Below are positions 1 to 64,000 of a stretch of 64,000 bases of DNA, one piece after another (position 1 is the first letter of the stretch; every line of letters starts with the position of its first letter). The position numbers and the translations under genes are program-made. The DNA is taken from NCBI RefSeq assembly GCF_015354405.1, contig NZ_JADKYP010000008.1, forward strand, positions 124,001-188,000, in the 5' to 3' direction. The notes beneath the pieces were generated by a model. The model ran no database searches. It was not told where the DNA came from and saw nothing but the letters and a program-made list of their open reading frames with translations. The stretch is from Nocardia sp. BSTN01. Its GTDB lineage: Bacteria > Actinomycetota > Actinomycetes > Mycobacteriales > Mycobacteriaceae.

Positions 1-38
1 CGCCGGGACCCGACGACGGCCCGATCCCCGACCACTGA
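1..38 (+). CDS. Possible C-terminal tail of an upstream gene (partial)
   Basis: One frame runs open from the window edge to a TGA at 36-38 and would encode the last dozen residues of a protein (Pro/Asp-rich, ending in His). It is too short to identify. It is recorded only because the next gene begins at 93 and an upstream neighbour on the same strand is plausible. Confidence 0.25.
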   Translation, partial: PGPDDGPIPDH

Positions 39-92
39 GCCCGGCGCTGTCGCTGCCACCCGGCATAATCGAGGCAGGCGAGGGGAGAGGAC

Positions 93-1010
93 GTGCCGGT
101 GGATCGAGACGCAGGGCTGCGGGACAGAGCGCAGGGGGTGCTGCTGGGGACCGCCGCCGGTGACGCTTTGGGCGCCGGCTACGAATTCACCCATCCGGCA
201 GCGGATTCGGTGATCGAGATGCGCGGCGGCGGCTCGCTGCGGTGGGAGCCGGGGGAGTGGACCGACGACACCGCGATGGCAGTGGGTGTCGCGCTCGCGG
301 CGGCCGAACACGGTGCCCTGCACCACCCGGCGGGCTTGGACGCCGTCGCCCGCCAGTTCGTGCGCTGGTGGGACAGCCGGCCCAAGGACGTCGGCTATCA
401 GACCAGTCAGGTGCTGCAGTGGCGCAGCGCGGACGCGGCCGATATGCGCCGCCGCTCCTTCGAACTCGACGGGCTCACCGGCGGCAACGGATCGCTGATG
501 CGTACCGCGCCGGTGGCCCTGTGTTATCTCGACGATCCGGACAACTGCGCCCGCGCCGCCCGGGCGGTGAGCGAACTCACCCACAGCGATGTGCGGGCCG
601 GCGAGGCGTGCGTGCTGTGGTCGTGGGCGATCCGGCACGCGGTGCTCTACGGCGACTACGACGGCGTGCGCGGCGGCCTGGCCTTCGTGGACGCCGATTT
701 CTGGGCCGCTCTGCTGGACGAGGCCGAATCCGGCGATCCCTCGGACTTTCCGAAGAACGGCTGGGTGGTGCACGCGCTGCAGACGGCATGGTGGGCGATC
801 ACCCACACCGAATCCCTGCCGGCCGCGCTGGAAGCGGCCGTGCGCGCGGGCGGCGATACCGATACCACCGCCGCCATCGCGGGCGGATTACTGGGCGCCC
901 GCTGGGGCGCCTCGGCGATCCCGCCGCAGTGGGTCGCGCTGCTGCACGGATATCCGCGGCTGCGCGGTGACGATCTGGTCGCGCTCACCCGTCGCATCGT
1001 CGATCGCTGA
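93..1010 (+). CDS. ADP-ribosylglycohydrolase family protein
   Basis: The 305-residue product belongs to the DraG/ARH fold family, which hydrolyses ADP-ribose from modified targets or free ADP-ribosyl compounds using two Mg ions. Visible family signatures are GDALGAGYE at residues 23-31, the metal-binding WTDDT at 56-60, and GGDTDT near 252-257, which supplies the second metal site. Length is normal for the family and all metal-ligand motifs are intact, so it should be active. The GTG start at 93 is preceded by the purine-rich ribosome site AGGGGAGAGG. No ADP-ribosyltransferase gene is adjacent, so the substrate cannot be inferred. It is predicted cytoplasmic, with no signal peptide or membrane helix. 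Confidence 0.88.
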   Translation: MPVDRDAGLRDRAQGVLLGTAAGDALGAGYEFTHPAADSVIEMRGGGSLRWEPGEWTDDTAMAVGVALAAAEHGALHHPAGLDAVARQFVRWWDSRPKDVGYQTSQVLQWRSADAADMRRRSFELDGLTGGNGSLMRTAPVALCYLDDPDNCARAARAVSELTHSDVRAGEACVLWSWAIRHAVLYGDYDGVRGGLAFVDADFWAALLDEAESGDPSDFPKNGWVVHALQTAWWAITHTESLPAALEAAVRAGGDTDTTAAIAGGLLGARWGASAIPPQWVALLHGYPRLRGDDLVALTRRIVDR

Positions 1011-1096
1011 ACCGCGCACCGCACCCGGCCGGATGCTGGATGGTTGCCCGCCCCGGTGTCCGGTACCGGATGGCGTCCGATTCGCCGGAAACGCTC

Positions 1097-1102
1097 TAGG
1101 CT
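1097..1102 (+). promoter_or_regulatory. -10 element of ctpE (leaderless)
   Basis: TAGGCT lies seven bases before the ATG at 1110, so transcription should begin at or next to the start codon. This supports 1110 over the in-frame upstream codon at 1044. Confidence 0.5.
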
Positions 1103-1109
1103 GTCGAAC

Positions 1110-3557
1110 ATGTCGATCACCGAGCAGCAAGCGCGCGCACCGGGTCTGACCGCGGCCGAGGTCGCACTGCGCGTTCGTGACGGGCAGACCAACGACGTGC
1201 CGGATCGGGCGAGCCGATCGGTTGCCGACATCGTCCGGGCCAATGTGTTCACCCGGATCAACGCCATCCTCGGTGTCCTGTTCGTGCTGGTCCTGGCCAC
1301 CGGATCGATCATCGACGGCATGTTCGGCCTGCTGATCGTGGCCAACAGCGTGGTCGGCATCGTGCAGGAGTTGCGCGCCAAGCAGACCCTGGACAAACTC
1401 GCCATCGTCGGTCAGGCCAAGCCGGTGGTGCGCCGCGACGGCGCCGCTACCGAGGTCGGCCCGAAGGATGTGGTGCTCGACGATCTGATCGAACTGGGTC
1501 CCGGTGACCAGATCGTGGTCGACGGCGAGGTCGTCGAATGCGAACTGCTCGAGGTCGACGAATCCCTGCTCACCGGTGAGGCCGATCCGATCGACAAAAC
1601 GGTCGGCGCGAAGGTGATGTCCGGCAGTTATGTGGTCGCCGGATCGGGCGCCTACCGCGCCACCAAGGTCGGCAAGGACGCCTATGCCGCGCAGCTGGCG
1701 CACGAGGCGTCGAAATTCACGCTGGTCGATTCGGAGCTGCGCAGCGGTATCGACATCATCCTGAAGGTCATCACCTACCTGCTGCTTCCGGCGGGTCTGG
1801 TCACGATCTACAACCAGTTGTTCTCCAGTCATCAGAGCTGGCAGCACGCGCTGAACGGTATGGTCGCCGCGCTCGTCCCGATGGTGCCGGAGGGCCTGGT
1901 GCTGATGACCTCGATCGCGTTCGCGGTCGGCGTCGTGCGGCTGGGTCAGCGCAAATGCCTGGTTCAGGAGCTGCCGGCGATCGAGGGCCTGGCCCGGGTC
2001 GACGTGGTGTGCGCGGACAAGACCGGCACCCTCACCGAGAACGGGATGCGGCTGTCGGAGCTGCGGGTGGTCGGCGATGTGCCCGAACAGCGGTTGCGCT
2101 CGGTGCTGGCCGCGCTCGCCCACGACGATCCGCGTCCCAACGCCAGCGTGCTCGCCATCGCCGAGGCCATGACGCAGGATCCGGGCTGGTCGTCCACCGC
2201 CGTCGCGCCGTTCAGCTCGGCCAGGAAGTGGAGCGGCCTGTCCTACGGCGAGCACGGCAACTGGCTGCTCGGCGCACCGGACGTGCTGCTCGATCCCGAT
2301 TCCGGCATCGCCGCCACGGCGCAGGACATCGGCGCGCAGGGCCTGCGGGTGCTGCTGCTGGCCTCCTCGGATCGGCCCGTCGACGACCCGGACGCGCCGG
2401 GCACGGTGACGCCGCAGGCGCTGGTGGTGCTGGAACAGAAAGTGCGCCCGGATGCGCGCGAAACACTGGATTACTTTGCCGGCCAGGATGTCTCGATCAA
2501 GGTGATCTCCGGCGACAACGCGGTGTCGGTGGGCGCGGTGGCGTCCTCGCTCGGCCTGCCCGGCGGTGACCATGCCGTCGACGCGCGCCGATTGCCCACC
2601 GCTCAGGGCGAATTGGCCGATGTGCTGGACCGCGAAACCACCTTCGGCCGCGTCCGCCCGGATCAGAAGCGGGCGATGGTGGGGGCGTTGCAGTCGCGCG
2701 GGCACACCGTCGCCATGACCGGCGACGGCGTCAACGATGTGCTGGCGCTCAAGGATGCCGATATCGGTGTCGCGATGGGGTCGGGCAGTCCGGCCACCCG
2801 CGCGGTCGCGCAGATCGTGTTGCTGGACAACCGTTTCGCCACCCTGCCGTACGTGGTGGGCGAGGGCCGGCGGGTGATCGGCAATATCGAGCGCGTCTCG
2901 AACCTGTTCCTCACCAAGACCGTGTACTCGGTCCTGCTGGCCTTCCTGGTCGGCGTGGCCGGCATCGGATCGCAGATCTTCGATTACGCCCCGCTGTCGT
3001 ATCCGTTCCTGCCGCGCCACGTCACCATCGCCGCCTGGTTCACCATCGGAATCCCGGCCTTCATCCTCTCGCTGGCGCCCAACAACGAAAGGGCGCGAAC
3101 GGGTTTCGTGCCGCGGGTGCTGCGGCTGGCGATCCCCTCCGGCACGGTGATCGGGGTAATGACCTTCATCGCCTACCTGATCGCCTACTGGAGTGCGGAC
3201 CAGAGTCTGCCGGCCGAGGCGCGCGAGGTGCAGATCGGCACGACGGCGCTGATCACGCTGCTGGTGATCGCGGTGTGGGTGCTGGCGATCGTGGCGCGGC
3301 CGTGGAACTGGTGGAAGATCGCGCTCATCGCCGGTTCGATCGCGGGCTATCTGATCCTGTTCACGGTGCCGTTCACCCGCCACTTCTTCAAACTCGACCC
3401 GTCGAACGCCGAGCTGACCGGGGTGGCCTTCGCCTGCGGCGCCGTCGGCGTCGTGCTGGTGGAGCTGGCGTGGTGGATCACCGCGATGGTGACCGGCGAA
3501 CAGCGGCACCTGTTCCCGGATTCGCCGGGCCGGAAGCCCGTGGGGCACAACGATTGA
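1110..3557 (+). CDS. ctpE: P-type cation-transporting ATPase, CtpE-like
   Basis: An 815-residue P-type ATPase of the inner membrane. In order it shows an actuator domain with the TGE motif near residue 155, the helix-4 segment containing PEGL followed by a long run matching mycobacterial CtpE, the phosphorylation motif DKTGT at 303-307, the hinge motif TGDGVND at 537-543, and about six C-terminal membrane helices. No N-terminal heavy-metal-binding Cys motif or CPC is present, arguing against a copper or cadmium pump. From memory, CtpE (Rv0908) is the nearest family and was shown in mycobacteria to import Ca2+. The Ca2+ role here is inferred from that similarity. Start chosen at the ATG with a leaderless promoter. 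Confidence 0.85.
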
Positions 3558-3563
3558 GCCGTG

Positions 3564-3600
3564 ACGGCGCGTCAACTGGTCGCATGGTATGGCGCGCCGT
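3564..3600 (+). terminator. Possible terminator hairpin after ctpE
   Basis: ACGGCGCG at 3564-3571 is perfectly complementary to CGCGCCGT at 3593-3600. It sits just past the ctpE stop, but the loop is long (21 bases) and there is no T tract, so the call is tentative. Confidence 0.35.
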
Positions 3601-3637
3601 GAACGTCCTTGTGCCACGCATCGATTCGCAACGCGGG

Positions 3638-3643
3638 TACCTT
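3638..3643 (+). promoter_or_regulatory. -10 element of phzF-like gene (leaderless)
   Basis: TACCTT ends seven bases before the ATG at 3651, the spacing expected if transcription starts at the first codon. Confidence 0.45.
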
Positions 3644-3650
3644 CGGCAGT

Positions 3651-4490
3651 ATGGAGGTCCTGCTGCATCAGATCGATGCGTTCGCGGATGCGCCCTTCAC
3701 GGGTAATCCGGCGGCGGTGATGCCGCTGCTGGGCTGGTTGCCCGACGAGCTGCTGCAGCGGCTGGCCGAGGAGAACCGGCTGTCCGAGACGGCCTTCTAC
3801 ACCTCGGCGCTGCCGGTGGAGGCCGGCTTGCCGCCCGGTGACGGCCCGGCGTTCTGGCTGCGCTGGTTCACCCCGGCCACCGAGGTCGACCTGTGCGGGC
3901 ACGCCACCCTCGCCACCGCGGCGCAGATCTTCGACGATATGCATCCCACCGCCGACCGGCTGCACTTTTTCACCCGCAGCGGCTGGCTCGGCGTCGAACG
4001 CGACGGCGCGGAGCTCGAACTCGACCTGCCGCTGGTGGAATCGGTGGATACCGTCCCGGACCCGGATCTGATCGCGGCGCTCGGGGTGCGGCCGGTGCGC
4101 GTGCTGACCGGCCAGGACGAGGTGGTGGTGGTCGCCACCGAAGCCGAAGTGCGCCAGGCTCGCCCTCGTTTCGCCGCCTTCCCGGCGCTGCGGCGCGGTG
4201 TGATCCTCACCGCGCCCGGCGACCGCTGCGATTTCGTGTCCCGCTTCTTCGCTCCCGGTGTCGGCGTCGACGAGGATCCGGTCACCGGCTCGGCGCATGC
4301 CCAGCTGGCACCGCTGTGGGCTCGCGATCTCGGCCGCGGGGAATTATCGGCCCGCCAGTTGTCCGCCCGCACCGGCCGTCTGCGGTGCACGGTGAGCGGC
4401 TCCCGGGTGTTGCTGACCGGCCGCTGCCACCGTTACCTCGACGGCGTGGTCCGGCTGCCGCACGAGGAAACCCTGTCCCTTCCGCACTGA
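3651..4490 (+). CDS. PhzF family isomerase/epimerase-like protein
   Basis: The 279-residue product has the two-lobed diaminopimelate-epimerase fold of PhzF proteins. Visible signatures are the N-terminal D-A-F-x-x-x-x-F-T-G-N-P-A-A-V segment (residues 8-22), where the family has its glycine/asparagine-rich loop, E-N-R-L-S-E-T-A-F (about 42-50) with the catalytic glutamate of the family, L-C-G-H-A-T (about 82-87) and D-E-D-P-V-T-G-S-A-H near residue 206-215. Despite the name, most members outside phenazine clusters have unknown substrates, and no phenazine gene is present here. Cytoplasmic. The start was moved inward from 3609 to the ATG at 3651, where the conserved domain begins and a -10 box is correctly spaced. 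Confidence 0.86.
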   Translation: MEVLLHQIDAFADAPFTGNPAAVMPLLGWLPDELLQRLAEENRLSETAFYTSALPVEAGLPPGDGPAFWLRWFTPATEVDLCGHATLATAAQIFDDMHPTADRLHFFTRSGWLGVERDGAELELDLPLVESVDTVPDPDLIAALGVRPVRVLTGQDEVVVVATEAEVRQARPRFAAFPALRRGVILTAPGDRCDFVSRFFAPGVGVDEDPVTGSAHAQLAPLWARDLGRGELSARQLSARTGRLRCTVSGSRVLLTGRCHRYLDGVVRLPHEETLSLPH

Positions 4491-4671
4491 GGAGACGGGA
4501 CGAGCCGCACGCCTTCGGTCGGTGCTCCTGGGCAGGATCGGTACCGCAATCGCGCCGGGATCCGTGCGGTATCGACGAGAGCGCTGTCCGAAACCTGCTC
4601 GACAGATGTTGCCGGACGGAAGTAGCGTGCCGCTCGTGCGGGTGCGTGGATCGGTGAGCGGTGCGGAGGAG

Positions 4672-5598
4672 ATGTCCGGCGCGGGTGGTTCGGTGCGGCG
4701 GCTCGGGCGATCGCTCACCGGTGGCGGGGTGGCGGTCGGGGCGGGAGCGTATCTGATCTGGGGAATGTTTCCCGCCTTCTTCGGATTGCTCGACTTCGCG
4801 GGGCCGGTGGAGATCCTGGCGCAGCGAATTCTGTGGACTCTGGTCGTGGTGCTGGTGTTGCTGCTGGCGGCCGGGCGGTTGCGTGAACTGGGGGCGATCG
4901 ATGGGCGCACCTGGCGCTTGGCGGCGGTCGCCGCGGCGGCGATCTCGATCAACTGGGGTACCTACGTCTACGGCGTGACCTCGGGTCACGTGGTGGAATG
5001 CGCGCTCGGATATTTCATCAATCCACTGGTCACGGTCCTTTTCGCGGTCGTGTTGTTCCGGGAGCGGCTGGTGTGGCCGCAGTGGGTCGCGCTCGGGCTC
5101 GGCGGGGCCGCGGTGGTGGTGCTGACCGTCGACTACGGCAAGCCGCCGGTGATCGCGCTCGTACTGGCCTGTTCGTTCGCCACCTACGGTCTGGTGAAGA
5201 AGGTGATCCGGCTCGACCCGATGCGCAGCGTCGCCGCCGAGGGCGTGGTGTCCGCGCCGTTCGCGCTGGCGGTCGTCGTCGCGCTGGGCGTGCGCGGGGA
5301 CGCCGAGTTCGGGCACGGCGCCGGGCACACCGCCTTGATGGTCGCCACCGGACCGGTGACGCTGATCCCGCTGTTGCTGTTCGCCTTCGCGGCGTCGAGG
5401 GTGCCGCTGTCGACCATGGGGATTCTGCAATATCTCACTCCCGCACTGCAATTGGCGTGGGGAGTGCTGGTGGGCCACGAGCCGATGCCGGCCTCGCGCT
5501 GGATCGGATTCGGGCTGATCTGGACGGCGCTGGCGGTCTTCACCGGGGACGCGCTGCGGCGATCCCGGCGCTTGGCACGGCGGGACGCGCTGAGTTAA
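4672..5598 (+). CDS. EamA/RarD-type drug/metabolite transporter permease
   Basis: A 308-residue integral membrane protein with about ten hydrophobic helices arranged as two EamA repeats, matching the RarD branch of the drug/metabolite transporter superfamily. The first repeat starts with G-A-Y-L-I-W-G-x-F-P. The central I-N-W-G-T-Y-V-Y-x-V-T-x-G-H-V segment and the G-Y-F-I-N-P-L motif that follow are characteristic of RarD. The substrate is not predictable (RarD members are generally called chloramphenicol-sensitive transporters without firm evidence). The start is uncertain: ATG 4672 has GGAGGAG almost touching it, while the in-frame GTG at 4636 lies seven bases after TAGCGT and could be a leaderless start adding 12 residues. 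Confidence 0.85.
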   Translation: MSGAGGSVRRLGRSLTGGGVAVGAGAYLIWGMFPAFFGLLDFAGPVEILAQRILWTLVVVLVLLLAAGRLRELGAIDGRTWRLAAVAAAAISINWGTYVYGVTSGHVVECALGYFINPLVTVLFAVVLFRERLVWPQWVALGLGGAAVVVLTVDYGKPPVIALVLACSFATYGLVKKVIRLDPMRSVAAEGVVSAPFALAVVVALGVRGDAEFGHGAGHTALMVATGPVTLIPLLLFAFAASRVPLSTMGILQYLTPALQLAWGVLVGHEPMPASRWIGFGLIWTALAVFTGDALRRSRRLARRDALS

Positions 5599-5665
5599 TG
5601 TCGGATTCGTGGCGATGCTCCCGTAGGCCGACGAGTACCGGTCCGGGGTCGGGATCGTCACTATC

Positions 5666-5672
5666 AGAGGAG
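5666..5672 (+). promoter_or_regulatory. Ribosome-binding site deciding a CTG start
   Basis: AGAGGAG ends five bases before CTG 5678. Between the in-frame TAG at 5624 and this CTG there is no ATG, GTG or TTG in the frame, so this ribosome site points to CTG as the initiation codon. Confidence 0.6.
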
Positions 5673-5677
5673 AAATC

Positions 5678-6091
5678 CTGTCCATCCAGTTCAACCACAC
5701 CATTGTCGGCTGTCGTGACAATCGGGAATCGGCGCAATTCTGGGCCGATATTCTGGGGTTGAGTGTGGGAACGCCGTGGGGTCCGTTCATTCCGGTCACC
5801 GTGCACAACGGCGTCACCTTCGACTTCGCCCCAGTCCCGCCGCATATCACCGAGATTCAGCCGCAGCATTACGCCCTGCTGGTCTCCGAACCCGAATTCG
5901 ACGCGGCCTACGCGAAGATCCGGGAGCGCGGACTGCCGTTCTGGGCCGATCCGCAGCAGAGCCGGGAAGGCGAGATCAACCACAACGACGGCGGTCGCGG
6001 AATCTATTTCCTCGACCCCAGCGGTCACTATATGGAATTGCTGACCGTACCGTACGGCGGTTGGCCGGCGGCGACCGGCGAACAGCGGTAG
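5678..6091 (+). CDS. VOC family (glyoxalase/dioxygenase-fold) protein
   Basis: About 137 residues of the vicinal oxygen chelate fold. The first strand carries F-N-H-T-I-V with the metal-ligand His, followed by C-R-D-N-R-E-S-A-x-F-W-A-D-I-L-G-L. A second half contains G-R-G-I-Y-F-L-D-P-S-G-H-Y-M-E-L with the terminal metal-ligand Glu. The length and both halves are typical of small actinobacterial VOC proteins, whose substrates are mostly unknown. The first standard start codon (TTG 5759) would remove 27 residues including the first metal-ligand strand, so translation most likely begins at CTG 5678 behind AGAGGAG. A strong terminator follows at 6099. Cytoplasmic. Confidence 0.82.
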   Translation: MSIQFNHTIVGCRDNRESAQFWADILGLSVGTPWGPFIPVTVHNGVTFDFAPVPPHITEIQPQHYALLVSEPEFDAAYAKIRERGLPFWADPQQSREGEINHNDGGRGIYFLDPSGHYMELLTVPYGGWPAATGEQR

Positions 6092-6098
6092 CGCGCGA

Positions 6099-6134
6099 CC
6101 GGCGGCCGAATTCGCTTCGGCCGCCGGCTTTTCC
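6099..6134 (+). terminator. Rho-independent terminator, probably bidirectional
   Basis: CCGGCGGCCGAA (6099-6110) pairs perfectly with TTCGGCCGCCGG (6116-6127) around a five-base loop and is followed by CTTTTCC. It lies between the convergent VOC and methyltransferase genes. Confidence 0.85.
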
Positions 6135-6146
6135 GATATCGAATTG

Positions 6147-6764
6147 TCAGGGCGAGACGGCGATACCGAGCGACAGTGCGGCAAACGTCTTCGGCGCCGC
6201 GGAATCGTAGAACCGATCCAGCTCGATGATCTCGAATCCGGCCTCCTCCAGTGCTCCGCGGATATCGCGGTTCAGGTGGCAGCCACCCGCGATCACCTGC
6301 TGGATCGGATCGAGCCGATGCTGCCAGCTGCGCACCTTCGCATCCGGCGCCAGACCGTGCTCGACGAAATGGAACGTGGCGCCGGGCACCAGAACTCGCC
6401 GCACCTCCCGCAGCGCGACGGCGATATCCGGAATCGTGCACAGCGTCCAGGTCGACAACGCGCTGTCGAAACTGTTGTCCGCGAACGGCAATGCCTGTCC
6501 GTCCAGTCCGGCCCGCTCCACCGGCACCGGGGAATCCGCGACCCGCTTCGCCGCCAGCCGCCACCCCAGATCCGCCGGTTCCACGGCACTGACGCGACTC
6601 ACCCCGGCGGGATAGAACGGCACGTTGCGACCCGAGCCGAAGCCGATCTCCACCACCCGGCCGCGCAACCCGGCGCACACCCGGCGGCGCAACCGGTCGT
6701 TGGCCGCCACTCCGCACACCCGATCGATCAACCGCGGCAGCACCCGCTCGCTGTAGATTCCCAC
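6147..6764 (-). CDS. Class I SAM-dependent methyltransferase
   Basis: A 205-residue methyltransferase of the UbiE/Methyltransf_11 type. The SAM-binding glycine loop V-V-E-I-G-F-G-S-G-R-N is at about residues 37-47. The acidic end of strand 2 is S-A-V-E-P-A-D, motif II is A-L-P-F-A-D-N-S-F-D, and L-R-E-V-R-R-V-L-V-P-G follows, as in small-molecule methyltransferases. The substrate is unknown. Homologues of this branch in mycobacteria and Nocardia often act on small lipids or quinones, but nothing nearby supports that here. The start is GTG 6764. A near-perfect -35 hexamer TTGACA on the minus strand sits just upstream (6775-6780), which would leave little room for a -10 before the GTG, so the true start could be a few codons further in. 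Confidence 0.85.
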   Translation of the reverse strand: MGIYSERVLPRLIDRVCGVAANDRLRRRVCAGLRGRVVEIGFGSGRNVPFYPAGVSRVSAVEPADLGWRLAAKRVADSPVPVERAGLDGQALPFADNSFDSALSTWTLCTIPDIAVALREVRRVLVPGATFHFVEHGLAPDAKVRSWQHRLDPIQQVIAGGCHLNRDIRGALEEAGFEIIELDRFYDSAAPKTFAALSLGIAVSP

Positions 6765-6864
6765 CCCCTCACTGTGTCAAGTCGCGCTGCGCGCCGCTAC
6801 CCGCCAGGGCACCGGGGTGACGTATGCCGCTGGCTGCAATTTGTCGTCTATGTCCCGAAAACGA

Positions 6865-6876
6865 GTAGTCGACTAC
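6865..6876. promoter_or_regulatory. 12-bp perfect palindrome upstream of lectin gene
   Basis: GTAGTCGACTAC is self-complementary and lies 112 bases before the lectin start, inside a 224-base intergenic region shared with the divergent methyltransferase. Its left flank (CGAGTAGT) recurs in the hairpin upstream of the DUF2235 gene at 17210. It is a candidate operator; no regulator gene is adjacent. Confidence 0.35.
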
Positions 6877-6988
6877 GGGTGTTCGCGGCCCGGCGTCCTG
6901 AAATTATCGGCGAAGGTTGGCCGGGCAACCGCGATGTCGTCGACAGGACGACAGCATCTCACTCGCGACAGAAAAGGTAGGAACGGAA

Positions 6989-7792
6989 ATGACCACGGTT
7001 GTCGGCACTGCGATGTACGGAATCAAGTCGGATGGCGATCTGCAATGGTATCGCCACGACGGCGTCCAGAGCGGCGGAGCCTATTGGACGGCAGGTGAGG
7101 GCGGGAAGAAGATCAGTGGCGGCTGGGACATCTACTCCACGGTGTTCAGCGGCCGCGACAGCGGCGTGATCTACGCCGTCAAACCGGACGGTGATCTGCA
7201 GTGGTATCGCCACGACGGATGGCAGGACGGCGGCGCGTACTGGACCGCCGGTGCGGGCGGCAACAGAATCAGTGGCGGCTGGGGCAGCTACGACACGGTA
7301 TTCAGCATCGGCCGCGGCGTGATCTACGGCATCAAGCCGAACGGTGATCTGCAGTGGTATCGCCACGACGGGTGGGAGGACGGTACTGCCAGGTGGACCG
7401 CCGGTGCGGGCGGTAACAGGGTCAGTGGTGGCTGGAACATCTACGACACCGTGTTCGGCAGCTACCTCGGCGTGATCTACGGCATCAAGCCGAACGGCGA
7501 TCTGCACTGGTATCGCCACGACGGCTGGGTCGACGGTACCGCCAGGTGGACCGCCGGTGCGGGCGGGATAAAGATCAGTGGTGGCTGGAACATCTACGAC
7601 ACCGTGTTCGCCGGCTACGACGGTGCGATCTACGGCATCAAGCCGAATGGTGATCTGCAGTGGTATCGCCACGCCGGCTGGCGGGACGGCACTGCCACGT
7701 GGGAGGCCGGTGAAGGTGGGAAGAAGATCAGCGGCGGCTGGGACATCTACCGCACGGTGTTCAGCGGCGACACCTATCTCCACCTCGTCTGA
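6989..7792 (+). CDS. Tachylectin-like five-bladed beta-propeller lectin
   Basis: The 267-residue protein is almost entirely five tandem repeats of about 51 residues. Each carries Y-G-I-K-P-N-G-D-L-Q-W-Y-R-H-D-G-W, then a W-T-A-G-x-G-G segment, then S-G-G-W-x-I-Y-D-T-V-F. This is the repeat of tachylectin-2-type carbohydrate-binding propellers, where each blade offers one sugar site (family knowledge: GlcNAc/GalNAc in tachylectin-2). No signal peptide, membrane helix, lipobox or catalytic domain is present, so it is either cytoplasmic or leaves the cell by an unrecognised route. ATG 6989 follows AGGTAGGAACGGA and begins directly at the first repeat; the in-frame codon at 6917 would add a non-conserved tail. 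Codon use is visibly less GC-rich than its neighbours. Confidence 0.82.
   Translation: MTTVVGTAMYGIKSDGDLQWYRHDGVQSGGAYWTAGEGGKKISGGWDIYSTVFSGRDSGVIYAVKPDGDLQWYRHDGWQDGGAYWTAGAGGNRISGGWGSYDTVFSIGRGVIYGIKPNGDLQWYRHDGWEDGTARWTAGAGGNRVSGGWNIYDTVFGSYLGVIYGIKPNGDLHWYRHDGWVDGTARWTAGAGGIKISGGWNIYDTVFAGYDGAIYGIKPNGDLQWYRHAGWRDGTATWEAGEGGKKISGGWDIYRTVFSGDTYLHLV
7016..7783 (+). repeat. Five tandem 153-bp coding repeats
   Basis: The Y-[GA]-[IV]-K codons of successive blades fall at 7016, 7172, 7325, 7478 and 7631, giving spacings of 156, 153, 153 and 153 bases. Stretches such as the codons for G-D-L-Q-W-Y-R-H are nearly identical in DNA between copies, which suggests recent amplification or gene conversion. 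Confidence 0.85.
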
Positions 7793-7813
7793 GCGTCCAC
7801 GCCGCCCGGATCG

Positions 7814-9286
7814 CTACGGCACCGGCGTGACGTATTTGCCGAGCCACGTGGTGATGTAGTTCAGCACCTCGGGCGCGATCGTCGTTTCGATGGTCGGATA
7901 TTCCTTCGGGCTGCCGGTATCGGCGGGCTGCATCAGATGGTTGAGGCCGTCGAAGACGTGGACGTCGGCATTCGGGTTGCCCGCCAGGTTCGCCCGGGCG
8001 GCCGGGGCGTTCTGGGCGGCGGGAACCTGCACGTCCTTGGTTCCGTAGAAGGCCAGCACCGGAATGCGCAGCGCCTGCAGGGCCGGTGCCGGGTCGTAGT
8101 CGACCAAAGCCTGGAAGTACGGCGTCGTCAGGTGATCGAGCGCCGATTGTGACTGGCGCTGCTCCGGCGGTAGCGAGTCGTTGTGTTCGGTGGCGAAGCG
8201 GCGAACCTGCTCGTCGTCACCGGTGCGGATCAACGTGGTCAGCGTGGTGATGTAGCCGACCTGCTTGCGGATGGCGTCCGCGTCGGCGTGCTCGCTGCGC
8301 AGCAGCAGCTGGTTCTGTGCGAGCAGCACCTCCGAGCCCGGCACCGCGGGCCCGGCCATCATGATCACGAAGGCGAGCCGGCTGTCGGGGCGGGTGGCGG
8401 CCAGCGGTGCGAGATAGCCACCCTCGCTGTGGCCGAGCAGGCCGATGTGGTTGCCGTCGATATCGGGACGGCTGCGCAGATAGCCCAGCCCGGCCATGAT
8501 GTCGTCGGTGAGGTCGGTGTAACTGCAGGTATCGAGCTGTCCGCCGGTGCCGCCCACGCCTCGGTCGTCGGTGCGCAGGACGGCGTATCCGGCGCGGGTG
8601 AGCGTATCGGCGAGCAGCAGGAACGGTTTGTGCCCGGCGATCTCCTCGTTGCGATCCTGGGGTCCGCTGCCGGATACCAGGACGACCGCCGGATACGGTC
8701 CCGGCCCTCGCGGCCGGGTGAGCGTCCCGGCGATGGTGGTGCCGTCGCTGCTGCGGTAGCCGACGTCCTCGGAGAGATACGGCCACGGCGGACGCGGCTC
8801 CTGCGGGCGCAGCGGGGCCGGCACTTTCCCGCGATGCAGGGTCAGCGCCAGATCGTGACCGGACTGGGTGAAGGTGCCGGTGACGACATCGGCGCGACGG
8901 TCGTAGCGGCCGTTGAAGTGCGGATCGCCCGGCAGTCCGGGAATGGTGAAGGCGATCGCATCCGGCGCGATATCGACCTGTTCGAGGGGCAGATCGAAGA
9001 TGCCCTGCGCCGGAACCGTCACGCTCCCACCGTCTTCGGTGAAGGTCACCCCGACCGGCAGCTGCTGATTCGGCAGCGGCAGCACCCCGTTCCAGTCGCC
9101 GGTCACCGGTGCGGGGCGCGGCGTGGCGGTCACCTTGTCGGAACTCGAGCAGGCCGCCACCAGGGCCACGGCGAGGAGCGTGGCGACCACCGCGATCAGG
9201 TTCCGATGCCGCCGCGATGTCGGCGGTGTCCCCGCCCGGCCGCGGGATCCCGGTAAATCGGAGCTCTCAGACCGCAACGATCGCAT
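7814..9286 (-). CDS. Alpha/beta-hydrolase lipoprotein
   Basis: A 490-residue secreted lipoprotein. The N-terminus has a basic region, a hydrophobic stretch and the lipobox V-A-A-C with the lipidated Cys at residue 46. A beta-rich domain of about 120 residues precedes an alpha/beta-hydrolase domain with the nucleophile elbow G-H-S-E-G-G near residues 284-289 and an oxyanion region at V-L-V-S-G-S-G-P-Q-D. The catalytic His is probably in G-L-N-H-L near the C-terminus, where the family has F-x-G-x-N-H. This architecture (N-terminal DUF3887-like or beta domain plus hydrolase) is widespread among Gram-positives and usually called an acyl-CoA thioester hydrolase or peptidase-like esterase. The substrate is unknown. 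It is predicted to sit on the outer face of the plasma membrane. Confidence 0.85.
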   Translation of the reverse strand: MRSLRSESSDLPGSRGRAGTPPTSRRHRNLIAVVATLLAVALVAACSSSDKVTATPRPAPVTGDWNGVLPLPNQQLPVGVTFTEDGGSVTVPAQGIFDLPLEQVDIAPDAIAFTIPGLPGDPHFNGRYDRRADVVTGTFTQSGHDLALTLHRGKVPAPLRPQEPRPPWPYLSEDVGYRSSDGTTIAGTLTRPRGPGPYPAVVLVSGSGPQDRNEEIAGHKPFLLLADTLTRAGYAVLRTDDRGVGGTGGQLDTCSYTDLTDDIMAGLGYLRSRPDIDGNHIGLLGHSEGGYLAPLAATRPDSRLAFVIMMAGPAVPGSEVLLAQNQLLLRSEHADADAIRKQVGYITTLTTLIRTGDDEQVRRFATEHNDSLPPEQRQSQSALDHLTTPYFQALVDYDPAPALQALRIPVLAFYGTKDVQVPAAQNAPAARANLAGNPNADVHVFDGLNHLMQPADTGSPKEYPTIETTIAPEVLNYITTWLGKYVTPVP

Positions 9287-9463
9287 GTCTCAACCATGAC
9301 ACACCGTCGCATACGCAGGGCTGTTTCGGCAGGTCACGACACGGGTTGTCGAAGCGGCCCGGGAGGTCACAGGCAGGGGCAGCGCCGCGTGCGGTCCGCG
9401 TCGAACCGGTCTCGGGGGTGTCACCGTGCGGACAACGTCGTTGCCCGCACAACGGTACGCCCG

Positions 9464-9469
9464 TACCGT
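9464..9469 (+). promoter_or_regulatory. -10 element of the serine hydrolase gene (leaderless)
   Basis: TACCGT lies seven bases before GTG 9477 and favours that start over the in-frame GTG at 9426, which lies upstream of the promoter. Confidence 0.5.
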
Positions 9470-9476
9470 AGGCTTT

Positions 9477-10727
9477 GTGAGCAACGACGCTTTACCCGCA
9501 GGTTCTGCGGCTCTGCCCGCAGGTGTGCGTGGCTCGGCCGCGGTCGAGTTCGAACCCTTGGTGCGTAATTTCGCACGGATCGTCGGGGGCCGTGCCGGAG
9601 CCGGAGGCGGTCTGACCGTGCTTCGGCACGGTGAGCCGGTGGTCGATGTCTGGACCGGCTACTCCGATCTCAGCACGCCCTGGACCCGCGAGACGGGCAG
9701 TGTCGCGTTCTCCGCGACCAAGGGCATCTCTTCCACCGTCATCCATCGCCTGGCCGACCGCGGCCTGATCGACTACTCCGCTCCGGTGGCCGAATACTGG
9801 CCGGAATTCGGTGCGGCGGGCAAAGCGCGAATCACGGTGGCGCAGTTGCTCACTCACCGCGCCGGACTGTCCTCGCTACCGCCCGTCGCCGGTGGACTCG
9901 ACGAGGTGCTCGACCACGAACTCATGGAACACCGCCTGGCGGCCGCCGCGCCCGACCGGTTGCTGGGGGTGCCCGCCTACCACGCCCTCACCTACGGCTG
10001 GCTGCTGGCGGGCCTGGCCCGGGCGGTCACCGGCACGAGTATGCGCGAGCTGTTCCGCACCGAGGTCTCCGAGCCGCTGGGCATCGACGGCCTGCATCTC
10101 GGGCGTCCGGCGCCCGACTCGGGCACCACCGTCGCCGCGCTCGCCGGATCCCGGCTGGCCGTGGCCGGAACCGCGCTGGGTGCCCTGCTCCTCGGGCAGG
10201 CCGGACGTTTCCCGGGGCCGACCGGCGCCGCGACTCGCGCGCTGTTCCTGCCGGGCTTGCACGCTCTGTTCGACGGTGACGAACCGTCCATCCTCGCGAC
10301 CGAGATGCCCGCCGGCAACGGCGTGTTCACCGCGAACGCACTGGCGCAGGTCTACGGTGTGCTCGCCGACGGCGGCATGATCGCCGGTCGCCGGTATCTG
10401 TCGGCGCAGACCATGCGCCAGATCCGGCGCGTGCAGACCCACCGGCTCGATCACGCCCTGTTCTACTTGCCGATGATGTGGCATCTGGGCTATCACACCT
10501 TCCCGATCCCGGGGGCGTCCTCCGGGTTCGGCCATATCGGGCTGGCCGGGTCGTTCGGCTGGGCGGAACCGCGCCTGGGTCTGTCGGTCGGCTTCGTGCA
10601 CAACCGGTTCACGCCCCAGTCGTTCGTCTGGGATCAGCTGGCCGCGGCCTGGGTGCTGCCGCTGGTGATGCGCGGCGCCCGGGCCACGCGTGACGGCCGC
10701 CGCACGTCGCAGCGCCGCGCCGCGTGA
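9477..10727 (+). CDS. Serine hydrolase, beta-lactamase/EstB (CubicO) family
   Basis: A 416-residue member of the class-C-beta-lactamase-like esterase family. The nucleophile motif S-A-T-K is at residues 79-82 (S-x-x-K). The second motif is Y-H-A-L-T-Y-G, where the Tyr of Y-x-x is the general base in EstB-type enzymes. A C-terminal G-F-G-H-I-G-L-A-G replaces the KTG triad strand, as in LipE/LipL-type proteins of mycobacteria. No signal peptide is seen, so it is probably cytoplasmic, acting as an esterase on unknown esters rather than as a beta-lactamase. It converges with ilvA across a strong terminator. The start was chosen from the leaderless promoter spacing. Confidence 0.86.
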   Translation: MSNDALPAGSAALPAGVRGSAAVEFEPLVRNFARIVGGRAGAGGGLTVLRHGEPVVDVWTGYSDLSTPWTRETGSVAFSATKGISSTVIHRLADRGLIDYSAPVAEYWPEFGAAGKARITVAQLLTHRAGLSSLPPVAGGLDEVLDHELMEHRLAAAAPDRLLGVPAYHALTYGWLLAGLARAVTGTSMRELFRTEVSEPLGIDGLHLGRPAPDSGTTVAALAGSRLAVAGTALGALLLGQAGRFPGPTGAATRALFLPGLHALFDGDEPSILATEMPAGNGVFTANALAQVYGVLADGGMIAGRRYLSAQTMRQIRRVQTHRLDHALFYLPMMWHLGYHTFPIPGASSGFGHIGLAGSFGWAEPRLGLSVGFVHNRFTPQSFVWDQLAAAWVLPLVMRGARATRDGRRTSQRRAA

Positions 10728-10732
10728 ACGTC

Positions 10733-10776
10733 GAACTGCCCTGTGCCGCAGGAGATTCCGCGGCAGAGGGCAGTTC
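10733..10776. terminator. Bidirectional terminator between serine hydrolase and ilvA
   Basis: Arms 10733-10749 and 10760-10776 (17 bases each, one mismatch) flank a ten-base loop, immediately after the plus-strand stop and just before the ilvA stop. There is no T tract on either side, as is common in GC-rich actinobacteria. Confidence 0.75.
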
Positions 10777-10787
10777 GCCGGGGGAGA

Positions 10788-12143
<1,356 letters not shown>

Positions 12144-12149
12144 CCGAAC

Positions 12150-12155
12150 ATGCTA
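12150..12155 (-). promoter_or_regulatory. -10 element of ilvA (leaderless)
   Basis: On the minus strand TAGCAT is followed by six bases (GTTCGG) and the GTG start of ilvA. Confidence 0.5.
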
Positions 12156-12269
12156 TCGGGCGCGGTAGGTGCGGCGCGCGGCAGTTTCCCCAGCGGTCCG
12201 GTACGCCCGGAAACCGGCGACGCCCGGACCGAGGGCCGGGCGTCGCAACGGTGATCGCGCACCGCTGAA

Positions 12270-12722
12270 TCAGGACTTCGGGGTCAGGACGAAAACCGGG
12301 ATCTCGCGGGTGGTCTTCTTCTGATAGTCGGCGTAGTCCGGGTAGGCCGCGACCGCGCGCTCCCACCACACGGCCTTCTCCTCGCCGGTCACCTCGTGCG
12401 CGATGTAGTCCTTGACCACATCGCCGTCGCGCAGTTCGACGGTCGGATTGGCCTTGAGGTTGTAGTACCAGACGGGATGCTTCGGGGCGCCGCCGAGGGA
12501 GGCCACCGCCGCGTACTCGCCGTTGTGCTCGACGCGCATCAGCGGAGTCTTGCGCAGTTTGCCGGTCTTGGCGCCGACACTGGTGACCAGGATGATCGGA
12601 ATTCCGCGGTCGAGCAGGGTGTTGGCTTGTGTCCCGTTGGAGGCTTCGTACGTCTCGGCCTGCTCGCGGGACCAGTCGGACGGGCTGGGTGCGTATTCTC
12701 CGGTGAGTGGCATGCCCGGCAT
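12270..12722 (-). CDS. Deazaflavin (F420)-dependent nitroreductase family protein
   Basis: About 150 residues, the length of the Ddn/FDOR-A family of split-barrel F420H2-dependent reductases. Diagnostic segments are [20 protein letters not shown] for cofactor phosphate contact and [17 protein letters not shown] near the middle. Family knowledge: Ddn of M. tuberculosis activates nitroimidazoles and reduces menaquinone-like quinones with F420H2. The native substrate here is unknown. It corresponds in position to Rv1558 next to ilvA. ATG 12722 has a GGAG ten bases upstream; ATG 12713, three codons in, is the alternative. The reading frame stays open far upstream, but that part is not conserved and overlaps the divergent gene. 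Confidence 0.88.
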
Positions 12723-12780
12723 AACAATCGAGCTCCGCGGATGTGTTCCCGGCGTCGTTCGTGACCGGATCGCCGCAAAT

Positions 12781-12796
12781 GTTCGGTGGACCGAAC
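12781..12796. promoter_or_regulatory. 16-bp palindrome between divergent genes (candidate operator)
   Basis: GTTCGGT and ACCGAAC form perfect 7-base arms around GG. The site overlaps the expected -35 position of the gene at 12822 and lies 59 bases upstream of the Ddn-like start. Size and symmetry suit a TetR- or MarR-type dimer, but no such regulator is next door. Confidence 0.45.
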
Positions 12797-12809
12797 TTCG
12801 GGATACGTG

Positions 12810-12815
12810 TAACCT
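12810..12815 (+). promoter_or_regulatory. -10 element of small membrane protein gene (leaderless)
   Basis: TAACCT ends six bases before ATG 12822. Confidence 0.45.
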
Positions 12816-12821
12816 GACGAC

Positions 12822-13058
12822 ATGACAGCGGTCAGCGCCATCGTTCGCCCGGTCCGCCGTGCCACGCATACGGTGCGGCTCGCCGGCGTGTCGTGGCCGG
12901 TGTACAAACTCGAGGCCGTCGCGCTGGGTCTGCTGCTCGCGCTGATGCTGGGCCTGATCACCGGGTCGGCGCAGCTCGCCGTACTGGTCGGCGCGGGGGT
13001 CGCGGCACTGCGCTGGGTCGTGGGAGTCGCGACGGATCGCCCGCATCACACCGACTGA
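12822..13058 (+). CDS. Small hypothetical membrane protein
   Basis: A 78-residue protein with a short basic N-terminus, a conserved-looking V-S-W-P-V-Y-K-L-E segment and two hydrophobic helices (about residues 30-47 and 50-68) separated by a tight turn, ending in a charged tail. The function is not recognised. It looks real because a -10 box is correctly spaced for a leaderless ATG, the hydrophobicity pattern is coherent, and a palindrome marks its control region. It is divergent from the F420-dependent enzyme, so the two may share regulation. Confidence 0.6.
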
Positions 13059-13191
13059 CCCGCTCTCTGTAGCGGTCCACGGGCTGACAGGGCCCCAGCC
13101 TTACGTCGAGCATGCTCCCGTCGGCGATGCGCTGATCTCGGTAGCGGACGGCGGCGCGACGCGCGGTCGGAATGCGGCGCCGCGCACGTCC

Positions 13192-16100
13192 TCAGCTCGC
13201 GAGGCAGCCCGGGCCGAGCAGCGCCTTCAGATCACCCATCAGCGCCGAGGACGGCGACACCCGGAGGTTGTCGGCGACCTTGAGCAGGGTGGTCTTCTCA
13301 CGCGATCCGATATGGCGGATGTGCACATCGGCGGTGCCGGGGTGGCTGGACAGAACGCGCTTGAGCGCGCTCACCTTGTCGGGCGTGCACAGCCGGGTCG
13401 GGATCGTCACCGCCAGCGGTTTCTCCATGCCGATCGACGACAGATCCGGCACCACCAGATCGTTGGCGATCAGCGAGATCCGGTCGTCACGCACCGAGAC
13501 ACGCGCCTTCACCAGCACGACGGCGTCCTCGGCGATGTCCATCCCGTACACCGAATAGGCCTGCGGGAAGAACAGCACCTCGATACCACCGGTGAGGTCC
13601 TCCAATTGCGCTGAGGCCCAGGGCATTCCGTTCTTGTTGACGCGCCTGGTCACCGAGGCGAGGATGCCGCCGATGGTGACCTGCGCGCCGTCCTTGACGT
13701 CGCCCTGCAGAATCGCCGGGATCGGCGTATCCGCCTGTGCGGCGAGCACATGCTCCACCCCGTTGAGCGGATGGCCGGACACGTAGAGTCCCAGCATCTC
13801 GCGTTCCAGGGCCAGCTTGTGCTTGGCCTCCCACTCCTCGTCGGGCACCTTGACATCGAAGACCGACGAGATCGAATCGTCACCGTCGTCGAGGCCGCCG
13901 AACAGGTCGAACTGCCCGATCGCCTCGGCCTTCTTGGTGGCCATCACCGCGTCGATGGCGTCGGAATGCACCAGCAGCAAGCCTTTGCGCGGATGGCCGA
14001 GCGAGTCGAAAGCGCCTGCCTTGATGAGGGATTCGGTGACCTTCTTGGTGCAGGCGATGGTGTCGATCTTGTTCAGGTAGTCCGAGAAGTCGGTGAACTT
14101 CGACTTCTCGGTGCGGGCGGCGATGATCGAGGCCACCACGTTGGTGCCGACGTTGCGCACCGCGCCGAGGCCGAAACGGATATCGGTGCCGACCGGCGCG
14201 AAGTTCTGTTCGGACTCGTTGACGTCGGGCGGCAGCACCGTGATGCCGAGGCGGCGGCAGTCCGAGAGGTAGACCGCGGCCTTGTCCTTGTCGTCGCCGA
14301 CGCTGGTGAGCAGGGCGGCCATGTATTCGGCCGGATAGTTGGCCTTGAAGTAGGCGGTCCAGTAGGAGACCAGGCCGTACGCGGCGGCATGCGATTTGTT
14401 GAACGCGTAACCGGCGAACGGGAGGATGGTGTCCCACAGCGCCTTGATCGCGGCCTTGGAGAAACCGTTCTCCAGCATGCCCTTCTCGAAGCCCTCGAAC
14501 TCCGCCGCCAGGACCTCGGCCTTCTTCTTGCCCATCGCGCGGCGCAGGATGTCGGCTCGTCCGAGCGAGTAGCCGGCCACCTTCTGCGCGACGTGCATGA
14601 TCTGCTCTTGGTAGACGATCAGACCGTAGGTCTCGCCGAGGATGTCCTTGAGCGGTTCCTCCAGCTCCGGATGGATCGGTTTGACCTCTTGACGCCCGTT
14701 CTTGCGGTCGGCGTAGTCGTTGTGCGCGTTCATGCCCATCGGGCCGGGGCGATACAGCGCGCCGACGGCCACGATGTCCTCGAAGGCGGTGGGCTGCATG
14801 CGTCGCAGCAGATCGCGCATGGGCCCACCGTCGAGCTGGAACACACCGAGTGTGTCACCGCGGGCGAGCAATTCGAATGTTTTCGGATCGTCCAGTGGCA
14901 GCGCGTCCAGGTCGACGTCGACACCGCGGTTGGCCTTGGCGTTGTCGATCGCGTCGCCGAGCACGGTGAGGTTGCGCAGGCCGAGGAAGTCCATCTTCAG
15001 CAGGCCGATGGCCTCACACGACGGATAGTCCCAGCCGGTGATGATGGCGCCGTCCTGGGCTCGCTTCCAGACCGGGATCGCGTCGGTCAGCGGCTCGGAG
15101 GACATGATCACCGCGCAGGCGTGCACGCCGGCGTTGCGGATCAGGCCTTCCAGTCCCTTCGCCGTGTCGTAGATCTTGGCGATATCGGGATTGGATTCGA
15201 TGAGGGTGCGGACCTCGGCGGCCTCCTTGTACCGCTCGTGCTCGGGGTCGGTGATACCCGACACCGAGATGTCCTTGGCCATGATCGGCGGCGGCAGCGC
15301 CTTGGTGATCTGGTCGGCGATCGCGAAGCCCGGCTGGCCGAACAGCACGCGGGCCGAATCCTTCAGCGCCGCCTTCGTTTTGATGGTGCCGAAGGTGATG
15401 ACCTGGGCGACCCGGTCGGTGCCCCACTTCTCGGTGGCGTAGCGGACCATCTCACCGCGGCGGCGATCGTCGAAGTCGATATCGATATCGGGCATCGACA
15501 CGCGCTCGGGGTTGAGGAATCGCTCGAACAGCAGACCGTGCGGCAGCGGGTCGATGTTGGTGATCTTCAGCGCGTAGGCGACCAGCGAACCGGCGGCCGA
15601 ACCACGACCGGGCCCGACCCGGATCCCGACCTCGCGGGCGTGGTTGATCAGGTCGCCGACGACGAGGAAGTAGGCCGGGAAGCCCATCTCGAGGATGACG
15701 TTGATCTCGTATTCGGCCTGGTCGAGGTACTTCTGCGGGACACCGTCGGGGAAGCGGTGCTCGAGGCCGCGCGCGACCTCCTTGCGCAGCCACGACGCCT
15801 CGGTCTCACCCTCGGGAACCGGGAATTTCGGCATCCGGTCGCGGTGGGTCCACACATCCTCGTAGGACTGCACCCGCTCGCCGATCAGCACGGTGTTGTC
15901 GCAGGCGCCGGGGACCTCGCCGTCCCAGATCTCGCGCATCTCCGCGGCCGACTTCAGGTAGTAGCCGCTGCCGTCGAATTTGAAGCGGGTCGGGTCCGAG
16001 AGCGTCTTACCGGTCTGAATGCACAGCAGCGCTTCGTGATTCGTGGAGTCGGTTTCGTGCACGTAATGGCAGTCGTTGGTGGCCAGCGGTGGGATGCCCA

Positions 16101-16737
16101 GCTTCTTGCCGACCTCGATCAGGCCCTCGCGCACCCGGCGCTCGATGGACAACCCGTGGTCCATGAGCTCGAGGAAGAAGTTGTCCTTGCCGAAGATCTC
16201 CTGCCACTTGGCCGCGGCCTCCAGGGCCTCGCGGTCGTGGCCCAGTCGCAGCCGGGTCTGCACCTCGCCGGACGGGCAGCCGGTGGTCGCGATGATCCCC
16301 TCGGCGTGCTGGGCGATGATCTCGGCGTCCATCCGCGCCCACTTGCCGAGCTGACCCTCGATGGAGGCCAGACTCGACAGCTTGAACAGATTCCGCAGAC
16401 CGGTCGCGTTCTCGGCGACCATCGTCATATGCGTGTAGGCGCCGGAACCGGAGACGTCGTCGCTCTTCTGGCTCGGGTCACCCCACTGCACGCGCTTGGT
16501 GTTGAACCGCGACTCGGGCGCGATGTACGCCTCGATGCCGATGATCGGCTTGATGCCCTGCTTCTTGGCCGAGTTGTAGAACTCCGAGGCGCCGTACATG
16601 TTGCCGTGGTCGGTCATCCCGACCGCGGTCATCCCGAGCCGCTCCGCCTCCTTGAACAGGGGCGTGATCTTGGCGGCGCCATCGAGCATCGAGTACTCGG
16701 TGTGATTGTGCAGATGTACGAATCCCGAGTCGGCCAC
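13192..16737 (-). CDS. dnaE: DNA polymerase III alpha subunit
   Basis: The 1,181-residue replicative polymerase (DnaE1 type) extends DNA in the replisome. The N-terminal PHP domain opens with [11 protein letters not shown] and keeps its metal-binding histidines, consistent with the actinobacterial rule that DnaE1 proofreads through PHP. The palm-domain acidic residues are in [10 protein letters not shown] helix-hairpin-helix region and a C-terminal OB fold ([10 protein letters not shown]) follow. Length matches M. tuberculosis DnaE1 (about 1,184). GTG 16737 is chosen because the PHP domain begins right there and TAGGAT sits seven bases upstream. The upstream open frame to 16965 has no conservation. 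Confidence 0.96.
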
Positions 16738-16744
16738 GCGAGGA

Positions 16745-16750
16745 ATCCTA
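16745..16750 (-). promoter_or_regulatory. -10 element of dnaE (leaderless)
   Basis: On the minus strand TAGGAT is followed by seven bases and the GTG start. Confidence 0.5.
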
Positions 16751-17209
16751 GTCGACCGCACCGACACCCGGCGCCAGGGAACTACAGGCGTGCAATTCGC
16801 GGCACGGTGTGTCGGGCGAGTCCGCCGGAATCGCCGCGAACCGCCCGCATCACCGTGGCGAATCTCACCGCCGCGGGCGATAGCCGGCCGGGATCCGAGT
16901 GGCGCCGGTAACGCCGCGCGGGCCCGGCAGCGATAACCCGGCTGCGAGAGACGAACGGTCCACAAGGGCAGATCGGTGCGTCACGGCGGTCGGCGGTCAT
17001 CGGGCCGCTCCCCGTCTCGCCGATGACGGTCGACCGAGACGAGGGCGGTCGGCCGTCATCATCCCCGTCATCGTCGCCGTTCTCCTCGTCGTCGAACGCC
17101 GCCGCGGGTAGTTGCCGGCGGATGGCGAGCGGGCGGTCTCCCACTACTCGTATCCCTGACATCCGATGCGCACGAGCATTAACGTAATCACTCGCGCTGC
17201 GCGATGATT

Positions 17210-17227
17210 CGAGTAGTTCGCTACTCG
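17210..17227 (+). promoter_or_regulatory. UUCG-loop hairpin / palindrome upstream of DUF2235 gene
   Basis: CGAGTAG (17210-17216), TTCG and CTACTCG (17221-17227) would fold into a very stable 7-bp stem with a UUCG tetraloop if transcribed, or act as a DNA operator. It lies 35 bases before the start codon. Confidence 0.45.
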
Positions 17228-17262
17228 CGAGCGACACGGTACGGGGCGGGAGGATGACCGGT

Positions 17263-18555
17263 ATGAAGCGTTTGGTTGTGTGCTGTGACGGCACGTGGGG
17301 ATCGGAGAGCAATCCGACGGTCTCCAATGTTGTGAAGATCGCCGAGTCGGTGCGGTCGAGTGCCGTCACCGACGCGGGCGACCATGTGGGACAACGGGTT
17401 TTCTATGTCGACGGCCCCGGCTCCCGCGGCTATCTGGCCGATAAACTGCTCGGCGGCGCGTTCGGGCTCGGACTCGACGCCAATCTGTCCACGATGTACT
17501 GGCAGCTCGCCCTGAACTGGGAGCCGGGGGACGAGATCTACGTCTTCGGCTTCAGTCGCGGGGCCTATACCGCCCGCAGTCTGGTCGGGATGGTCAACCG
17601 GCTCGGGCTGCTCACCGCCGACGCGATGATCGAGCGGACCTATCCGGAGGCGCTGGCGATCTACCGCCAGCGCAAAGTGGATCCCGACGGCCCGGATCGG
17701 CCGGAGTGGATCGAGTTCCGCGAGCGGCACTGCGTCTACCCGGTGCCGATCACCTTCGTCGGCGTCTTCGACACCGTCGGCGCGCTCGGGGTGCCGTTGC
17801 TGACCTCGTGGCGCTACCGCTTCCACGATGTGCGCCTGTCGCACAACGTGCGGTACGCGCGGCAAGCGCTGGCGATCGACGAACGGCGCCGGATGTACGC
17901 ACCCTGCCTGTGGGAGGTCACCGACGACCCCGAGGGCGGCCCGTTCGGCGCCGACCGGGTGCAGCAGGTGTGGTTCGAGGGAGTGCACACCGATATCGGC
18001 GGCGGCTACGCCGACAGCCGGCTCTCCGACATCACGCTGCGCTGGATGGTCGACCAGGCGCGCAGGGCGGGACTGAGTTTCGACGACGAGCGCATCGAAC
18101 AACTCCTGAGCCGCGGTACCTCCGCGCCGCCGGGCGCCGCGCCGGATTCGACTGTCACCGTGCCGGATTCGACTGTCGCGGCGTCGAATTCGACGGTGGC
18201 GACGCCGGCTTCGCCTCCGCGGGCGCATAATTCGCTGACCCTTTTCTACCGCGTCCTCAATCGCGTCGGCTGGGCGTTGCATCCGCGCAACCCCCGCTTC
18301 TACGCCGATTCCTGGCGCCGTCTGTCCGCTCCCGGTGATCGACGCGTCTACCTCGCCGACTGTGCCGCGCCGTGCGCCACCTACCACCCGCCGAACGTCG
18401 TCCGCTGGGCCGAGGAACTCGCCGGACCGCTGCCCACCCTGCCGGTCGGCGAGCACGACGAGGACGCCGGCCGGCACCACCCGGTAGCCGAACAGCAGGT
18501 GCCGGGCGGAGAGCATCCGGCGGGCAGTGGCTCGGTAGCCGGCACCGCCGCTTGA
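17263..18555 (+). CDS. DUF2235 alpha/beta-hydrolase domain protein
   Basis: A 430-residue protein of the DUF2235 family. The domain begins at once with L-V-V-C-C-D-G-T-W and has the nucleophile elbow G-F-S-R-G-A at residues 96-101, the family's G-x-S-x-G serine. G-V-F-D-T-V-G-A-L-G and W-F-E-G-V-H-T-D-I-G-G-G-Y carry the probable acid and His. The same fold is used by Tle1-type phospholipase effectors of type VI systems, but stand-alone copies like this are common in actinobacteria and uncharacterised. There is no signal peptide. A degenerate linker at about residues 293-322 is repetitive. ATG 17263 is preferred over ATG 17254, because GGGAGG abuts the latter but is nine bases from the former. 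Confidence 0.82.
   Translation: MKRLVVCCDGTWGSESNPTVSNVVKIAESVRSSAVTDAGDHVGQRVFYVDGPGSRGYLADKLLGGAFGLGLDANLSTMYWQLALNWEPGDEIYVFGFSRGAYTARSLVGMVNRLGLLTADAMIERTYPEALAIYRQRKVDPDGPDRPEWIEFRERHCVYPVPITFVGVFDTVGALGVPLLTSWRYRFHDVRLSHNVRYARQALAIDERRRMYAPCLWEVTDDPEGGPFGADRVQQVWFEGVHTDIGGGYADSRLSDITLRWMVDQARRAGLSFDDERIEQLLSRGTSAPPGAAPDSTVTVPDSTVAASNSTVATPASPPRAHNSLTLFYRVLNRVGWALHPRNPRFYADSWRRLSAPGDRRVYLADCAAPCATYHPPNVVRWAEELAGPLPTLPVGEHDEDAGRHHPVAEQQVPGGEHPAGSGSVAGTAA
18145..18225 (+). repeat. Degenerate 24-base tandem repeat in linker
   Basis: Three to four copies of a unit encoding D/N-S-T-V-x-x-P/S lie in the Ala/Pro/Ser/Thr-rich linker of the DUF2235 protein. The unit's gattcgac core recurs at roughly 24-base steps. 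The linker probably separates the hydrolase core from its last segment. Confidence 0.5.
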
Positions 18556-19103
18556 TCGTCACCGCGTGCCCCGGCGTTCGCCCAACGCGTTCGCCGGCGG
18601 CGTGGTGCCGCGGCTCAGGTGAGTCGCCGCTTGCTGCTGCCGGAAATGACCGGTTCTGCGCGCTCGTCGGGGGTGCCGCCTCGGGACCGATGGCGGCATG
18701 GCGGTGATTGTCCGCCGTATGGAGCGGTCCCCCGCCGGGTGATCCCCGGCCGCTGAAACCTGCCCCGGGGCGCTTCCGGTAAGCGCCCGTTTCGCTTGTG
18801 TCTCAGTGGCTTAGGGGCGCCGAGCGATCTCGGCTCGGCCTGTGTCGGTGGTGCGTGATCTGATCGAGATAAAACCGGCGTGTGATCCGTTGCATACATC
18901 GTCGCAGGTCCAGCTGATTTTTCTCAGCGTAATAACACCTGTTGTTCACTTGACGTTATGTTTACGTTAACTTGCCGCAATCATTCTGTGACTCGCCAGG
19001 AAGTAGACCAACGGTCTGTTTTCACCGCGGCGAGCGGGCTTTTGTTCTGTGGATCGTCGCGTTGGTCCCACCACCGTTCGACGTACCCGGAGCTCGTATC
19101 ACC
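18556..19103. other. Intergenic region with hairpins and an AT-rich patch
   Basis: 548 bases without a convincing gene. Between about 18735 and 18834 there are three short perfect hairpins in a row: GCCGGG/CCCGGC, GGGCGCTT/AAGCGCCC and GCCGAG/CTCGGC. They are followed by a patch (about 18850-18990) that is far less GC-rich than the genome, containing TTGACG and the repeat ACGTTA. The patch is probably the promoter of the secreted protein at 19104. It does not match the c-di-AMP (ydaO) riboswitch often found before actinobacterial cell-wall hydrolases. Confidence 0.5.
18768..18788 (+). terminator. Possible terminator of DUF2235 transcript
   Basis: GGGCGCTT and AAGCGCCC form a perfect 8-bp stem with a five-base loop, followed by GTTTCGCTT. 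It is 213 bases past the stop codon, so it could also belong to a structured leader of the next gene. Confidence 0.45.
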
Positions 19104-19634
19104 ATGCAGATCAGAAGACTGTTACCCCTCGCCGTACTCGCCGCCGTCGTCACCGTGCCCGTCGCGGCCCACGCCGATGCCGGCCTGCCGCCGCAACTGC
19201 AGCAGAGTGCCCAGCAGTGGGTGCAGGGATTGCCCCAGCCGCAGCAGGATCAGGCTCAGCAATTCCTGCAGACCCTGCCGCAGCCGCTGCAGCAGGCGAT
19301 CCCGCAGACCTATCCCGACAACCTCGACGGCTGGATCAAGCACGCGCTGTTCGTGATGGGGCAGCACGGCATTCCGGGCAGCTACGACGGCATCTACCGC
19401 AACATCATGCGCGAGTCGGGCGGCAACCCGCGCGCCATCAACCTCTACGACTCCAACGCCGCGGCCGGCATCCCGTCCAAGGGCCTGATGCAGGTCATCG
19501 ATCCCACCTTCGCCGCCTACCACGTCGACGGCACCTCCGGGGACATCTACGACCCGGTCGCCAATATCGCCGCCGCCTGCAACTACGCCGCGCACCGCTA
19601 CGGCTCGATCGACAGCGTGTTCTCCGCGTACTGA
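19104..19634 (+). CDS. Secreted transglycosylase SLT-domain protein
   Basis: A 176-residue exported protein. Residues 1-24 form a signal peptide ending A-H-A followed by D-A. Next is a Gln/Pro-rich spacer with repeated L-P-Q-P and Q-Q patterns (about 30-70). The C-terminal domain is a lysozyme-like SLT fold with the catalytic Glu in I-M-R-E-S-G-G-N-P (Glu104) and G-L-M-Q-V-I-D-P-T-F-A-A-Y, as in soluble lytic transglycosylases and Rpf-like enzymes. It is expected to cleave peptidoglycan outside the membrane. The start at ATG 19104 is fixed by the signal peptide; the ribosome site (GGAG, 12 bases away) is weak. It converges with treY after only 18 bases. Confidence 0.87.
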   Translation: MQIRRLLPLAVLAAVVTVPVAAHADAGLPPQLQQSAQQWVQGLPQPQQDQAQQFLQTLPQPLQQAIPQTYPDNLDGWIKHALFVMGQHGIPGSYDGIYRNIMRESGGNPRAINLYDSNAAAGIPSKGLMQVIDPTFAAYHVDGTSGDIYDPVANIAAACNYAAHRYGSIDSVFSAY

Positions 19635-19652
19635 TCCGGGCGAGCTCCGGCC

Positions 19653-22075
19653 TCAGCGCACCAGCAGCGCCACCGGCAGGCGGGCGAACAGCTTCTCCAG
19701 CCGGGTGCGGCCGGTGAAGGTATGGCCGGTGAGGCGGTCGGTCCAGGTGCCCGAGGGCAGGTCGAGGACGGTATCGGCCCACCCGCCCTCGGCCAGGGCC
19801 ACGCTGTAGCGGGTCGCGGCCACGATCACCTGCGGCGCCTCGCCGCTGCGGCCGCGCGCGTACCCCACCAGGTGTTCGCTGCGGTCGCCGCTGCCGAACA
19901 GTGGTGTGTAGGAGCCGCCGACGAAGCAGTCCGGCCGCTCCCGACGCAACCACAGGGCGTAGGCGACGATCCACATCTTCGCCGCCCCGGAGTTGTCCAA
20001 TTCCGGTGTGCCCGTGAGTGATTGCAGCATCGCCAGACGATGACCGAAGTCGACCGGCCGCCGATTGTCCGGATCGACCAGCGAGTCCTCCCACAACTCG
20101 CATCCCTGATACACGTCGGGAATACCGGGTCCGCACAGCTGAAGCAGCTTCTGTCCCAGCGAATCCGACCATGCGTGCGGTGCGAGCCGGGTCGCCAGTT
20201 CACCCAGTTCGGCGCCGACCGGCCCGTCGATCACGGTGTCCAGCCAGCGATGCACCTCCGCCTCGAAGTCGACGTCGGGCTCCTCCCACGAGGAACTCAA
20301 TCCGGCCTCGCGCACCGCTTTCTCGGCGAACAGGTGCAGGCGTTCGCGAAACCGCGGCACCGTGGCGGGGCGGCGTCCGTCGACCGGCCACACGCCGAAC
20401 ATGTTCTGCAGCAGGAAGTTCGCGGTCTGCCCGTCGGGCGCGGGCGCCAGTTCCAGCCACGCGCCCACCGCCTTCGCCCAGCTGTCGGCCACCTGCGAGA
20501 GCACCGTGATGCGGGCCCGAACATCCTCACCGCGCTTGGTGTCGTGCGTCGACAGCGTCGTCATCGTGGTCGGGCGGCGCACCGCGCGTTCGGCATTGGC
20601 CAGATGGAATTCCAGTACCGAACGGCCGAACCGGCTCGGATCACCGCCCATCTCCTGCAGCGACACCAGACGCGCCGCCTGATAGAACATGGTGTCGTCG
20701 ACCGCCTTCGCCGCGACCGCGCCGCCGACCTGATGCATCCGCCGCGCCGCTTCTCCGCCGGCGGCCAGCGCCCGCACCAGGACCGACAGCGGGGCGGTCA
20801 GCTCCCGGTTGCGTTGCTGCACCTCGGCGACCACGGTGCTGAGCACCCCGGACAGGGGTGCGTAGTCGGTGCGGTACACCGGCATATAGGACAGCACCTC
20901 GATGGTGGCGTTGGTCAGCGCCATATCGCTGATCGCCGCCGAATCGAATCCGTTCACCGCGGCGTCGCGCTTCACCGCGCCGACCAATCGCCGGACCTCG
21001 GGTACGAGCAGCCGTTCGGCCACCGCCCGTTTGATGCGATGTTCGGTGTCGGCCATCCAGGCGGCATCGCTGCCGTGTCCCGATATCCGCCGCGACAGCT
21101 CGGTGAGCGCGTGCTCCCCGGCCGGATCGACGAAGATGCCGCCGACCTCCGCGAGCGCTTCGTATCCGGTGGTGCCGTCCACGGGCAGGGTGGCGTCGAG
21201 CGGTTCGCTCCGGCCGAGCACCTTCTCCACGATCAGCAGCCGCTGCGGGCCGATCAGCCGGCGCAGTTTCGCCAGATAGGCGGCCGGATACGACAATCCG
21301 TCGGGATGATCGACACGCACCCCGTCGATCAGATCGTGTTCGCACCAGGCGGCGAGTTCGCGATGGGTCAGGTCGAACACCGCCGGCTCCTCCTGCCGGA
21401 TCGCCGCCAGTTCGGAGACCGCCAGGAATCGGCGATAGCTGCAGATCCCGGCCTTCCAGCTGACGAGGCGATAGTGCTGGCGGTCGTGGATGCGCAGCGC
21501 GTTCTCCCCGTCGGTGCCGGGGGCGATCGGGAAGCGCAGATCACGCAGGGCGAGGACGGGTTCGGGGCCCGAGCGGTCGACGGTCAGCGCCGCCGGATCG
21601 TTCTCACTGTGCAGGACCGGCAGCGCGAGCCGCCCGCCCGCGCCGTTGCCCGGGCTCCAGTCGATGTCGAAGAAGTGCGCGAACTTCGAATTCTTGCCGT
21701 TGCGCAGCACATCCCACCACCACGGATTGCGCCGCGGATCACCGACGCCGACGTGGTTGGGCACCAGATCGACGATCAGTCCCATGCCCCGGGTACGGAC
21801 CTCGTCGGCGAGAGCCTTCAGCCCGCCCGGCCCGCCCAGTGCCGCCGACACGGTGGTCGGATCGGTGACGTCGTAGCCGTGCGCGGAGCCCGGGATCGCG
21901 GTCATCACCGGCGACAGGTACAGATGCGAAATACCCAGCTGCTGTAGATATTCGGCGATCGCGCGGGCATCGGCGAAGGTCAGGGCGTCCGGGCGCAGTT
22001 GCAGTCGGTACGTGCTGCGCACGGGGGTCCGGCGGGCGATCGGGCCGGTGCGGTGTTCAGGGGAAGGGGTGTCTG

Positions 22076-22079
<4 letters not shown>
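19653..22079 (-). CDS. treY: Maltooligosyl trehalose synthase
   Basis: An 808-residue GH13 enzyme that converts the reducing-end alpha-1,4 bond of maltodextrins into alpha,alpha-1,1, forming maltooligosyl trehalose. Visible GH13 regions are I-V-D-L-V-P-N-H-V-G, G-V-R-V-D-H-P-D-G-L (nucleophile Asp) and I-V-E-K-V-L (acid/base Glu). The N-terminal S-T-Y-R-L-Q-L and late R-R-P-V-D-F are TreY hallmarks. Its ATG overlaps the glgX stop by four bases (ATGA), so the two are translationally coupled. The partner hydrolase gene treZ, which follows treY in mycobacteria, is absent from this position. Cytoplasmic. Confidence 0.93.
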
Positions 22080-24211
<2,132 letters not shown>

Positions 24212-24217
24212 GTATCG

Positions 24218-24223
24218 ACAGTA
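24218..24223 (-). promoter_or_regulatory. -10 element of glgX (leaderless)
   Basis: On the minus strand TACTGT is followed by six bases and ATG 24211. Confidence 0.5.
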
Positions 24224-24339
24224 ACCGCCGCGCCGGAGCCGCTGGTGCGGGTGGGCCGGGTGGTGCCGGGCCGGTAATCCGGTGGCTATCGATGGCCCGG
24301 CCCCGGCCGACCGGCCGCGCGGGTCCGGTGGCGGCGCCG

Positions 24340-25281
24340 TTACCGCAGGCCGCGCCGCCAGGTCTGGCCGACGAGGTCGGCGCCGAAACTGTGGTGCGGC
24401 CGGGAATCGACGAGTTCGAATCCGGCGCGCTGGTAGATCCGCCGCGCCGCGGTGAGCACATCGTTGGTCCACAGCACCATGTCCTGATATCCGGCCTCGG
24501 CCGCGAACCGCAGGCACTGCTCGACCAGTGCGGTGCCCACGCCGAGCCCGCGCGCCGACGGTTCCACCAGCAGCAGCCGCAGCCGGGCGGTGGTGTCGTT
24601 TTCGCGCATACAGAACACCGCACCGGCCGCGACGCCGCAGGCCTCGGCGATCCATGCCCGCTCGGTGTCGGGATCGTGTCCGGCCAGGAAGTCGGCCACG
24701 ATCTTCGTGACCAGCGCCTCGTACTCGGTGTCCCAGCCGTATTCGGCGGCATAGAGCACCGCGTTGCGCTGGATGATCCAGCCGTAGTCGCCCGGGCGCG
24801 GAGATCGGAGGCGGACCTCGTTCGCACGGCTCGCCGTGGTGGCCGGGTCGAGCAGCTCTTCGATCGTGCGCATCGCGGTGCGCAGTCGCTGCCGGTCCGC
24901 GGCGCTGTGCCCGGCCAGCAGCTCGGCGATGTCGTGCGCGGATCGGCGGTCGAGGTCGTCGGCCGCGGCGCGTCCGGCGTCGGTGAGGTGCACGAGCTGC
25001 CGGCGAGCGTCGGACTCGGATCGGTGCCGCCGCACCAGCCCGGCGCTTTCGAAGCGGGCGAGGATCCGGCTCAGATAGCCGGGGTCCAGACCCAGTTCGG
25101 TGCGCAGCGCGCGGGCGCCGAGGGGGCCGGAGTGGGCGAGTTCGAACAGGATTCGCGCCTCGGTGAGTGAGAAGTCGCTGTCGAGCAGATGTTCCTCGAG
25201 GACGCCGATCAACCGGGTGTAGCGGCGGTTGAACGCGCGCACCGCGCCGACGTCGTCATGATCGAGTGCCGCAGTCGTCAT
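24340..25281 (-). CDS. MarR-type HTH / GNAT acetyltransferase fusion protein
   Basis: A 313-residue fusion. Residues about 10-145 are a MarR-like winged helix, with the recognition region L-R-T-E-L-G-L-D-P-G-Y-L-S-R-I-L and the wing S-E-S-D-A-R-R-Q-L. Residues about 155-313 form a GNAT N-acetyltransferase with the acetyl-CoA loop V-E-P-S-A-R-G-L-G-V-G-T. Such fusions are well known in actinobacteria and proteobacteria. Family inference: the GNAT part acetylates a small molecule or protein while the MarR part regulates its own gene. A perfect palindrome 17 bases upstream of its ATG fits autoregulation. It is divergent from bioA but separated by its own control site. Confidence 0.87.
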   Translation of the reverse strand: MTTAALDHDDVGAVRAFNRRYTRLIGVLEEHLLDSDFSLTEARILFELAHSGPLGARALRTELGLDPGYLSRILARFESAGLVRRHRSESDARRQLVHLTDAGRAAADDLDRRSAHDIAELLAGHSAADRQRLRTAMRTIEELLDPATTASRANEVRLRSPRPGDYGWIIQRNAVLYAAEYGWDTEYEALVTKIVADFLAGHDPDTERAWIAEACGVAAGAVFCMRENDTTARLRLLLVEPSARGLGVGTALVEQCLRFAAEAGYQDMVLWTNDVLTAARRIYQRAGFELVDSRPHHSFGADLVGQTWRRGLR

Positions 25282-25297
25282 GGCCCTCCCGTCGAGT

Positions 25298-25316
25298 TCT
25301 TTGACTGAGTCAAAGA
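25298..25316. promoter_or_regulatory. 19-bp palindrome, probable MarR-type operator
   Basis: TCTTTGAC and GTCAAAGA are perfect 8-base arms around TGA. Its position next to the start of the MarR-GNAT gene suggests that the protein binds here and represses itself. Confidence 0.65.
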
Positions 25317-25398
25317 TATCGCGCGGATGCCCACGGTGCGGCGGAACGGGCAGTCCCGGCCGCGGTCCCGGTGCCGATGTGATTCGTCGCGGTGATAA

Positions 25399-25415
25399 CT
25401 TGAACAGCGTTCAAG
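25399..25415. promoter_or_regulatory. BioQ-type operator upstream of bioA
   Basis: CTTGAAC-AGC-GTTCAAG contains the BioQ pattern TGAAC-N3-GTTCA at 25401-25413. A possible -10 (TAACTT, 25396-25401) abuts its left arm, so a bound repressor would block the promoter. Confidence 0.8.
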
Positions 25416-25437
25416 ACCGTCTCGTGAAGGGATCCGC

Positions 25438-26709
25438 GTGGCCCTGACAGCCGACCAGATCACCGCCCTCGACGCCGCCCACGTGTGGCATCCCTACGGC
25501 GGCTTTCCCGCGAGCACCGAACCGCTGGTGGTCGCCTCGGCCGCGGGCACTCGCCTGACCCTCGCCGACGGCCGCGAACTGGTCGACGGGATGAGTTCGT
25601 GGTGGGCGGCGGTCCACGGATACCGGCATCCGGTGCTGGACGCCGCGCTGGTCGAGCAGTCGCGGCGGATGAGCCATGTCATGTTCGGCGGGCTCACCCA
25701 CGAACCGGCGGTGCGACTGTCCCAACTGCTGGTGCAACTGACCCCCGACGGTCTGGACAAGGTGTTTCTCTGCGATTCGGGTTCGGTGTCGGTCGAGGTC
25801 GCCGCCAAGATGTGCCTGCAGTACTGGCGTGCGCTCGGACAGCCGGGCAAGCGGCGGCTGTTCACCTGGCGCGGCGGATACCACGGCGACACCTTCACAC
25901 CGATGAGCGTGTGCGATCCCGAGGGCGGCATGCACTCGCTGTGGACCGATGTGCTGGCCGAGCAGATCTTCGCCCCCGTCCCGCCGGTCGACTTCGATCC
26001 GGCCTACGTCGCGGAGCTGGATCGGTTGCTCGCCGCGCATGCGCACGAGACCGCGGCGGTGATCATCGAGCCCGTCGTGCAGGGCGCGGGCGGCATGCGT
26101 TTTCATCATCCGCGCTACCTGAACGAACTGCGCCGGTTGTGCGATCAGCACGGCGTACTGCTGGTCTTCGACGAGATCGCCACCGGATTCGGCCGCACCG
26201 GAACGCTTTTCGCCGCCGAGGCCGCCGGGGTGGCACCCGATGTGATGTGCGTGGGCAAGGCCATCACCGGCGGATATATGACCCTGGCCGCAGCCCTGTG
26301 CACCACCCGCATCGCCGAGACCGTCAGCGCGGCGCACGGCGGGCTCATGCACGGGCCCACCTTCATGGGCAATCCGCTGGCCTGTGCGGTCGCGGTGGCC
26401 TCCGTCGAACTGCTGCTCTCGCGGGACTGGGCGGGGGAGGTCGCCGCGATCGAGGCCGGCCTGAAATCGGGACTCGCCGCGGCGCGGGACAATCCGCGCG
26501 TGGTGGACGTGCGGGTGCTCGGCGCGATCGGGGTGGTCGAGCTCGACCATTCGATCGATATGGTCGCCGCGACCCGCGCCGCCGTCGAGGCCGGCGTGTG
26601 GCTGCGGCCGTTCCGCAATCTGGTCTACACGATGCCGCCGTTCATCAGCAGCGCGGACGATATCGCGCGCATCGCCGCCGGCGTCGTCGCCACCGCCGCG
26701 GCGGGGTGA
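25438..26709 (+). CDS. bioA: Adenosylmethionine-8-amino-7-oxononanoate aminotransferase
   Basis: A 423-residue fold-type I PLP aminotransferase that makes 7,8-diaminopelargonate from KAPA with SAM as amino donor. Near the N-terminus it has A-H-V-W-H-P-Y and [13 protein letters not shown], a DAPA-synthase signature. The PLP Asp/Ala segment is [13 protein letters not shown] and the Schiff-base lysine is in [10 protein letters not shown] near residue 274. GTG 25438 follows AAGGGA. A BioQ-type operator 25 bases upstream places it in the biotin regulon. Two unrelated genes separate it from bioF. Cytoplasmic. Confidence 0.95.
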
Positions 26710-26857
26710 GCCGAATTCCCTTCCGGCGCGCCTTTTGTCGTATATCGGAAGTTTATTTTCGTGTGATATGGTGACGGCGAGCGCGAAAATTCCTGTCTAT
26801 CATCGGCATTCGCCCGGTGATATCCACCGGGTCCGCAGGACGGTGAAAGGGAATTCG

Positions 26858-27703
26858 ATGATCGGCACCGAACCCAGTCGCACGGCGATGATGGCGGCCG
26901 CGGCCCGCGCGGCTCACCTGCTGATCGACAGCGAGCCCTATCTGTTCCGCGACACCATGGCCTCCGCCCTGCTCGGCCCGCATGCGGAGGAGCTCATCGG
27001 CTACCACCTGCACCACGGCGACCATCCGCTGCTCGCCTCGGTCCGGGCGCAGGCGACGGTGCGCAGCCACTGGGTGGAACAGCGTCTCGCCGCATCGGCC
27101 GCGACGCAATATGTCGTTCTCGGTGCGGGACTCGACAGTTTCGGATATCGCGGTCCGGCCGACGGCATCCGGGTATTCGAGGTCGACCATCCCGGCACTC
27201 AGCGGTGGAAAAGGGAAATCCTCGCCATCGGCGATATCCAGCCGGTCGGCGAGGTGATTTTCGTACCCGTGGATTTCGAACGCGACGAATTGCCACGCCA
27301 ATTGGCCGATGCCGGATTCGACCGCGGACGTCCCGCCGTGGTGAGCTGGCTCGGGGTCAGCATGTATCTCACCGCCGAGGCGATCGGCGCCACGCTGGCA
27401 GCCCTGTCCGGTCTGGCCCCGGGTTCGGAACTGGTGATGGAGTACATGCTCGATCCGGCGCTGCGCGACGGCAACGGGCACGCCTACGCCGAATCCGTCC
27501 AGCCCGTCACCAGCGCACAGGGTGAACCGTGGCTGAGCACCTTCACCCCGGAAACCCTCGACGACATCCTGCGCCGGTACGGATTCACCACGGTCGAGCA
27601 CATCAGCCACCGAGCAGCCGTGCCGGCGGGCTGGTGGGAGCGCGCCGATGCGCTGCAACCGGTGGATCTGTGCCGGCTGGCACATGCGCGCATCGGCGGC
27701 TGA
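26858..27703 (+). CDS. SAM-dependent methyltransferase, leucine carboxyl methyltransferase-like (PF04072/UPF0677)
   Basis: A 281-residue class I methyltransferase of the LCM-like group expanded in mycobacteria and Nocardia. It shows the opening S-R-T-A-M-M-A-A-A-A-R-A-A-H, then the SAM loop V-V-L-G-A-G-L-D-S-F-G-Y-R at about residues 89-101, the acidic F-E-V-D-H-P and the S-W-L-G-V-S-M-Y-L segment. Substrates of this family are mostly unknown and often linked to polyketide or lipid tailoring. It lies between bioA and bioF but does not resemble BioC, which belongs to a different methyltransferase group. A 148-base, less GC-rich gap with TGATAT and a CCCGGTG/CACCGGG hairpin precedes it, so it probably has its own promoter. 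Start after AAAGGGA. Confidence 0.85.
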   Translation: MIGTEPSRTAMMAAAARAAHLLIDSEPYLFRDTMASALLGPHAEELIGYHLHHGDHPLLASVRAQATVRSHWVEQRLAASAATQYVVLGAGLDSFGYRGPADGIRVFEVDHPGTQRWKREILAIGDIQPVGEVIFVPVDFERDELPRQLADAGFDRGRPAVVSWLGVSMYLTAEAIGATLAALSGLAPGSELVMEYMLDPALRDGNGHAYAESVQPVTSAQGEPWLSTFTPETLDDILRRYGFTTVEHISHRAAVPAGWWERADALQPVDLCRLAHARIGG

Positions 27704-27766
27704 CCCGCGGCGGTGTGCGCGGTGTGTTTGGCTGGGCTCCGACGCCTAGGAGCCGAGGAGTGGGGA

Positions 27767-28912
27767 ATGCGGGCACTGCGAGTGATCGTCGTCGGCGGGG
27801 GAATCGGCGGTATGGCCGCCGCGATCGCGTTGCATCGGCGCGGGCACGACGTCCAGGTCTGGGAGCGAGCCGCCGCCGTCGGCGAGGTCGGATCGGGACT
27901 GACCTTGTGGCCCAACGGGTTACGCGCGCTCGACGCGATCGGCGTGGGCGACGGGGTGCGCTCGCGCGCGATGGCCGATACCGAGGGCGGAATCCGTGAC
28001 CGCTCCGGTCGCTGGCTGACCCGCACCGACACCGAGAAATTGGCCGACCGGTACGGCCCGGTGGTCGCGGTCCGTCGCGCGGACCTGTTCGACATCCTGC
28101 GCACGGCGCTCGGCGAGGACCGGCTGCGGCTGGGCGTCACGGTCACCGGCGTCGAAAGCCTGTGGGAAACAACGGTGGCGCGCGTGCGGTACAGCGGGGG
28201 AGCGGAGACGGCGGATCTCGTAGTCGGCGCCGACGGCCTGCGCAGTGTCGTGCGGGCCGCCGTCTGCCCGCACGCCCGCCCACCCCGCTACGCCGGATAC
28301 ACCGCGTGGCGGATGATCACCGATCCGCTGCCCGACCTTCGCCAGGGCGGCCAGATCTGGGGCAGCGGTGAGATTTTCGGCATCGTCCCGCTCGCCGACC
28401 ATCGGGTGTACATGTTCGGTGCGGTGAACGCGGCCGAAGGCGAGCACGCGCCCGACGGCGAATTCGCCGAAGTGCGGCGGCGTTTCGGCGACTGGCCCGA
28501 TCCGGTGCCGCGGCTGCTGGGCGCGGTGTCGCCGGATTCGGTGATGCGCCACGACATCTACCATCTGCCCGATCTGCCGACGTTCGTCCGCGGACGCGTC
28601 GCGCTGCTCGGCGACGCCGCGCACGCCATGACGCCGAACATGGGCCAGGGCGCCAACCTCGCCCTCGAGGATGCGGTCACCTTGGCCGCGTTGCTCGGCC
28701 ACGGCGAGATCGACGACGCGCTGCGCGGCTACGACGCGCTGAGGCGCCCGCGCACCCGGGCCCTCGCCCATCGTTCCCGGCGGATCGGAACGGTCGCGCA
28801 ATGGTCGTGGACGCCCGCGGTGCGTGCGCGCGATACCGCGCTGCGGCTGATGCCCGGGTGGGCGATGCCGCGCGCCTTCGCCCGCGCCCTGGACTGGACG
28901 CCACCGGCCTGA
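27767..28912 (+). CDS. FAD-dependent monooxygenase (PHBH fold)
   Basis: A 381-residue flavoprotein hydroxylase. The N-terminal dinucleotide motif V-V-G-G-G-I-G-G-M-A is followed by the E-x-x-R-like W-E-R. The DG motif is in V-G-A-D-G-L-R-S-V-V-R and the FAD-ribityl GD motif in L-L-G-D-A-A-H-A-M-T-P-N-M-G-Q-G. It therefore has all three PHBH-family fingerprints and should use NAD(P)H and O2 to oxygenate an aromatic or polyketide-like substrate, which is not identifiable. It is 63 bases after the methyltransferase and probably co-transcribed, suggesting a two-step tailoring pair. ATG 27767 follows GAGGAG at good spacing. Confidence 0.88.
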   Translation: MRALRVIVVGGGIGGMAAAIALHRRGHDVQVWERAAAVGEVGSGLTLWPNGLRALDAIGVGDGVRSRAMADTEGGIRDRSGRWLTRTDTEKLADRYGPVVAVRRADLFDILRTALGEDRLRLGVTVTGVESLWETTVARVRYSGGAETADLVVGADGLRSVVRAAVCPHARPPRYAGYTAWRMITDPLPDLRQGGQIWGSGEIFGIVPLADHRVYMFGAVNAAEGEHAPDGEFAEVRRRFGDWPDPVPRLLGAVSPDSVMRHDIYHLPDLPTFVRGRVALLGDAAHAMTPNMGQGANLALEDAVTLAALLGHGEIDDALRGYDALRRPRTRALAHRSRRIGTVAQWSWTPAVRARDTALRLMPGWAMPRAFARALDWTPPA

Positions 28913-28964
28913 CCGGTAACCCACCTGCGGCGGGAACGGTGGACCGCCCCCGCCGCCACCGTCC

Positions 28965-28977
28965 TGAACGGCGTTCA
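28965..28977. promoter_or_regulatory. BioQ-type operator upstream of bioF
   Basis: TGAAC-GGC-GTTCA, identical in pattern to the sites at bioA and bioB. A possible -10 (TATGCT, 28980-28985) follows directly and ends eight bases before the GTG start, so the operator would lie inside the promoter spacer. Confidence 0.8.
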
Positions 28978-28993
28978 AGTATGCTTCCGAGCT

Positions 28994-30142
28994 GTGAACG
29001 AGGATCCGTTGAGCTGGTTGGACGAGCGTGCGGGTGACCGGGTGCGCGCCGGGTTGCGGCGGCAGTTGCGGGCGCGACCGGCGCACAGCGATCTCATCGA
29101 CCTCGCCTCCAACGACTACCTGGGTCTGTCGCGCCACCCCGAGGTGATCGCGGGCGCGGTCGAGGCGGTCCGGACCTGGGGCGCCGGCGCGACCGGATCG
29201 CGGCTGGTCACCGGCACCACCGTCGCGCACGAGGACTTCGAGTCCGACCTGGCCGATTTCGTGGGGGCGCAGGCGGGCCTGGTCTTCGCCTCCGGCTATG
29301 CCGCCAACCTCGGTGTCGTCACCGCGCTGGCCGGCCGCGGCGCACTGGTGGTCTCCGACGCCGGCAGTCATGCCTCGCTGGTCGACGCCTGCCGGCTCTC
29401 GCGGGCGCGGGTGGAGATCGCGCCCCATCGCGATGTCGAGGCCGTCGACCGGCTGCTGTCGCAGCGGACGGAGGAGCGTGCGCTGGTGCTGACCGATTCG
29501 GTGTTCAGCGCCGACGGCGACCTCGCGCCGCTGACCGACCTGCATCGGGTGGTCCGCGCGAACGGTGCGGTGCTGATCGTCGACGAGGCGCACGGCATCG
29601 GCGTGCGCGGCGACGGCGGCCGCGGTCTGGTGCAGGAACTCGGCCTGGCCGGGCAACCGGATCTGATCGTGACCGCCACCCTGTCGAAAGCCCTCGCGGC
29701 GCAAGGCGGAATCGTGCTCTGCGACGAGCGGGTACGCGCCCACCTCATCGACACCGCCCGCACCTTCATCTTCGACACCGGATTGGCGCCCGCCGCGGTG
29801 GGCGCCGCCCATGCGGCGTTGCGGTTGCTGCGCAAGGAACCGGAACTGGGCGGGCGAGTCCTCACCCGGGCCGCCGATATCGCCCGCATCGCCGGTGTGC
29901 CGCAACCGGATTCGGCGGTCGTCTCGGTGGTGCTCGGGCAGGCGCAGGTGGCGTTCGACGCCGCGCAGCAGTGCCGGGCGCGCGGTCTGAGCGTGGGCTG
30001 TTTCCGGCCGCCGTCGGTGCCGGAGGGCACCTCGCGGCTGCGGCTGACCGCGCGTGCCGACCTCACCGACGCGGAGATGCGGACCATCGCCACGGTGCTG
30101 GGCGAGGTGCTGACCGCGGCGCGGGATCCGCGGGCCGCCTGA
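28994..30142 (+). CDS. bioF: 8-amino-7-oxononanoate synthase
   Basis: A 382-residue alpha-oxoamine synthase that condenses pimeloyl thioester with alanine to KAPA. It has the N-terminal I-D-L-A-S-N-D-Y-L-G-L, G-A-T-G-S-R-L-V-T-G-T-T, the PLP-stacking and Asp region V-D-E-A-H-G-I-G-V, and the PLP lysine in A-T-L-S-K-A-L-A near residue 232. Full length for the family. Probably leaderless from GTG 28994. It starts the bioF-bioD pair with only 31 bases to bioD. Cytoplasmic. Confidence 0.95.
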   Translation: MNEDPLSWLDERAGDRVRAGLRRQLRARPAHSDLIDLASNDYLGLSRHPEVIAGAVEAVRTWGAGATGSRLVTGTTVAHEDFESDLADFVGAQAGLVFASGYAANLGVVTALAGRGALVVSDAGSHASLVDACRLSRARVEIAPHRDVEAVDRLLSQRTEERALVLTDSVFSADGDLAPLTDLHRVVRANGAVLIVDEAHGIGVRGDGGRGLVQELGLAGQPDLIVTATLSKALAAQGGIVLCDERVRAHLIDTARTFIFDTGLAPAAVGAAHAALRLLRKEPELGGRVLTRAADIARIAGVPQPDSAVVSVVLGQAQVAFDAAQQCRARGLSVGCFRPPSVPEGTSRLRLTARADLTDAEMRTIATVLGEVLTAARDPRAA

Positions 30143-30173
30143 GTGATGCGAGAAACGACAGGAGCGAGGCGAG

Positions 30174-30854
30174 ATGAGCAGGTTGATCGTGACGGGCACC
30201 TCGACCGACGTCGGGAAGACCGTCGTCACGGCCGCGCTGGCCGCCGCGGCGCGCTCGGCCGGGCGCACGGTCGCGGTGTGCAAACCCGCACAGACCGGCG
30301 TGGCTGCGGGCGAAGCCGGCGACCTCGCGGTGATCGAGCGGCTGGCGGGCGTGACCCGCACGCTCGAACTGGCGCGTTATCCCGAACCGCTGGCCCCCGA
30401 CACCGCCGCCCGCCGCTGCGGGCAACCGCTGCTCACCTTGGGTGAGACGGTGGCCGGCATCGACTCGCTGGCCGATGCCGATCTCACCCTGATCGAGGGC
30501 GCGGGCGGACTACTGGTTCGAGTCGGGAAGTTCACGCTGCTCGACCTGGCACAGAAATTGGACGCGCCGGTGCTGGTGGTCGCCGCCGCCGGACTGGGCA
30601 CCCTCAACCACAGCGAACTCACCACCCGGGCCCTCGCCGCCGCGGGTGTGCGGTGTGCGGGGCTGGTCATCGGATCCTGGCCGAGCGCACCGGATCTCGC
30701 CTCCGAATGCAATCGCACCGATCTGCCGGAGGTCACCGGTGTCGACGTCGTCGGCGTGGTCCCCGAGGGCGCCGGGCAGTGGTCGCCCGAGCGATTCGCC
30801 GACACCGCGTCCGGGTGGTTCCACGCGGACTGGAGTCGGCGCTACCTCGGCTGA
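30174..30854 (+). CDS. bioD: ATP-dependent dethiobiotin synthetase
   Basis: A 226-residue P-loop ligase closing the ureido ring of dethiobiotin from DAPA, CO2 and ATP. The Walker-type loop G-T-S-T-D-V-G-K-T is at residues 8-16, the substrate lysine lies in V-C-K-P-A-Q-T-G, and E-G-A-G-G-L-L-V-R is the central BioD signature. The last 40 residues are less conserved but include [10 protein letters not shown]. It follows bioF on the same strand, with GAGGCGAG before the ATG. Cytoplasmic. Confidence 0.95.
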
Positions 30855-31000
30855 GCCCGACCTCGCCGCCGGATCGGGCGCCGGGCGGTCCTCGCGAAAT
30901 CGGACCGTCCACCGCCTGCCGGGCAGGCGAATCGAGGGCCGGCGCGATGTCCGTGGCCACACCCCGATTCGTGTCGGTAGGGCCTGGCAGGATGCGGGTC

Positions 31001-31339
31001 ATGAGCGCAACCGGGGAGGATGCCCGCGACTATGCCCTGTCGCTGCCGGAGACGTCGGAGCAATTCGCCTGGGGGATGCCCACTTTCCGGGTCGCGGGCA
31101 AGCTGTTTCTGACGCTGCCCGAGGCCGAGACCTCGATGGCGGTGCGCTGCCCGATCGTCGACCGCGACGAACTGGTCGTGGCCGAGCCCGGGAAATTCTG
31201 GATCGCCACGCACGAGGCCGGTAACGCGTGGGTGCGCGCCCGGCTGGCCGCCCTGGACGACCGGGCCGAATTGGAGGCGATCATCCTCGATTCGTGGCGC
31301 CAGGCCGCACCTCGCCACCTCCTCGACGACCAGCGGTAA
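31001..31339 (+). CDS. MmcQ/YjbR family DNA-binding-fold protein
   Basis: A 112-residue protein of the MmcQ/YjbR family (CyaY-like fold). It shows the opening A-R-D-Y-A-L-S-L-P-E-T, W-G-M-P-T-F-R-V-A-G-K-L-F-L, then W-I-A-T-H-E-A-G-N-A-W-V and a closing I-L-D-S-W-R-Q-A-A-P segment. Members are widespread, small and uncharacterised; a DNA-binding role is only suggested by structure. ATG 31001 is where conservation begins. CAGGAT seven bases upstream could be a leaderless -10, and ATG 30992 is an alternative. It is not obviously part of the biotin pathway despite following bioD. Confidence 0.82.
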   Translation: MSATGEDARDYALSLPETSEQFAWGMPTFRVAGKLFLTLPEAETSMAVRCPIVDRDELVVAEPGKFWIATHEAGNAWVRARLAALDDRAELEAIILDSWRQAAPRHLLDDQR

Positions 31340-31416
31340 TCGACAGCGGATATCACCGCGCCGCGCCGCGGAACGGATGCCGGTCACGAACGCCCTTACA
31401 GTGGGTAGGGATGTCC

Positions 31417-32556
31417 ATGCGAGATCGGCACCCTTCCACGGTCGCGGATTACGACGATGCGCGACGGCGGGCCCGGCTGACCGAAACCCGTGTGGGGCAC
31501 CGCTGGCGGACGCTGGGGCGGACGCGGCGCGTGCTGCTGCGGGCGGCGCTGGTCCCGATCGTCGTACTCGTCGTGTTCGCGCAGTACTGGCACTACGACG
31601 TTTCCCCCGAACAGGCACGGCTGGCGCGCACCGATCCCGCGGTGCTACCCATCTCGGGCCCGGCCGCGGCGAGCGAGCGCGATACCGCGGTCTTCGACCT
31701 CGTCGGCCTGGGTTCGCTCGATGCCTCCGACACCGCGCGCGCCCTGCCCGCACTGCGGCAACTGGGTTCGGTGTGGGCGGTGCGCTACGACAACACCGGT
31801 ATCGACACCAAGGTCATCAGCGATCTGATCATCCGCGTCACCGAGGCCGCTCGCATCCACAAGGTGGTCCTGGTCGGCCACAGCATGGGCGGGGTGATCG
31901 CACTCGAGATCGCCAAGCACATCCACACCCACAGCACGCGCACCCTGTCCGGCGTGATCCTGGATTGCACGCCGGTCAACCTGGCCGCGGTGCGGCCGGA
32001 AAGCCGCGACCAGGGGGAGGATCTGCTGCGCTGGTTCGGCTGGTTCCCCGGCACGCGGGAGAGCCGGGGGCTGCGACTGCTGGCGGAAACCTATTCCCGC
32101 CGTGACCAATTCATCGACTACGGCTCCGACCCGCCGGGAATCCGGATGGCGTCGCTGCGCCGCACGGTCACCGATGTGCTGCGGCAGAAGATCTTCAACA
32201 CCGACGCCGCCAGCAACGGCCTCATCGAGGACCAATTCAAGGCCATCGTCGCCAGCGGCGCGATCGACGACCTGCACGCGCTGGCGAAACCCGCGTCCGG
32301 CAAAGCCCGCCCGGCCGTCGTCTTCATCCGCCCGCACGATCCGTACCGGGATACCGTCGTGGACGACGAATACACCCATCGCACGCTGATCGACACCGTC
32401 GGCGGCGTCGACGGCACGCTCCTGGTGGTGCTGACCCGCAGCACCGGGCATGCCGATCCGCGGCAGCATCCGCGCGAATACAACACGGTGATCGCGCAGC
32501 AGATCGTGCCGTTCATCGGACTGGTGCACTCGGAGCAGACCATGGGTATGCCGTGA
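31417..32556 (+). CDS. Membrane-anchored alpha/beta hydrolase
   Basis: A 379-residue protein with a basic cytoplasmic N-terminus (residues 1-45), one membrane helix (about 46-62, L-L-R-A-A-L-V-P-I-V-V-L) and an extracytoplasmic hydrolase domain. The nucleophile elbow G-H-S-M-G-G lies near residue 152, and D-H/S-T-G-H-A-D near the C-terminus probably holds the His. Homologous proteins of unknown substrate occur in Nocardia and Rhodococcus. An esterase or lipase role at the cell envelope is inferred from fold and topology only. GGGTAGGG abuts ATG 31411 but is six bases before ATG 31417, which is therefore chosen. Confidence 0.8.
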   Translation: MRDRHPSTVADYDDARRRARLTETRVGHRWRTLGRTRRVLLRAALVPIVVLVVFAQYWHYDVSPEQARLARTDPAVLPISGPAAASERDTAVFDLVGLGSLDASDTARALPALRQLGSVWAVRYDNTGIDTKVISDLIIRVTEAARIHKVVLVGHSMGGVIALEIAKHIHTHSTRTLSGVILDCTPVNLAAVRPESRDQGEDLLRWFGWFPGTRESRGLRLLAETYSRRDQFIDYGSDPPGIRMASLRRTVTDVLRQKIFNTDAASNGLIEDQFKAIVASGAIDDLHALAKPASGKARPAVVFIRPHDPYRDTVVDDEYTHRTLIDTVGGVDGTLLVVLTRSTGHADPRQHPREYNTVIAQQIVPFIGLVHSEQTMGMP

Positions 32557-32569
32557 TCGGGCGCGCGGT

Positions 32570-33592
32570 TCAGCGGACGGCGTCGTCGAATGCCGGGCGA
32601 ATATCCGAGGGCGGCAGCATGTTCCACCGCTCGAGTTGTGCCCGCACCTGTTCGGCGGCGTCGATGTTGAGCGGGCTGGACGTCCACAGCACATAGGGAA
32701 GATTGAGGAACCGTTGCTCGGTCACCGCGCGCAGCCGGTTGATACCGGGCTTGGCGCGCAGCGCGTCCACCTTCTGGGCGAAGCTCTGCCCCGGATAGTC
32801 GACGAAGACCAGGGCGTCCGGATCGGCGGCGGCCAGGCGTTCCCACGACACCGCCGTCCACGTGTCGGCCACATCGTCGAGGGCGTTGCGGGCACCGGCG
32901 GCCTCGAGGACGGCCTGAGGGCCGCCGAATCTGCCGCTGGAGAAGATGGTCTCGCTCGCGGTGTCGAAGACGAACAGGGTGGGCGGTGTCGCGGCCCGCG
33001 GTGCGGCGCGCAAGCGCTGGAGGCGGGTATCGATGTCGGCGACGAGTGCGGTGGCCCGGTCGGGGTGTCCGGTGATCGCGCCCAGATTCGACAGATCCGC
33101 GCGCAGCGCCGCCCACGGCTCGACGGTGCCGCGTTGCCGCTGACCGGCGTGCGGGCGGCAGCTCTCGGTGAGGATGTAGGGCGCGATACCGTGGGCGCGC
33201 AGCGTATCCGGCGTGAGATCGGTGGCCTCGCTGTAGCCGTAGTTCCAGCCGGCCACCATCACATCGGGGCGCCGGGCCAGCACCGTCTCCCGCGACGGCG
33301 AACTCGGCGCCACATTGTCCAGACGATCGACGACGTCACCGTAGTGCCGTCGCAGGGTCGCGACATCCTGTTGCAGACCGGCCACCGCGGCCACCGAATC
33401 CTCGGCGCCCAAGGCCAGCGTCATCGCGACCATATTGGTGTCGTTGACGAACATGCGCTGCGCCGGAGCCGGAAAGCGCACCTGCTCACCGCAATTGGTG
33501 AGGGTCAGATTGCCGTCGGAGGTCTGCGCGGGGCCACACGCCACCAAGGACACGACGGTCGACCCGACGGCGAGCCATCGCAGAAGTTGCAT
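32570..33592 (-). CDS. btuF: ABC transporter substrate-binding lipoprotein, probable B12-binding BtuF
   Basis: A 340-residue class-III (two-lobe, helix-linked) binding protein. The signal peptide ends in the lipobox V-S-L-V-A-C, with the lipidated Cys near residue 19. F-P-A-P-A-Q-R-M-F-V-N-D-T-N and A-L-G-A-E-D-S-V-A-A-V-A are typical of the BtuF/FhuD/FepB superfamily, and R-R-P-D-V-M-V-A-G-W matches the lobe-1 domain. On protein sequence alone such proteins are often called iron-siderophore binders. The cobalamin riboswitch at the head of this operon instead points to corrinoids. Last gene of btuC-btuD-btuF. ATG 33592 has GGAGG eight bases upstream. Confidence 0.82.
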   Translation of the reverse strand: MQLLRWLAVGSTVVSLVACGPAQTSDGNLTLTNCGEQVRFPAPAQRMFVNDTNMVAMTLALGAEDSVAAVAGLQQDVATLRRHYGDVVDRLDNVAPSSPSRETVLARRPDVMVAGWNYGYSEATDLTPDTLRAHGIAPYILTESCRPHAGQRQRGTVEPWAALRADLSNLGAITGHPDRATALVADIDTRLQRLRAAPRAATPPTLFVFDTASETIFSSGRFGGPQAVLEAAGARNALDDVADTWTAVSWERLAAADPDALVFVDYPGQSFAQKVDALRAKPGINRLRAVTEQRFLNLPYVLWTSSPLNIDAAEQVRAQLERWNMLPPSDIRPAFDDAVR

Positions 33593-33723
33593 ATCGTCTA
33601 CCTCCAACGGTTTTCGGGACTACAGCTGCCGGGTTCGCGGCGGCGGCAAGGTTCGTGAACGGCGGACGGCCGGCCTATGCGCCGCCGTTTCCGGACAGCG
33701 GTAAGCCGGGTGGTGCCGGTACC

Positions 33724-34563
33724 TCATCCCGCAGCCTCGGACATCGGTTCCAGCAGGAGATGTGTCGCGCCCGTCTCCGGATGCCGCACGCGCGCCGCCC
33801 GTACACCGAAGACCGTGGCGAGAACCTCCGAACTCAACGCCTCACGTGGCGGGCGCAGCTCCGATGCGGAGCCGTCGTGCACGACCAGCACCCGGTCGCA
33901 GTAGCGGTCGGCCAGGGTCAGATCGTGCAGTGCGACCACGACGGTGCGTCCCAGTCCCCGCACCAGAGCCAGGAGGGCGAGCCGGTGGGTAATGTCCAGA
34001 TGATTGGTCGGCTCGTCGAGCAACAGCAGCGGGCTCGCCTGGGCCAGGGCCCGTGCCAGCAGCACCCGCTGCCGCTCACCGCCGGACATCCGCCGCACCG
34101 GGCGATCGGCGAACCCGCCGAGATCGACCGCGGCCAGGGCGTCCTCGACCGCGCGGCGTTCGGCCGGACTGCCCGCGCCCCACGGCGGCAGATACGGCGT
34201 GCGCCCCAGCGCGACCACCTCACCGGCGCACAGATCCGCCGGCGGCTGGTCGTCCTGCCCGACCATGGCGACCAGGCGAGCGCGCCGTCGCGCCGAGAGG
34301 GCATGCAGCGCACTGCCGTTCACCAGGACGCGGCCTCGGCGCGGGCGCAGCAGTCCGCCCAGGGTGCGTAGCAGCGTGGACTTTCCGGCGCCGTTGGGTC
34401 CGACGACGCCGACCACTTCACCGGGACGAACCTCGAATTCGGCGTCGGCCAGTACCACTCTGCCGCGCGGCCCGCACGTCAGGTCCTCCACCCGCAGTGC
34501 CGCGGCGGCCGTTTCCGATTCGGGCTCCGCGGCGGCCACAGACGGGTGGACAGACCCGTTCAT
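33724..34563 (-). CDS. btuD: ABC transporter ATP-binding protein, probable BtuD
   Basis: A 279-residue ATPase of the FecCD/BtuCD importer class. The Walker A motif V-G-P-N-G-A-G-K-S-T (about residues 56-65), the Q-loop V-G-Q-D-D, the signature R-M-S-G-G-E-R-Q-R-V, Walker B L-L-L-L-D-E-P-T-N-H-L-D and the H-loop H-D-L are all intact. It energises uptake through the preceding permease. Its start codon overlaps the permease stop (ATGA at 34560-34563), showing tight coupling, while 131 bases separate it from the binding-protein gene. Assignment to B12 rests on the upstream riboswitch. Cytoplasmic face of the membrane. Confidence 0.88.
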   Translation of the reverse strand: MNGSVHPSVAAAEPESETAAAALRVEDLTCGPRGRVVLADAEFEVRPGEVVGVVGPNGAGKSTLLRTLGGLLRPRRGRVLVNGSALHALSARRRARLVAMVGQDDQPPADLCAGEVVALGRTPYLPPWGAGSPAERRAVEDALAAVDLGGFADRPVRRMSGGERQRVLLARALAQASPLLLLDEPTNHLDITHRLALLALVRGLGRTVVVALHDLTLADRYCDRVLVVHDGSASELRPPREALSSEVLATVFGVRAARVRHPETGATHLLLEPMSEAAG

Positions 34564-35591
34564 GCCGCACCGAACCGGTAACGTCGACGCCCCATCAGCA
34601 GCAGGAAGACCGGTGCGCCGATCAGGCCGGTCAGCACACCGACCGGAATTTCGGTGGGCCGCACGAGGACTCGTGCCGCCGCGTCGGCTACGACCAGGAA
34701 CAGCGCACCGCACAGCGCCGCGACCGGAAGGAGTCGCCGATGTGTGGAGCCGACCAGTATGCGCGCCGCATGCGGGACCACCAGGCCGACGAAACCGATT
34801 CCGCCGGACACCGCCACCAGGACGCCGACCAGAATCGCCAGCCCGGTGAACAGCCCGTAGCGCACGGCCCGCACCGGCACGCCCACCGATGCGGCGGTCT
34901 CGGCGCCCACACTCAACGCGTCGAGCCAGCCGTGCACGGCGAACAGTGCCGCGCCCGCGACCCCAACCGCCGTCGCGGGCACGGCGATTCGGGTCCAATC
35001 CGCGCCGGCCAGGCTGCCGAGCAGCCAGAACAGCACCGACTGCGCGGCCTTCGGATCGGCGCTGCGGAAGATGAGATAGCTGCTCAGTGCCGAAAACGCC
35101 GATCCCAGCACTGTTCCGGTCAACACGAGACGCAGCGGCGTCAAACCGCCCTGCGCCATCGCGATCGCGAAAACCGTTGCCGCCGCGACCAAAGCGCCGA
35201 GGAGCGCGCCGCCCGACAGCGCCCAGATTCCGGCCCCGGCGAACAACCCCGACGTGATCACGGCCGCGGCCCCCACACCCGCGCCCGAGGACACACCCAG
35301 CAGATAGGGATCGGCCAGGGGATTGCGCACCAAGGTCTGCATGGCGGCCCCGGCGAGCGCCAGTCCCGCGCCGACCACCGCGGCCAGTATCGTGCGCGGC
35401 ACCCGTAACTGCCACACGATGGTGTCGAAGGCGGAATCGACCGCATCGGAGCCGCCCAGATGTCCGCCCAGCACCTCGAGCACCGCCGGGATCGGCAGCG
35501 GTTCGGCGCCGCACGCGGTCGCCACGACCATCGCGACGAGCAGCGACGTCAGCGTCACGGGGACGACGATCGTTGTCCGGATGCGGTTCAT
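34560..35591 (-). CDS. btuC: ABC transporter permease (FecCD family), probable BtuC
   Basis: A 343-residue membrane protein with about ten helices, of the FecCD permease family. Family signatures are R-V-P-R-T-I-L-A-A-V-V-G-A-G-L-A-L-A-G, R-N-P-L-A-D-P-Y-L-L-G-V-S-S-G-A, and near the end G-G-I-G-F-V-G-L-V-V-P-H plus E-I-P-V-G-V-L-T-G-L-I-G-A-P. It is the first gene of the operon and directly follows the cobalamin riboswitch, so it is the translocation pore for B12 or another corrinoid. ATG 35591 lies nine bases after GGAG; that GGAG is itself complementary to part of the riboswitch. Confidence 0.9.
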   Translation of the reverse strand: MNRIRTTIVVPVTLTSLLVAMVVATACGAEPLPIPAVLEVLGGHLGGSDAVDSAFDTIVWQLRVPRTILAAVVGAGLALAGAAMQTLVRNPLADPYLLGVSSGAGVGAAAVITSGLFAGAGIWALSGGALLGALVAAATVFAIAMAQGGLTPLRLVLTGTVLGSAFSALSSYLIFRSADPKAAQSVLFWLLGSLAGADWTRIAVPATAVGVAGAALFAVHGWLDALSVGAETAASVGVPVRAVRYGLFTGLAILVGVLVAVSGGIGFVGLVVPHAARILVGSTHRRLLPVAALCGALFLVVADAAARVLVRPTEIPVGVLTGLIGAPVFLLLMGRRRYRFGAA

Positions 35592-35609
35592 CGCCGGAAC
35601 TCCACAGGC

Positions 35610-35772
35610 ATCACGCGACCTCTTCAGAGCAGTGCCCGGCGACCGAGGTCTGACTCCCGCGGCGGTCCGCACGCCGGCGGCCGCCCGCGGTCACAGTGGC
35701 GCGACCGTTCCGGAGTTCCACCGGATTCCCGCGCCGCCGGGGATGACGGTTCCGAATACTACCGTCCGAAAT
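35610..35772 (-). promoter_or_regulatory. Cobalamin (AdoCbl) riboswitch upstream of btuC
   Basis: Read on the minus strand, the leader contains the conserved core of the cobalamin aptamer. GGGAA..CCGGTG is followed by GAACTCCGG, then the invariant GCCACTGTGA (positions 35691-35700), a variable hairpin and GGGAGTCAGACC as the 3' B12-box-like segment. Short CCCGGCG/CGCCGGG segments could close the element. B12 binding to such leaders lowers expression of transporters and biosynthesis genes. Exact ends are approximate. Confidence 0.87.
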
Positions 35773-35778
35773 GTCCGG

Positions 35779-36363
35779 CTAGCGCACCCGGCTCCCGAGC
35801 AGATGCAGCACGCCGCCCACGAACAGCTGCAATCCGAAGTCGAAGCGCTCGGTGGCCGAGGTGTTCTCGTAGAGCGGGGAATCCTCCTCCGCCAGCGCGC
35901 CCGCGGAATCCATCTGCATCCGCGACTGCTCGTCCACCGTCTCGCCGAGGACGTAGTACAGCAGCGTGTAGGCCGCCAGGTCGGCCTCCTCGCGGGTCAT
36001 GCCGCCGCGAATCATCGCACTGGCCAAGCGTTCCCGGCCCTTGCTGGTGGTCAGGCGGGAGGCGTAGGTAGCCGAGACCACCTCCGCGCCGTCGCGATAG
36101 GCCAGCAGACACGACCGCAGCCGATGCGCCAGTTCGCTGATCTGGCCCGGCCAGTCCTCGGCGGCGACCGGTTCCTCCATCGGGGTGAGGATGCGGTCGG
36201 CGACCGCGCCGAGCAGCGCCTGCTTGTTCGGGAAATGCCAGTACAGCGCCCCCGGCTGCACGTGCAGAGCGGTGGCGAGGCGGCGCATGGTCAGATCGGC
36301 GAGCCCGTACTGATCGAGGATGGCGATGGCGCCGTCGATCACATCCGCCCGATGTAGCTGCAC
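35779..36363 (-). CDS. bioQ: TetR-family repressor of biotin genes, BioQ-like
   Basis: A 194-residue TetR-family regulator. The N-terminal HTH (I-A-I-L-D-Q-Y-G-L-A-D-L-T-M-R-R-L-A-T-A, then G-A-L-Y-W-H-F) occupies about residues 9-50, and a C-terminal ligand/dimer domain follows. It is transcribed away from bioB across a TGAAC-N3-GTTCA operator, and two further copies of that operator precede bioA and bioF. This is the organisation of BioQ, the biotin repressor of corynebacteria and mycobacteria, so the identification rests on site plus context. GTG 36363 has GAGGGG five bases upstream and is preferred to ATG 36378, which has no ribosome site. Confidence 0.85.
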   Translation of the reverse strand: MQLHRADVIDGAIAILDQYGLADLTMRRLATALHVQPGALYWHFPNKQALLGAVADRILTPMEEPVAAEDWPGQISELAHRLRSCLLAYRDGAEVVSATYASRLTTSKGRERLASAMIRGGMTREEADLAAYTLLYYVLGETVDEQSRMQMDSAGALAEEDSPLYENTSATERFDFGLQLFVGGVLHLLGSRVR

Positions 36364-36381
36364 TTCTACCCCTCGCATGTT

Positions 36382-36410
36382 TTGACTCACTGACCCCGCT
36401 ACCCTAGCCT
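36382..36410 (+). promoter_or_regulatory. bioB promoter (-35/-10)
   Basis: TTGACT (36382-36387), 17 bases, TAGCCT (36405-36410). The last base of the -10 is the first base of the BioQ operator. Confidence 0.6.
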
Positions 36411-36422
36411 GAACACCGTTCA
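36410..36422. promoter_or_regulatory. BioQ-type operator between bioQ and bioB
   Basis: TGAAC-ACC-GTTCA overlaps the end of the bioB -10 box and the expected transcription start, so the repressor would block bioB and, on the other strand, its own gene. Confidence 0.82.
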
Positions 36423-36536
36423 AGTTGCACGGCATGGACGCGCAGGCCCGGAGGCGGCAGCCTGCGTAACCACGGAGGGCCCAGTCCATGCCGCCAAGGG
36501 CACGGCCGCACCGGCCGGACGGAAGGGATTCGTGCT

Positions 36537-37550
36537 GTGACGCAGGCACCCGTGAAGACCGACATTCTGGCCACCGCGCGCGAGCAGGTTCTCGAACGTG
36601 GCGTCGGACTGACTCAGGAGCAGACCCTCGAGGTGCTGCGCCTGGGCGACGACCAGCTCGAGGCGCTGCTGGAGCTCGCGCACGAGGTGCGGATGAAGTG
36701 GTGTGGCCCGGAGGTCGAGGTCGAGGGCATCATCTCGCTCAAGACCGGCGGCTGCCCCGAGGACTGCCACTTCTGCTCGCAGTCGGGCCTGTTCCAGTCG
36801 CCGGTGCGTGCCGCCTGGCTCGACATCCCGAGCCTGGTCGAGGCCGCGAAGCAGACCGCCAAGACCGGCGCGACCGAATTCTGCATCGTCGCCGCCGTGC
36901 GCGGTCCGGACGAGCGGCTGATGGCGCAGGTCGCCGCCGGTGTCGAGGCCATTCGCAACGAGGTCGACATCCAGGTCGCCTGCTCGCTGGGCATGCTGAA
37001 CCAGGAACAGGTCGATCAGCTCGCCGCGATGGGCGTGCACCGCTACAACCACAACCTCGAGACCTCCCGCTCGCACTTCCCGAACGTGGTCACCACCCAC
37101 ACCTGGGAGGAGCGCTGGGACACCCTGCGCATGGTGCGCGAGGCCGGTATGGAGGTGTGCTGTGGCGGCATCCTCGGCATGGGCGAAACGCTGGAGCAGC
37201 GGGCCGAATTCGCTGCCAACCTGGCCGAATTGGAGCCCGACGAGGTCCCGCTGAACTTCCTCAACCCGCGCCCGGGCACCCCGTTCGGTGACCTCGAGGT
37301 GCTGCCCGCGGCCGACGCGCTGCGCGCCGTCGCCGCGTTCCGGCTCGCGCTGCCGCGCACCATCCTGCGTTTCGCGGGCGGCCGGGAGATCACCCTCGGC
37401 GACCTGGGCGCCAAGCAGGGCATCCTCGGTGGTATCAACGCCGTGATCGTCGGCAACTACCTGACCACGCTCGGCCGTCCCGCCGAAGCGGACCTGGACC
37501 TGCTCACCGATCTGAAGATGCCGATCAAGGCGCTCAACGAGACCCTCTGA
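36537..37550 (+). CDS. bioB: Biotin synthase
   Basis: A 337-residue radical SAM enzyme that inserts sulfur into dethiobiotin. The 4Fe-4S cysteines are Cys73, Cys77 and Cys80 ([10 protein letters not shown]), the auxiliary-cluster region includes [10 protein letters not shown] and V-A-C-S-L-G, and R-F-A-G-G-R-E near the C-terminus carries the Arg ligand of the 2Fe-2S cluster. GTG 36537 follows GGAAGGGA. It is divergent from bioQ across a shared operator and is followed by bsaP, its probable helper. Cytoplasmic. Confidence 0.96.
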
Positions 37551-37584
37551 GCGCCCGCGGCCGCGGCGGTTCGGGTATTGTCGA

Positions 37585-37600
37585 GCAGCTGGAGAGCTGC
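37585..37600 (+). promoter_or_regulatory. Small hairpin between bioB and bsaP
   Basis: GCAGCT-GGAG-AGCTGC, a perfect 6-bp stem, lies in the 71-base gap before bsaP. It may set relative expression of the two cistrons or protect the message. Confidence 0.3.
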
Positions 37601-37621
37601 ACTTCATGAGGGGTTTCGCGA

Positions 37622-37858
37622 ATGGTGGTCCAGATGCCACAGCCTGATATGCAAGAGCGCTACAACCCGTACACCGGGAAGCGGATCGTCGTGGGCCTCG
37701 ACGATCCGGTGCCGGCGGCCGCGGCCCTGGGCCTGGAACCGCCGCGCTTCTGCGAGCAGTGCGGCCGCCGGATGATCGTGCAGGTGAGTCCGGACGGCTG
37801 GTGGGCGAAATGCTCACGGCACGGGGTGATCGATTCCCACAGCCTGGACCATCGCTGA
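37622..37858 (+). CDS. bsaP: Biotin synthase auxiliary protein BsaP
   Basis: A 78-residue protein matching the small gene that follows bioB in mycobacteria (Rv1590 position). It has an N-terminal Y-N-P-Y-T-G-K segment, then F-C-E-Q-C-G-R-R-M and K-C-S-R-H, leaving three cysteines that could hold an iron-sulfur cluster or zinc. Established knowledge, from memory: BsaP was recently reported to be needed for efficient mycobacterial BioB activity. The identification here relies on the Cys pattern, size and position. GAGGGG lies eight bases before the ATG. Its stop overlaps the next start by one base (TGATG). Cytoplasmic. Confidence 0.85.
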
Positions 37859-38484
37859 TGACCTCCCGCGGCGCCGCCGCAGCTTCTCCCGCACCGCGCG
37901 AGCTGCGCGCGGCGCTGTGGATCGTCGCGGCGGTGCTGGTGGTCAGCATCATCGGCGGCGGACTGTGGGCCATGCTCGCACCGACCGAGAAGGTCTTCGT
38001 CGTCGAACCCGGTAGCGGTATGGCGCTCACGGGTGAAAGCGCGCACCGTTTCGACGCGGTGGCGATCTTCGCCTGCGTCGGCCTGGTGACCGGACTGCTC
38101 AGCGCCGCCGCGGTGTGGCGCCGGCGCGTGATGCGCGGGCCGATCATGCTGGTGAGTCTGCTGATCGGTTCGCTGGCCGGAGCCTGGGTGATGTCGTGGT
38201 TCGGCGAACAGGTCGCGCGCTGGATCCACCCCCGCTCCCACAACCCGCCCGTGCACACCGTCGTGGAGCTCGCACCCACCGTCGAAGGCTGGACCGCGCT
38301 GCTGCTGCAACCGCTGGTCGCCGGACTGGTCGTACTCCTGCTGTCGGCGCTGAGCACCTCCGAGGACCTCGGGAGCGGCCGCGGCGAAACGGCGGAACCC
38401 GCACCCCGCACGCCACTCTCCGAGGTGACCTACGGGCCCTACCACCGGCCCGGGTCGTATCAGAACGCCGATTCACAGCGCTGA
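37858..38484 (+). CDS. DUF2567 family membrane protein
   Basis: A 208-residue membrane protein with four hydrophobic segments (about residues 18-38, 60-78, 90-108 and 140-160) and a Pro/Ser-rich charged tail. It corresponds to the DUF2567 protein that follows bsaP in M. tuberculosis (Rv1591). The function is unknown. The invariant position downstream of bioB-bsaP and the one-base stop/start overlap with bsaP indicate co-transcription, hence a possible link with biotin use, but nothing in the sequence shows one. Start at ATG 37858, fixed by the overlap. Confidence 0.85.
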   Translation: MTSRGAAAASPAPRELRAALWIVAAVLVVSIIGGGLWAMLAPTEKVFVVEPGSGMALTGESAHRFDAVAIFACVGLVTGLLSAAAVWRRRVMRGPIMLVSLLIGSLAGAWVMSWFGEQVARWIHPRSHNPPVHTVVELAPTVEGWTALLLQPLVAGLVVLLLSALSTSEDLGSGRGETAEPAPRTPLSEVTYGPYHRPGSYQNADSQR

Positions 38485-38828
38485 ATCGCGCCGACGGCGT
38501 TGCGCCCGTGGCCGATTCCTTCTGTCCGCGCCCCGGCTCGACCCGCTCCGGTGAGATCGATGCGGCGGCGGTCGGCGCGTCGACGGTCCGGTGCGCGGGC
38601 GCTTGCGGGGGCCGTGATTCCCGCCGTCCGTAGGTAACCTGAATCCGGCGCTGTGGGGAGGTTTCATCGGAGTGGATCGGGGCCTCGACGACCGTGCGGA
38701 TGTCCGGTCCGGAACTCGAATTATCCGCTCCGACCATATAGTTCGTCGTCCTTCGACTGGCACCCGGCCGGGTGGGCTCGCGATGCTGCACAGTGTCCGA
38801 ACGATCACCGACTGTGCAGGAGGTACCC
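38485..38828. other. Intergenic region upstream of the nSTAND gene
   Basis: 344 bases without a supported gene. It contains TATAGT at 38737-38742 as a likely -10, a perfect 14-base palindrome CACCCGGCCGGGTG at 38761-38774 downstream of it, and AGGAGG at 38818-38823 as the ribosome site for the GTG at 38829. The palindrome would sit in the 5' leader and could be an operator or a hairpin. Confidence 0.55.
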
Positions 38829-41800
38829 GTGGAATCCGCACCGCCGCGGCGGGGACGGCCCCGATCCTCGCCGAGAACTGTCTTCTCTCAACGTTTCGCG
38901 GAACTGTTCGCCGCCGCCGGCAATCCCACGCTGCGCCGCGTCGCGGCGGCAGCCGACGCGCGGATGCGCGCCACCCGGGGCCCGGGACAGAAGTCTCCGG
39001 TGTCGATGCAGCGCCTCAGCGATTGGAAGGCCGGCCGGAATGTGCCCGCGCGATTCGACACACTGCTGCCGGTACTGCTCACCCTCGTCGACGAGGCCCG
39101 CAAATCCAGTGATCCCGTGGCGCCGGCGCTGCTGGATCTGCACCAGTGGCAGCAACTGTGGACCGCGTCGAACGACTGGGACCCGAATTCCGAAGCGGCC
39201 GATGTCCTCTGCCCCTACCTCGGCCTTGCGTCCTACCGGCCGGAGGACGCCGACGTCTTCTTCGGGCGCACCCGCCACACCACGGATCTGCTCGGCCTGA
39301 TTCACACCACCACCGACGGCGACGGTGGACTCGTCGTATTGGTCGGCGCGTCCGGCGCGGGCAAGTCCTCGCTGCTGCATGCGGGAGTGATTCCGGCCCT
39401 GGCCGATTCGGATCCCGAGTGGGTGATCGTCACCATGACACCCGGTGCCGATCCGATGGGCGCGCTGCTGACCGCCATCGGGTCGCCGGATACCGCCCCG
39501 GCGCCGGAACCGTCCACCGCCGGAACCGATTCGCCGGCAATGACAACCGTCCCGGTGGAGGTCGCGCGCTGGGCTGGCGGCGGGCGCCGGATACTCGTCG
39601 TCGATCAGCTCGAGGAACTGTTCACGCTGTGCCGCGACGAGCACCGCCGCGCGGAATTCCTTGCGGTATTGGAACATCTGGCGGTGCGCGGACCACAGGA
39701 ACCGGTGGCGGTGGTCACGGCGATCAGGGCCGACTTCTACGCGCGTTGCCTGGACGAGCCCGTTATGGAAGACGCGCTGAAACATCGCAGCTATCTGCTC
39801 GGTCCTATGCGGCTGGACGAGTTGGCCGAGGCCATCACGCGCCCCGCCGACATCGCCGGATACAAACTGGAATCCGGCCTCGAAGAACTGGTGATCAGCG
39901 AACTGTGTGGCCTCGGCGGCGGAGGGGACCGCCGAAGCTACGACCCCGGTGCGCTGCCGCTGGTATCCCATGTGATGGAGGCGGTGTGGGAGCGCCGCGA
40001 CGGCTCCCGCCTGACGATCGACGGCTACCGTGCGGCCGGGGGAGTGCTCGGCTCGGTCGCGGCCACCGCCGAGCAGGCATGGAGTGACCTCACCGACTTC
40101 CAGCGCGCTGTCGGTAAACAGGTGCTGCTCGGCCTGGTCGCGGTCGGCGACGACTCCCGCGACACCCGCCGCAAGGTCTCGCGCGCCGAATTGCTCGCCC
40201 GCACAGTCGAAGCCGCCGACGCCGCCCTCGACGCCCTGGCCCGCACCCGCCTCATCACTCTCGATGCCGACACCGCCTACCTCACCCACGAAATCGTCCT
40301 GGACGCCTGGCCCCGCCTGCGCTCCTGGATCGATGACGACCGCGTCGGCTACCTCGAACGCCAACGCCTGCATACCGATGCCGCCGACTGGGCGGAGCAC
40401 GACCGAGACCCGTCGCTGCTGTATCGCGGAGCACGTCTGACAACGATGCGCGACCACGCCCGCAACGCAGCCCTCGGACCGGTGGCGGCGGAGTTCCTGG
40501 CCGCCTCGGAGTCGGCCCGCAAACGCGCGCAGCGCCGGGTGACCGCACGAAGGTCGGCGCTGGCGGTGCTGACGGTGGTCTCGCTCGCCCTCGCCGGTGT
40601 CGCATTCGTCCAGAGCCACAACGCGTCTCACGAACGGGACAACGCCGTGTTCCGTTCGGTGTTGGCCGAGGCGGATCGAGTGGAGGGCTCGGATCCGTCG
40701 CTGTCGGCGCAGTTGGATCTGGTGGCGTATCGGATGAATCGCGATGATCCGGGGGCTCGTGCCCGGATGGTGAACACACAGACCATGCCGCTGGCGGCGC
40801 GATTGCCCGGCCACAACGGATGGGTTTACCAGGTGGCGATCAGCCCGGACGGGCGGCTGATGGCATCGTCCGGTGGCGACGAAACCATTCGGCTGTGGGA
40901 CATTTCGGATCGGCGCAACCCGCGCGCGCTCGGTGCGCCGATCACCGGTCACACCGGATACATATTCGATCTCGCATTCGGCAGCGGTGGCGCGCTGCTG
41001 GTCTCCAAGAGTGCCGATCACACCGTTCGGTTGTGGGATGTCCGTGACCCGCGTCGCCCGGTACAGATCGGGAGCCCTGTGCCCGCGGGATTCGCACACG
41101 GACTCGCCCTGAGCGCCGACGGGAAAACCCTGTTCACCACCGGTGGGGACGACGGTGTGGATGCTCTCGATATTTCCGATCCGGCCCACCCGGTGACGCT
41201 CGGCACGGTCGTTCCGCGCCCGGTGCGGCCGGACGACTCATACGAGATGGTGCGGTTCAGTGCCGATCTGCATCGAGCGATCACGCTGACCTTCTACGGT
41301 GACACTCGAGTCTGGCAGTTGAATGGTGGGCGTGAACCCGCTGTGCCGCAGGGCAGTGTGTCCACCCACGCCTCATCCGTGGCTCTGAGCCCCGATGGCG
41401 CGACCGCGGCCGTCGCGGTGAACGGCACGGTCGAATTGTGGAATCTCTCCGCGCCCGAGCACCCACAGCGCGGAGCCGCGCCGATCCGAGATTCGGGCTT
41501 CACCATGTACTCACCGCTCGTTTTTCGCGACGACGGTCGCGTGTTGGCGGAAACGGACGGCAAGGGGGTGATGCGGCTGTGGGATGTCAGCGATATCGGC
41601 GATCCGGTGTCGGCTGCGCCGCCGCTCACCGGCGCGAAGGGCGGGCTGAGCGGTGCGGCATTCACACCGGACGGCGCCGGATTCGCCGCGGCCGGCCAGG
41701 ATGGTGCTGTCCGGTTGTGGTCGTTGCCGACACCATTCCTGCAGGACGCACGGCCGCCCGGCCGATTGGCCGCGATACGTGGGAACCGGTTGGCGACGAT

Positions 41801-42806
41801 CGACGGCACGGCGGTGGAAGTCTGGACGCTGGACGGTCCGGCCTCCGCTCATCGCATCGGTCGGGTCGACGCCGCGCACGCATCCGATGAGGCGGTGAAG
41901 GTCGTCATCAGTCCGGACGGCCGTAAACTCGCGGTGATCCGGGACTTTTCGGCGCTGGAGCTGTTCGACCTCGGGGACGGCCGGACGGTGCGCCCGATCG
42001 GCCGCTTACCGCTCGACCTGCGTCGCGCCACCGGAAGCGCCGCGACCATCGATGAAGTGGCCTTCGACAGCCGATCCGAGCGTGCGGTGGTACTGGCCCG
42101 CAGTGATTCGACGACATGGTTCCAGCTGTGGAACATGTCCGACCTCGCTCACCTCAGTCCCGAGGGGGCGAGAACTCCGATCACCGGCGAGGAATATCCG
42201 TACCTCTTCGGCGCCGAATTCACCCCCGACGGTGAACGTCTCGCGCTCGCCCAGCACGACGGGCTGGTAAGCCTGTGGGATGTCACCCGCACAGAACCGC
42301 GCCGTCTGGGGGAGGTACGCGTCGGAGGGGCGGAGTCCGGCCTGAAGATCGCCTTCGCCCCCGACGGTCGTACGCTGGCAACGGCGGCGGACGATCAGAT
42401 GATTCGAGCCTGGAATGTCGCTGATCCCGCTCATCCGCAGCTGATCGCCGAACCGTTGGCGGGACATTCGGCCATGTTGCGGTCGATAGCGTTCAGCCCG
42501 GATGGGAAGGTGTTGGCTTCGGCGGACACCTCCGCCGTTCGTACGTGGTACTTCGGTGATCCGGGCAGGGTGTGGGTCGCGAACCACGCCGCGATCTCCA
42601 CCGGTCCGGCTGTTCCCGGCCTCATCGACTTCTATCCCGACGGAAAGCATCTGGTCGGCACCACCGCCGACGGGACGATCCGAGTGTGGGATCTCGACCC
42701 CCAGCACGCGGTCGACCGGATCTGCTCCACCACGAAATCCGTCCTCACCGAAGAGGTGTGGCGCGAACATCTGATGCAGACGAGGTACCGGCCTCCGTGT
42801 GAGTGA
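38829..42806 (+). CDS. HTH-nSTAND1 NTPase-transmembrane-WD40 protein
   Basis: A 1,325-residue multidomain protein. Residues about 10-90 are a helix-turn-helix-like module of the kind fused to nSTAND proteins in actinobacteria. The nSTAND1 NTPase follows with Walker A G-A-S-G-A-G-K-S-S (about 172-180) and Walker B I-L-V-V-D-Q-L-E-E-L (about 253-262). A single membrane helix (about 572-592) is followed by a helical segment and then about 14 WD40-type repeats, enough for two seven-bladed propellers outside the membrane. Such STAND proteins act as ATP-driven switches that oligomerise on ligand sensing. Signalling or defence roles are inference. AGGAGG lies five bases before GTG 38829. It breaks an otherwise conserved bioB-to-nadA gene order. 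Confidence 0.88.
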   Translation: MESAPPRRGRPRSSPRTVFSQRFAELFAAAGNPTLRRVAAAADARMRATRGPGQKSPVSMQRLSDWKAGRNVPARFDTLLPVLLTLVDEARKSSDPVAPALLDLHQWQQLWTASNDWDPNSEAADVLCPYLGLASYRPEDADVFFGRTRHTTDLLGLIHTTTDGDGGLVVLVGASGAGKSSLLHAGVIPALADSDPEWVIVTMTPGADPMGALLTAIGSPDTAPAPEPSTAGTDSPAMTTVPVEVARWAGGGRRILVVDQLEELFTLCRDEHRRAEFLAVLEHLAVRGPQEPVAVVTAIRADFYARCLDEPVMEDALKHRSYLLGPMRLDELAEAITRPADIAGYKLESGLEELVISELCGLGGGGDRRSYDPGALPLVSHVMEAVWERRDGSRLTIDGYRAAGGVLGSVAATAEQAWSDLTDFQRAVGKQVLLGLVAVGDDSRDTRRKVSRAELLARTVEAADAALDALARTRLITLDADTAYLTHEIVLDAWPRLRSWIDDDRVGYLERQRLHTDAADWAEHDRDPSLLYRGARLTTMRDHARNAALGPVAAEFLAASESARKRAQRRVTARRSALAVLTVVSLALAGVAFVQSHNASHERDNAVFRSVLAEADRVEGSDPSLSAQLDLVAYRMNRDDPGARARMVNTQTMPLAARLPGHNGWVYQVAISPDGRLMASSGGDETIRLWDISDRRNPRALGAPITGHTGYIFDLAFGSGGALLVSKSADHTVRLWDVRDPRRPVQIGSPVPAGFAHGLALSADGKTLFTTGGDDGVDALDISDPAHPVTLGTVVPRPVRPDDSYEMVRFSADLHRAITLTFYGDTRVWQLNGGREPAVPQGSVSTHASSVALSPDGATAAVAVNGTVELWNLSAPEHPQRGAAPIRDSGFTMYSPLVFRDDGRVLAETDGKGVMRLWDVSDIGDPVSAAPPLTGAKGGLSGAAFTPDGAGFAAAGQDGAVRLWSLPTPFLQDARPPGRLAAIRGNRLATIDGTAVEVWTLDGPASAHRIGRVDAAHASDEAVKVVISPDGRKLAVIRDFSALELFDLGDGRTVRPIGRLPLDLRRATGSAATIDEVAFDSRSERAVVLARSDSTTWFQLWNMSDLAHLSPEGARTPITGEEYPYLFGAEFTPDGERLALAQHDGLVSLWDVTRTEPRRLGEVRVGGAESGLKIAFAPDGRTLATAADDQMIRAWNVADPAHPQLIAEPLAGHSAMLRSIAFSPDGKVLASADTSAVRTWYFGDPGRVWVANHAAISTGPAVPGLIDFYPDGKHLVGTTADGTIRVWDLDPQHAVDRICSTTKSVLTEEVWREHLMQTRYRPPCE

Positions 42807-42901
42807 CGGCTATCGACCCCCGGGTCGCCACTTATTCGATGGCGATCCGGGTTCACGGTCGTTACCGTTGCGCCGGATCAGCCAGGAGGGGAGGTGTAGG
42901 A

Positions 42902-43078
42902 ATGGCAGGAGTGCGAGCGCGATCGGGAAGTGGTTGCGCGGCAATCGAACCGAGTGAACGCCCCGAGCTCAGCGCGTGGCGGCGGCGGCACGAACTTCGC
43001 CGATCCGCTGCGGCGCAGCCGGTGGCGAACAAGCGCACCTATCGGCGCACGGTCAAGCATCGGGATCGGCGGTGGTGA
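42902..43078 (+). CDS. Small basic hypothetical protein
   Basis: A 58-residue Arg-rich frame with no recognisable domain, preceded by a strong ribosome site (GGAGG, seven bases before ATG 42902). The frame is open further back to a GTG at 42803 that overlaps the nSTAND stop, but that start lacks a ribosome site. The composition is close to that of random GC-rich frames, so only the ribosome site argues that it is real. Confidence 0.35.
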   Translation: MAGVRARSGSGCAAIEPSERPELSAWRRRHELRRSAAAQPVANKRTYRRTVKHRDRRW

Positions 43079-43096
43079 ATCGGCGGGGGTAGAGGT

Positions 43097-43741
43097 TCAG
43101 CGTCCGTCGTGGGTGGCGTGGTATTCGGATTCGATCTTCTTCTCCTGGCGCCGTTCGCGCAGCTTCCACACGATCAGTGCCAGGACGACGATCACCACGA
43201 CCGCGATCGCCATATCGCGGCCGACGGTTTTCGCGACCTTCTCGTAGGAATTCCCGGCGACGTAGCCGAGGACCACGAAGGTCGTTCCCCAGACGATGCC
43301 GCCGATGGCGTTGAACGAGAGGAACTTCGGGTAGGGCATGCGGGAGGCGCCGACCAGCGCCGGCATCACCGCGCGGAAGAAGGCGGTGAAGCGGCCGAGG
43401 AAGACGGCCCAGCCGCCGCGGCGAGCGAGGAATTCCTGGGCGTTGTCCAGGCGGCCGCGGTGTTTGTCCAGGTAGGAGGCGGCCAGCAGGCGGCTGCCGA
43501 AATGTTTGCCCACCTCGTAGCCCACCGAATCGCCGATGATCGCCGCGGCCACCACCAGCAGGATCATCGCCCACAGCAGCACATGTCCCTGGCTGGCCGC
43601 GACACCGCCGAGCACGGCCGCCGTCTCGCCCGGAATCACGAAGCCGACGAAGATCGCGTCCTCGGCGAAGACGAGCAAGCCGACCGTCAGGTAGACCCAC
43701 ACCGGCGCGATATCGAGAATCCGGTGCATCAGCGATTCCAT
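43097..43741 (-). CDS. DedA family membrane protein
   Basis: A 214-residue integral membrane protein of the DedA/SNARE-associated family, now regarded as lipid flippases (undecaprenyl phosphate or phosphatidylethanolamine in studied members). It shows F-V-G-F-V-I-P-G-E-T, with the membrane acidic residue, G-D-S-V-G-Y-E-V-G-K-H-F-G, then F-L-G-R-F-T-A-F-F-R-A-V-M-P-A-L-V-G-A-S, whose paired Arg residues are the family signature, and a final helix with a charged tail. It lies tail to tail with the nSTAND/small ORF pair. ATG 43741 has TAGCGT seven bases upstream, consistent with a leaderless transcript. Confidence 0.92.
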   Translation of the reverse strand: MESLMHRILDIAPVWVYLTVGLLVFAEDAIFVGFVIPGETAAVLGGVAASQGHVLLWAMILLVVAAAIIGDSVGYEVGKHFGSRLLAASYLDKHRGRLDNAQEFLARRGGWAVFLGRFTAFFRAVMPALVGASRMPYPKFLSFNAIGGIVWGTTFVVLGYVAGNSYEKVAKTVGRDMAIAVVVIVVLALIVWKLRERRQEKKIESEYHATHDGR

Positions 43742-43748
43742 TCCGCCG

Positions 43749-43754
43749 ACGCTA
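43749..43754 (-). promoter_or_regulatory. -10 element of dedA (leaderless)
   Basis: On the minus strand TAGCGT is followed by seven bases and ATG 43741. Confidence 0.4.
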
Positions 43755-43882
43755 CCGTGCTCCGGCGAGCGGTGTGCGCCGGTCCCGGGGGTGTCGTCTC
43801 CGGCCGCGGCATCGCGGTGCGGGGCCCGTGGCCGGGGAAACCGGGTCGCCGCCGTCTCTGCGCGGGCAGGCGAGGCGGGTGA

Positions 43883-44659
43883 TTATCCCGGGGGCCGCAG
43901 CGCCGCGAATTCGTCCGTCACGCGGATCCCGTCGTCGGTGAACCGATAGACCGCCGCGGGCCGTCCACCCGATTTGCCCGGCGCGGCGGTCTCCCCGGTC
44001 GGCGTGATCACCTTGCGGCGGCTCAATACTCGTTGCAGATTGGTGGTGTCGACGTCGTAACCAAGTGCGGTGCAATAGATTTCGCGCAGTGTCGACATGG
44101 TGAACGACGAGGGCGCCAGGGCGAAGGCGATATTGGTGTAGGACAGCTTCGCCGCCAGCCGGGTCCGGGCGTGGTGGACGACGGTGCCGTGGTCGAACGA
44201 CATGTTCGGCAGCGCCGACACCGGATGCCAGCGGGTGTCGGCGGGCAATTGCGGGTCCGCGGTGAGCGGCACCAGTCCCAGATACGCCGAGGCGATGCGG
44301 CGTACCCCGGGCACGCGATGCGGATCGCTGAAGACCGAGAGCTGCTCGATGTGCCACAGCTCACGCACATCGACCTTCTCGGCCAGCTGACGGCGGGCGG
44401 AGGTGTCGAGGTCCTCGTCGTCGCGCAGCCGGCCGCCGGGCAGCGACCAGGTACCGGTCTGGGGTTCCATCGCCCGCTGCCACAGCAGCACCCCGAGTTC
44501 GGTGCGGAGGCCGTGATTGCCGCGCGGACTCTGTGGATCCACCGGTTCGCTCGCAATCACCGAGTGATCACCCCGTGGACCTGCGGTGACGGTGTCCATG
44601 AAGCGACGAACCTGGAACACCGCGGTGAGCGATTCGTGAATGGTGCTACTATGGGCCAC
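43883..44659 (-). CDS. nrtR: NrtR-type Nudix transcriptional regulator of NAD synthesis
   Basis: A 258-residue protein with an N-terminal Nudix-like domain (V-L-L-W-Q-R... W-S-L-P-G-G-R-L, about residues 50-80) and a C-terminal winged helix (about 170-258, with L-R-E-I-Y-C-T-A-L-G-Y and R-K-V-I-T-P-T-G). The Nudix box lacks part of the catalytic REUXEE acid set (R-R-Q-L-A-E-K-V), as in NrtR regulators that bind ADP-ribose without strong hydrolysis. In mycobacteria the equivalent gene (Rv1593c) is divergent from nadA and represses nadA-nadB-nadC. GTG 44659 is immediately next to a palindromic operator whose minus-strand TACAAT gives a leaderless start. Confidence 0.9.
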   Translation of the reverse strand: MAHSSTIHESLTAVFQVRRFMDTVTAGPRGDHSVIASEPVDPQSPRGNHGLRTELGVLLWQRAMEPQTGTWSLPGGRLRDDEDLDTSARRQLAEKVDVRELWHIEQLSVFSDPHRVPGVRRIASAYLGLVPLTADPQLPADTRWHPVSALPNMSFDHGTVVHHARTRLAAKLSYTNIAFALAPSSFTMSTLREIYCTALGYDVDTTNLQRVLSRRKVITPTGETAAPGKSGGRPAAVYRFTDDGIRVTDEFAALRPPG

Positions 44660-44682
44660 GTTTTCGATTGTAAGTCGAAAAC
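44660..44682. promoter_or_regulatory. NrtR operator / nrtR -10 element
   Basis: GTTTTCGA (44660-44667) and TCGAAAAC (44675-44682) are perfect 8-base arms around a 7-base centre. On the minus strand the centre contains TACAAT (44672-44667), seven bases before GTG 44659, so a bound dimer would cover the nrtR promoter and sit between nrtR and nadA. On the plus strand a TACTAT at 44647-44652 could be the nadA -10, with the operator just downstream. Confidence 0.8.
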
Positions 44683-44754
44683 CGGGTTGAAGCGAATCGG
44701 CCCGGGGTGATGCGCGTGGCGCGAGGGCCGCGCGCATGAGGAAGGAGCCATGCC

Positions 44755-45795
44755 ATGGCGTCAACGAGTCTGACGACGACGGCATTCGCAGCGCAGGTCA
44801 TCGACGGTCCGGACGGGTTCGGCGGAGTCGACGCCACACCGGAGTGGGCGCAGGAGATCAAGCGGCTGGCGCGCGAGCGCAACGCCACGATCCTGGCGCA
44901 CAACTACCAGCTACCCGAGATCCAGGATGTGGCCGATCACGTCGGCGATTCCCTGGCCCTGTCGCGGATCGCCGCCGAGGCGCCCGAGGACACCATCGTG
45001 TTCTGCGGCGTGCACTTCATGGCCGAGACCGCGAAGATCCTCAGCCCGGACAAGACCGTGCTGATTCCGGACCAGCGCGCGGGCTGCTCGCTGGCCGACT
45101 CCATCACCGCCGACGAACTGCGCGCGTGGAAGGCCGAACATCCCGGCGCCCTCGTGGTGTCGTATGTGAACACCACCGCCGCGGTGAAGGCGCTGACCGA
45201 CATCTGCTGCACCTCGTCCAATGCCGTCGACGTGGTCGCCTCCATCGATCCCGACCGCGAGGTGCTGTTCCTGCCCGACCAGTTCCTCGGCGCCCACGTG
45301 AAGCGGGTGACCGGGCGGGAGAACATGCACATCTGGGCCGGTGAATGCCACGTGCACGCCGGCATCAACGGCGACGAACTGACCGAACAGGCCCGCACCC
45401 ATCCCGATGCCGAGCTGTTCGTGCATCCCGAATGCGGTTGCGCCACGTCGGCTCTGTATCTCGCGGGGGAGGGGGCGTTCCCGGCCGACCGGGTCCACAT
45501 CCTGTCCACCGGCGGCATGATCGACGCCGCGAAGGCCGCGCAGTCCCACCAGGTTCTGGTCGCCACCGAGGTCGGCATGCTGCATCAGCTGCGCAAGGCC
45601 GCCCCCGGCATCGACTTCCAGGCCGTCAACGATCGCGCGTCCTGCAAGTACATGAAGATGATCACGCCGGCCGCGCTGCTGCGCTGCCTGACCGACGAAC
45701 TCGACGAGGTGCACGTCGATCCGGAAACCGCAGCGCTGGCACGCAATTCGGTGCAGCGCATGATCGCCATCGGCAACCCCGGCGGCGGCGAATAG
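44755..45795 (+). CDS. nadA: Quinolinate synthase A
   Basis: A 346-residue 4Fe-4S enzyme that condenses iminoaspartate with dihydroxyacetone phosphate to quinolinate. Conserved cluster cysteines are visible in [22 protein letters not shown] and [11 protein letters not shown], and the substrate motif A-H-N-Y-Q near the N-terminus is present. GAAGGAG lies seven bases before ATG 44755. First gene of nadA-nadB-nadC, downstream of the NrtR operator. Cytoplasmic. Confidence 0.96.
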
Positions 45796-45836
45796 CACCG
45801 GCACCCGCCTCCGGGCGGGCCGGAAAGGTTCGATCG

Positions 45837-47576
45837 ATGATGATGACGCCTTCGATCGGCTGGGAAGCCGAAGCTGATCTGGTGGTGATCGGTGGTGGTG
45901 TCGCGGGTTTGACCGCGGCCCGCACCGCCTCGCTGCGGGGGTTGCGGGTCCTGACCCTGAGCAAGGGTGGCCCGACGGATACGTCCACGCAATACGCACA
46001 GGGTGGGATCGCGGTGGTCGCGCCGGACGGCGACACCGTCGACTCGCATGTCGCCGACACCGTCGACGCCGGAGCGGGACTGTGCGACGCGCAGGCGGTG
46101 CGCTCCATCGTGGCGGGCGGCCGGGATGCCGTCGCGGCCCTGACCGATCTGGGCGCGGTCTTCGATCTCGGGCGCGACGGCCAGGTGTCGCGCACCCGCG
46201 AGGGTGGGCACAGCACGCGCCGCATCATCCACGCCGGCGGTGACGCCACCGGCGCCGAGGTGCAGCGCGCGCTGAACGCCGCCGGACTGCCGGTGCTGTT
46301 CGGCACCGCCGCCCTCGACATCGTCACCGGGCCCGACGGGGTGCGCGGTGTGGTCGTGGTGTCGGATCAGGGTTTCGGCGTCGTCCACGCCCCCGCCGTC
46401 CTGCTGGCCACCGGCGGCCTCGGACAGCTCTACGCCTGCAGCACCAACCCGCCCGGGGCCACCGCCGACGGGATCGCGCTGGCGCTGCGGGCCGGTGCGC
46501 TCGTCGCCGATCTGGAATTCGTGCAATTCCACCCCACCGTGCTGTTCAGCCCCGGCGGGCTGGGCCGGCGGCCGCTGATCAGCGAGGCGGTGCGCGGCGA
46601 GGGCGCGGTGCTGGTCGACTCGAACGGTGATTCGGTGACCGCCGGTGTCGATCCGCGGGGCGATCTGGCGCCGCGCGATATCGTCTCCAAGGCCATCGCC
46701 GCCCGGATGCGACAACTCGGCACCGATCACGTGTATCTCGACGCCCGCGCGATCGACGGATTCGGGCGACGGTTTCCGACGATCACGACCTCGTGCCGCG
46801 CCGCGGGCCTGGATCCGCGCACCGATCTGATCCCGGTCGCGCCGGCCGCGCATTTCCAGTGCGGCGGCGTCGTCACCGATACGTACGGGCGCACCGCCGT
46901 CCCCGGCCTGTACGCGGCCGGTGAGGTGGCGCGCACCGGTCTGCACGGCGCGAATCGGCTGGCGTCGAACAGCCTGCTCGAGGGTTTGGTCGTCGGCGAG
47001 CGGGCGGGCGCCGCCGCGGCCGAGCGGGTCGCTTCCGCTCCGGAGGTGACGTCGGTGCCGGAAATGTCGCTGCCGCGCATCGATCGCAGCGCGCTGCAGC
47101 AGTTGATGTCGGCACATGCCGGCGTGGTGCGCGACGGTGACGGGCTGCGCGGGGCGATGCTGCGCGTGCTGCATCTGCGGGGCAGCGGCACGGCGAAGTC
47201 CGGGCCCCCGGATGCGCTGGTAGACGCTGCGGCACGATCGTCTACCGGCACGACATCCGAGCTCGGACAGCTGAATTCCGATACCGCGGCGCCGGAAACG
47301 CCCTCGCCGCAGGCGGTTTCGCGGCTGCACGGCGAGCAGGCCGGAGTGCTGGCCGCAGTGGAGGACGCCGCCCTGACATTGGCCGCGCGGACCCTGCTCC
47401 TGTCGGCCACGGCCCGCGCCGAGAGCCGCGGCTGCCACACCCGATCCGATTACCCCGATCCGCGCGAGGAGTTGCGGCGCAGCGTCGCGATCCGGCTCGG
47501 CGACGACGGCCGCCCGCAGGTCGTCGCCGAACCACTCACCACCGCCGACCCCCTGCCGGCGGTGAGCGCCCGATGA
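45837..47576 (+). CDS. nadB: L-aspartate oxidase
   Basis: A 579-residue FAD enzyme that oxidises aspartate to iminoaspartate for NadA. The dinucleotide loop V-V-I-G-G-G-V-A-G-L-T-A is near residues 16-27. S-K-G-G-P-T-D-T-S-T-Q-Y-A-Q-G-G-I-A-V, H-P-T-V-L-F and G-A-N-R-L-A-S-N-S-L-L-E-G are signatures of the succinate dehydrogenase/NadB flavoprotein group. The C-terminus is a helical cap with Arg-rich R-A-E-S-R-G-C-H-T-R. Three ATGs in a row begin at 45837, with AAAGG seven bases before the first. The gene lies 41 bases after nadA. A low-complexity Ser/Thr/Pro-rich insert (about residues 455-500) lengthens it relative to typical NadB. Confidence 0.95.
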   Translation: MMMTPSIGWEAEADLVVIGGGVAGLTAARTASLRGLRVLTLSKGGPTDTSTQYAQGGIAVVAPDGDTVDSHVADTVDAGAGLCDAQAVRSIVAGGRDAVAALTDLGAVFDLGRDGQVSRTREGGHSTRRIIHAGGDATGAEVQRALNAAGLPVLFGTAALDIVTGPDGVRGVVVVSDQGFGVVHAPAVLLATGGLGQLYACSTNPPGATADGIALALRAGALVADLEFVQFHPTVLFSPGGLGRRPLISEAVRGEGAVLVDSNGDSVTAGVDPRGDLAPRDIVSKAIAARMRQLGTDHVYLDARAIDGFGRRFPTITTSCRAAGLDPRTDLIPVAPAAHFQCGGVVTDTYGRTAVPGLYAAGEVARTGLHGANRLASNSLLEGLVVGERAGAAAAERVASAPEVTSVPEMSLPRIDRSALQQLMSAHAGVVRDGDGLRGAMLRVLHLRGSGTAKSGPPDALVDAAARSSTGTTSELGQLNSDTAAPETPSPQAVSRLHGEQAGVLAAVEDAALTLAARTLLLSATARAESRGCHTRSDYPDPREELRRSVAIRLGDDGRPQVVAEPLTTADPLPAVSAR

Positions 47577-47610
47577 CCGCCGCCCCGCATCACATGCCGA
47601 GGAGTAGATG

Positions 47611-48471
47611 ATGGCACTGGACCCGCAACTCGACCCCGTGGAACTGCGCACACTGATCCGCACCGCACTCGACGAGGATCTGCGCTACGGGCCCGACATC
47701 ACCTCGGCCGCAACCGTTCCCGCCGAGGCGACCGTCAAGGCCGCGATGGTCTCGCGGCAGCCGGGCACGGTCGCGGGCATCGATGTCGGGCTGCTGGTGC
47801 TCGACGAGGTGATCGGCGCCGGGAACTACGAGGTGACCGATCGCGTCGCCGACGGTACCCGGGTCGGCCCCGGCGACGCGGTGCTGACGGTCGTCGCGCC
47901 CACGCGGCAGCTGCTCACCGCCGAACGCACCATGCTCAACCTGGTCACCCACATGTCCGGGACCGCCACCGCCACCGCCGCCTGGGTCGACGCGGTCGAG
48001 GGCACGAACTGCCGGATCCGCGACAGCCGCAAAACCCTGCCGGGTCTGCGTGCGCTGCAGAAGTATTCGGTGCGCGTCGGCGGTGGCGTCAATCACCGCA
48101 TGGGCCTCGGCGACGCCGCCCTGATCAAGGACAACCACGTCGTGGCCGCCGGATCGGTGGTCGCCGCGTTGCGCGCGGTGCGCGAACTGGACCCCGACAT
48201 CGAATGTGAGGTCGAGGTGGACAGCCTCGATCAGCTCGACGCCGTCCTCGCCGAGGACGTGGAACTGGTGCTGCTGGACAACTTCCCGCTGTGGGCCACC
48301 CAGGCCGCCGTCCAGCGCCGCAACAGCCGCTCGCCGCGCACGAAACTCGAATCCTCCGGCGGGCTCTCCCTCGAGGCCGCCGCCGACTACGCGCGCACCG
48401 GAGTCGACTACCTCGCGGTCGGCGCCCTCACCCATTCGGTGCGGGTGCTGGACCTGGGCCTCGATATGTAG
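47611..48471 (+). CDS. nadC: Nicotinate-nucleotide diphosphorylase (carboxylating)
   Basis: A 286-residue quinolinate phosphoribosyltransferase completing de novo nicotinate mononucleotide synthesis. It shows E-D-L-R-Y-G-P-D-I-T-S near the N-terminus, A-E-R-T-M-L-N-L-V-T-H-M-S-G-T-A-T, R-D-S-R-K-T-L-P-G-L-R with the PRPP- and quinolinate-binding Arg/Lys, and I-K-D-N-H. Two adjacent ATGs (47608, 47611) follow GAGGAG; the second has the better spacing. Last gene of the nad operon, 34 bases after nadB. Cytoplasmic. Confidence 0.95.
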   Translation: MALDPQLDPVELRTLIRTALDEDLRYGPDITSAATVPAEATVKAAMVSRQPGTVAGIDVGLLVLDEVIGAGNYEVTDRVADGTRVGPGDAVLTVVAPTRQLLTAERTMLNLVTHMSGTATATAAWVDAVEGTNCRIRDSRKTLPGLRALQKYSVRVGGGVNHRMGLGDAALIKDNHVVAAGSVVAALRAVRELDPDIECEVEVDSLDQLDAVLAEDVELVLLDNFPLWATQAAVQRRNSRSPRTKLESSGGLSLEAAADYARTGVDYLAVGALTHSVRVLDLGLDM

Positions 48472-48553
48472 GCCGCTGATCGCGCGTACCGGCGGGTGCG
48501 TCCTTCCGCCGCCACTCAGCACGATGAAGCGGCTCACCGGGGCTCCGGGCGGA

Positions 48554-49726
48554 TCAGCTGGTGAGTTCGCGTTCCAGCGGAGTCCGGAAGCGGGGGATGG
48601 CGCGCACATCGCCGTACCAGGCGGCGGTGCGCTCGACCTCGGCATCGATCAGCGCCTTCGCGTCGGCGCCGACGTCTTCCAGTAGCCGCCAGGCGATTTC
48701 ACCGTCGGCGCGCTGCGCCCAGCCGCCGACGATGCGGCCGTCCACCCAGATGCTCGGGCCGATATTGCCGTTGGTGTCGAACAGGGCCGCGGCGTGCGGG
48801 CCGAGGAACCAGTCGCGCGACTGCCAGCCCATCGGCGTCGGATCCAGGGCGGGCAGCAGCGCCGCCCACGGTTCGGACTCGGGTGCGGGTTCCGTATCGT
48901 CGGACAGGATCACTCCGGACCTGCCGTCGAGGTCGACCTCGGTGAGATCGAGACTCGACAGTGACTTGCGCACATCGGTTTTCGTCCATCCGGTCCACCA
49001 GGTCAGATCGTCCACGGGCGCCGGTCCGAACGTGCGCAGCCAGCGGCGGGCGAGCTCGGCACGCGCCGCGTCCAGCGCGATCGGCGCGGCGCCGGCGGGC
49101 AGCCATGCCTCCCGGGGCGCCCAGGTGTACTGGCTGCTGGTCCAGCTGCCGTTGGGGCGCCCGCGCACGATGAGCCCGTCGCAGCCGAGGATGAGCAGCA
49201 CCCAGGTGGTGATGTTGGTCGGTTTCGAATACGGCTTGCCGGGTGCGGTATCGACCTGGGTGCGCAGCCGCGGCACGGCGGCCGACAGTTGTGCGCCGGT
49301 CGCGCTGCCCCGGGCCAGCAGCTCGCGATGGGTTTCGTCGGCCACCTCGGCCAGCCAGGCGTCGATATCACCCTCGACGGCCTGGGCCAGATACTTTCCG
49401 TAGGTGCGGCGCTGCTTGACCGCGAGTGCGTCGGCCACCGCGGCCTGCAGCACGGGAACCAGGCCGACCGGCGCGACGAACATGGTCCGGCGCATCGCCA
49501 GCAGCCGCAGTAGCGACCGATCGTCGTAGAGGGCGCGTTCCACATCGGCGGGCGCCAGCCCGTGGGTGCGCGCGCACACCGACAGGTACACCGTCGCGGG
49601 ATCGGTGGCGTGCAGAGCGACCATCGACTCGGCGATATCGGCGGGATCTGTGCCGCGGGCTTCGAATGTGAGCCGATGCCGCCGCGCGAGCCGCGCGCGT
49701 CGCTGGGCGACCGTGATCGAACGCAT
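48554..49726 (-). CDS. Winged-helix DNA-binding protein, AlkZ-like (HTH_42)
   Basis: A 390-residue protein of the HTH_42/AlkZ-like family, three tandem winged-helix domains first seen in Streptomyces AlkZ, a DNA glycosylase for crosslinks and bulky lesions. Matching segments are S-M-V-A-L-H-A-T-D-P-A-T-V-Y-L-S at residues 35-50, D-D-R-S-L-L-R-L-L-A-M-R-R-T-M-F-V-A, and R-F-R-T-P-L at the end. The Q-x-Q/Q-x-D catalytic motif of AlkZ occurs early in the chain. Here the corresponding stretch reads H-A-T-D-P, so glycosylase activity is doubtful and a relative of unknown function is equally possible. ATG 49726 has TAGGAT six bases upstream. Confidence 0.82.
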   Translation of the reverse strand: MRSITVAQRRARLARRHRLTFEARGTDPADIAESMVALHATDPATVYLSVCARTHGLAPADVERALYDDRSLLRLLAMRRTMFVAPVGLVPVLQAAVADALAVKQRRTYGKYLAQAVEGDIDAWLAEVADETHRELLARGSATGAQLSAAVPRLRTQVDTAPGKPYSKPTNITTWVLLILGCDGLIVRGRPNGSWTSSQYTWAPREAWLPAGAAPIALDAARAELARRWLRTFGPAPVDDLTWWTGWTKTDVRKSLSSLDLTEVDLDGRSGVILSDDTEPAPESEPWAALLPALDPTPMGWQSRDWFLGPHAAALFDTNGNIGPSIWVDGRIVGGWAQRADGEIAWRLLEDVGADAKALIDAEVERTAAWYGDVRAIPRFRTPLERELTS

Positions 49727-49732
49727 GGTCGA

Positions 49733-49738
49733 ATCCTA
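49733..49738 (-). promoter_or_regulatory. -10 element of AlkZ-like gene (leaderless)
   Basis: On the minus strand TAGGAT is followed by six bases and ATG 49726. Confidence 0.5.
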
Positions 49739-49901
49739 GCGTGGGCCCGCGTGGCCGCGCGGCATGCTCGCAGGATCGGATGGGCATGTCCGCAGGGTGA
49801 TCACGCGGCGGCGAACGCCGGCAGTGGCAGCGGTGGGAAGGATGCGGGACACGCGGTCGTTGATCATAGGGGCGAACGACGGTGACACGACAGGAGAAGT
49901 C

Positions 49902-50768
49902 ATGACGGAAAATCCGGCCCCGGTCTCGAACTGGGACGGCGCGGCACTGGATCTGCCGGCGTATTTCGCCCGCATCGGCTTCACCGCAGAGCCGGCGCCG
50001 ACCCTCGCCACTCTGCGCGCGCTGCAGTACGCGCACACCACCACCATCCCGTTCGAGAACATCGAGCCGGTGCTGAAACGCCCGGTGCTGCTGGACCTTC
50101 CGTCGTTACAGGACAAACTCGTCCGATCCCGGCGCGGCGGCTACTGCTACGAGAACGTGGGTCTGTTCGCCGCCGCACTGGAACGAATCGGCTTCGGCGT
50201 CACCGGATTACACGGGCGGGTGAGTATGGGCGCGCGCGGTGAGATCCGCCCGGCGACGCATGCGTTGCTGCGTGTGACGACCGCCGACGACGAGCGGGTG
50301 TGGCTGTGCGATGTCGGTTTCGGTTCCGGTCCGCTCGCCCCGCTCGAACTGAGTCCCGATGCGGGGGAGGTGCGCGCCGGTGACTGGCGATTCCGGCTGG
50401 AACGCACCCGCGGCGAACTCGATTCGGAACTGTGGGTGCTGCACCACTTCGCCCGCGACGGCTGGACCGATCGCTACAGCTTCACCCTGAATCCGCAGTA
50501 CCGCATCGACTACGCGGTCGGCAATCACTTCGTCTCCACATTTCCGCGTTCCCCGTTCGTGACCCGGCCGTATGTGCAGCGGTTCCGGCCGGACCGGCAC
50601 GACATCGTCGACAACACCACCTGGGTCACCGAATATCCGGACGGCACCTCCCACAGTCGCGAGCTGCCGCCGGCCGATCTGCCGAAGATCCTGGCGGCCG
50701 AATTCGATGTCGAACTCGACGACGCGGACGCGGCGAAACTGGCGGCGGGGGTCTGGCTGCCACACTGA
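49902..50768 (+). CDS. nat: Arylamine N-acetyltransferase
   Basis: A 288-residue acetyl-CoA:arylamine N-acetyltransferase. The catalytic triad is visible: Cys82 in R-R-G-G-Y-C-Y-E-N, His120 in A-T-H-A-L-L-R-V, and Asp137 in L-C-D-V-G-F-G. T-I-P-F-E-N-I-E-P and the C-terminal R-Y-S-F-T-L-N-P-Q also fit. In mycobacteria NAT acetylates isoniazid and influences cell-wall lipids and cholesterol breakdown products; the physiological substrate here is unknown. CAGGAGAAG lies just before ATG 49902. Its stop overlaps an ATG at 50768 (TGATG) that could begin the next gene. Cytoplasmic. Confidence 0.94.
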   Translation: MTENPAPVSNWDGAALDLPAYFARIGFTAEPAPTLATLRALQYAHTTTIPFENIEPVLKRPVLLDLPSLQDKLVRSRRGGYCYENVGLFAAALERIGFGVTGLHGRVSMGARGEIRPATHALLRVTTADDERVWLCDVGFGSGPLAPLELSPDAGEVRAGDWRFRLERTRGELDSELWVLHHFARDGWTDRYSFTLNPQYRIDYAVGNHFVSTFPRSPFVTRPYVQRFRPDRHDIVDNTTWVTEYPDGTSHSRELPPADLPKILAAEFDVELDDADAAKLAAGVWLPH

Positions 50769-50823
50769 TGACCGGCGGCCCGCGCGCGACGGCCGATTCC
50801 CCCGCGGCGGCGGCTCGCGGCGG

Positions 50824-50829
50824 TAGTGT
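50824..50829 (+). promoter_or_regulatory. -10 element of the penicillin-binding lipoprotein gene (leaderless)
   Basis: TAGTGT is followed by seven bases and GTG 50837, the start that also yields a compact lipoprotein signal peptide. Confidence 0.5.
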
Positions 50830-50836
50830 CGGCCGC

Positions 50837-52603
50837 GTGCGCACCGGATCGAAGTTGTTCGCCCTGCTCGCCGCCCCGATTCTCGCTGCCGCCGCGTGTT
50901 CGGGAGACAGTTCCGCCGATCGGCTCGACCGCAGTGTGCACACCTTCGCCGAGGCGTTGAGTCACGGCGATCCCGCCGCCGCGGCCGCCGTCACCAGCGA
51001 TCCGGCGCAGGCCACGACCACCCTCGGCGCCCTCTTCGACAGCCTCGGCAAGAAGGTCCGCGTCGACGTGCGCTCGGTGGACCGGTCCGACCACCACGCG
51101 ACATTCGACCTGGCCACCACGTGGACCTTCGGCGCGGCCGGAAATCAGTGGACCTACACCACCACCGGGACGGCCGACGAATCCGGCGACGACTGGAAGG
51201 TCCGGTGGAATCCGGCCACCGTGGCGCCCGGCCTCGAGACCGGGCCGCTGTCCTACGACACCGTCACCCCGCAGCCGGCCGCGCGCGTGCTGGACCGCGA
51301 CGGCGCGGAATTGATGACCCAGCAGGTCGTCACCCTGGTGCAGCTGGCGCGCGGCGCCGACCCGAATGCCGTTGCGGCCGTACTCGGTCCGATCGATCCG
51401 AGCATCTCCGCGGCGAGCCTGCGCCAGGACATGGACAAGGCCCAGGGCAAACCCGTCACCGCGATCGCGCTGCGGGCCGGCGATCTCGCCCCCGTGCAGG
51501 ATCGGCTCGCCGCGCTGCCGAATGTGACGCTGGCGCCGCAGACCCGGCTGCTCACCGTCGACAAGGCACTGACCTCCCCGGCCCTGTCCGGGGTGAGCGA
51601 CCTGTGGCAGCACGGCACCGATGCCGCGGCCGGCTGGGCGGTGCGCGCGCAAGGCGCCGACGGCGTCCACACGGTGGGTGGACAGGATCCGAAACCCGTC
51701 GCCGACATCAGGACCACGCTCGACACCGGGATGCTGCGGCGTGCCGAAGCCGCGCTCGCGCCGATCTCCACTCCGGCCGCGATGGTGGTGCTGCGACCGT
51801 CCACCGGTGACGTACTCGCCGTGGGGCAGAACGCGCCCGCCGACGCGCAGGGGCCGATCGCGCTCACCGGGCTGTACCCCCCGGGTTCGACCTTCAAGAC
51901 CGTCACCGTATCGGCCGCGTTGCAGGCCGGGCAGGTTACCGCCGACACCGTGGTCGCCTGCCCCGGAACCGAGAATATCGAGGGCCGGCAGATCCCCAAC
52001 GACAACAACTTCGATCTCGGCACCGTGCCCCTGCACACCGCGTTCGCACGGTCCTGTAACACCACGATGGGACGGCTCGCGGTGAATCTGCCGCCGGACG
52101 GGCTGACCCGCGCGGCCGCACAGCTCGGCCTCGGGGTGGATTTCACCGCCCCCGGCATGACGACGGTGACCGGAAAGGTGCCCACCGCAGACACTTCCGC
52201 GCTGCGGGTCGAGGAGGGGATCGGCCAGGGCCGGGTGACCGCATCGCCGTTCGGCATGGCGCTGGTCGCCGCGACCGTCGCCCACGGTTCGGTGCCGGCG
52301 CCCACCATCGTGGCGGGCTCCCCCGGGAAGGCCGACCGGACCCCGGATCCGGTGCCCGCACCGGTGCTGGATCAGGTGAAAACCATGATGCGCGAGACGA
52401 TTACGAACGGCACGGCCACCAGCCTCGCCGACATCCCGGGCATGCTCGGCAAGACCGGCACGGCCGAATACATCGACGACACCCACGCGCACGGCTGGTT
52501 CGTCGGCATCGACGGTGACCTGGCGCTGGCGGTGTTCGTCGGCGACGCCGGGAGCTCGACGCCGGCGGTCGAGGCGGCCGGACGTTTCCTGCGGAATCAG
52601 TAG
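50837..52603 (+). CDS. Penicillin-binding lipoprotein (class B-type transpeptidase)
   Basis: A 588-residue lipid-anchored transpeptidase resembling mycobacterial Rv2864c. Residues 1-21 form a lipoprotein signal with A-A-A-C. An NTF2-like (MecA-N) domain spans about 25-140, then a dimerisation/linker domain. The penicillin-binding domain carries Ser351-Thr-Phe-Lys354 (SxxK), Ser406-Cys-Asn408 (SxN) and Lys539-Thr-Gly (KTG). It crosslinks peptidoglycan outside the membrane and would be a beta-lactam target. An in-frame ATG at 50768 overlapping the nat stop would add 23 residues and spoil the signal peptide, so GTG 50837 is preferred. It is followed by a membrane Ser/Thr kinase. Confidence 0.92.
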   Translation: MRTGSKLFALLAAPILAAAACSGDSSADRLDRSVHTFAEALSHGDPAAAAAVTSDPAQATTTLGALFDSLGKKVRVDVRSVDRSDHHATFDLATTWTFGAAGNQWTYTTTGTADESGDDWKVRWNPATVAPGLETGPLSYDTVTPQPAARVLDRDGAELMTQQVVTLVQLARGADPNAVAAVLGPIDPSISAASLRQDMDKAQGKPVTAIALRAGDLAPVQDRLAALPNVTLAPQTRLLTVDKALTSPALSGVSDLWQHGTDAAAGWAVRAQGADGVHTVGGQDPKPVADIRTTLDTGMLRRAEAALAPISTPAAMVVLRPSTGDVLAVGQNAPADAQGPIALTGLYPPGSTFKTVTVSAALQAGQVTADTVVACPGTENIEGRQIPNDNNFDLGTVPLHTAFARSCNTTMGRLAVNLPPDGLTRAAAQLGLGVDFTAPGMTTVTGKVPTADTSALRVEEGIGQGRVTASPFGMALVAATVAHGSVPAPTIVAGSPGKADRTPDPVPAPVLDQVKTMMRETITNGTATSLADIPGMLGKTGTAEYIDDTHAHGWFVGIDGDLALAVFVGDAGSSTPAVEAAGRFLRNQ

Positions 52604-52836
52604 TAGCGCGCCCCGCAATCGAGTGAACTTCGTCACACATACTCTCGTTGTATAGCGAAGTGATCTCGACCGCATCGCATGGTGGTCACACATATTCCGC
52701 ACAGATCTCGCTCCGGCGTCAAAGCGGCCCGTCACGCCCGCTACACTCGTCCGGGAACACGCGCGGGACATGACCCCGCGCGCGGTAAGTCACGGATCGC
52801 GGAGAAACTCGGAGTAGTGCCATCGAAACCGGCCAA
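52604..52836. promoter_or_regulatory. Control region of the Ser/Thr kinase gene
   Basis: A 233-base region holding GTCACACATA twice (52632-52641 and 52685-52694), an inverted pair ACTTCG/CGAAGT (52627-52632, 52656-52661), a likely -10 TACACT (52742-52747) and a stem CGCGCGGG/CCCGCGCG (52760-52767, 52775-52782) in the leader. The repeats suggest a regulator-binding site; none is identified. Confidence 0.45.
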
Positions 52837-54402
52837 GTGATCGCAGGGCATTACCGCCTGGTCGAGCGGATTGGTAGCGGCGGCACAGGCGTCGTCTGGC
52901 GTGCCGTCGACGAACGACTCGAACGGTCGGTCGCGATCAAGCAGATCCTCACCCAGCCCAGTCTGCCGCCGGGTGAGAAAGAGATCGTGCGTCAACGCGC
53001 GTCGCGGGAGGCTCGCAACGCGGCACGCTTCCAGCACCCCAATGCGATCGTGGTCTTCGACATCACCGAGCACGAGGGCGATCCCTGCCTGATCATGGAG
53101 TATCTGCCGTCGCAGAGCCTCGCCGTGGTGCTGTCCTCGCAAGGGACGCTGCCGCTGCCGCAGGTGGCGCGCATCGGCGAGCAGGTCGCCTCGGCGCTGG
53201 TGGCCGCCCATCGCGCGGGCATCGTGCACCGAGACATCAAGCCCGGCAACGTATTGCTCGGCGACAACGGCACGGTGAAGATCACCGACTTCGGTATCTC
53301 CAAGGCCAAGGGAGATGTCAACCTCACCGCCACCGGCCTGATCTCCGGCACCGCGGCCTATCTGGCCCCCGAGGTCGCCCGCGGCGCTGAACCCAGTCCG
53401 GCCGCCGACGTCTTCGCCCTGGGCGCAACGCTTTTCCACGCTCTCGAGGGCGAACCGCCCTACGGCACCAATCCGAATCCCCTGGCGCTGCTGTACGCCG
53501 CGGCCAACGGTCAGCTGAGCCAGCCGCGCAACGCCGGCCCACTCACCGATCTGCTGCTGGATCTGCTCAGCTTCGAGCCGGAGGACCGGCCGAGCATGAC
53601 CGACGTGCGCGATCAGCTGGCCGATTTCGCGGATCAGGCCGCCGATGCCGAATCGACCCGGATGCTGGCCACCCACCGCGGGGGCGCGCGCCGCCAGGCC
53701 ACGCGCACCCTGGATCGCCGTGCGGCACAGGCGGATATCTCCACCGCGGAGATGATGGCCACCGCGTCGGTACTGTCGGAACCGGAGATGCAGCCGGTGC
53801 GGCCCGCCGCGGCCGCCGCGCATCCCACCCGCTCCAATCCGGTGCCCGCCGTCGCGCCGGCACCCAGCCGCAACGCGAAACCGTGGGTGTTCGCCGGTGG
53901 TTTCGCCGCCGGTCTGGTAATCGTCGCCGCGGCGCTGTATCTGATGTTCGGCGGCGCGAAGACGGAATCGCCCGGTTCGCAGGCGAATTCGCCGGCGGCG
54001 ACCGCCACCGCACAGGCGGGTACCTCGACGCAGAGCGTCGCGGCCGTGGGACAGACCAAGAGCGCCGGTAAGACGGACGTCGGTTCGGCGGCCGGTGTCA
54101 TCCAGAACTTCTACGACGCTCTCGTCGATCAGAACACCAGCACCGCATGGAATCTGCTCACTCCCGCGGCGCAGCAGGTGTACGGCAGCCAGCAGGCGTT
54201 CGCGACCTACTGGAAGCAGAACCAGATCACCGCGTACAACACCATCGAGGGCGCGCGGGGTGGCGGCAGCAGCGCCAATTCCGATGGCTCGGTGGATATG
54301 TCGGTCGCCAGTATCACCTACGGCGGTCAGTCCAAGTCGATCGAACTGCGCGTCGTGGTGGGCAGCAGCGGGCGCCTGCTCATCGACAGCGATACACACT
54401 GA
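52837..54402 (+). CDS. Membrane Ser/Thr protein kinase (PknB-type catalytic domain)
   Basis: A 521-residue receptor-like kinase. The Gly loop G-S-G-G-T-G-V-V-W (residues 13-21), ATP lysine Lys35, catalytic His131-Arg-Asp133 with K-P-G-N, Asp151-Phe-Gly and the A-P-E of the activation segment are all present. A Pro/Ala/Thr juxtamembrane region leads to one membrane helix (about 351-371) and an extracellular NTF2-like domain (V-I-Q-N-F-Y-D-A-L) instead of PASTA repeats. It may monitor the envelope beside the penicillin-binding lipoprotein. GTG 52837 is the only standard start, but the best ribosome site (GGAG 52811-52814) is far away and better placed for a non-standard ATC at 52822, which would restore a typical E-T-G-Q-V-I-A-G-H-Y opening. 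Confidence 0.9.
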   Translation: MIAGHYRLVERIGSGGTGVVWRAVDERLERSVAIKQILTQPSLPPGEKEIVRQRASREARNAARFQHPNAIVVFDITEHEGDPCLIMEYLPSQSLAVVLSSQGTLPLPQVARIGEQVASALVAAHRAGIVHRDIKPGNVLLGDNGTVKITDFGISKAKGDVNLTATGLISGTAAYLAPEVARGAEPSPAADVFALGATLFHALEGEPPYGTNPNPLALLYAAANGQLSQPRNAGPLTDLLLDLLSFEPEDRPSMTDVRDQLADFADQAADAESTRMLATHRGGARRQATRTLDRRAAQADISTAEMMATASVLSEPEMQPVRPAAAAAHPTRSNPVPAVAPAPSRNAKPWVFAGGFAAGLVIVAAALYLMFGGAKTESPGSQANSPAATATAQAGTSTQSVAAVGQTKSAGKTDVGSAAGVIQNFYDALVDQNTSTAWNLLTPAAQQVYGSQQAFATYWKQNQITAYNTIEGARGGGSSANSDGSVDMSVASITYGGQSKSIELRVVVGSSGRLLIDSDTH

Positions 54403-54432
54403 TCCGCGCGGTAGCGGCAGGCACGGTCTCCG

Positions 54433-54464
54433 ACCCGGGGTGGATGTGACAATCCGTCCCGGGT
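54433..54464 (+). terminator. Hairpin between kinase and downstream gene
   Basis: ACCCGGG and CCCGGGT (outer arms) and GGAT/ATCC (inner arms), with symmetric GT/GT internal bulges, form a regular stem-loop 30 bases past the kinase stop. There is no T tract; terminator or processing site. Confidence 0.45.
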
Positions 54465-54491
54465 ATGTGTCGTGGCCCGGTGCCGCGCCGG

Positions 54492-54497
54492 TACTCT
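54492..54497 (+). promoter_or_regulatory. -10 element of mycothiol-type enzyme gene (leaderless)
   Basis: TACTCT is followed by six bases and GTG 54504. Confidence 0.5.
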
Positions 54498-54503
54498 CGC
54501 CCT

Positions 54504-55109
54504 GTGCACACCGCGGAGCTGCTGGCCGACGAACGGGCGGAACTGATTGCGCTGCTGCGTGATCTGAGTGACGACGAGTGGGAGGCATCGTCGCTGTGCG
54601 CCGGATGGCGGGTGCGGGATGTGGTGAGCCACCTGCTCTACGACGAGATCACCCCACTCGGTTACGCCCGGTTCGCGCTGCGCCGCCGGATGAATACCGA
54701 TCGCATCAACGGCGACCTCGTCGACCGCACCCGGGAGCTGACCACCGCCGACCTGCTGGACCGCTTCGAGCGGTGTGGCCGGCGCATCACCCGCCTGCTG
54801 CCGAGGATCGGATTGGCCGACATCCTGGTCCATCAGCAGGACATTCGCCGGCCTCTCGGCCGGCCGCGCACCATTCCCGCGGCCCGGGTGATCGCGGTCC
54901 TCGAGCATCCCGATCCCTTCGCCACACCCGGCAGGTACACCCGCGGACTGCGGTTCGTCGCCACCGATATGGAGTGGGCGTCGGGGACCGGACCGGAGGT
55001 GCGCGGCCCGGGTGAGGCGCTCGCGCTGGCCGTGGTGGGCCGCCCGGTCGTGCTGGACGAGCTCACCGGTGACGGGGTGGCGACGCTGCGGCAGCGTCAC
55101 GGGGTCTGA
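54504..55109 (+). CDS. Maleylpyruvate isomerase-type mycothiol-dependent family protein
   Basis: A 201-residue member of the MDMPI/DinB-like four-helix family, in which N-terminal helices carry the metal-binding histidines (W-R-V-R-D-V-V-S-H-L-L, with the His near residue 45; a further His is in I-L-V-H-Q-Q-D). Family members use mycothiol, the actinobacterial thiol, for isomerase or S-transferase reactions; the substrate here is unknown. GTG 54504 is chosen because the conserved N-terminal helix starts there and the promoter spacing is right. It converges with the frameshifted regulator after seven bases. Confidence 0.83.
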   Translation: MHTAELLADERAELIALLRDLSDDEWEASSLCAGWRVRDVVSHLLYDEITPLGYARFALRRRMNTDRINGDLVDRTRELTTADLLDRFERCGRRITRLLPRIGLADILVHQQDIRRPLGRPRTIPAARVIAVLEHPDPFATPGRYTRGLRFVATDMEWASGTGPEVRGPGEALALAVVGRPVVLDELTGDGVATLRQRHGV

Positions 55110-55116
55110 AACGCGC

Positions 55117-55967
55117 TCAGCGCGGGGCGGATTCGGTGTCGGCCGCCCAGTCGGTGAGCAGTCGCAGGGCGGTCGCACTCGGCGAATCCGCTTCCACCGT
55201 ATGGGCGATCAACGCCTGATCCGGGTCGTCGGGCAGGCGCAGCGTCTCGAAACCGAGGTCGAGCCGCCCGACCACCGGATGCCGATAGACGTAGCGGCCG
55301 TGGGTCTTGTCCTTCAACGCGTGGCGCGACCACAGCCGCTCGAAATCCGGATCGCGCCGCCGCAGTTCGTCGATCAGCGCCGCGATGCGGTCGTCGCCGG
55401 GGTTGCGGGCCGCGTCCAGCCGTAGATAGGCGACGACGTCGGCGGCCTTGCCGGGCCAGTCCTCGTACAGCTCGCGCATTCCCTCGTCGAAGAACACCAG
55501 CCGCGCCAGATTGCGCTGCCCGGGCGGCAACGCGCCGAAGTCTGTGATCAGCGCGGCGGCCGTGCGGTTCCAGGCCAGCACGTCGGTCCCGCGGCCGACG
55601 ATGTAGGCGGGCACGTCGGCGGTGTCGAGCAGTCGGCGCAAACCGGGCCGTACCTGTTGCGCGGCAACGGGTTCGATGCCCGACCACGGTCGTGCCAGCA
55701 GGTACAGATGGTCGCGTTCGAGTGGGTCGAGCCGCAAGGCCCGCGCCACCGCATCCAGCACCGATTCCGAAAAGTGCAGGGTGCGGCCCTGTCCAGGCGC
55801 ACATAGTGATCCACGCTCACTCCGGCCAGCAGCGCCAGTTCCTCGCGGCGCAGTCCCGGTACCCGGCGGCGGGTGCCGTGCTCGGCCAGACCCACCTCCT
55901 CCGGACGCAGGCGGGCGCGGCGCGAGCCCAGGAATTCCCCGAGTTCGGCGCGTCGATCCAGGCTCAT
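55117..55967 (-). pseudogene. Frameshifted MmyB-type XRE regulator
   Basis: Two minus-strand frames together encode one regulator of about 280 residues. The first frame, from ATG 55967, gives the XRE HTH: R-R-A-R-L-R-P-E-E-V-G-L, then G-L-R-R-E-E-L-A-L-L-A-G-V-S-V-D-H-Y-V-R-L-D. The second gives the rest: Q-G-R-T-L-H-F-S-E-S-V-L-D-A-V-A-R-A-L-R-L, then the MmyB ligand-binding domain to 55117. The break is at 55789-55793, where one C of an expected CC on the minus strand is missing. Either the gene is a recent pseudogene or the assembly has a one-base error. It is divergent from the aldo/keto reductase gene, the usual target layout for this family. Confidence 0.85.
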
Positions 55968-55973
55968 GCGGCC

Positions 55974-55979
55974 AGTATC
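55974..55979 (-). promoter_or_regulatory. -10 element of the MmyB-type regulator gene
   Basis: On the minus strand GATACT is followed by six bases and ATG 55967. Confidence 0.4.
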
Positions 55980-56110
55980 GCGTGTCCGGCGCCGCCGAAC
56001 CTGGTCACGGCATGCCCCGGCTCGCCGCGCACTGGTAGCCGGCGTCGCCGCCGACGACTCTCGGAGAGCGGCGTCGCCACCGGGGCGGCGCGAGCGAAGG
56101 AGACGCATCG

Positions 56111-57145
56111 ATGAGCACCACCCGCCGCTTCGGCAGCACCGGAATGGACATCACCCCCTTGGGTTTCGGCACCTGGGTGATCTCCGGCCCCGGCTGGCAG
56201 TATTCGTGGGGCAGCGCCGACGACACCGATTCGGTCGCCGCGATCCGGCACGCCGTCGCGGCCGGACTCAACTGGATCGACACCGCGGCTGCCTACGGGC
56301 TCGGTCATGCCGAGGAACTCGTCGGCCGCGCCCTGGCCGGCATCCCGGAGCGGGATCGCCCGTACATCTTCACGAAGGCCGGTCTGATCTGGGAGGACGG
56401 CGACGATCCGAACGGCCCGCCGCTGCGGGTGATGCGGCCGGAGTCGGTCCGCCGCGAACTGGAGAATTCGCTGCGCCGCCTCGGTGCCGACCACATCGAC
56501 CTGTACCAGGTGCACTGGCCCGATACCGGCGCCCGCTTCGTCTACGGCGCCGAGGGCGAACCGACCGGCGACGCCACACCTCTCGAGGAGTATTGGCAGG
56601 TGATGGCGGACCTGCGCAAGGAGGGCAAGGTGCGCGCCATCGGCCTGTCCAATCACGATGTGCGGCAACTGGATATCGCCGAGGCCATCGCGCACGTCGA
56701 CGCGATCCAGCCACCGTTCTCGGCGCTCAACCGCGCCGCGGCACCGGAGATCGCCTGGGCGGCCGCGCACGACACCGGTGTGATCGCCTATTCGCCGCTG
56801 CAGTCCGGACTGCTCACCGGTGCGTTCACCGCCGGCCGGGTCCTCGCCGCCGACGACTGGCGCCGCGGCTACGCCGAGTTCACCACCGACCTGCCGGTCA
56901 ACCTCGCCTTCGTCGATGCCCTGCGCCCGATCGCCGCCCGGCACGGCGCCGGGGTGGCGGAGGTGGCGCTGGCCTGGGTGACGGGCTGGCCCGGCATCAC
57001 CGGGGCGATCGTCGGCGCCCGCACCCCGGCGCAGATCGACGGATGGGCGGGCGCTCGTGAACTGGTGCTCACCGCCGCCGACCAGGCCGAGATCACCGCC
57101 GCACTGATCGCCACCCGGGCCGGCACCGGTCCGGTCCGCCCGTGA
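56111..57145 (+). CDS. Aldo/keto reductase
   Basis: A 344-residue NADPH-dependent aldo/keto reductase of the YdjG/Gas69B-like group. It has the opening G-x-T-G-M-D-I-T-P-L-G-F-G-T-W, then W-I-D-T-A-A-A-Y-G-L-G with catalytic Asp and Tyr, F-T-K-A-G with catalytic Lys, Y-Q-V-H-W-P with catalytic His, and I-V-G-A-R-T-P near the C-terminus for cofactor phosphate. It reduces unknown carbonyl compounds. AAGGAGA lies ten bases before ATG 56111. It is divergent from an MmyB-type regulator and followed by a small monooxygenase, so the three look like a detoxification unit. Cytoplasmic. Confidence 0.93.
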   Translation: MSTTRRFGSTGMDITPLGFGTWVISGPGWQYSWGSADDTDSVAAIRHAVAAGLNWIDTAAAYGLGHAEELVGRALAGIPERDRPYIFTKAGLIWEDGDDPNGPPLRVMRPESVRRELENSLRRLGADHIDLYQVHWPDTGARFVYGAEGEPTGDATPLEEYWQVMADLRKEGKVRAIGLSNHDVRQLDIAEAIAHVDAIQPPFSALNRAAAPEIAWAAAHDTGVIAYSPLQSGLLTGAFTAGRVLAADDWRRGYAEFTTDLPVNLAFVDALRPIAARHGAGVAEVALAWVTGWPGITGAIVGARTPAQIDGWAGARELVLTAADQAEITAALIATRAGTGPVRP

Positions 57146-57174
57146 ATCCGCCCGAAGAGTCGAAGGAGAACCCC

Positions 57175-57462
57175 GTGGTCCTGCACGTCGTCGCCGAACT
57201 GCACGCCCGTACCGGCCAGGAGGATCGGCTGCGCACCGCCCTGGAGGCGATGATCGAACCGTCGCTCGCCGAACCCGGATGCCTGGACTACCGCCCCTAC
57301 GCCGACGCCAACGATCCGGCCCGGATGGTGGTGGTGGAGCGCTGGCTCGGCTCCGACGCTCTCGAGGCCCATTTCGCGACCCCGCACTTCCGCCATATCG
57401 CCGAGGTCCTTGATCGGATCCTGGCCGAGCCGATGACGCTGTATCGCCTGGTGCCGGAATGA
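57175..57462 (+). CDS. Antibiotic biosynthesis monooxygenase-fold protein (putative quinol monooxygenase)
   Basis: A 95-residue ferredoxin-like (ABM-fold) protein. It shows V-A-E-L-H-A-R-T-G-Q-E-D-R-L, then E-P-G-C-L-D-Y-R-P-Y, M-V-V-V-E-R-W and the final F-R-H-I-A-E-V-L, matching small quinol monooxygenase-like proteins of the YgiN type. These oxidise quinols or act as dimeric binding proteins. It is probably co-expressed with the aldo/keto reductase. GTG 57175 has AAGGAG six bases upstream and begins the conserved strand. The upstream in-frame GTG at 57142 overlaps the reductase stop but has no ribosome site. Confidence 0.87.
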   Translation: MVLHVVAELHARTGQEDRLRTALEAMIEPSLAEPGCLDYRPYADANDPARMVVVERWLGSDALEAHFATPHFRHIAEVLDRILAEPMTLYRLVPE

Positions 57463-57625
57463 GTGATCGCGGCCCGGGCCGGATGCGGGAGCGTGGCGCC
57501 GCGTCCGGCTCGGGCGGCGGATATCGACTGGCGCCGACCCGATAGGCTGGTAGGCGGTCCGGAGCATTCGCTTCGATGTGATGACCAGCACAGACCGGCC
57601 GGACAGACAAGGATTTCACACCGCT

Positions 57626-60718
<3,093 letters not shown>

Positions 60719-60722
<4 letters not shown>

Positions 60723-61348
60723 AATCGGTTGTGCTGCTGGACTACGGCTCCGGAAATCTGCATTCCGCGGCGCGGGCGCTGGCCCGCACCGGCGCGGAAG
60801 TGACCGTCACCGCCGATCCGCAGGCCGCGCTCGCCGCCGACGGACTGGTCGTGCCCGGCGTCGGCGCCTTCGCGGCGTGTATGGCCGGTCTGACGCAGGT
60901 GCGCGGGGAGCGGATCATCGGCACCCGCCTCGCCGGGGGCCGGCCGGTGCTCGGTATCTGCGTGGGCATGCAGATCATGTTCGAGCGCGGGGTCGAATTC
61001 GGGGTCGAGTCCGAGGGCTGCGGGCAGTGGCCGGGCACGGTGGAACGGCTTCCGGCGCAGGTACTTCCGCACATGGGCTGGAATACCGTGCAGGCGCCCG
61101 CCGACAGCGTGCTGTTCGCCGGGATGGATCCCGAGACGCGCTTCTACTTCGTGCACTCCTACGCGGCGCAGAAGTGGGAGTGGGACGACAACGGCACCAT
61201 CGCCCCGGCGAAGCTGATCTGGGCCGAACACGGCGGGCCGTTCCTCGCCGCGGTGGAGAACGGGCCGCTGTTCGCCACCCAGTTCCACCCGGAGAAGTCC
61301 GGCGACGCCGGTGCGCAGCTGCTGCGCAACTGGATCGCCTCGCTGTAG
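60719..61348 (+). CDS. hisH: Imidazole glycerol phosphate synthase subunit HisH
   Basis: A 209-residue class I glutamine amidotransferase that supplies ammonia to HisF. It shows the opening D-Y-G-S-G-N-L, V-P-G-V-G-A-F, the nucleophile in L-G-I-C-V-G-M-Q (Cys near residue 81), and the His/Glu dyad in [13 protein letters not shown] 60719 overlaps the hisB stop by four bases. Its partner hisF lies about 2.3 kb downstream, beyond an opposite-strand gene and priA-impA. Confidence 0.95.
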
Positions 61349-61350
61349 GA

Positions 61351-61827
61351 CTACGTCTGGGGCGGCAGCGTGTCGACCCGGCCCGCGAGCCAGCGGCCGT
61401 CGACGTTGTCGAGGAACACCCGCAGCTGGGACCGTTCGGGCCGGGGCAGGCCGAATGTGGCGTCACTGCGTTCGGAGCGGTCCACCGTCACCACGACCTG
61501 CGAATGTTCGGGATCGGCCACGTCGGTGCGGCATTCCACCGAGTTGGCCTCGGAGCGGATGTGCACCGAGGTCACGTGGGCGCGCCGATCGGGCGCCGAC
61601 GCGGCGAACTGGTCGTGGAACTCGCCGGTGGACAACTCCAGGACCCGGCGGTCGTAGTCGTCGTAACCGGCCCAGTCGTAGGTGGTGAACTGCCGCCCGA
61701 AATCGCAGGCGGCCAATTGAATCGGGTCGGTGGGGGTGGCCGTCGCCGTGGGTGGCACGAGCATCGCGGCGCCGGCCGCCCCGCACGACAACGCGAACAT
61801 GATGGGCCGCAACGTGATCCGCGACAT
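61351..61827 (-). CDS. Secreted Mce-associated-type protein
   Basis: A 158-residue exported protein. An N-terminal hydrophobic signal (residues about 8-30) ends at T-A-T-A. The mature part carries C-D-F-G-R-Q-F-T-T-Y-D, R-V-L-E-L-S-T-G-E-F-H-D-Q-F and a terminal D-G-R-W-L-A-G-R-V-D-T-L-P, the pattern of Mce-associated proteins that accompany mce lipid-import operons. Two Cys residues may form a disulfide. The function is unknown. It lies antisense, tail to tail with hisH after two bases, and splits the his operon. ATG 61827 is chosen because it gives the signal peptide; the frame is open to 62058 without conservation. Confidence 0.78.
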   Translation of the reverse strand: MSRITLRPIMFALSCGAAGAAMLVPPTATATPTDPIQLAACDFGRQFTTYDWAGYDDYDRRVLELSTGEFHDQFAASAPDRRAHVTSVHIRSEANSVECRTDVADPEHSQVVVTVDRSERSDATFGLPRPERSQLRVFLDNVDGRWLAGRVDTLPPQT

Positions 61828-62046
61828 GGGTGAAGGTCCTCTTCGTCGACAACGATGGCAGTACGTGCCCCCGACCCAGGGTACGTACGCGGAAGCCGCC
61901 GGTCTGGACCTCCTGCGCACAGTGACACACGCAGGCTTCGGATTGCCCGGCGTTGTCCAGCTCAAACGTGTGATGCTCGTCCTTGCGGTCAGTGACCGGC
62001 GTCCCATATGCGCCATCCCGGCACCGCGACGCCAACCGGTAGCCAG

Positions 62047-62052
62047 TAGGCT
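62047..62052 (+). promoter_or_regulatory. -10 element of priA (leaderless)
   Basis: TAGGCT is followed by six bases and GTG 62059, giving the downstream his genes their own promoter after the antisense insertion. Confidence 0.55.
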
Positions 62053-62058
62053 GCACAC

Positions 62059-62790
62059 GTGAGTCTTGTGCTGCTACCCGCCGTCGATGTCGCCAATGGT
62101 GAGGCCGTGCGCCTGGTTCAGGGGGAGGCCGGCAGCGAAACCAGCTACGGCGCCCCCCGCGATGCCGCGCTGGCCTGGCAGGAGGCGGGTGCCGAATGGG
62201 TGCATCTGGTCGACCTGGACGCGGCCTTCGGGCGCGGCTCCAACCGCGAACTGCTCGCCGAGGTCGTCGGTGAGCTGGATGTGAAGGTCGAGCTGTCCGG
62301 TGGCATCCGCGACGACGACTCGCTGAAGGCCGCGATGGCCACCGGCTGCGCCCGGGTCAACCTGGGTACCGCGGCACTCGAGGATCCGCAGTGGTGCGCC
62401 CGCGCCATCGCCGAATACGGCGACCGGGTGGCGGTCGGGCTGGACGTGCGGATCATCGACGGCGACTACCGGTTGCGGGGCCGTGGCTGGGTGAGCGACG
62501 GCGGCGACCTGTGGGAGGTGCTCGAGCGCCTGGAACGCGACGGCTGTGCCCGCTACGTGGTCACCGACGTGAGCAAGGACGGCACTCTGCAGGGCCCCAA
62601 CCTCGACATTCTGCGGCAGGTGTGTGCGGCCACCGAGGCGCCGGTGATCGCCTCCGGCGGCGTCTCCACCCTCGACGATCTGCGGGCCATCTCCGGGCTG
62701 GTGTCCGACGGGGTGGAAGGCGCGATCGTCGGAAAAGCCTTGTACGCCGGGCGTTTCACGCTGCCCGAGGCGCTGGACGCGGTTCGCTGA
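62059..62790 (+). CDS. priA: Bifunctional HisA/TrpF phosphoribosyl isomerase
   Basis: A 243-residue (beta/alpha)8 isomerase. In most actinobacteria the hisA homologue is PriA, which also does the TrpF step of tryptophan synthesis, and no trpF is seen here. The catalytic Asp is in P-A-V-D-V-A-N-G, the second Asp in [15 protein letters not shown], and phosphate is bound by S-G-G-I-R and A-S-G-G-V-S. GTG 62059 with TAGGCT six bases upstream indicates a leaderless transcript starting here. It is followed by impA after one base. Cytoplasmic. Confidence 0.94.
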
Positions 62791-62791
62791 C

Positions 62792-63634
62792 GTGACCGCC
62801 GCCGTCTCCGACCCGGCCGCGCTGCTCGCGACCGCGAGCGAGATATTGGACGGTGCGGCACCGCGTTTCGTCGAAGGGCTGGGGGCGCCGAGCGCGGTCC
62901 AGAAGGGCCGCGGCGACTTCGCCACCGCGCTGGATCTGGAACTCGAGCGCACGCTGTCGCGGCAGCTGGCCGAGCGCACCGGAATTCCGGTGCACGGCGA
63001 GGAATTCGGCGGGCCGGAACTGAGCTCGGGCACCGCGTGGGTGCTCGACCCCATCGACGGCACCTTCAACTACTCCGCGGGCCACCCGCTGTCGGCGATG
63101 CTCCTGGCGCTGGTGGCCGACGGCCAGCCCGTCCTCGGTCTGACCTGGCTGCCGCTGCTGGACCGCCGCTACGCCGCGGCGGCCGGTGGCCCGCTGCTGC
63201 TCAACGGAAAACCGTTGCCGCCCTTGGAACACGGCCGCCTCGCGGAGTCGATGATCGGCTTCGGCGCGTTCAACATCGACGCCCACGGCCGGATCCCGGG
63301 CCGGTTCCGCTTCGATCTGCTGGGTGCGCTGAGCCGGTTGTCGAGCCGGGTGCGCATGCACGGATCCACCGGCATCGACCTGGCCTACACCGCCTCCGGG
63401 GTGCTGGGCGGCGCGGTCGTCTTCGGCCACCATCCGTGGGACAACGCCGCCGGAGTGGCGCTGGTGCGCGCCGCGGGCGGTGTGGTGACCGATCTGCGCG
63501 GCGAAGAATGGTCGATCACCTCGCGGTCGGTGCTGGCCGCCGCGCCCGGGGTGCACGAAGAACTCCTGGACATGATCGACAGCGCCGTCGACCGCGCCTC
63601 CGAGCGCAACGAGAATTCGGAAGGGACGCAATGA
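62792..63634 (+). CDS. impA: Inositol-monophosphatase family phosphatase of the his operon
   Basis: A 280-residue Mg-dependent phosphatase. Metal-binding motifs are intact: G-E-E-F-G near residues 69-73, D-P-I-D-G-T-F-N-Y from Asp86, and [10 protein letters not shown] toward the C-terminus. M. tuberculosis has impA at the same place (Rv1604). In corynebacteria the enzyme HisN of the same family is the histidinol-phosphate phosphatase, so this protein may fill that step, which the monofunctional hisB cannot. Inositol phosphate is the alternative substrate. GTG 62792 follows priA by one base, and its stop overlaps hisF. Confidence 0.88.
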
Positions 63635-64000
63635 CTCTGGCGGTACGCGTGATCCCGTGCCTGGACGTCGACGCCGGCCGGGTGGTCAAGGGCGTGAACT
63701 TCGAGAATCTGCGCGATGCGGGCGACCCGGTGGAACTGGCCGCCGCCTATGACGCCCAGGGCGCCGACGAGCTCACCTTCCTCGACGTCACGGCCTCGAG
63801 CGGCGATCGCGGCACCATGATCGACGTGGTGACCCGCACCGCCGAGCAGATCTTCATCCCGCTCACCGTCGGCGGCGGCGTGCGCACCGTCGAGGATGTG
63901 GACCGGCTGCTGCGCGCGGGCGCGGACAAGGTGTCGGTGAACACCGCGGCGATCGCGAATCCGGAGATCCTGCGCGAGATGTCGCAGCGCTTCGGCTCCC
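63631..64000 (+). CDS. hisF: Imidazole glycerol phosphate synthase subunit HisF (partial, runs off the end)
   Basis: The first 123 codons of hisF, cut by the window edge. The N-terminus shows [20 protein letters not shown], with the catalytic Asp and the Lys of HisF, followed by G-D-P-V-E-L-A and [10 protein letters not shown], then P-L-T-V-G-G-G-V-R for phosphate binding. ATG 63631 overlaps the impA stop by four bases. It forms the cyclase half of the HisH-HisF complex. Cytoplasmic. Confidence 0.95.

Follow-up and report, generated by a model that had tools for sequence, protein, structure and literature searches.

The closest described counterpart of the leader analysed here is the ppe2 riboswitch of Mycobacterium tuberculosis, which acts through a uORF (uPPE2) relay that has been shown with start, Shine-Dalgarno (SD), and stop mutants (Kipkorir et al. 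2024, PMC11260477). In that article, loop L13 is flanked by an anti-TIR and a TIR, uPPE2 is called partially conserved, and PPE invasion is offered, as speculation, as the origin of the relay (PMC11260477). A 2025 review (PMC12713380) has given the ppe2 case the name uORF-dependent translational relay, and the available part of its text leaves Nocardia unmentioned. The discovery of B12 importers via riboswitches is likewise a known method (PMC2667541).

Here, we describe a leader of this type that precedes a btuC-like permease gene in the window, by which we mean the whole 64,000-nt stretch of Nocardia DNA that was analysed. Set against the available account of ppe2, the two leaders share the following features: (i) a compact class-II-type aptamer with GGAA in J3/4 and with UCU in J6/3 unseen; (ii) a short, out-of-frame leader ORF that has its own SD and an AUGA overlap with the regulated gene; and (iii) the position of L13 within the initiation hairpin of the leader ORF. 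They differ in that the Nocardia target is a probable corrinoid importer rather than ppe2-cobQ(U), in that the Nocardia SD lies on the 5' arm of P13, with L13 as the SD-to-start spacer and codon 2 as the anti-SD, and in that no PPE gene stands between the switch and btuC in the window. Moreover, unlike the partially conserved uPPE2, the Nocardia leader ORF is kept in 68/68 orthologues, so that a relay previously reported for one M. tuberculosis gene now appears before a transporter throughout this orthologous set. We found no account of the Nocardia relay in print in the open-licence literature. The original prediction for this locus, namely that a riboswitch identifies the importer, is right and by itself ordinary; the conserved relay would be the new part.

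RESULTS AND DISCUSSION

Conserved aptamer fold in the btuC leader

The original prediction had placed a cobalamin aptamer on the minus strand of the permease leader on the strength of three motifs (GGGAATCCGGTG, GCCACTGTGA, and GGGAGTCAGACC), all of which are present there. At gathering thresholds, Rfam gave zero matches in the whole 64,000-nt window. An E-value search over 601 bases matched RF00174 at 35771-35621 (minus strand; E 2.9e-5) along the complete model (positions 1-189), at 28.1 bits versus a gathering cut-off of 31.5 bits, and the same match has an E-value of 8.7e-5 over the whole 7.8 Mb genome. The covariance model therefore does match, as the prediction anticipated, but below the cut-off, and the gathering score is a curator's threshold rather than a structural feature. 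We accept the fold despite this score because 63 distinct orthologous leaders support it; together with the RF00174 match by E-value, these leaders confirm the aptamer before the permease. Judged from its sequence, the window leader is a compact class-II-type cobalamin riboswitch, and its ligand is probably cobalamin in the form of adenosylcobalamin. With its expression platform, the riboswitch spans 35600..35747 on the minus strand (as delimited by RF00174, covariation, and our own model R1). On the same strand, the B12 box AGTCAGACC lies at 35647..35655, within the RF00174 match, and loop L5 (UCGCG) lies at 35700..35704, where its CGCG is complementary to the CGCG of L13 and is proposed to form one half of a kissing loop. 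A -10-like TAGTAT (35756..35761, minus strand) is a possible leader promoter; TAnnnT occurs 50-75 bases 5' of L5 in 67/68 orthologous leaders.

For the comparative analysis, btuC orthologues were defined as permeases with E <= 1e-130, which are present in 68 of the 151 genomes of the genus, and the relay counts given below cover these 68. After five leaders identical to others had been dropped, 63 distinct rows remained in alignment A1. The tested structure consisted of P1/P3, P4, P5, P6, a P6 extension, P13, and the kissing loop, with a four-way junction formed by P3-P6. Its named pairs form in 95.2% of cells, compared with 36-48% for slid versions and a mean of 90.3% for shuffled ones, although these pairing counts are favoured, as the structure was drawn from A1 itself. 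Pairs changing on both sides number 13/33 (at most 7 in slid versions), and the covariation score is 0.207 (at most 0.078 in slid versions), with the covariation coming mostly from the P6 extension and the outer helix. P13 pairs form in 93.2% of the A1 cells, and the CGCG of L5 and that of L13 are complementary in 98.8% of them; P13 hardly varies, and the L5-L13 columns are almost invariant, so that this contact is without covariation support. We therefore propose L5-L13 and P13 on the basis of complementarity and precedent. Model R1, which was built from the 63 leaders including the window copy, scores the window copy at 119 bits.

Nearly all of the 63 distinct leaders retain the core and the B12 box. 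Regarding the class IIb features, GGAA in J3/4 is found in the window and in nearly all A1 rows (L118, L122, and L123 deviate), and no UCU of J6/3 was seen in the B12-box segment, the junction limits being hand-set. L118 (G087) is odd in carrying three rare changes in the otherwise invariant core (GGCAA, CCGUA, and GCGCAAC), a possible sign of a switch in decay or of an error in the sequence.

When the window leader was folded unconstrained and ligand-free, P13 was absent; L5 and L13 paired over seven bases, one position out of register, the SD of the leader ORF paired with the B12 box, and the btuC SD paired with the P4 loop. This predicted fold may correspond to an unbound state of the window's clade. 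The pairing between the btuC SD and the P4 loop can reach 8 bases in the window itself and 7 bases in seven of its near relatives (8/68 loci), compared with 6 bases or fewer in the other 60/68 loci, and it was set aside as a feature of the window's clade. RNAalifold, for its part, alternatively pairs the P3 strand with L5, in what is possibly an unbound state as well.

A leader ORF coupled to btuC

On the minus strand of the window, GAAGAGG, TCGCGTG, and the leader ORF follow one another 3' of the B12 box. GAAGAGG (35619..35625) is the SD of the leader ORF, and its AGG falls within the 5' arm of P13. The hairpin P13 (AGGU/GCCU), as placed in A1, encloses loop L13 (CGCGUGAU) and spans 35606..35621; in it, the SD AGG would pair with the CCU that is codon 2, and L13 makes up the 7-base SD-to-start spacer. 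The leader ORF (35588..35611) comprises 7 codons, ATG CCT GTG GAG TTC CGG CGA TGA (MPVEFRR). It contains GGAG (35600..35603), the SD of btuC, and its stop overlaps the btuC start in an ATGA at 35588..35591.

An NTG stands at the leader-ORF start in 68/68 Nocardia orthologues (TTG in 45, ATG in 16, GTG in 7, and CTG in 0); the search pattern required TGCC with the first letter free, and all 68 loci matched it. This first letter has undergone 5 inferred changes on the permease tree, with C at no tip, and the base immediately 5' of the start takes all four letters across the 68 loci. Coding is not the sole reason for the conservation of TGCC, because pairing also constrains L13 and codon 2. Similarly, conservation of the peptide is limited to MPVE-like residues, which are largely dictated by the pairing and by GGAG.

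The leader-ORF stop overlaps the btuC start in 64/68 loci (NTGA, 62 loci; TGATG, 2 loci). Overall, the leader ORF is coupled to btuC in 67/68 loci and fused to it in frame in the remaining one. More specifically, L122 has an insertion, and its 7-codon ORF overlaps an in-frame ATG 26 codons upstream, at which btuC opens; L058 and L134 carry chains of two ORFs (66 and 26 codons, and 26 and 43 codons, respectively, in that order), in which each link is an ATGA. In the fused locus, L144 (G138), the leader ORF and btuC form one continuous frame, with CAT at the usual start position; a possible start there is a GTG 14 codons in, and two GTGs lie upstream inside the leader. First-ORF lengths are 6, 7, 13, 16, 25, 26, 33, 66, and 80 codons plus the fused form, with nine inferred length changes. 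Six of the length classes (6, 13, 16, 25, 33, and 80 codons) end directly on the btuC start, for which the chance expectation would be ~(1/3)^6 = 0.0014 if indels took no account of frame, if the classes are independent, and if stop codons are left uncounted. That the relay is kept through insertions, two-step chains, and one fusion suggests selection for the coupling itself.

The insertions between the leader ORF and btuC in L122, L123, L058, and L134 look alike by eye and resemble a repeat family; they bring their own ATG/TGA, and coupling is kept.

Occurrence of the relay among related riboswitches

The relay was scored with a detector requiring an NTG that has both an SD and CGCG a short way upstream of it, and a stop overlapping the start of a frame of at least 100 codons. 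It was positive in 65/68 btuC leaders, the misses being the two chains and the fusion. The comparison set consisted of 60 out-of-genus elements, hand-picked and mostly drawn from the best matches listed, of which 57 were parsed (all except L213, L221, and L223), and at least 2 of these 57 look mis-parsed (L208 and L234). Among the parsed elements the detector was positive in 1/57 (L210), a case that is probably spurious. Without the SD and L13 demand, ORF overlap alone was found in 17/57. The btuC counterpart L177 (G175), which belongs to another genus, has the TTG in L13 and lacks the frame coupling, which speaks against a wider spread of the relay.

Ordinary class-II/AdoCbl switches (RF00174, RF01482, and RF01689) have the core, the B12 box, and the CGCG of L13 in common with the Nocardia leader. 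Inspection by eye of the cbtB, cobN, and Ni/Co leaders of the same genome revealed no leader ORF, and in these the SD of the gene itself follows P13. Two Ni/Co transporter leaders of genus g19, L206 and L210, have an ATG within the L13 loop, which in L206 is in frame, and the transporter gene of L206 may start inside the kissing loop.

Proposed mechanism

Taking these findings together, we consider it likely that a translational OFF riboswitch drives a corrinoid importer through a leader-ORF relay; the switch appears to act on the short leader ORF coupled to btuC and not simply on btuC. Cobalamin would bind the compact four-way-junction aptamer, upon which L5 would pair with L13; codon 2 (CCU) would then pair with the leader SD to form P13, blocking ribosome start on the leader ORF. 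Without cobalamin, P13 would open and the 7-codon ORF would be translated, a ribosome ending at its TGA would restart on the overlapping btuC ATG, and btuD would be made next via a second ATGA (34563-34560). This gives a design that can be tested, the kissing loop serving at the same time as the SD-to-start spacer. For relay-type leaders in general, it advises caution, as the first start codon 3' of a riboswitch may not be that of the gene.

A simpler arrangement would be an ordinary class-II switch, in which cobalamin hides the GGAG of btuC and the leader ORF arises incidentally from the hairpin sequence, its translation not being needed. Direct initiation on btuC is possible, given that most loci have its own GGAG right after P13 and well spaced; the gene SD takes the same place, by eye, in other class-II members of the family, and in the window's clade the P4 loop is a possible pairing partner of the btuC SD. 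Against this, the frame persists across all six length classes, both chains, and the fusion, and the leader SD is on median the stronger of the two: duplex energies with the 16S tail (68 loci) have medians of -7.9 kcal/mol for the leader SD, -5.9 kcal/mol for the btuC SD, and -4.3 kcal/mol for 680 control 14-mers taken inside btuC. As 10% of the controls reach -7.9 kcal/mol and 40% match the weakest leader SD (-5.2 kcal/mol), SD strength is soft evidence. The btuC SD is furthermore weak in L055 and absent at its usual place in L144. On balance, we regard an ordinary switch as unlikely.

The main effect could instead fall on transcription, by Rho-dependent or intrinsic termination, and the leader ORF could then protect the RNA from Rho. 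Premature termination has been reported in M. tuberculosis for the leaders of metE and, less markedly, of ppe2 (PMC11260477). Retention of the overlap with btuC speaks for translation, and the two effects can coexist; mainly transcriptional control seems to us rather improbable.

Returning to the translational relay, a broader reading combines several proposals, namely that the direct target is a meaningless 7-codon peptide, that L13 serves as the SD-to-start spacer, that the importer is reached via termination-reinitiation, and that this mode had an origin separate from that of ppe2 and is a general actinobacterial way of wiring a riboswitch rather than an accident of PPE invasion. We put this combination forward tentatively, as a proposal that falls just short of being evenly balanced.

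The transporter and its probable substrate

The genes behind the leader lie on the minus strand and encode a btuC-like FecCD permease (34560..35591; PF01032, E 3.2e-89), a btuD-like ATPase (33724..34563; PF00005, E 8.4e-34), which overlaps the permease gene in the ATGA mentioned above, and a btuF-like binding protein (32570..33592, alternative TTG start at 33607; PF01497, E 3.6e-21 for the TTG form). The binding protein has a lipobox, LVAC, by eye and is probably a lipoprotein. As in E. coli BtuCDF, the Pfam families FecCD, ABC_tran, and Peripla_BP_2 are thus present in one gene cluster, and BtuC chains are among the best solved relatives. Unlike in E. coli BtuCDF, the binding protein is lipoprotein-like and the NCBIfam cut-offs were missed by all three proteins (BtuC, 219 versus 334 bits; BtuD, 125 versus 281 bits; BtuF, 32 versus 234 bits).

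A substrate other than a corrinoid, i.e., F420-0, heme, or a siderophore, would have some profile evidence in its favour. For each of the three proteins, the top NCBIfam name belongs to the putative F420-0 ABC transporter set. The closest solved chains of the permease include FhuB and hemin permeases besides BtuC, and those of the binding protein include 4mlz, an Fe3+-hydroxamate or unnamed binding protein, heme binders, and, as a weak match, BtuF. The F420-0 families, however, were likewise missed at their curated cut-offs (TIGR03868, 144 versus 392 bits; TIGR03869, 296 versus 437 bits; TIGR03873, 261 versus 372 bits), and two true TIGR03869 loci are without a cobalamin riboswitch, a control that is thin because only 2/296 genomes of the phylum matched at 1e-120 or better. 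The F420-0 reading was set aside on these two grounds. As to iron, the original prediction had noted no iron box upstream, and this holds more widely, in that no site with <= 3 mismatches to an IdeR-like consensus occurs anywhere in the window.

Profiles alone do not settle the substrate, and the counterparts of the permease are more telling. In other genera, 17/26 counterparts with 53-63% identity (L074-L099, G336 counted twice) have a gathering-level riboswitch in the locus, counted as cobalamin or AdoCbl-II gathering matches within the fetched locus, and 8 of those 17 riboswitches reach 88-107 bits, indicative of a full-length build unlike that of the window. A case from a named species is Janibacter limosus, with a permease of 62% identity and a cobalamin riboswitch of 94 bits. 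Among more distant counterparts (L100-L110; 47-54% identity), 2/11 have a cobalamin riboswitch. Scanning of named loci gave a gathering-level riboswitch in 5/17; Nocardia wallacei (L237) is below the cut-off, like the window, and has the same gene order, with identities of 83% for the permease, 73% for the ATPase, 70% for the binding protein, 89% for the TetR protein, and 95% for BioB. Because counterparts in other genera often carry cobalamin riboswitches, corrinoid import is indicated and is the best reading, and we consider a different substrate very unlikely. The names btuC-btuD-btuF given in the original prediction are, accordingly with the NCBIfam scores, not secured by the BtuC, BtuD, and BtuF cut-offs; we infer them from the riboswitch context and the counterparts, by which they are well supported.

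In six genomes of the genus without a btuC orthologue (G003, G031, G089, G097, G104, and G109), a permease of 48-51% identity is found ~130-160 bases 3' of a full-length RF00174 element of 95-104 bits. Nocardia may accordingly hold two alternative B12 import loci within one genus.

Other riboswitch-like elements and genome context

The genome contains six RF00174-type matches with E <= 0.001, of which only L001 is above the cut-off. The genes behind them were named by reading the translations: L001 precedes metE, L002/L007 precedes a cbtB-cbtA pair, L003/L008 precedes cobN, L005/L009 precedes a Ni/Co transporter of the NicO/HoxN type, and L004 is the element of the window; no clear gene was seen behind L006/L010. 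Together, the six elements look like a corrinoid and cobalt regulon. That the aptamer is a variant sensing another corrinoid or an unrelated ligand, as its sub-threshold RF00174 score and compact build might suggest, is highly improbable in view of the core and B12 box kept in nearly all the distinct leaders and of the cobalt and cobalamin genes that make up its regulon neighbours. L010 (G000:C141:117238-117165, minus strand) is a degenerate class-II element whose first convincing gene lies ~1 kb downstream, and it is possibly a relic.

The window also contains three perfect TGAACNNNGTTCA palindromes (25401-25413, 28965-28977, and 36410-36422), compared with 0.02 expected, and three were reached in 0/100 shuffles. 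They are located just before a bioA-like ORF, before a bioF-like ORF, and between the TetR gene (36378-35779, minus strand) and bioB, respectively, the names bioA-like and bioF-like being read from the sequence. BioQ is a TetR-type biotin regulator, and we take its box to be TGAACNNNGTTCA. The TetR protein is probably BioQ, and the three palindromes are probably its operators.
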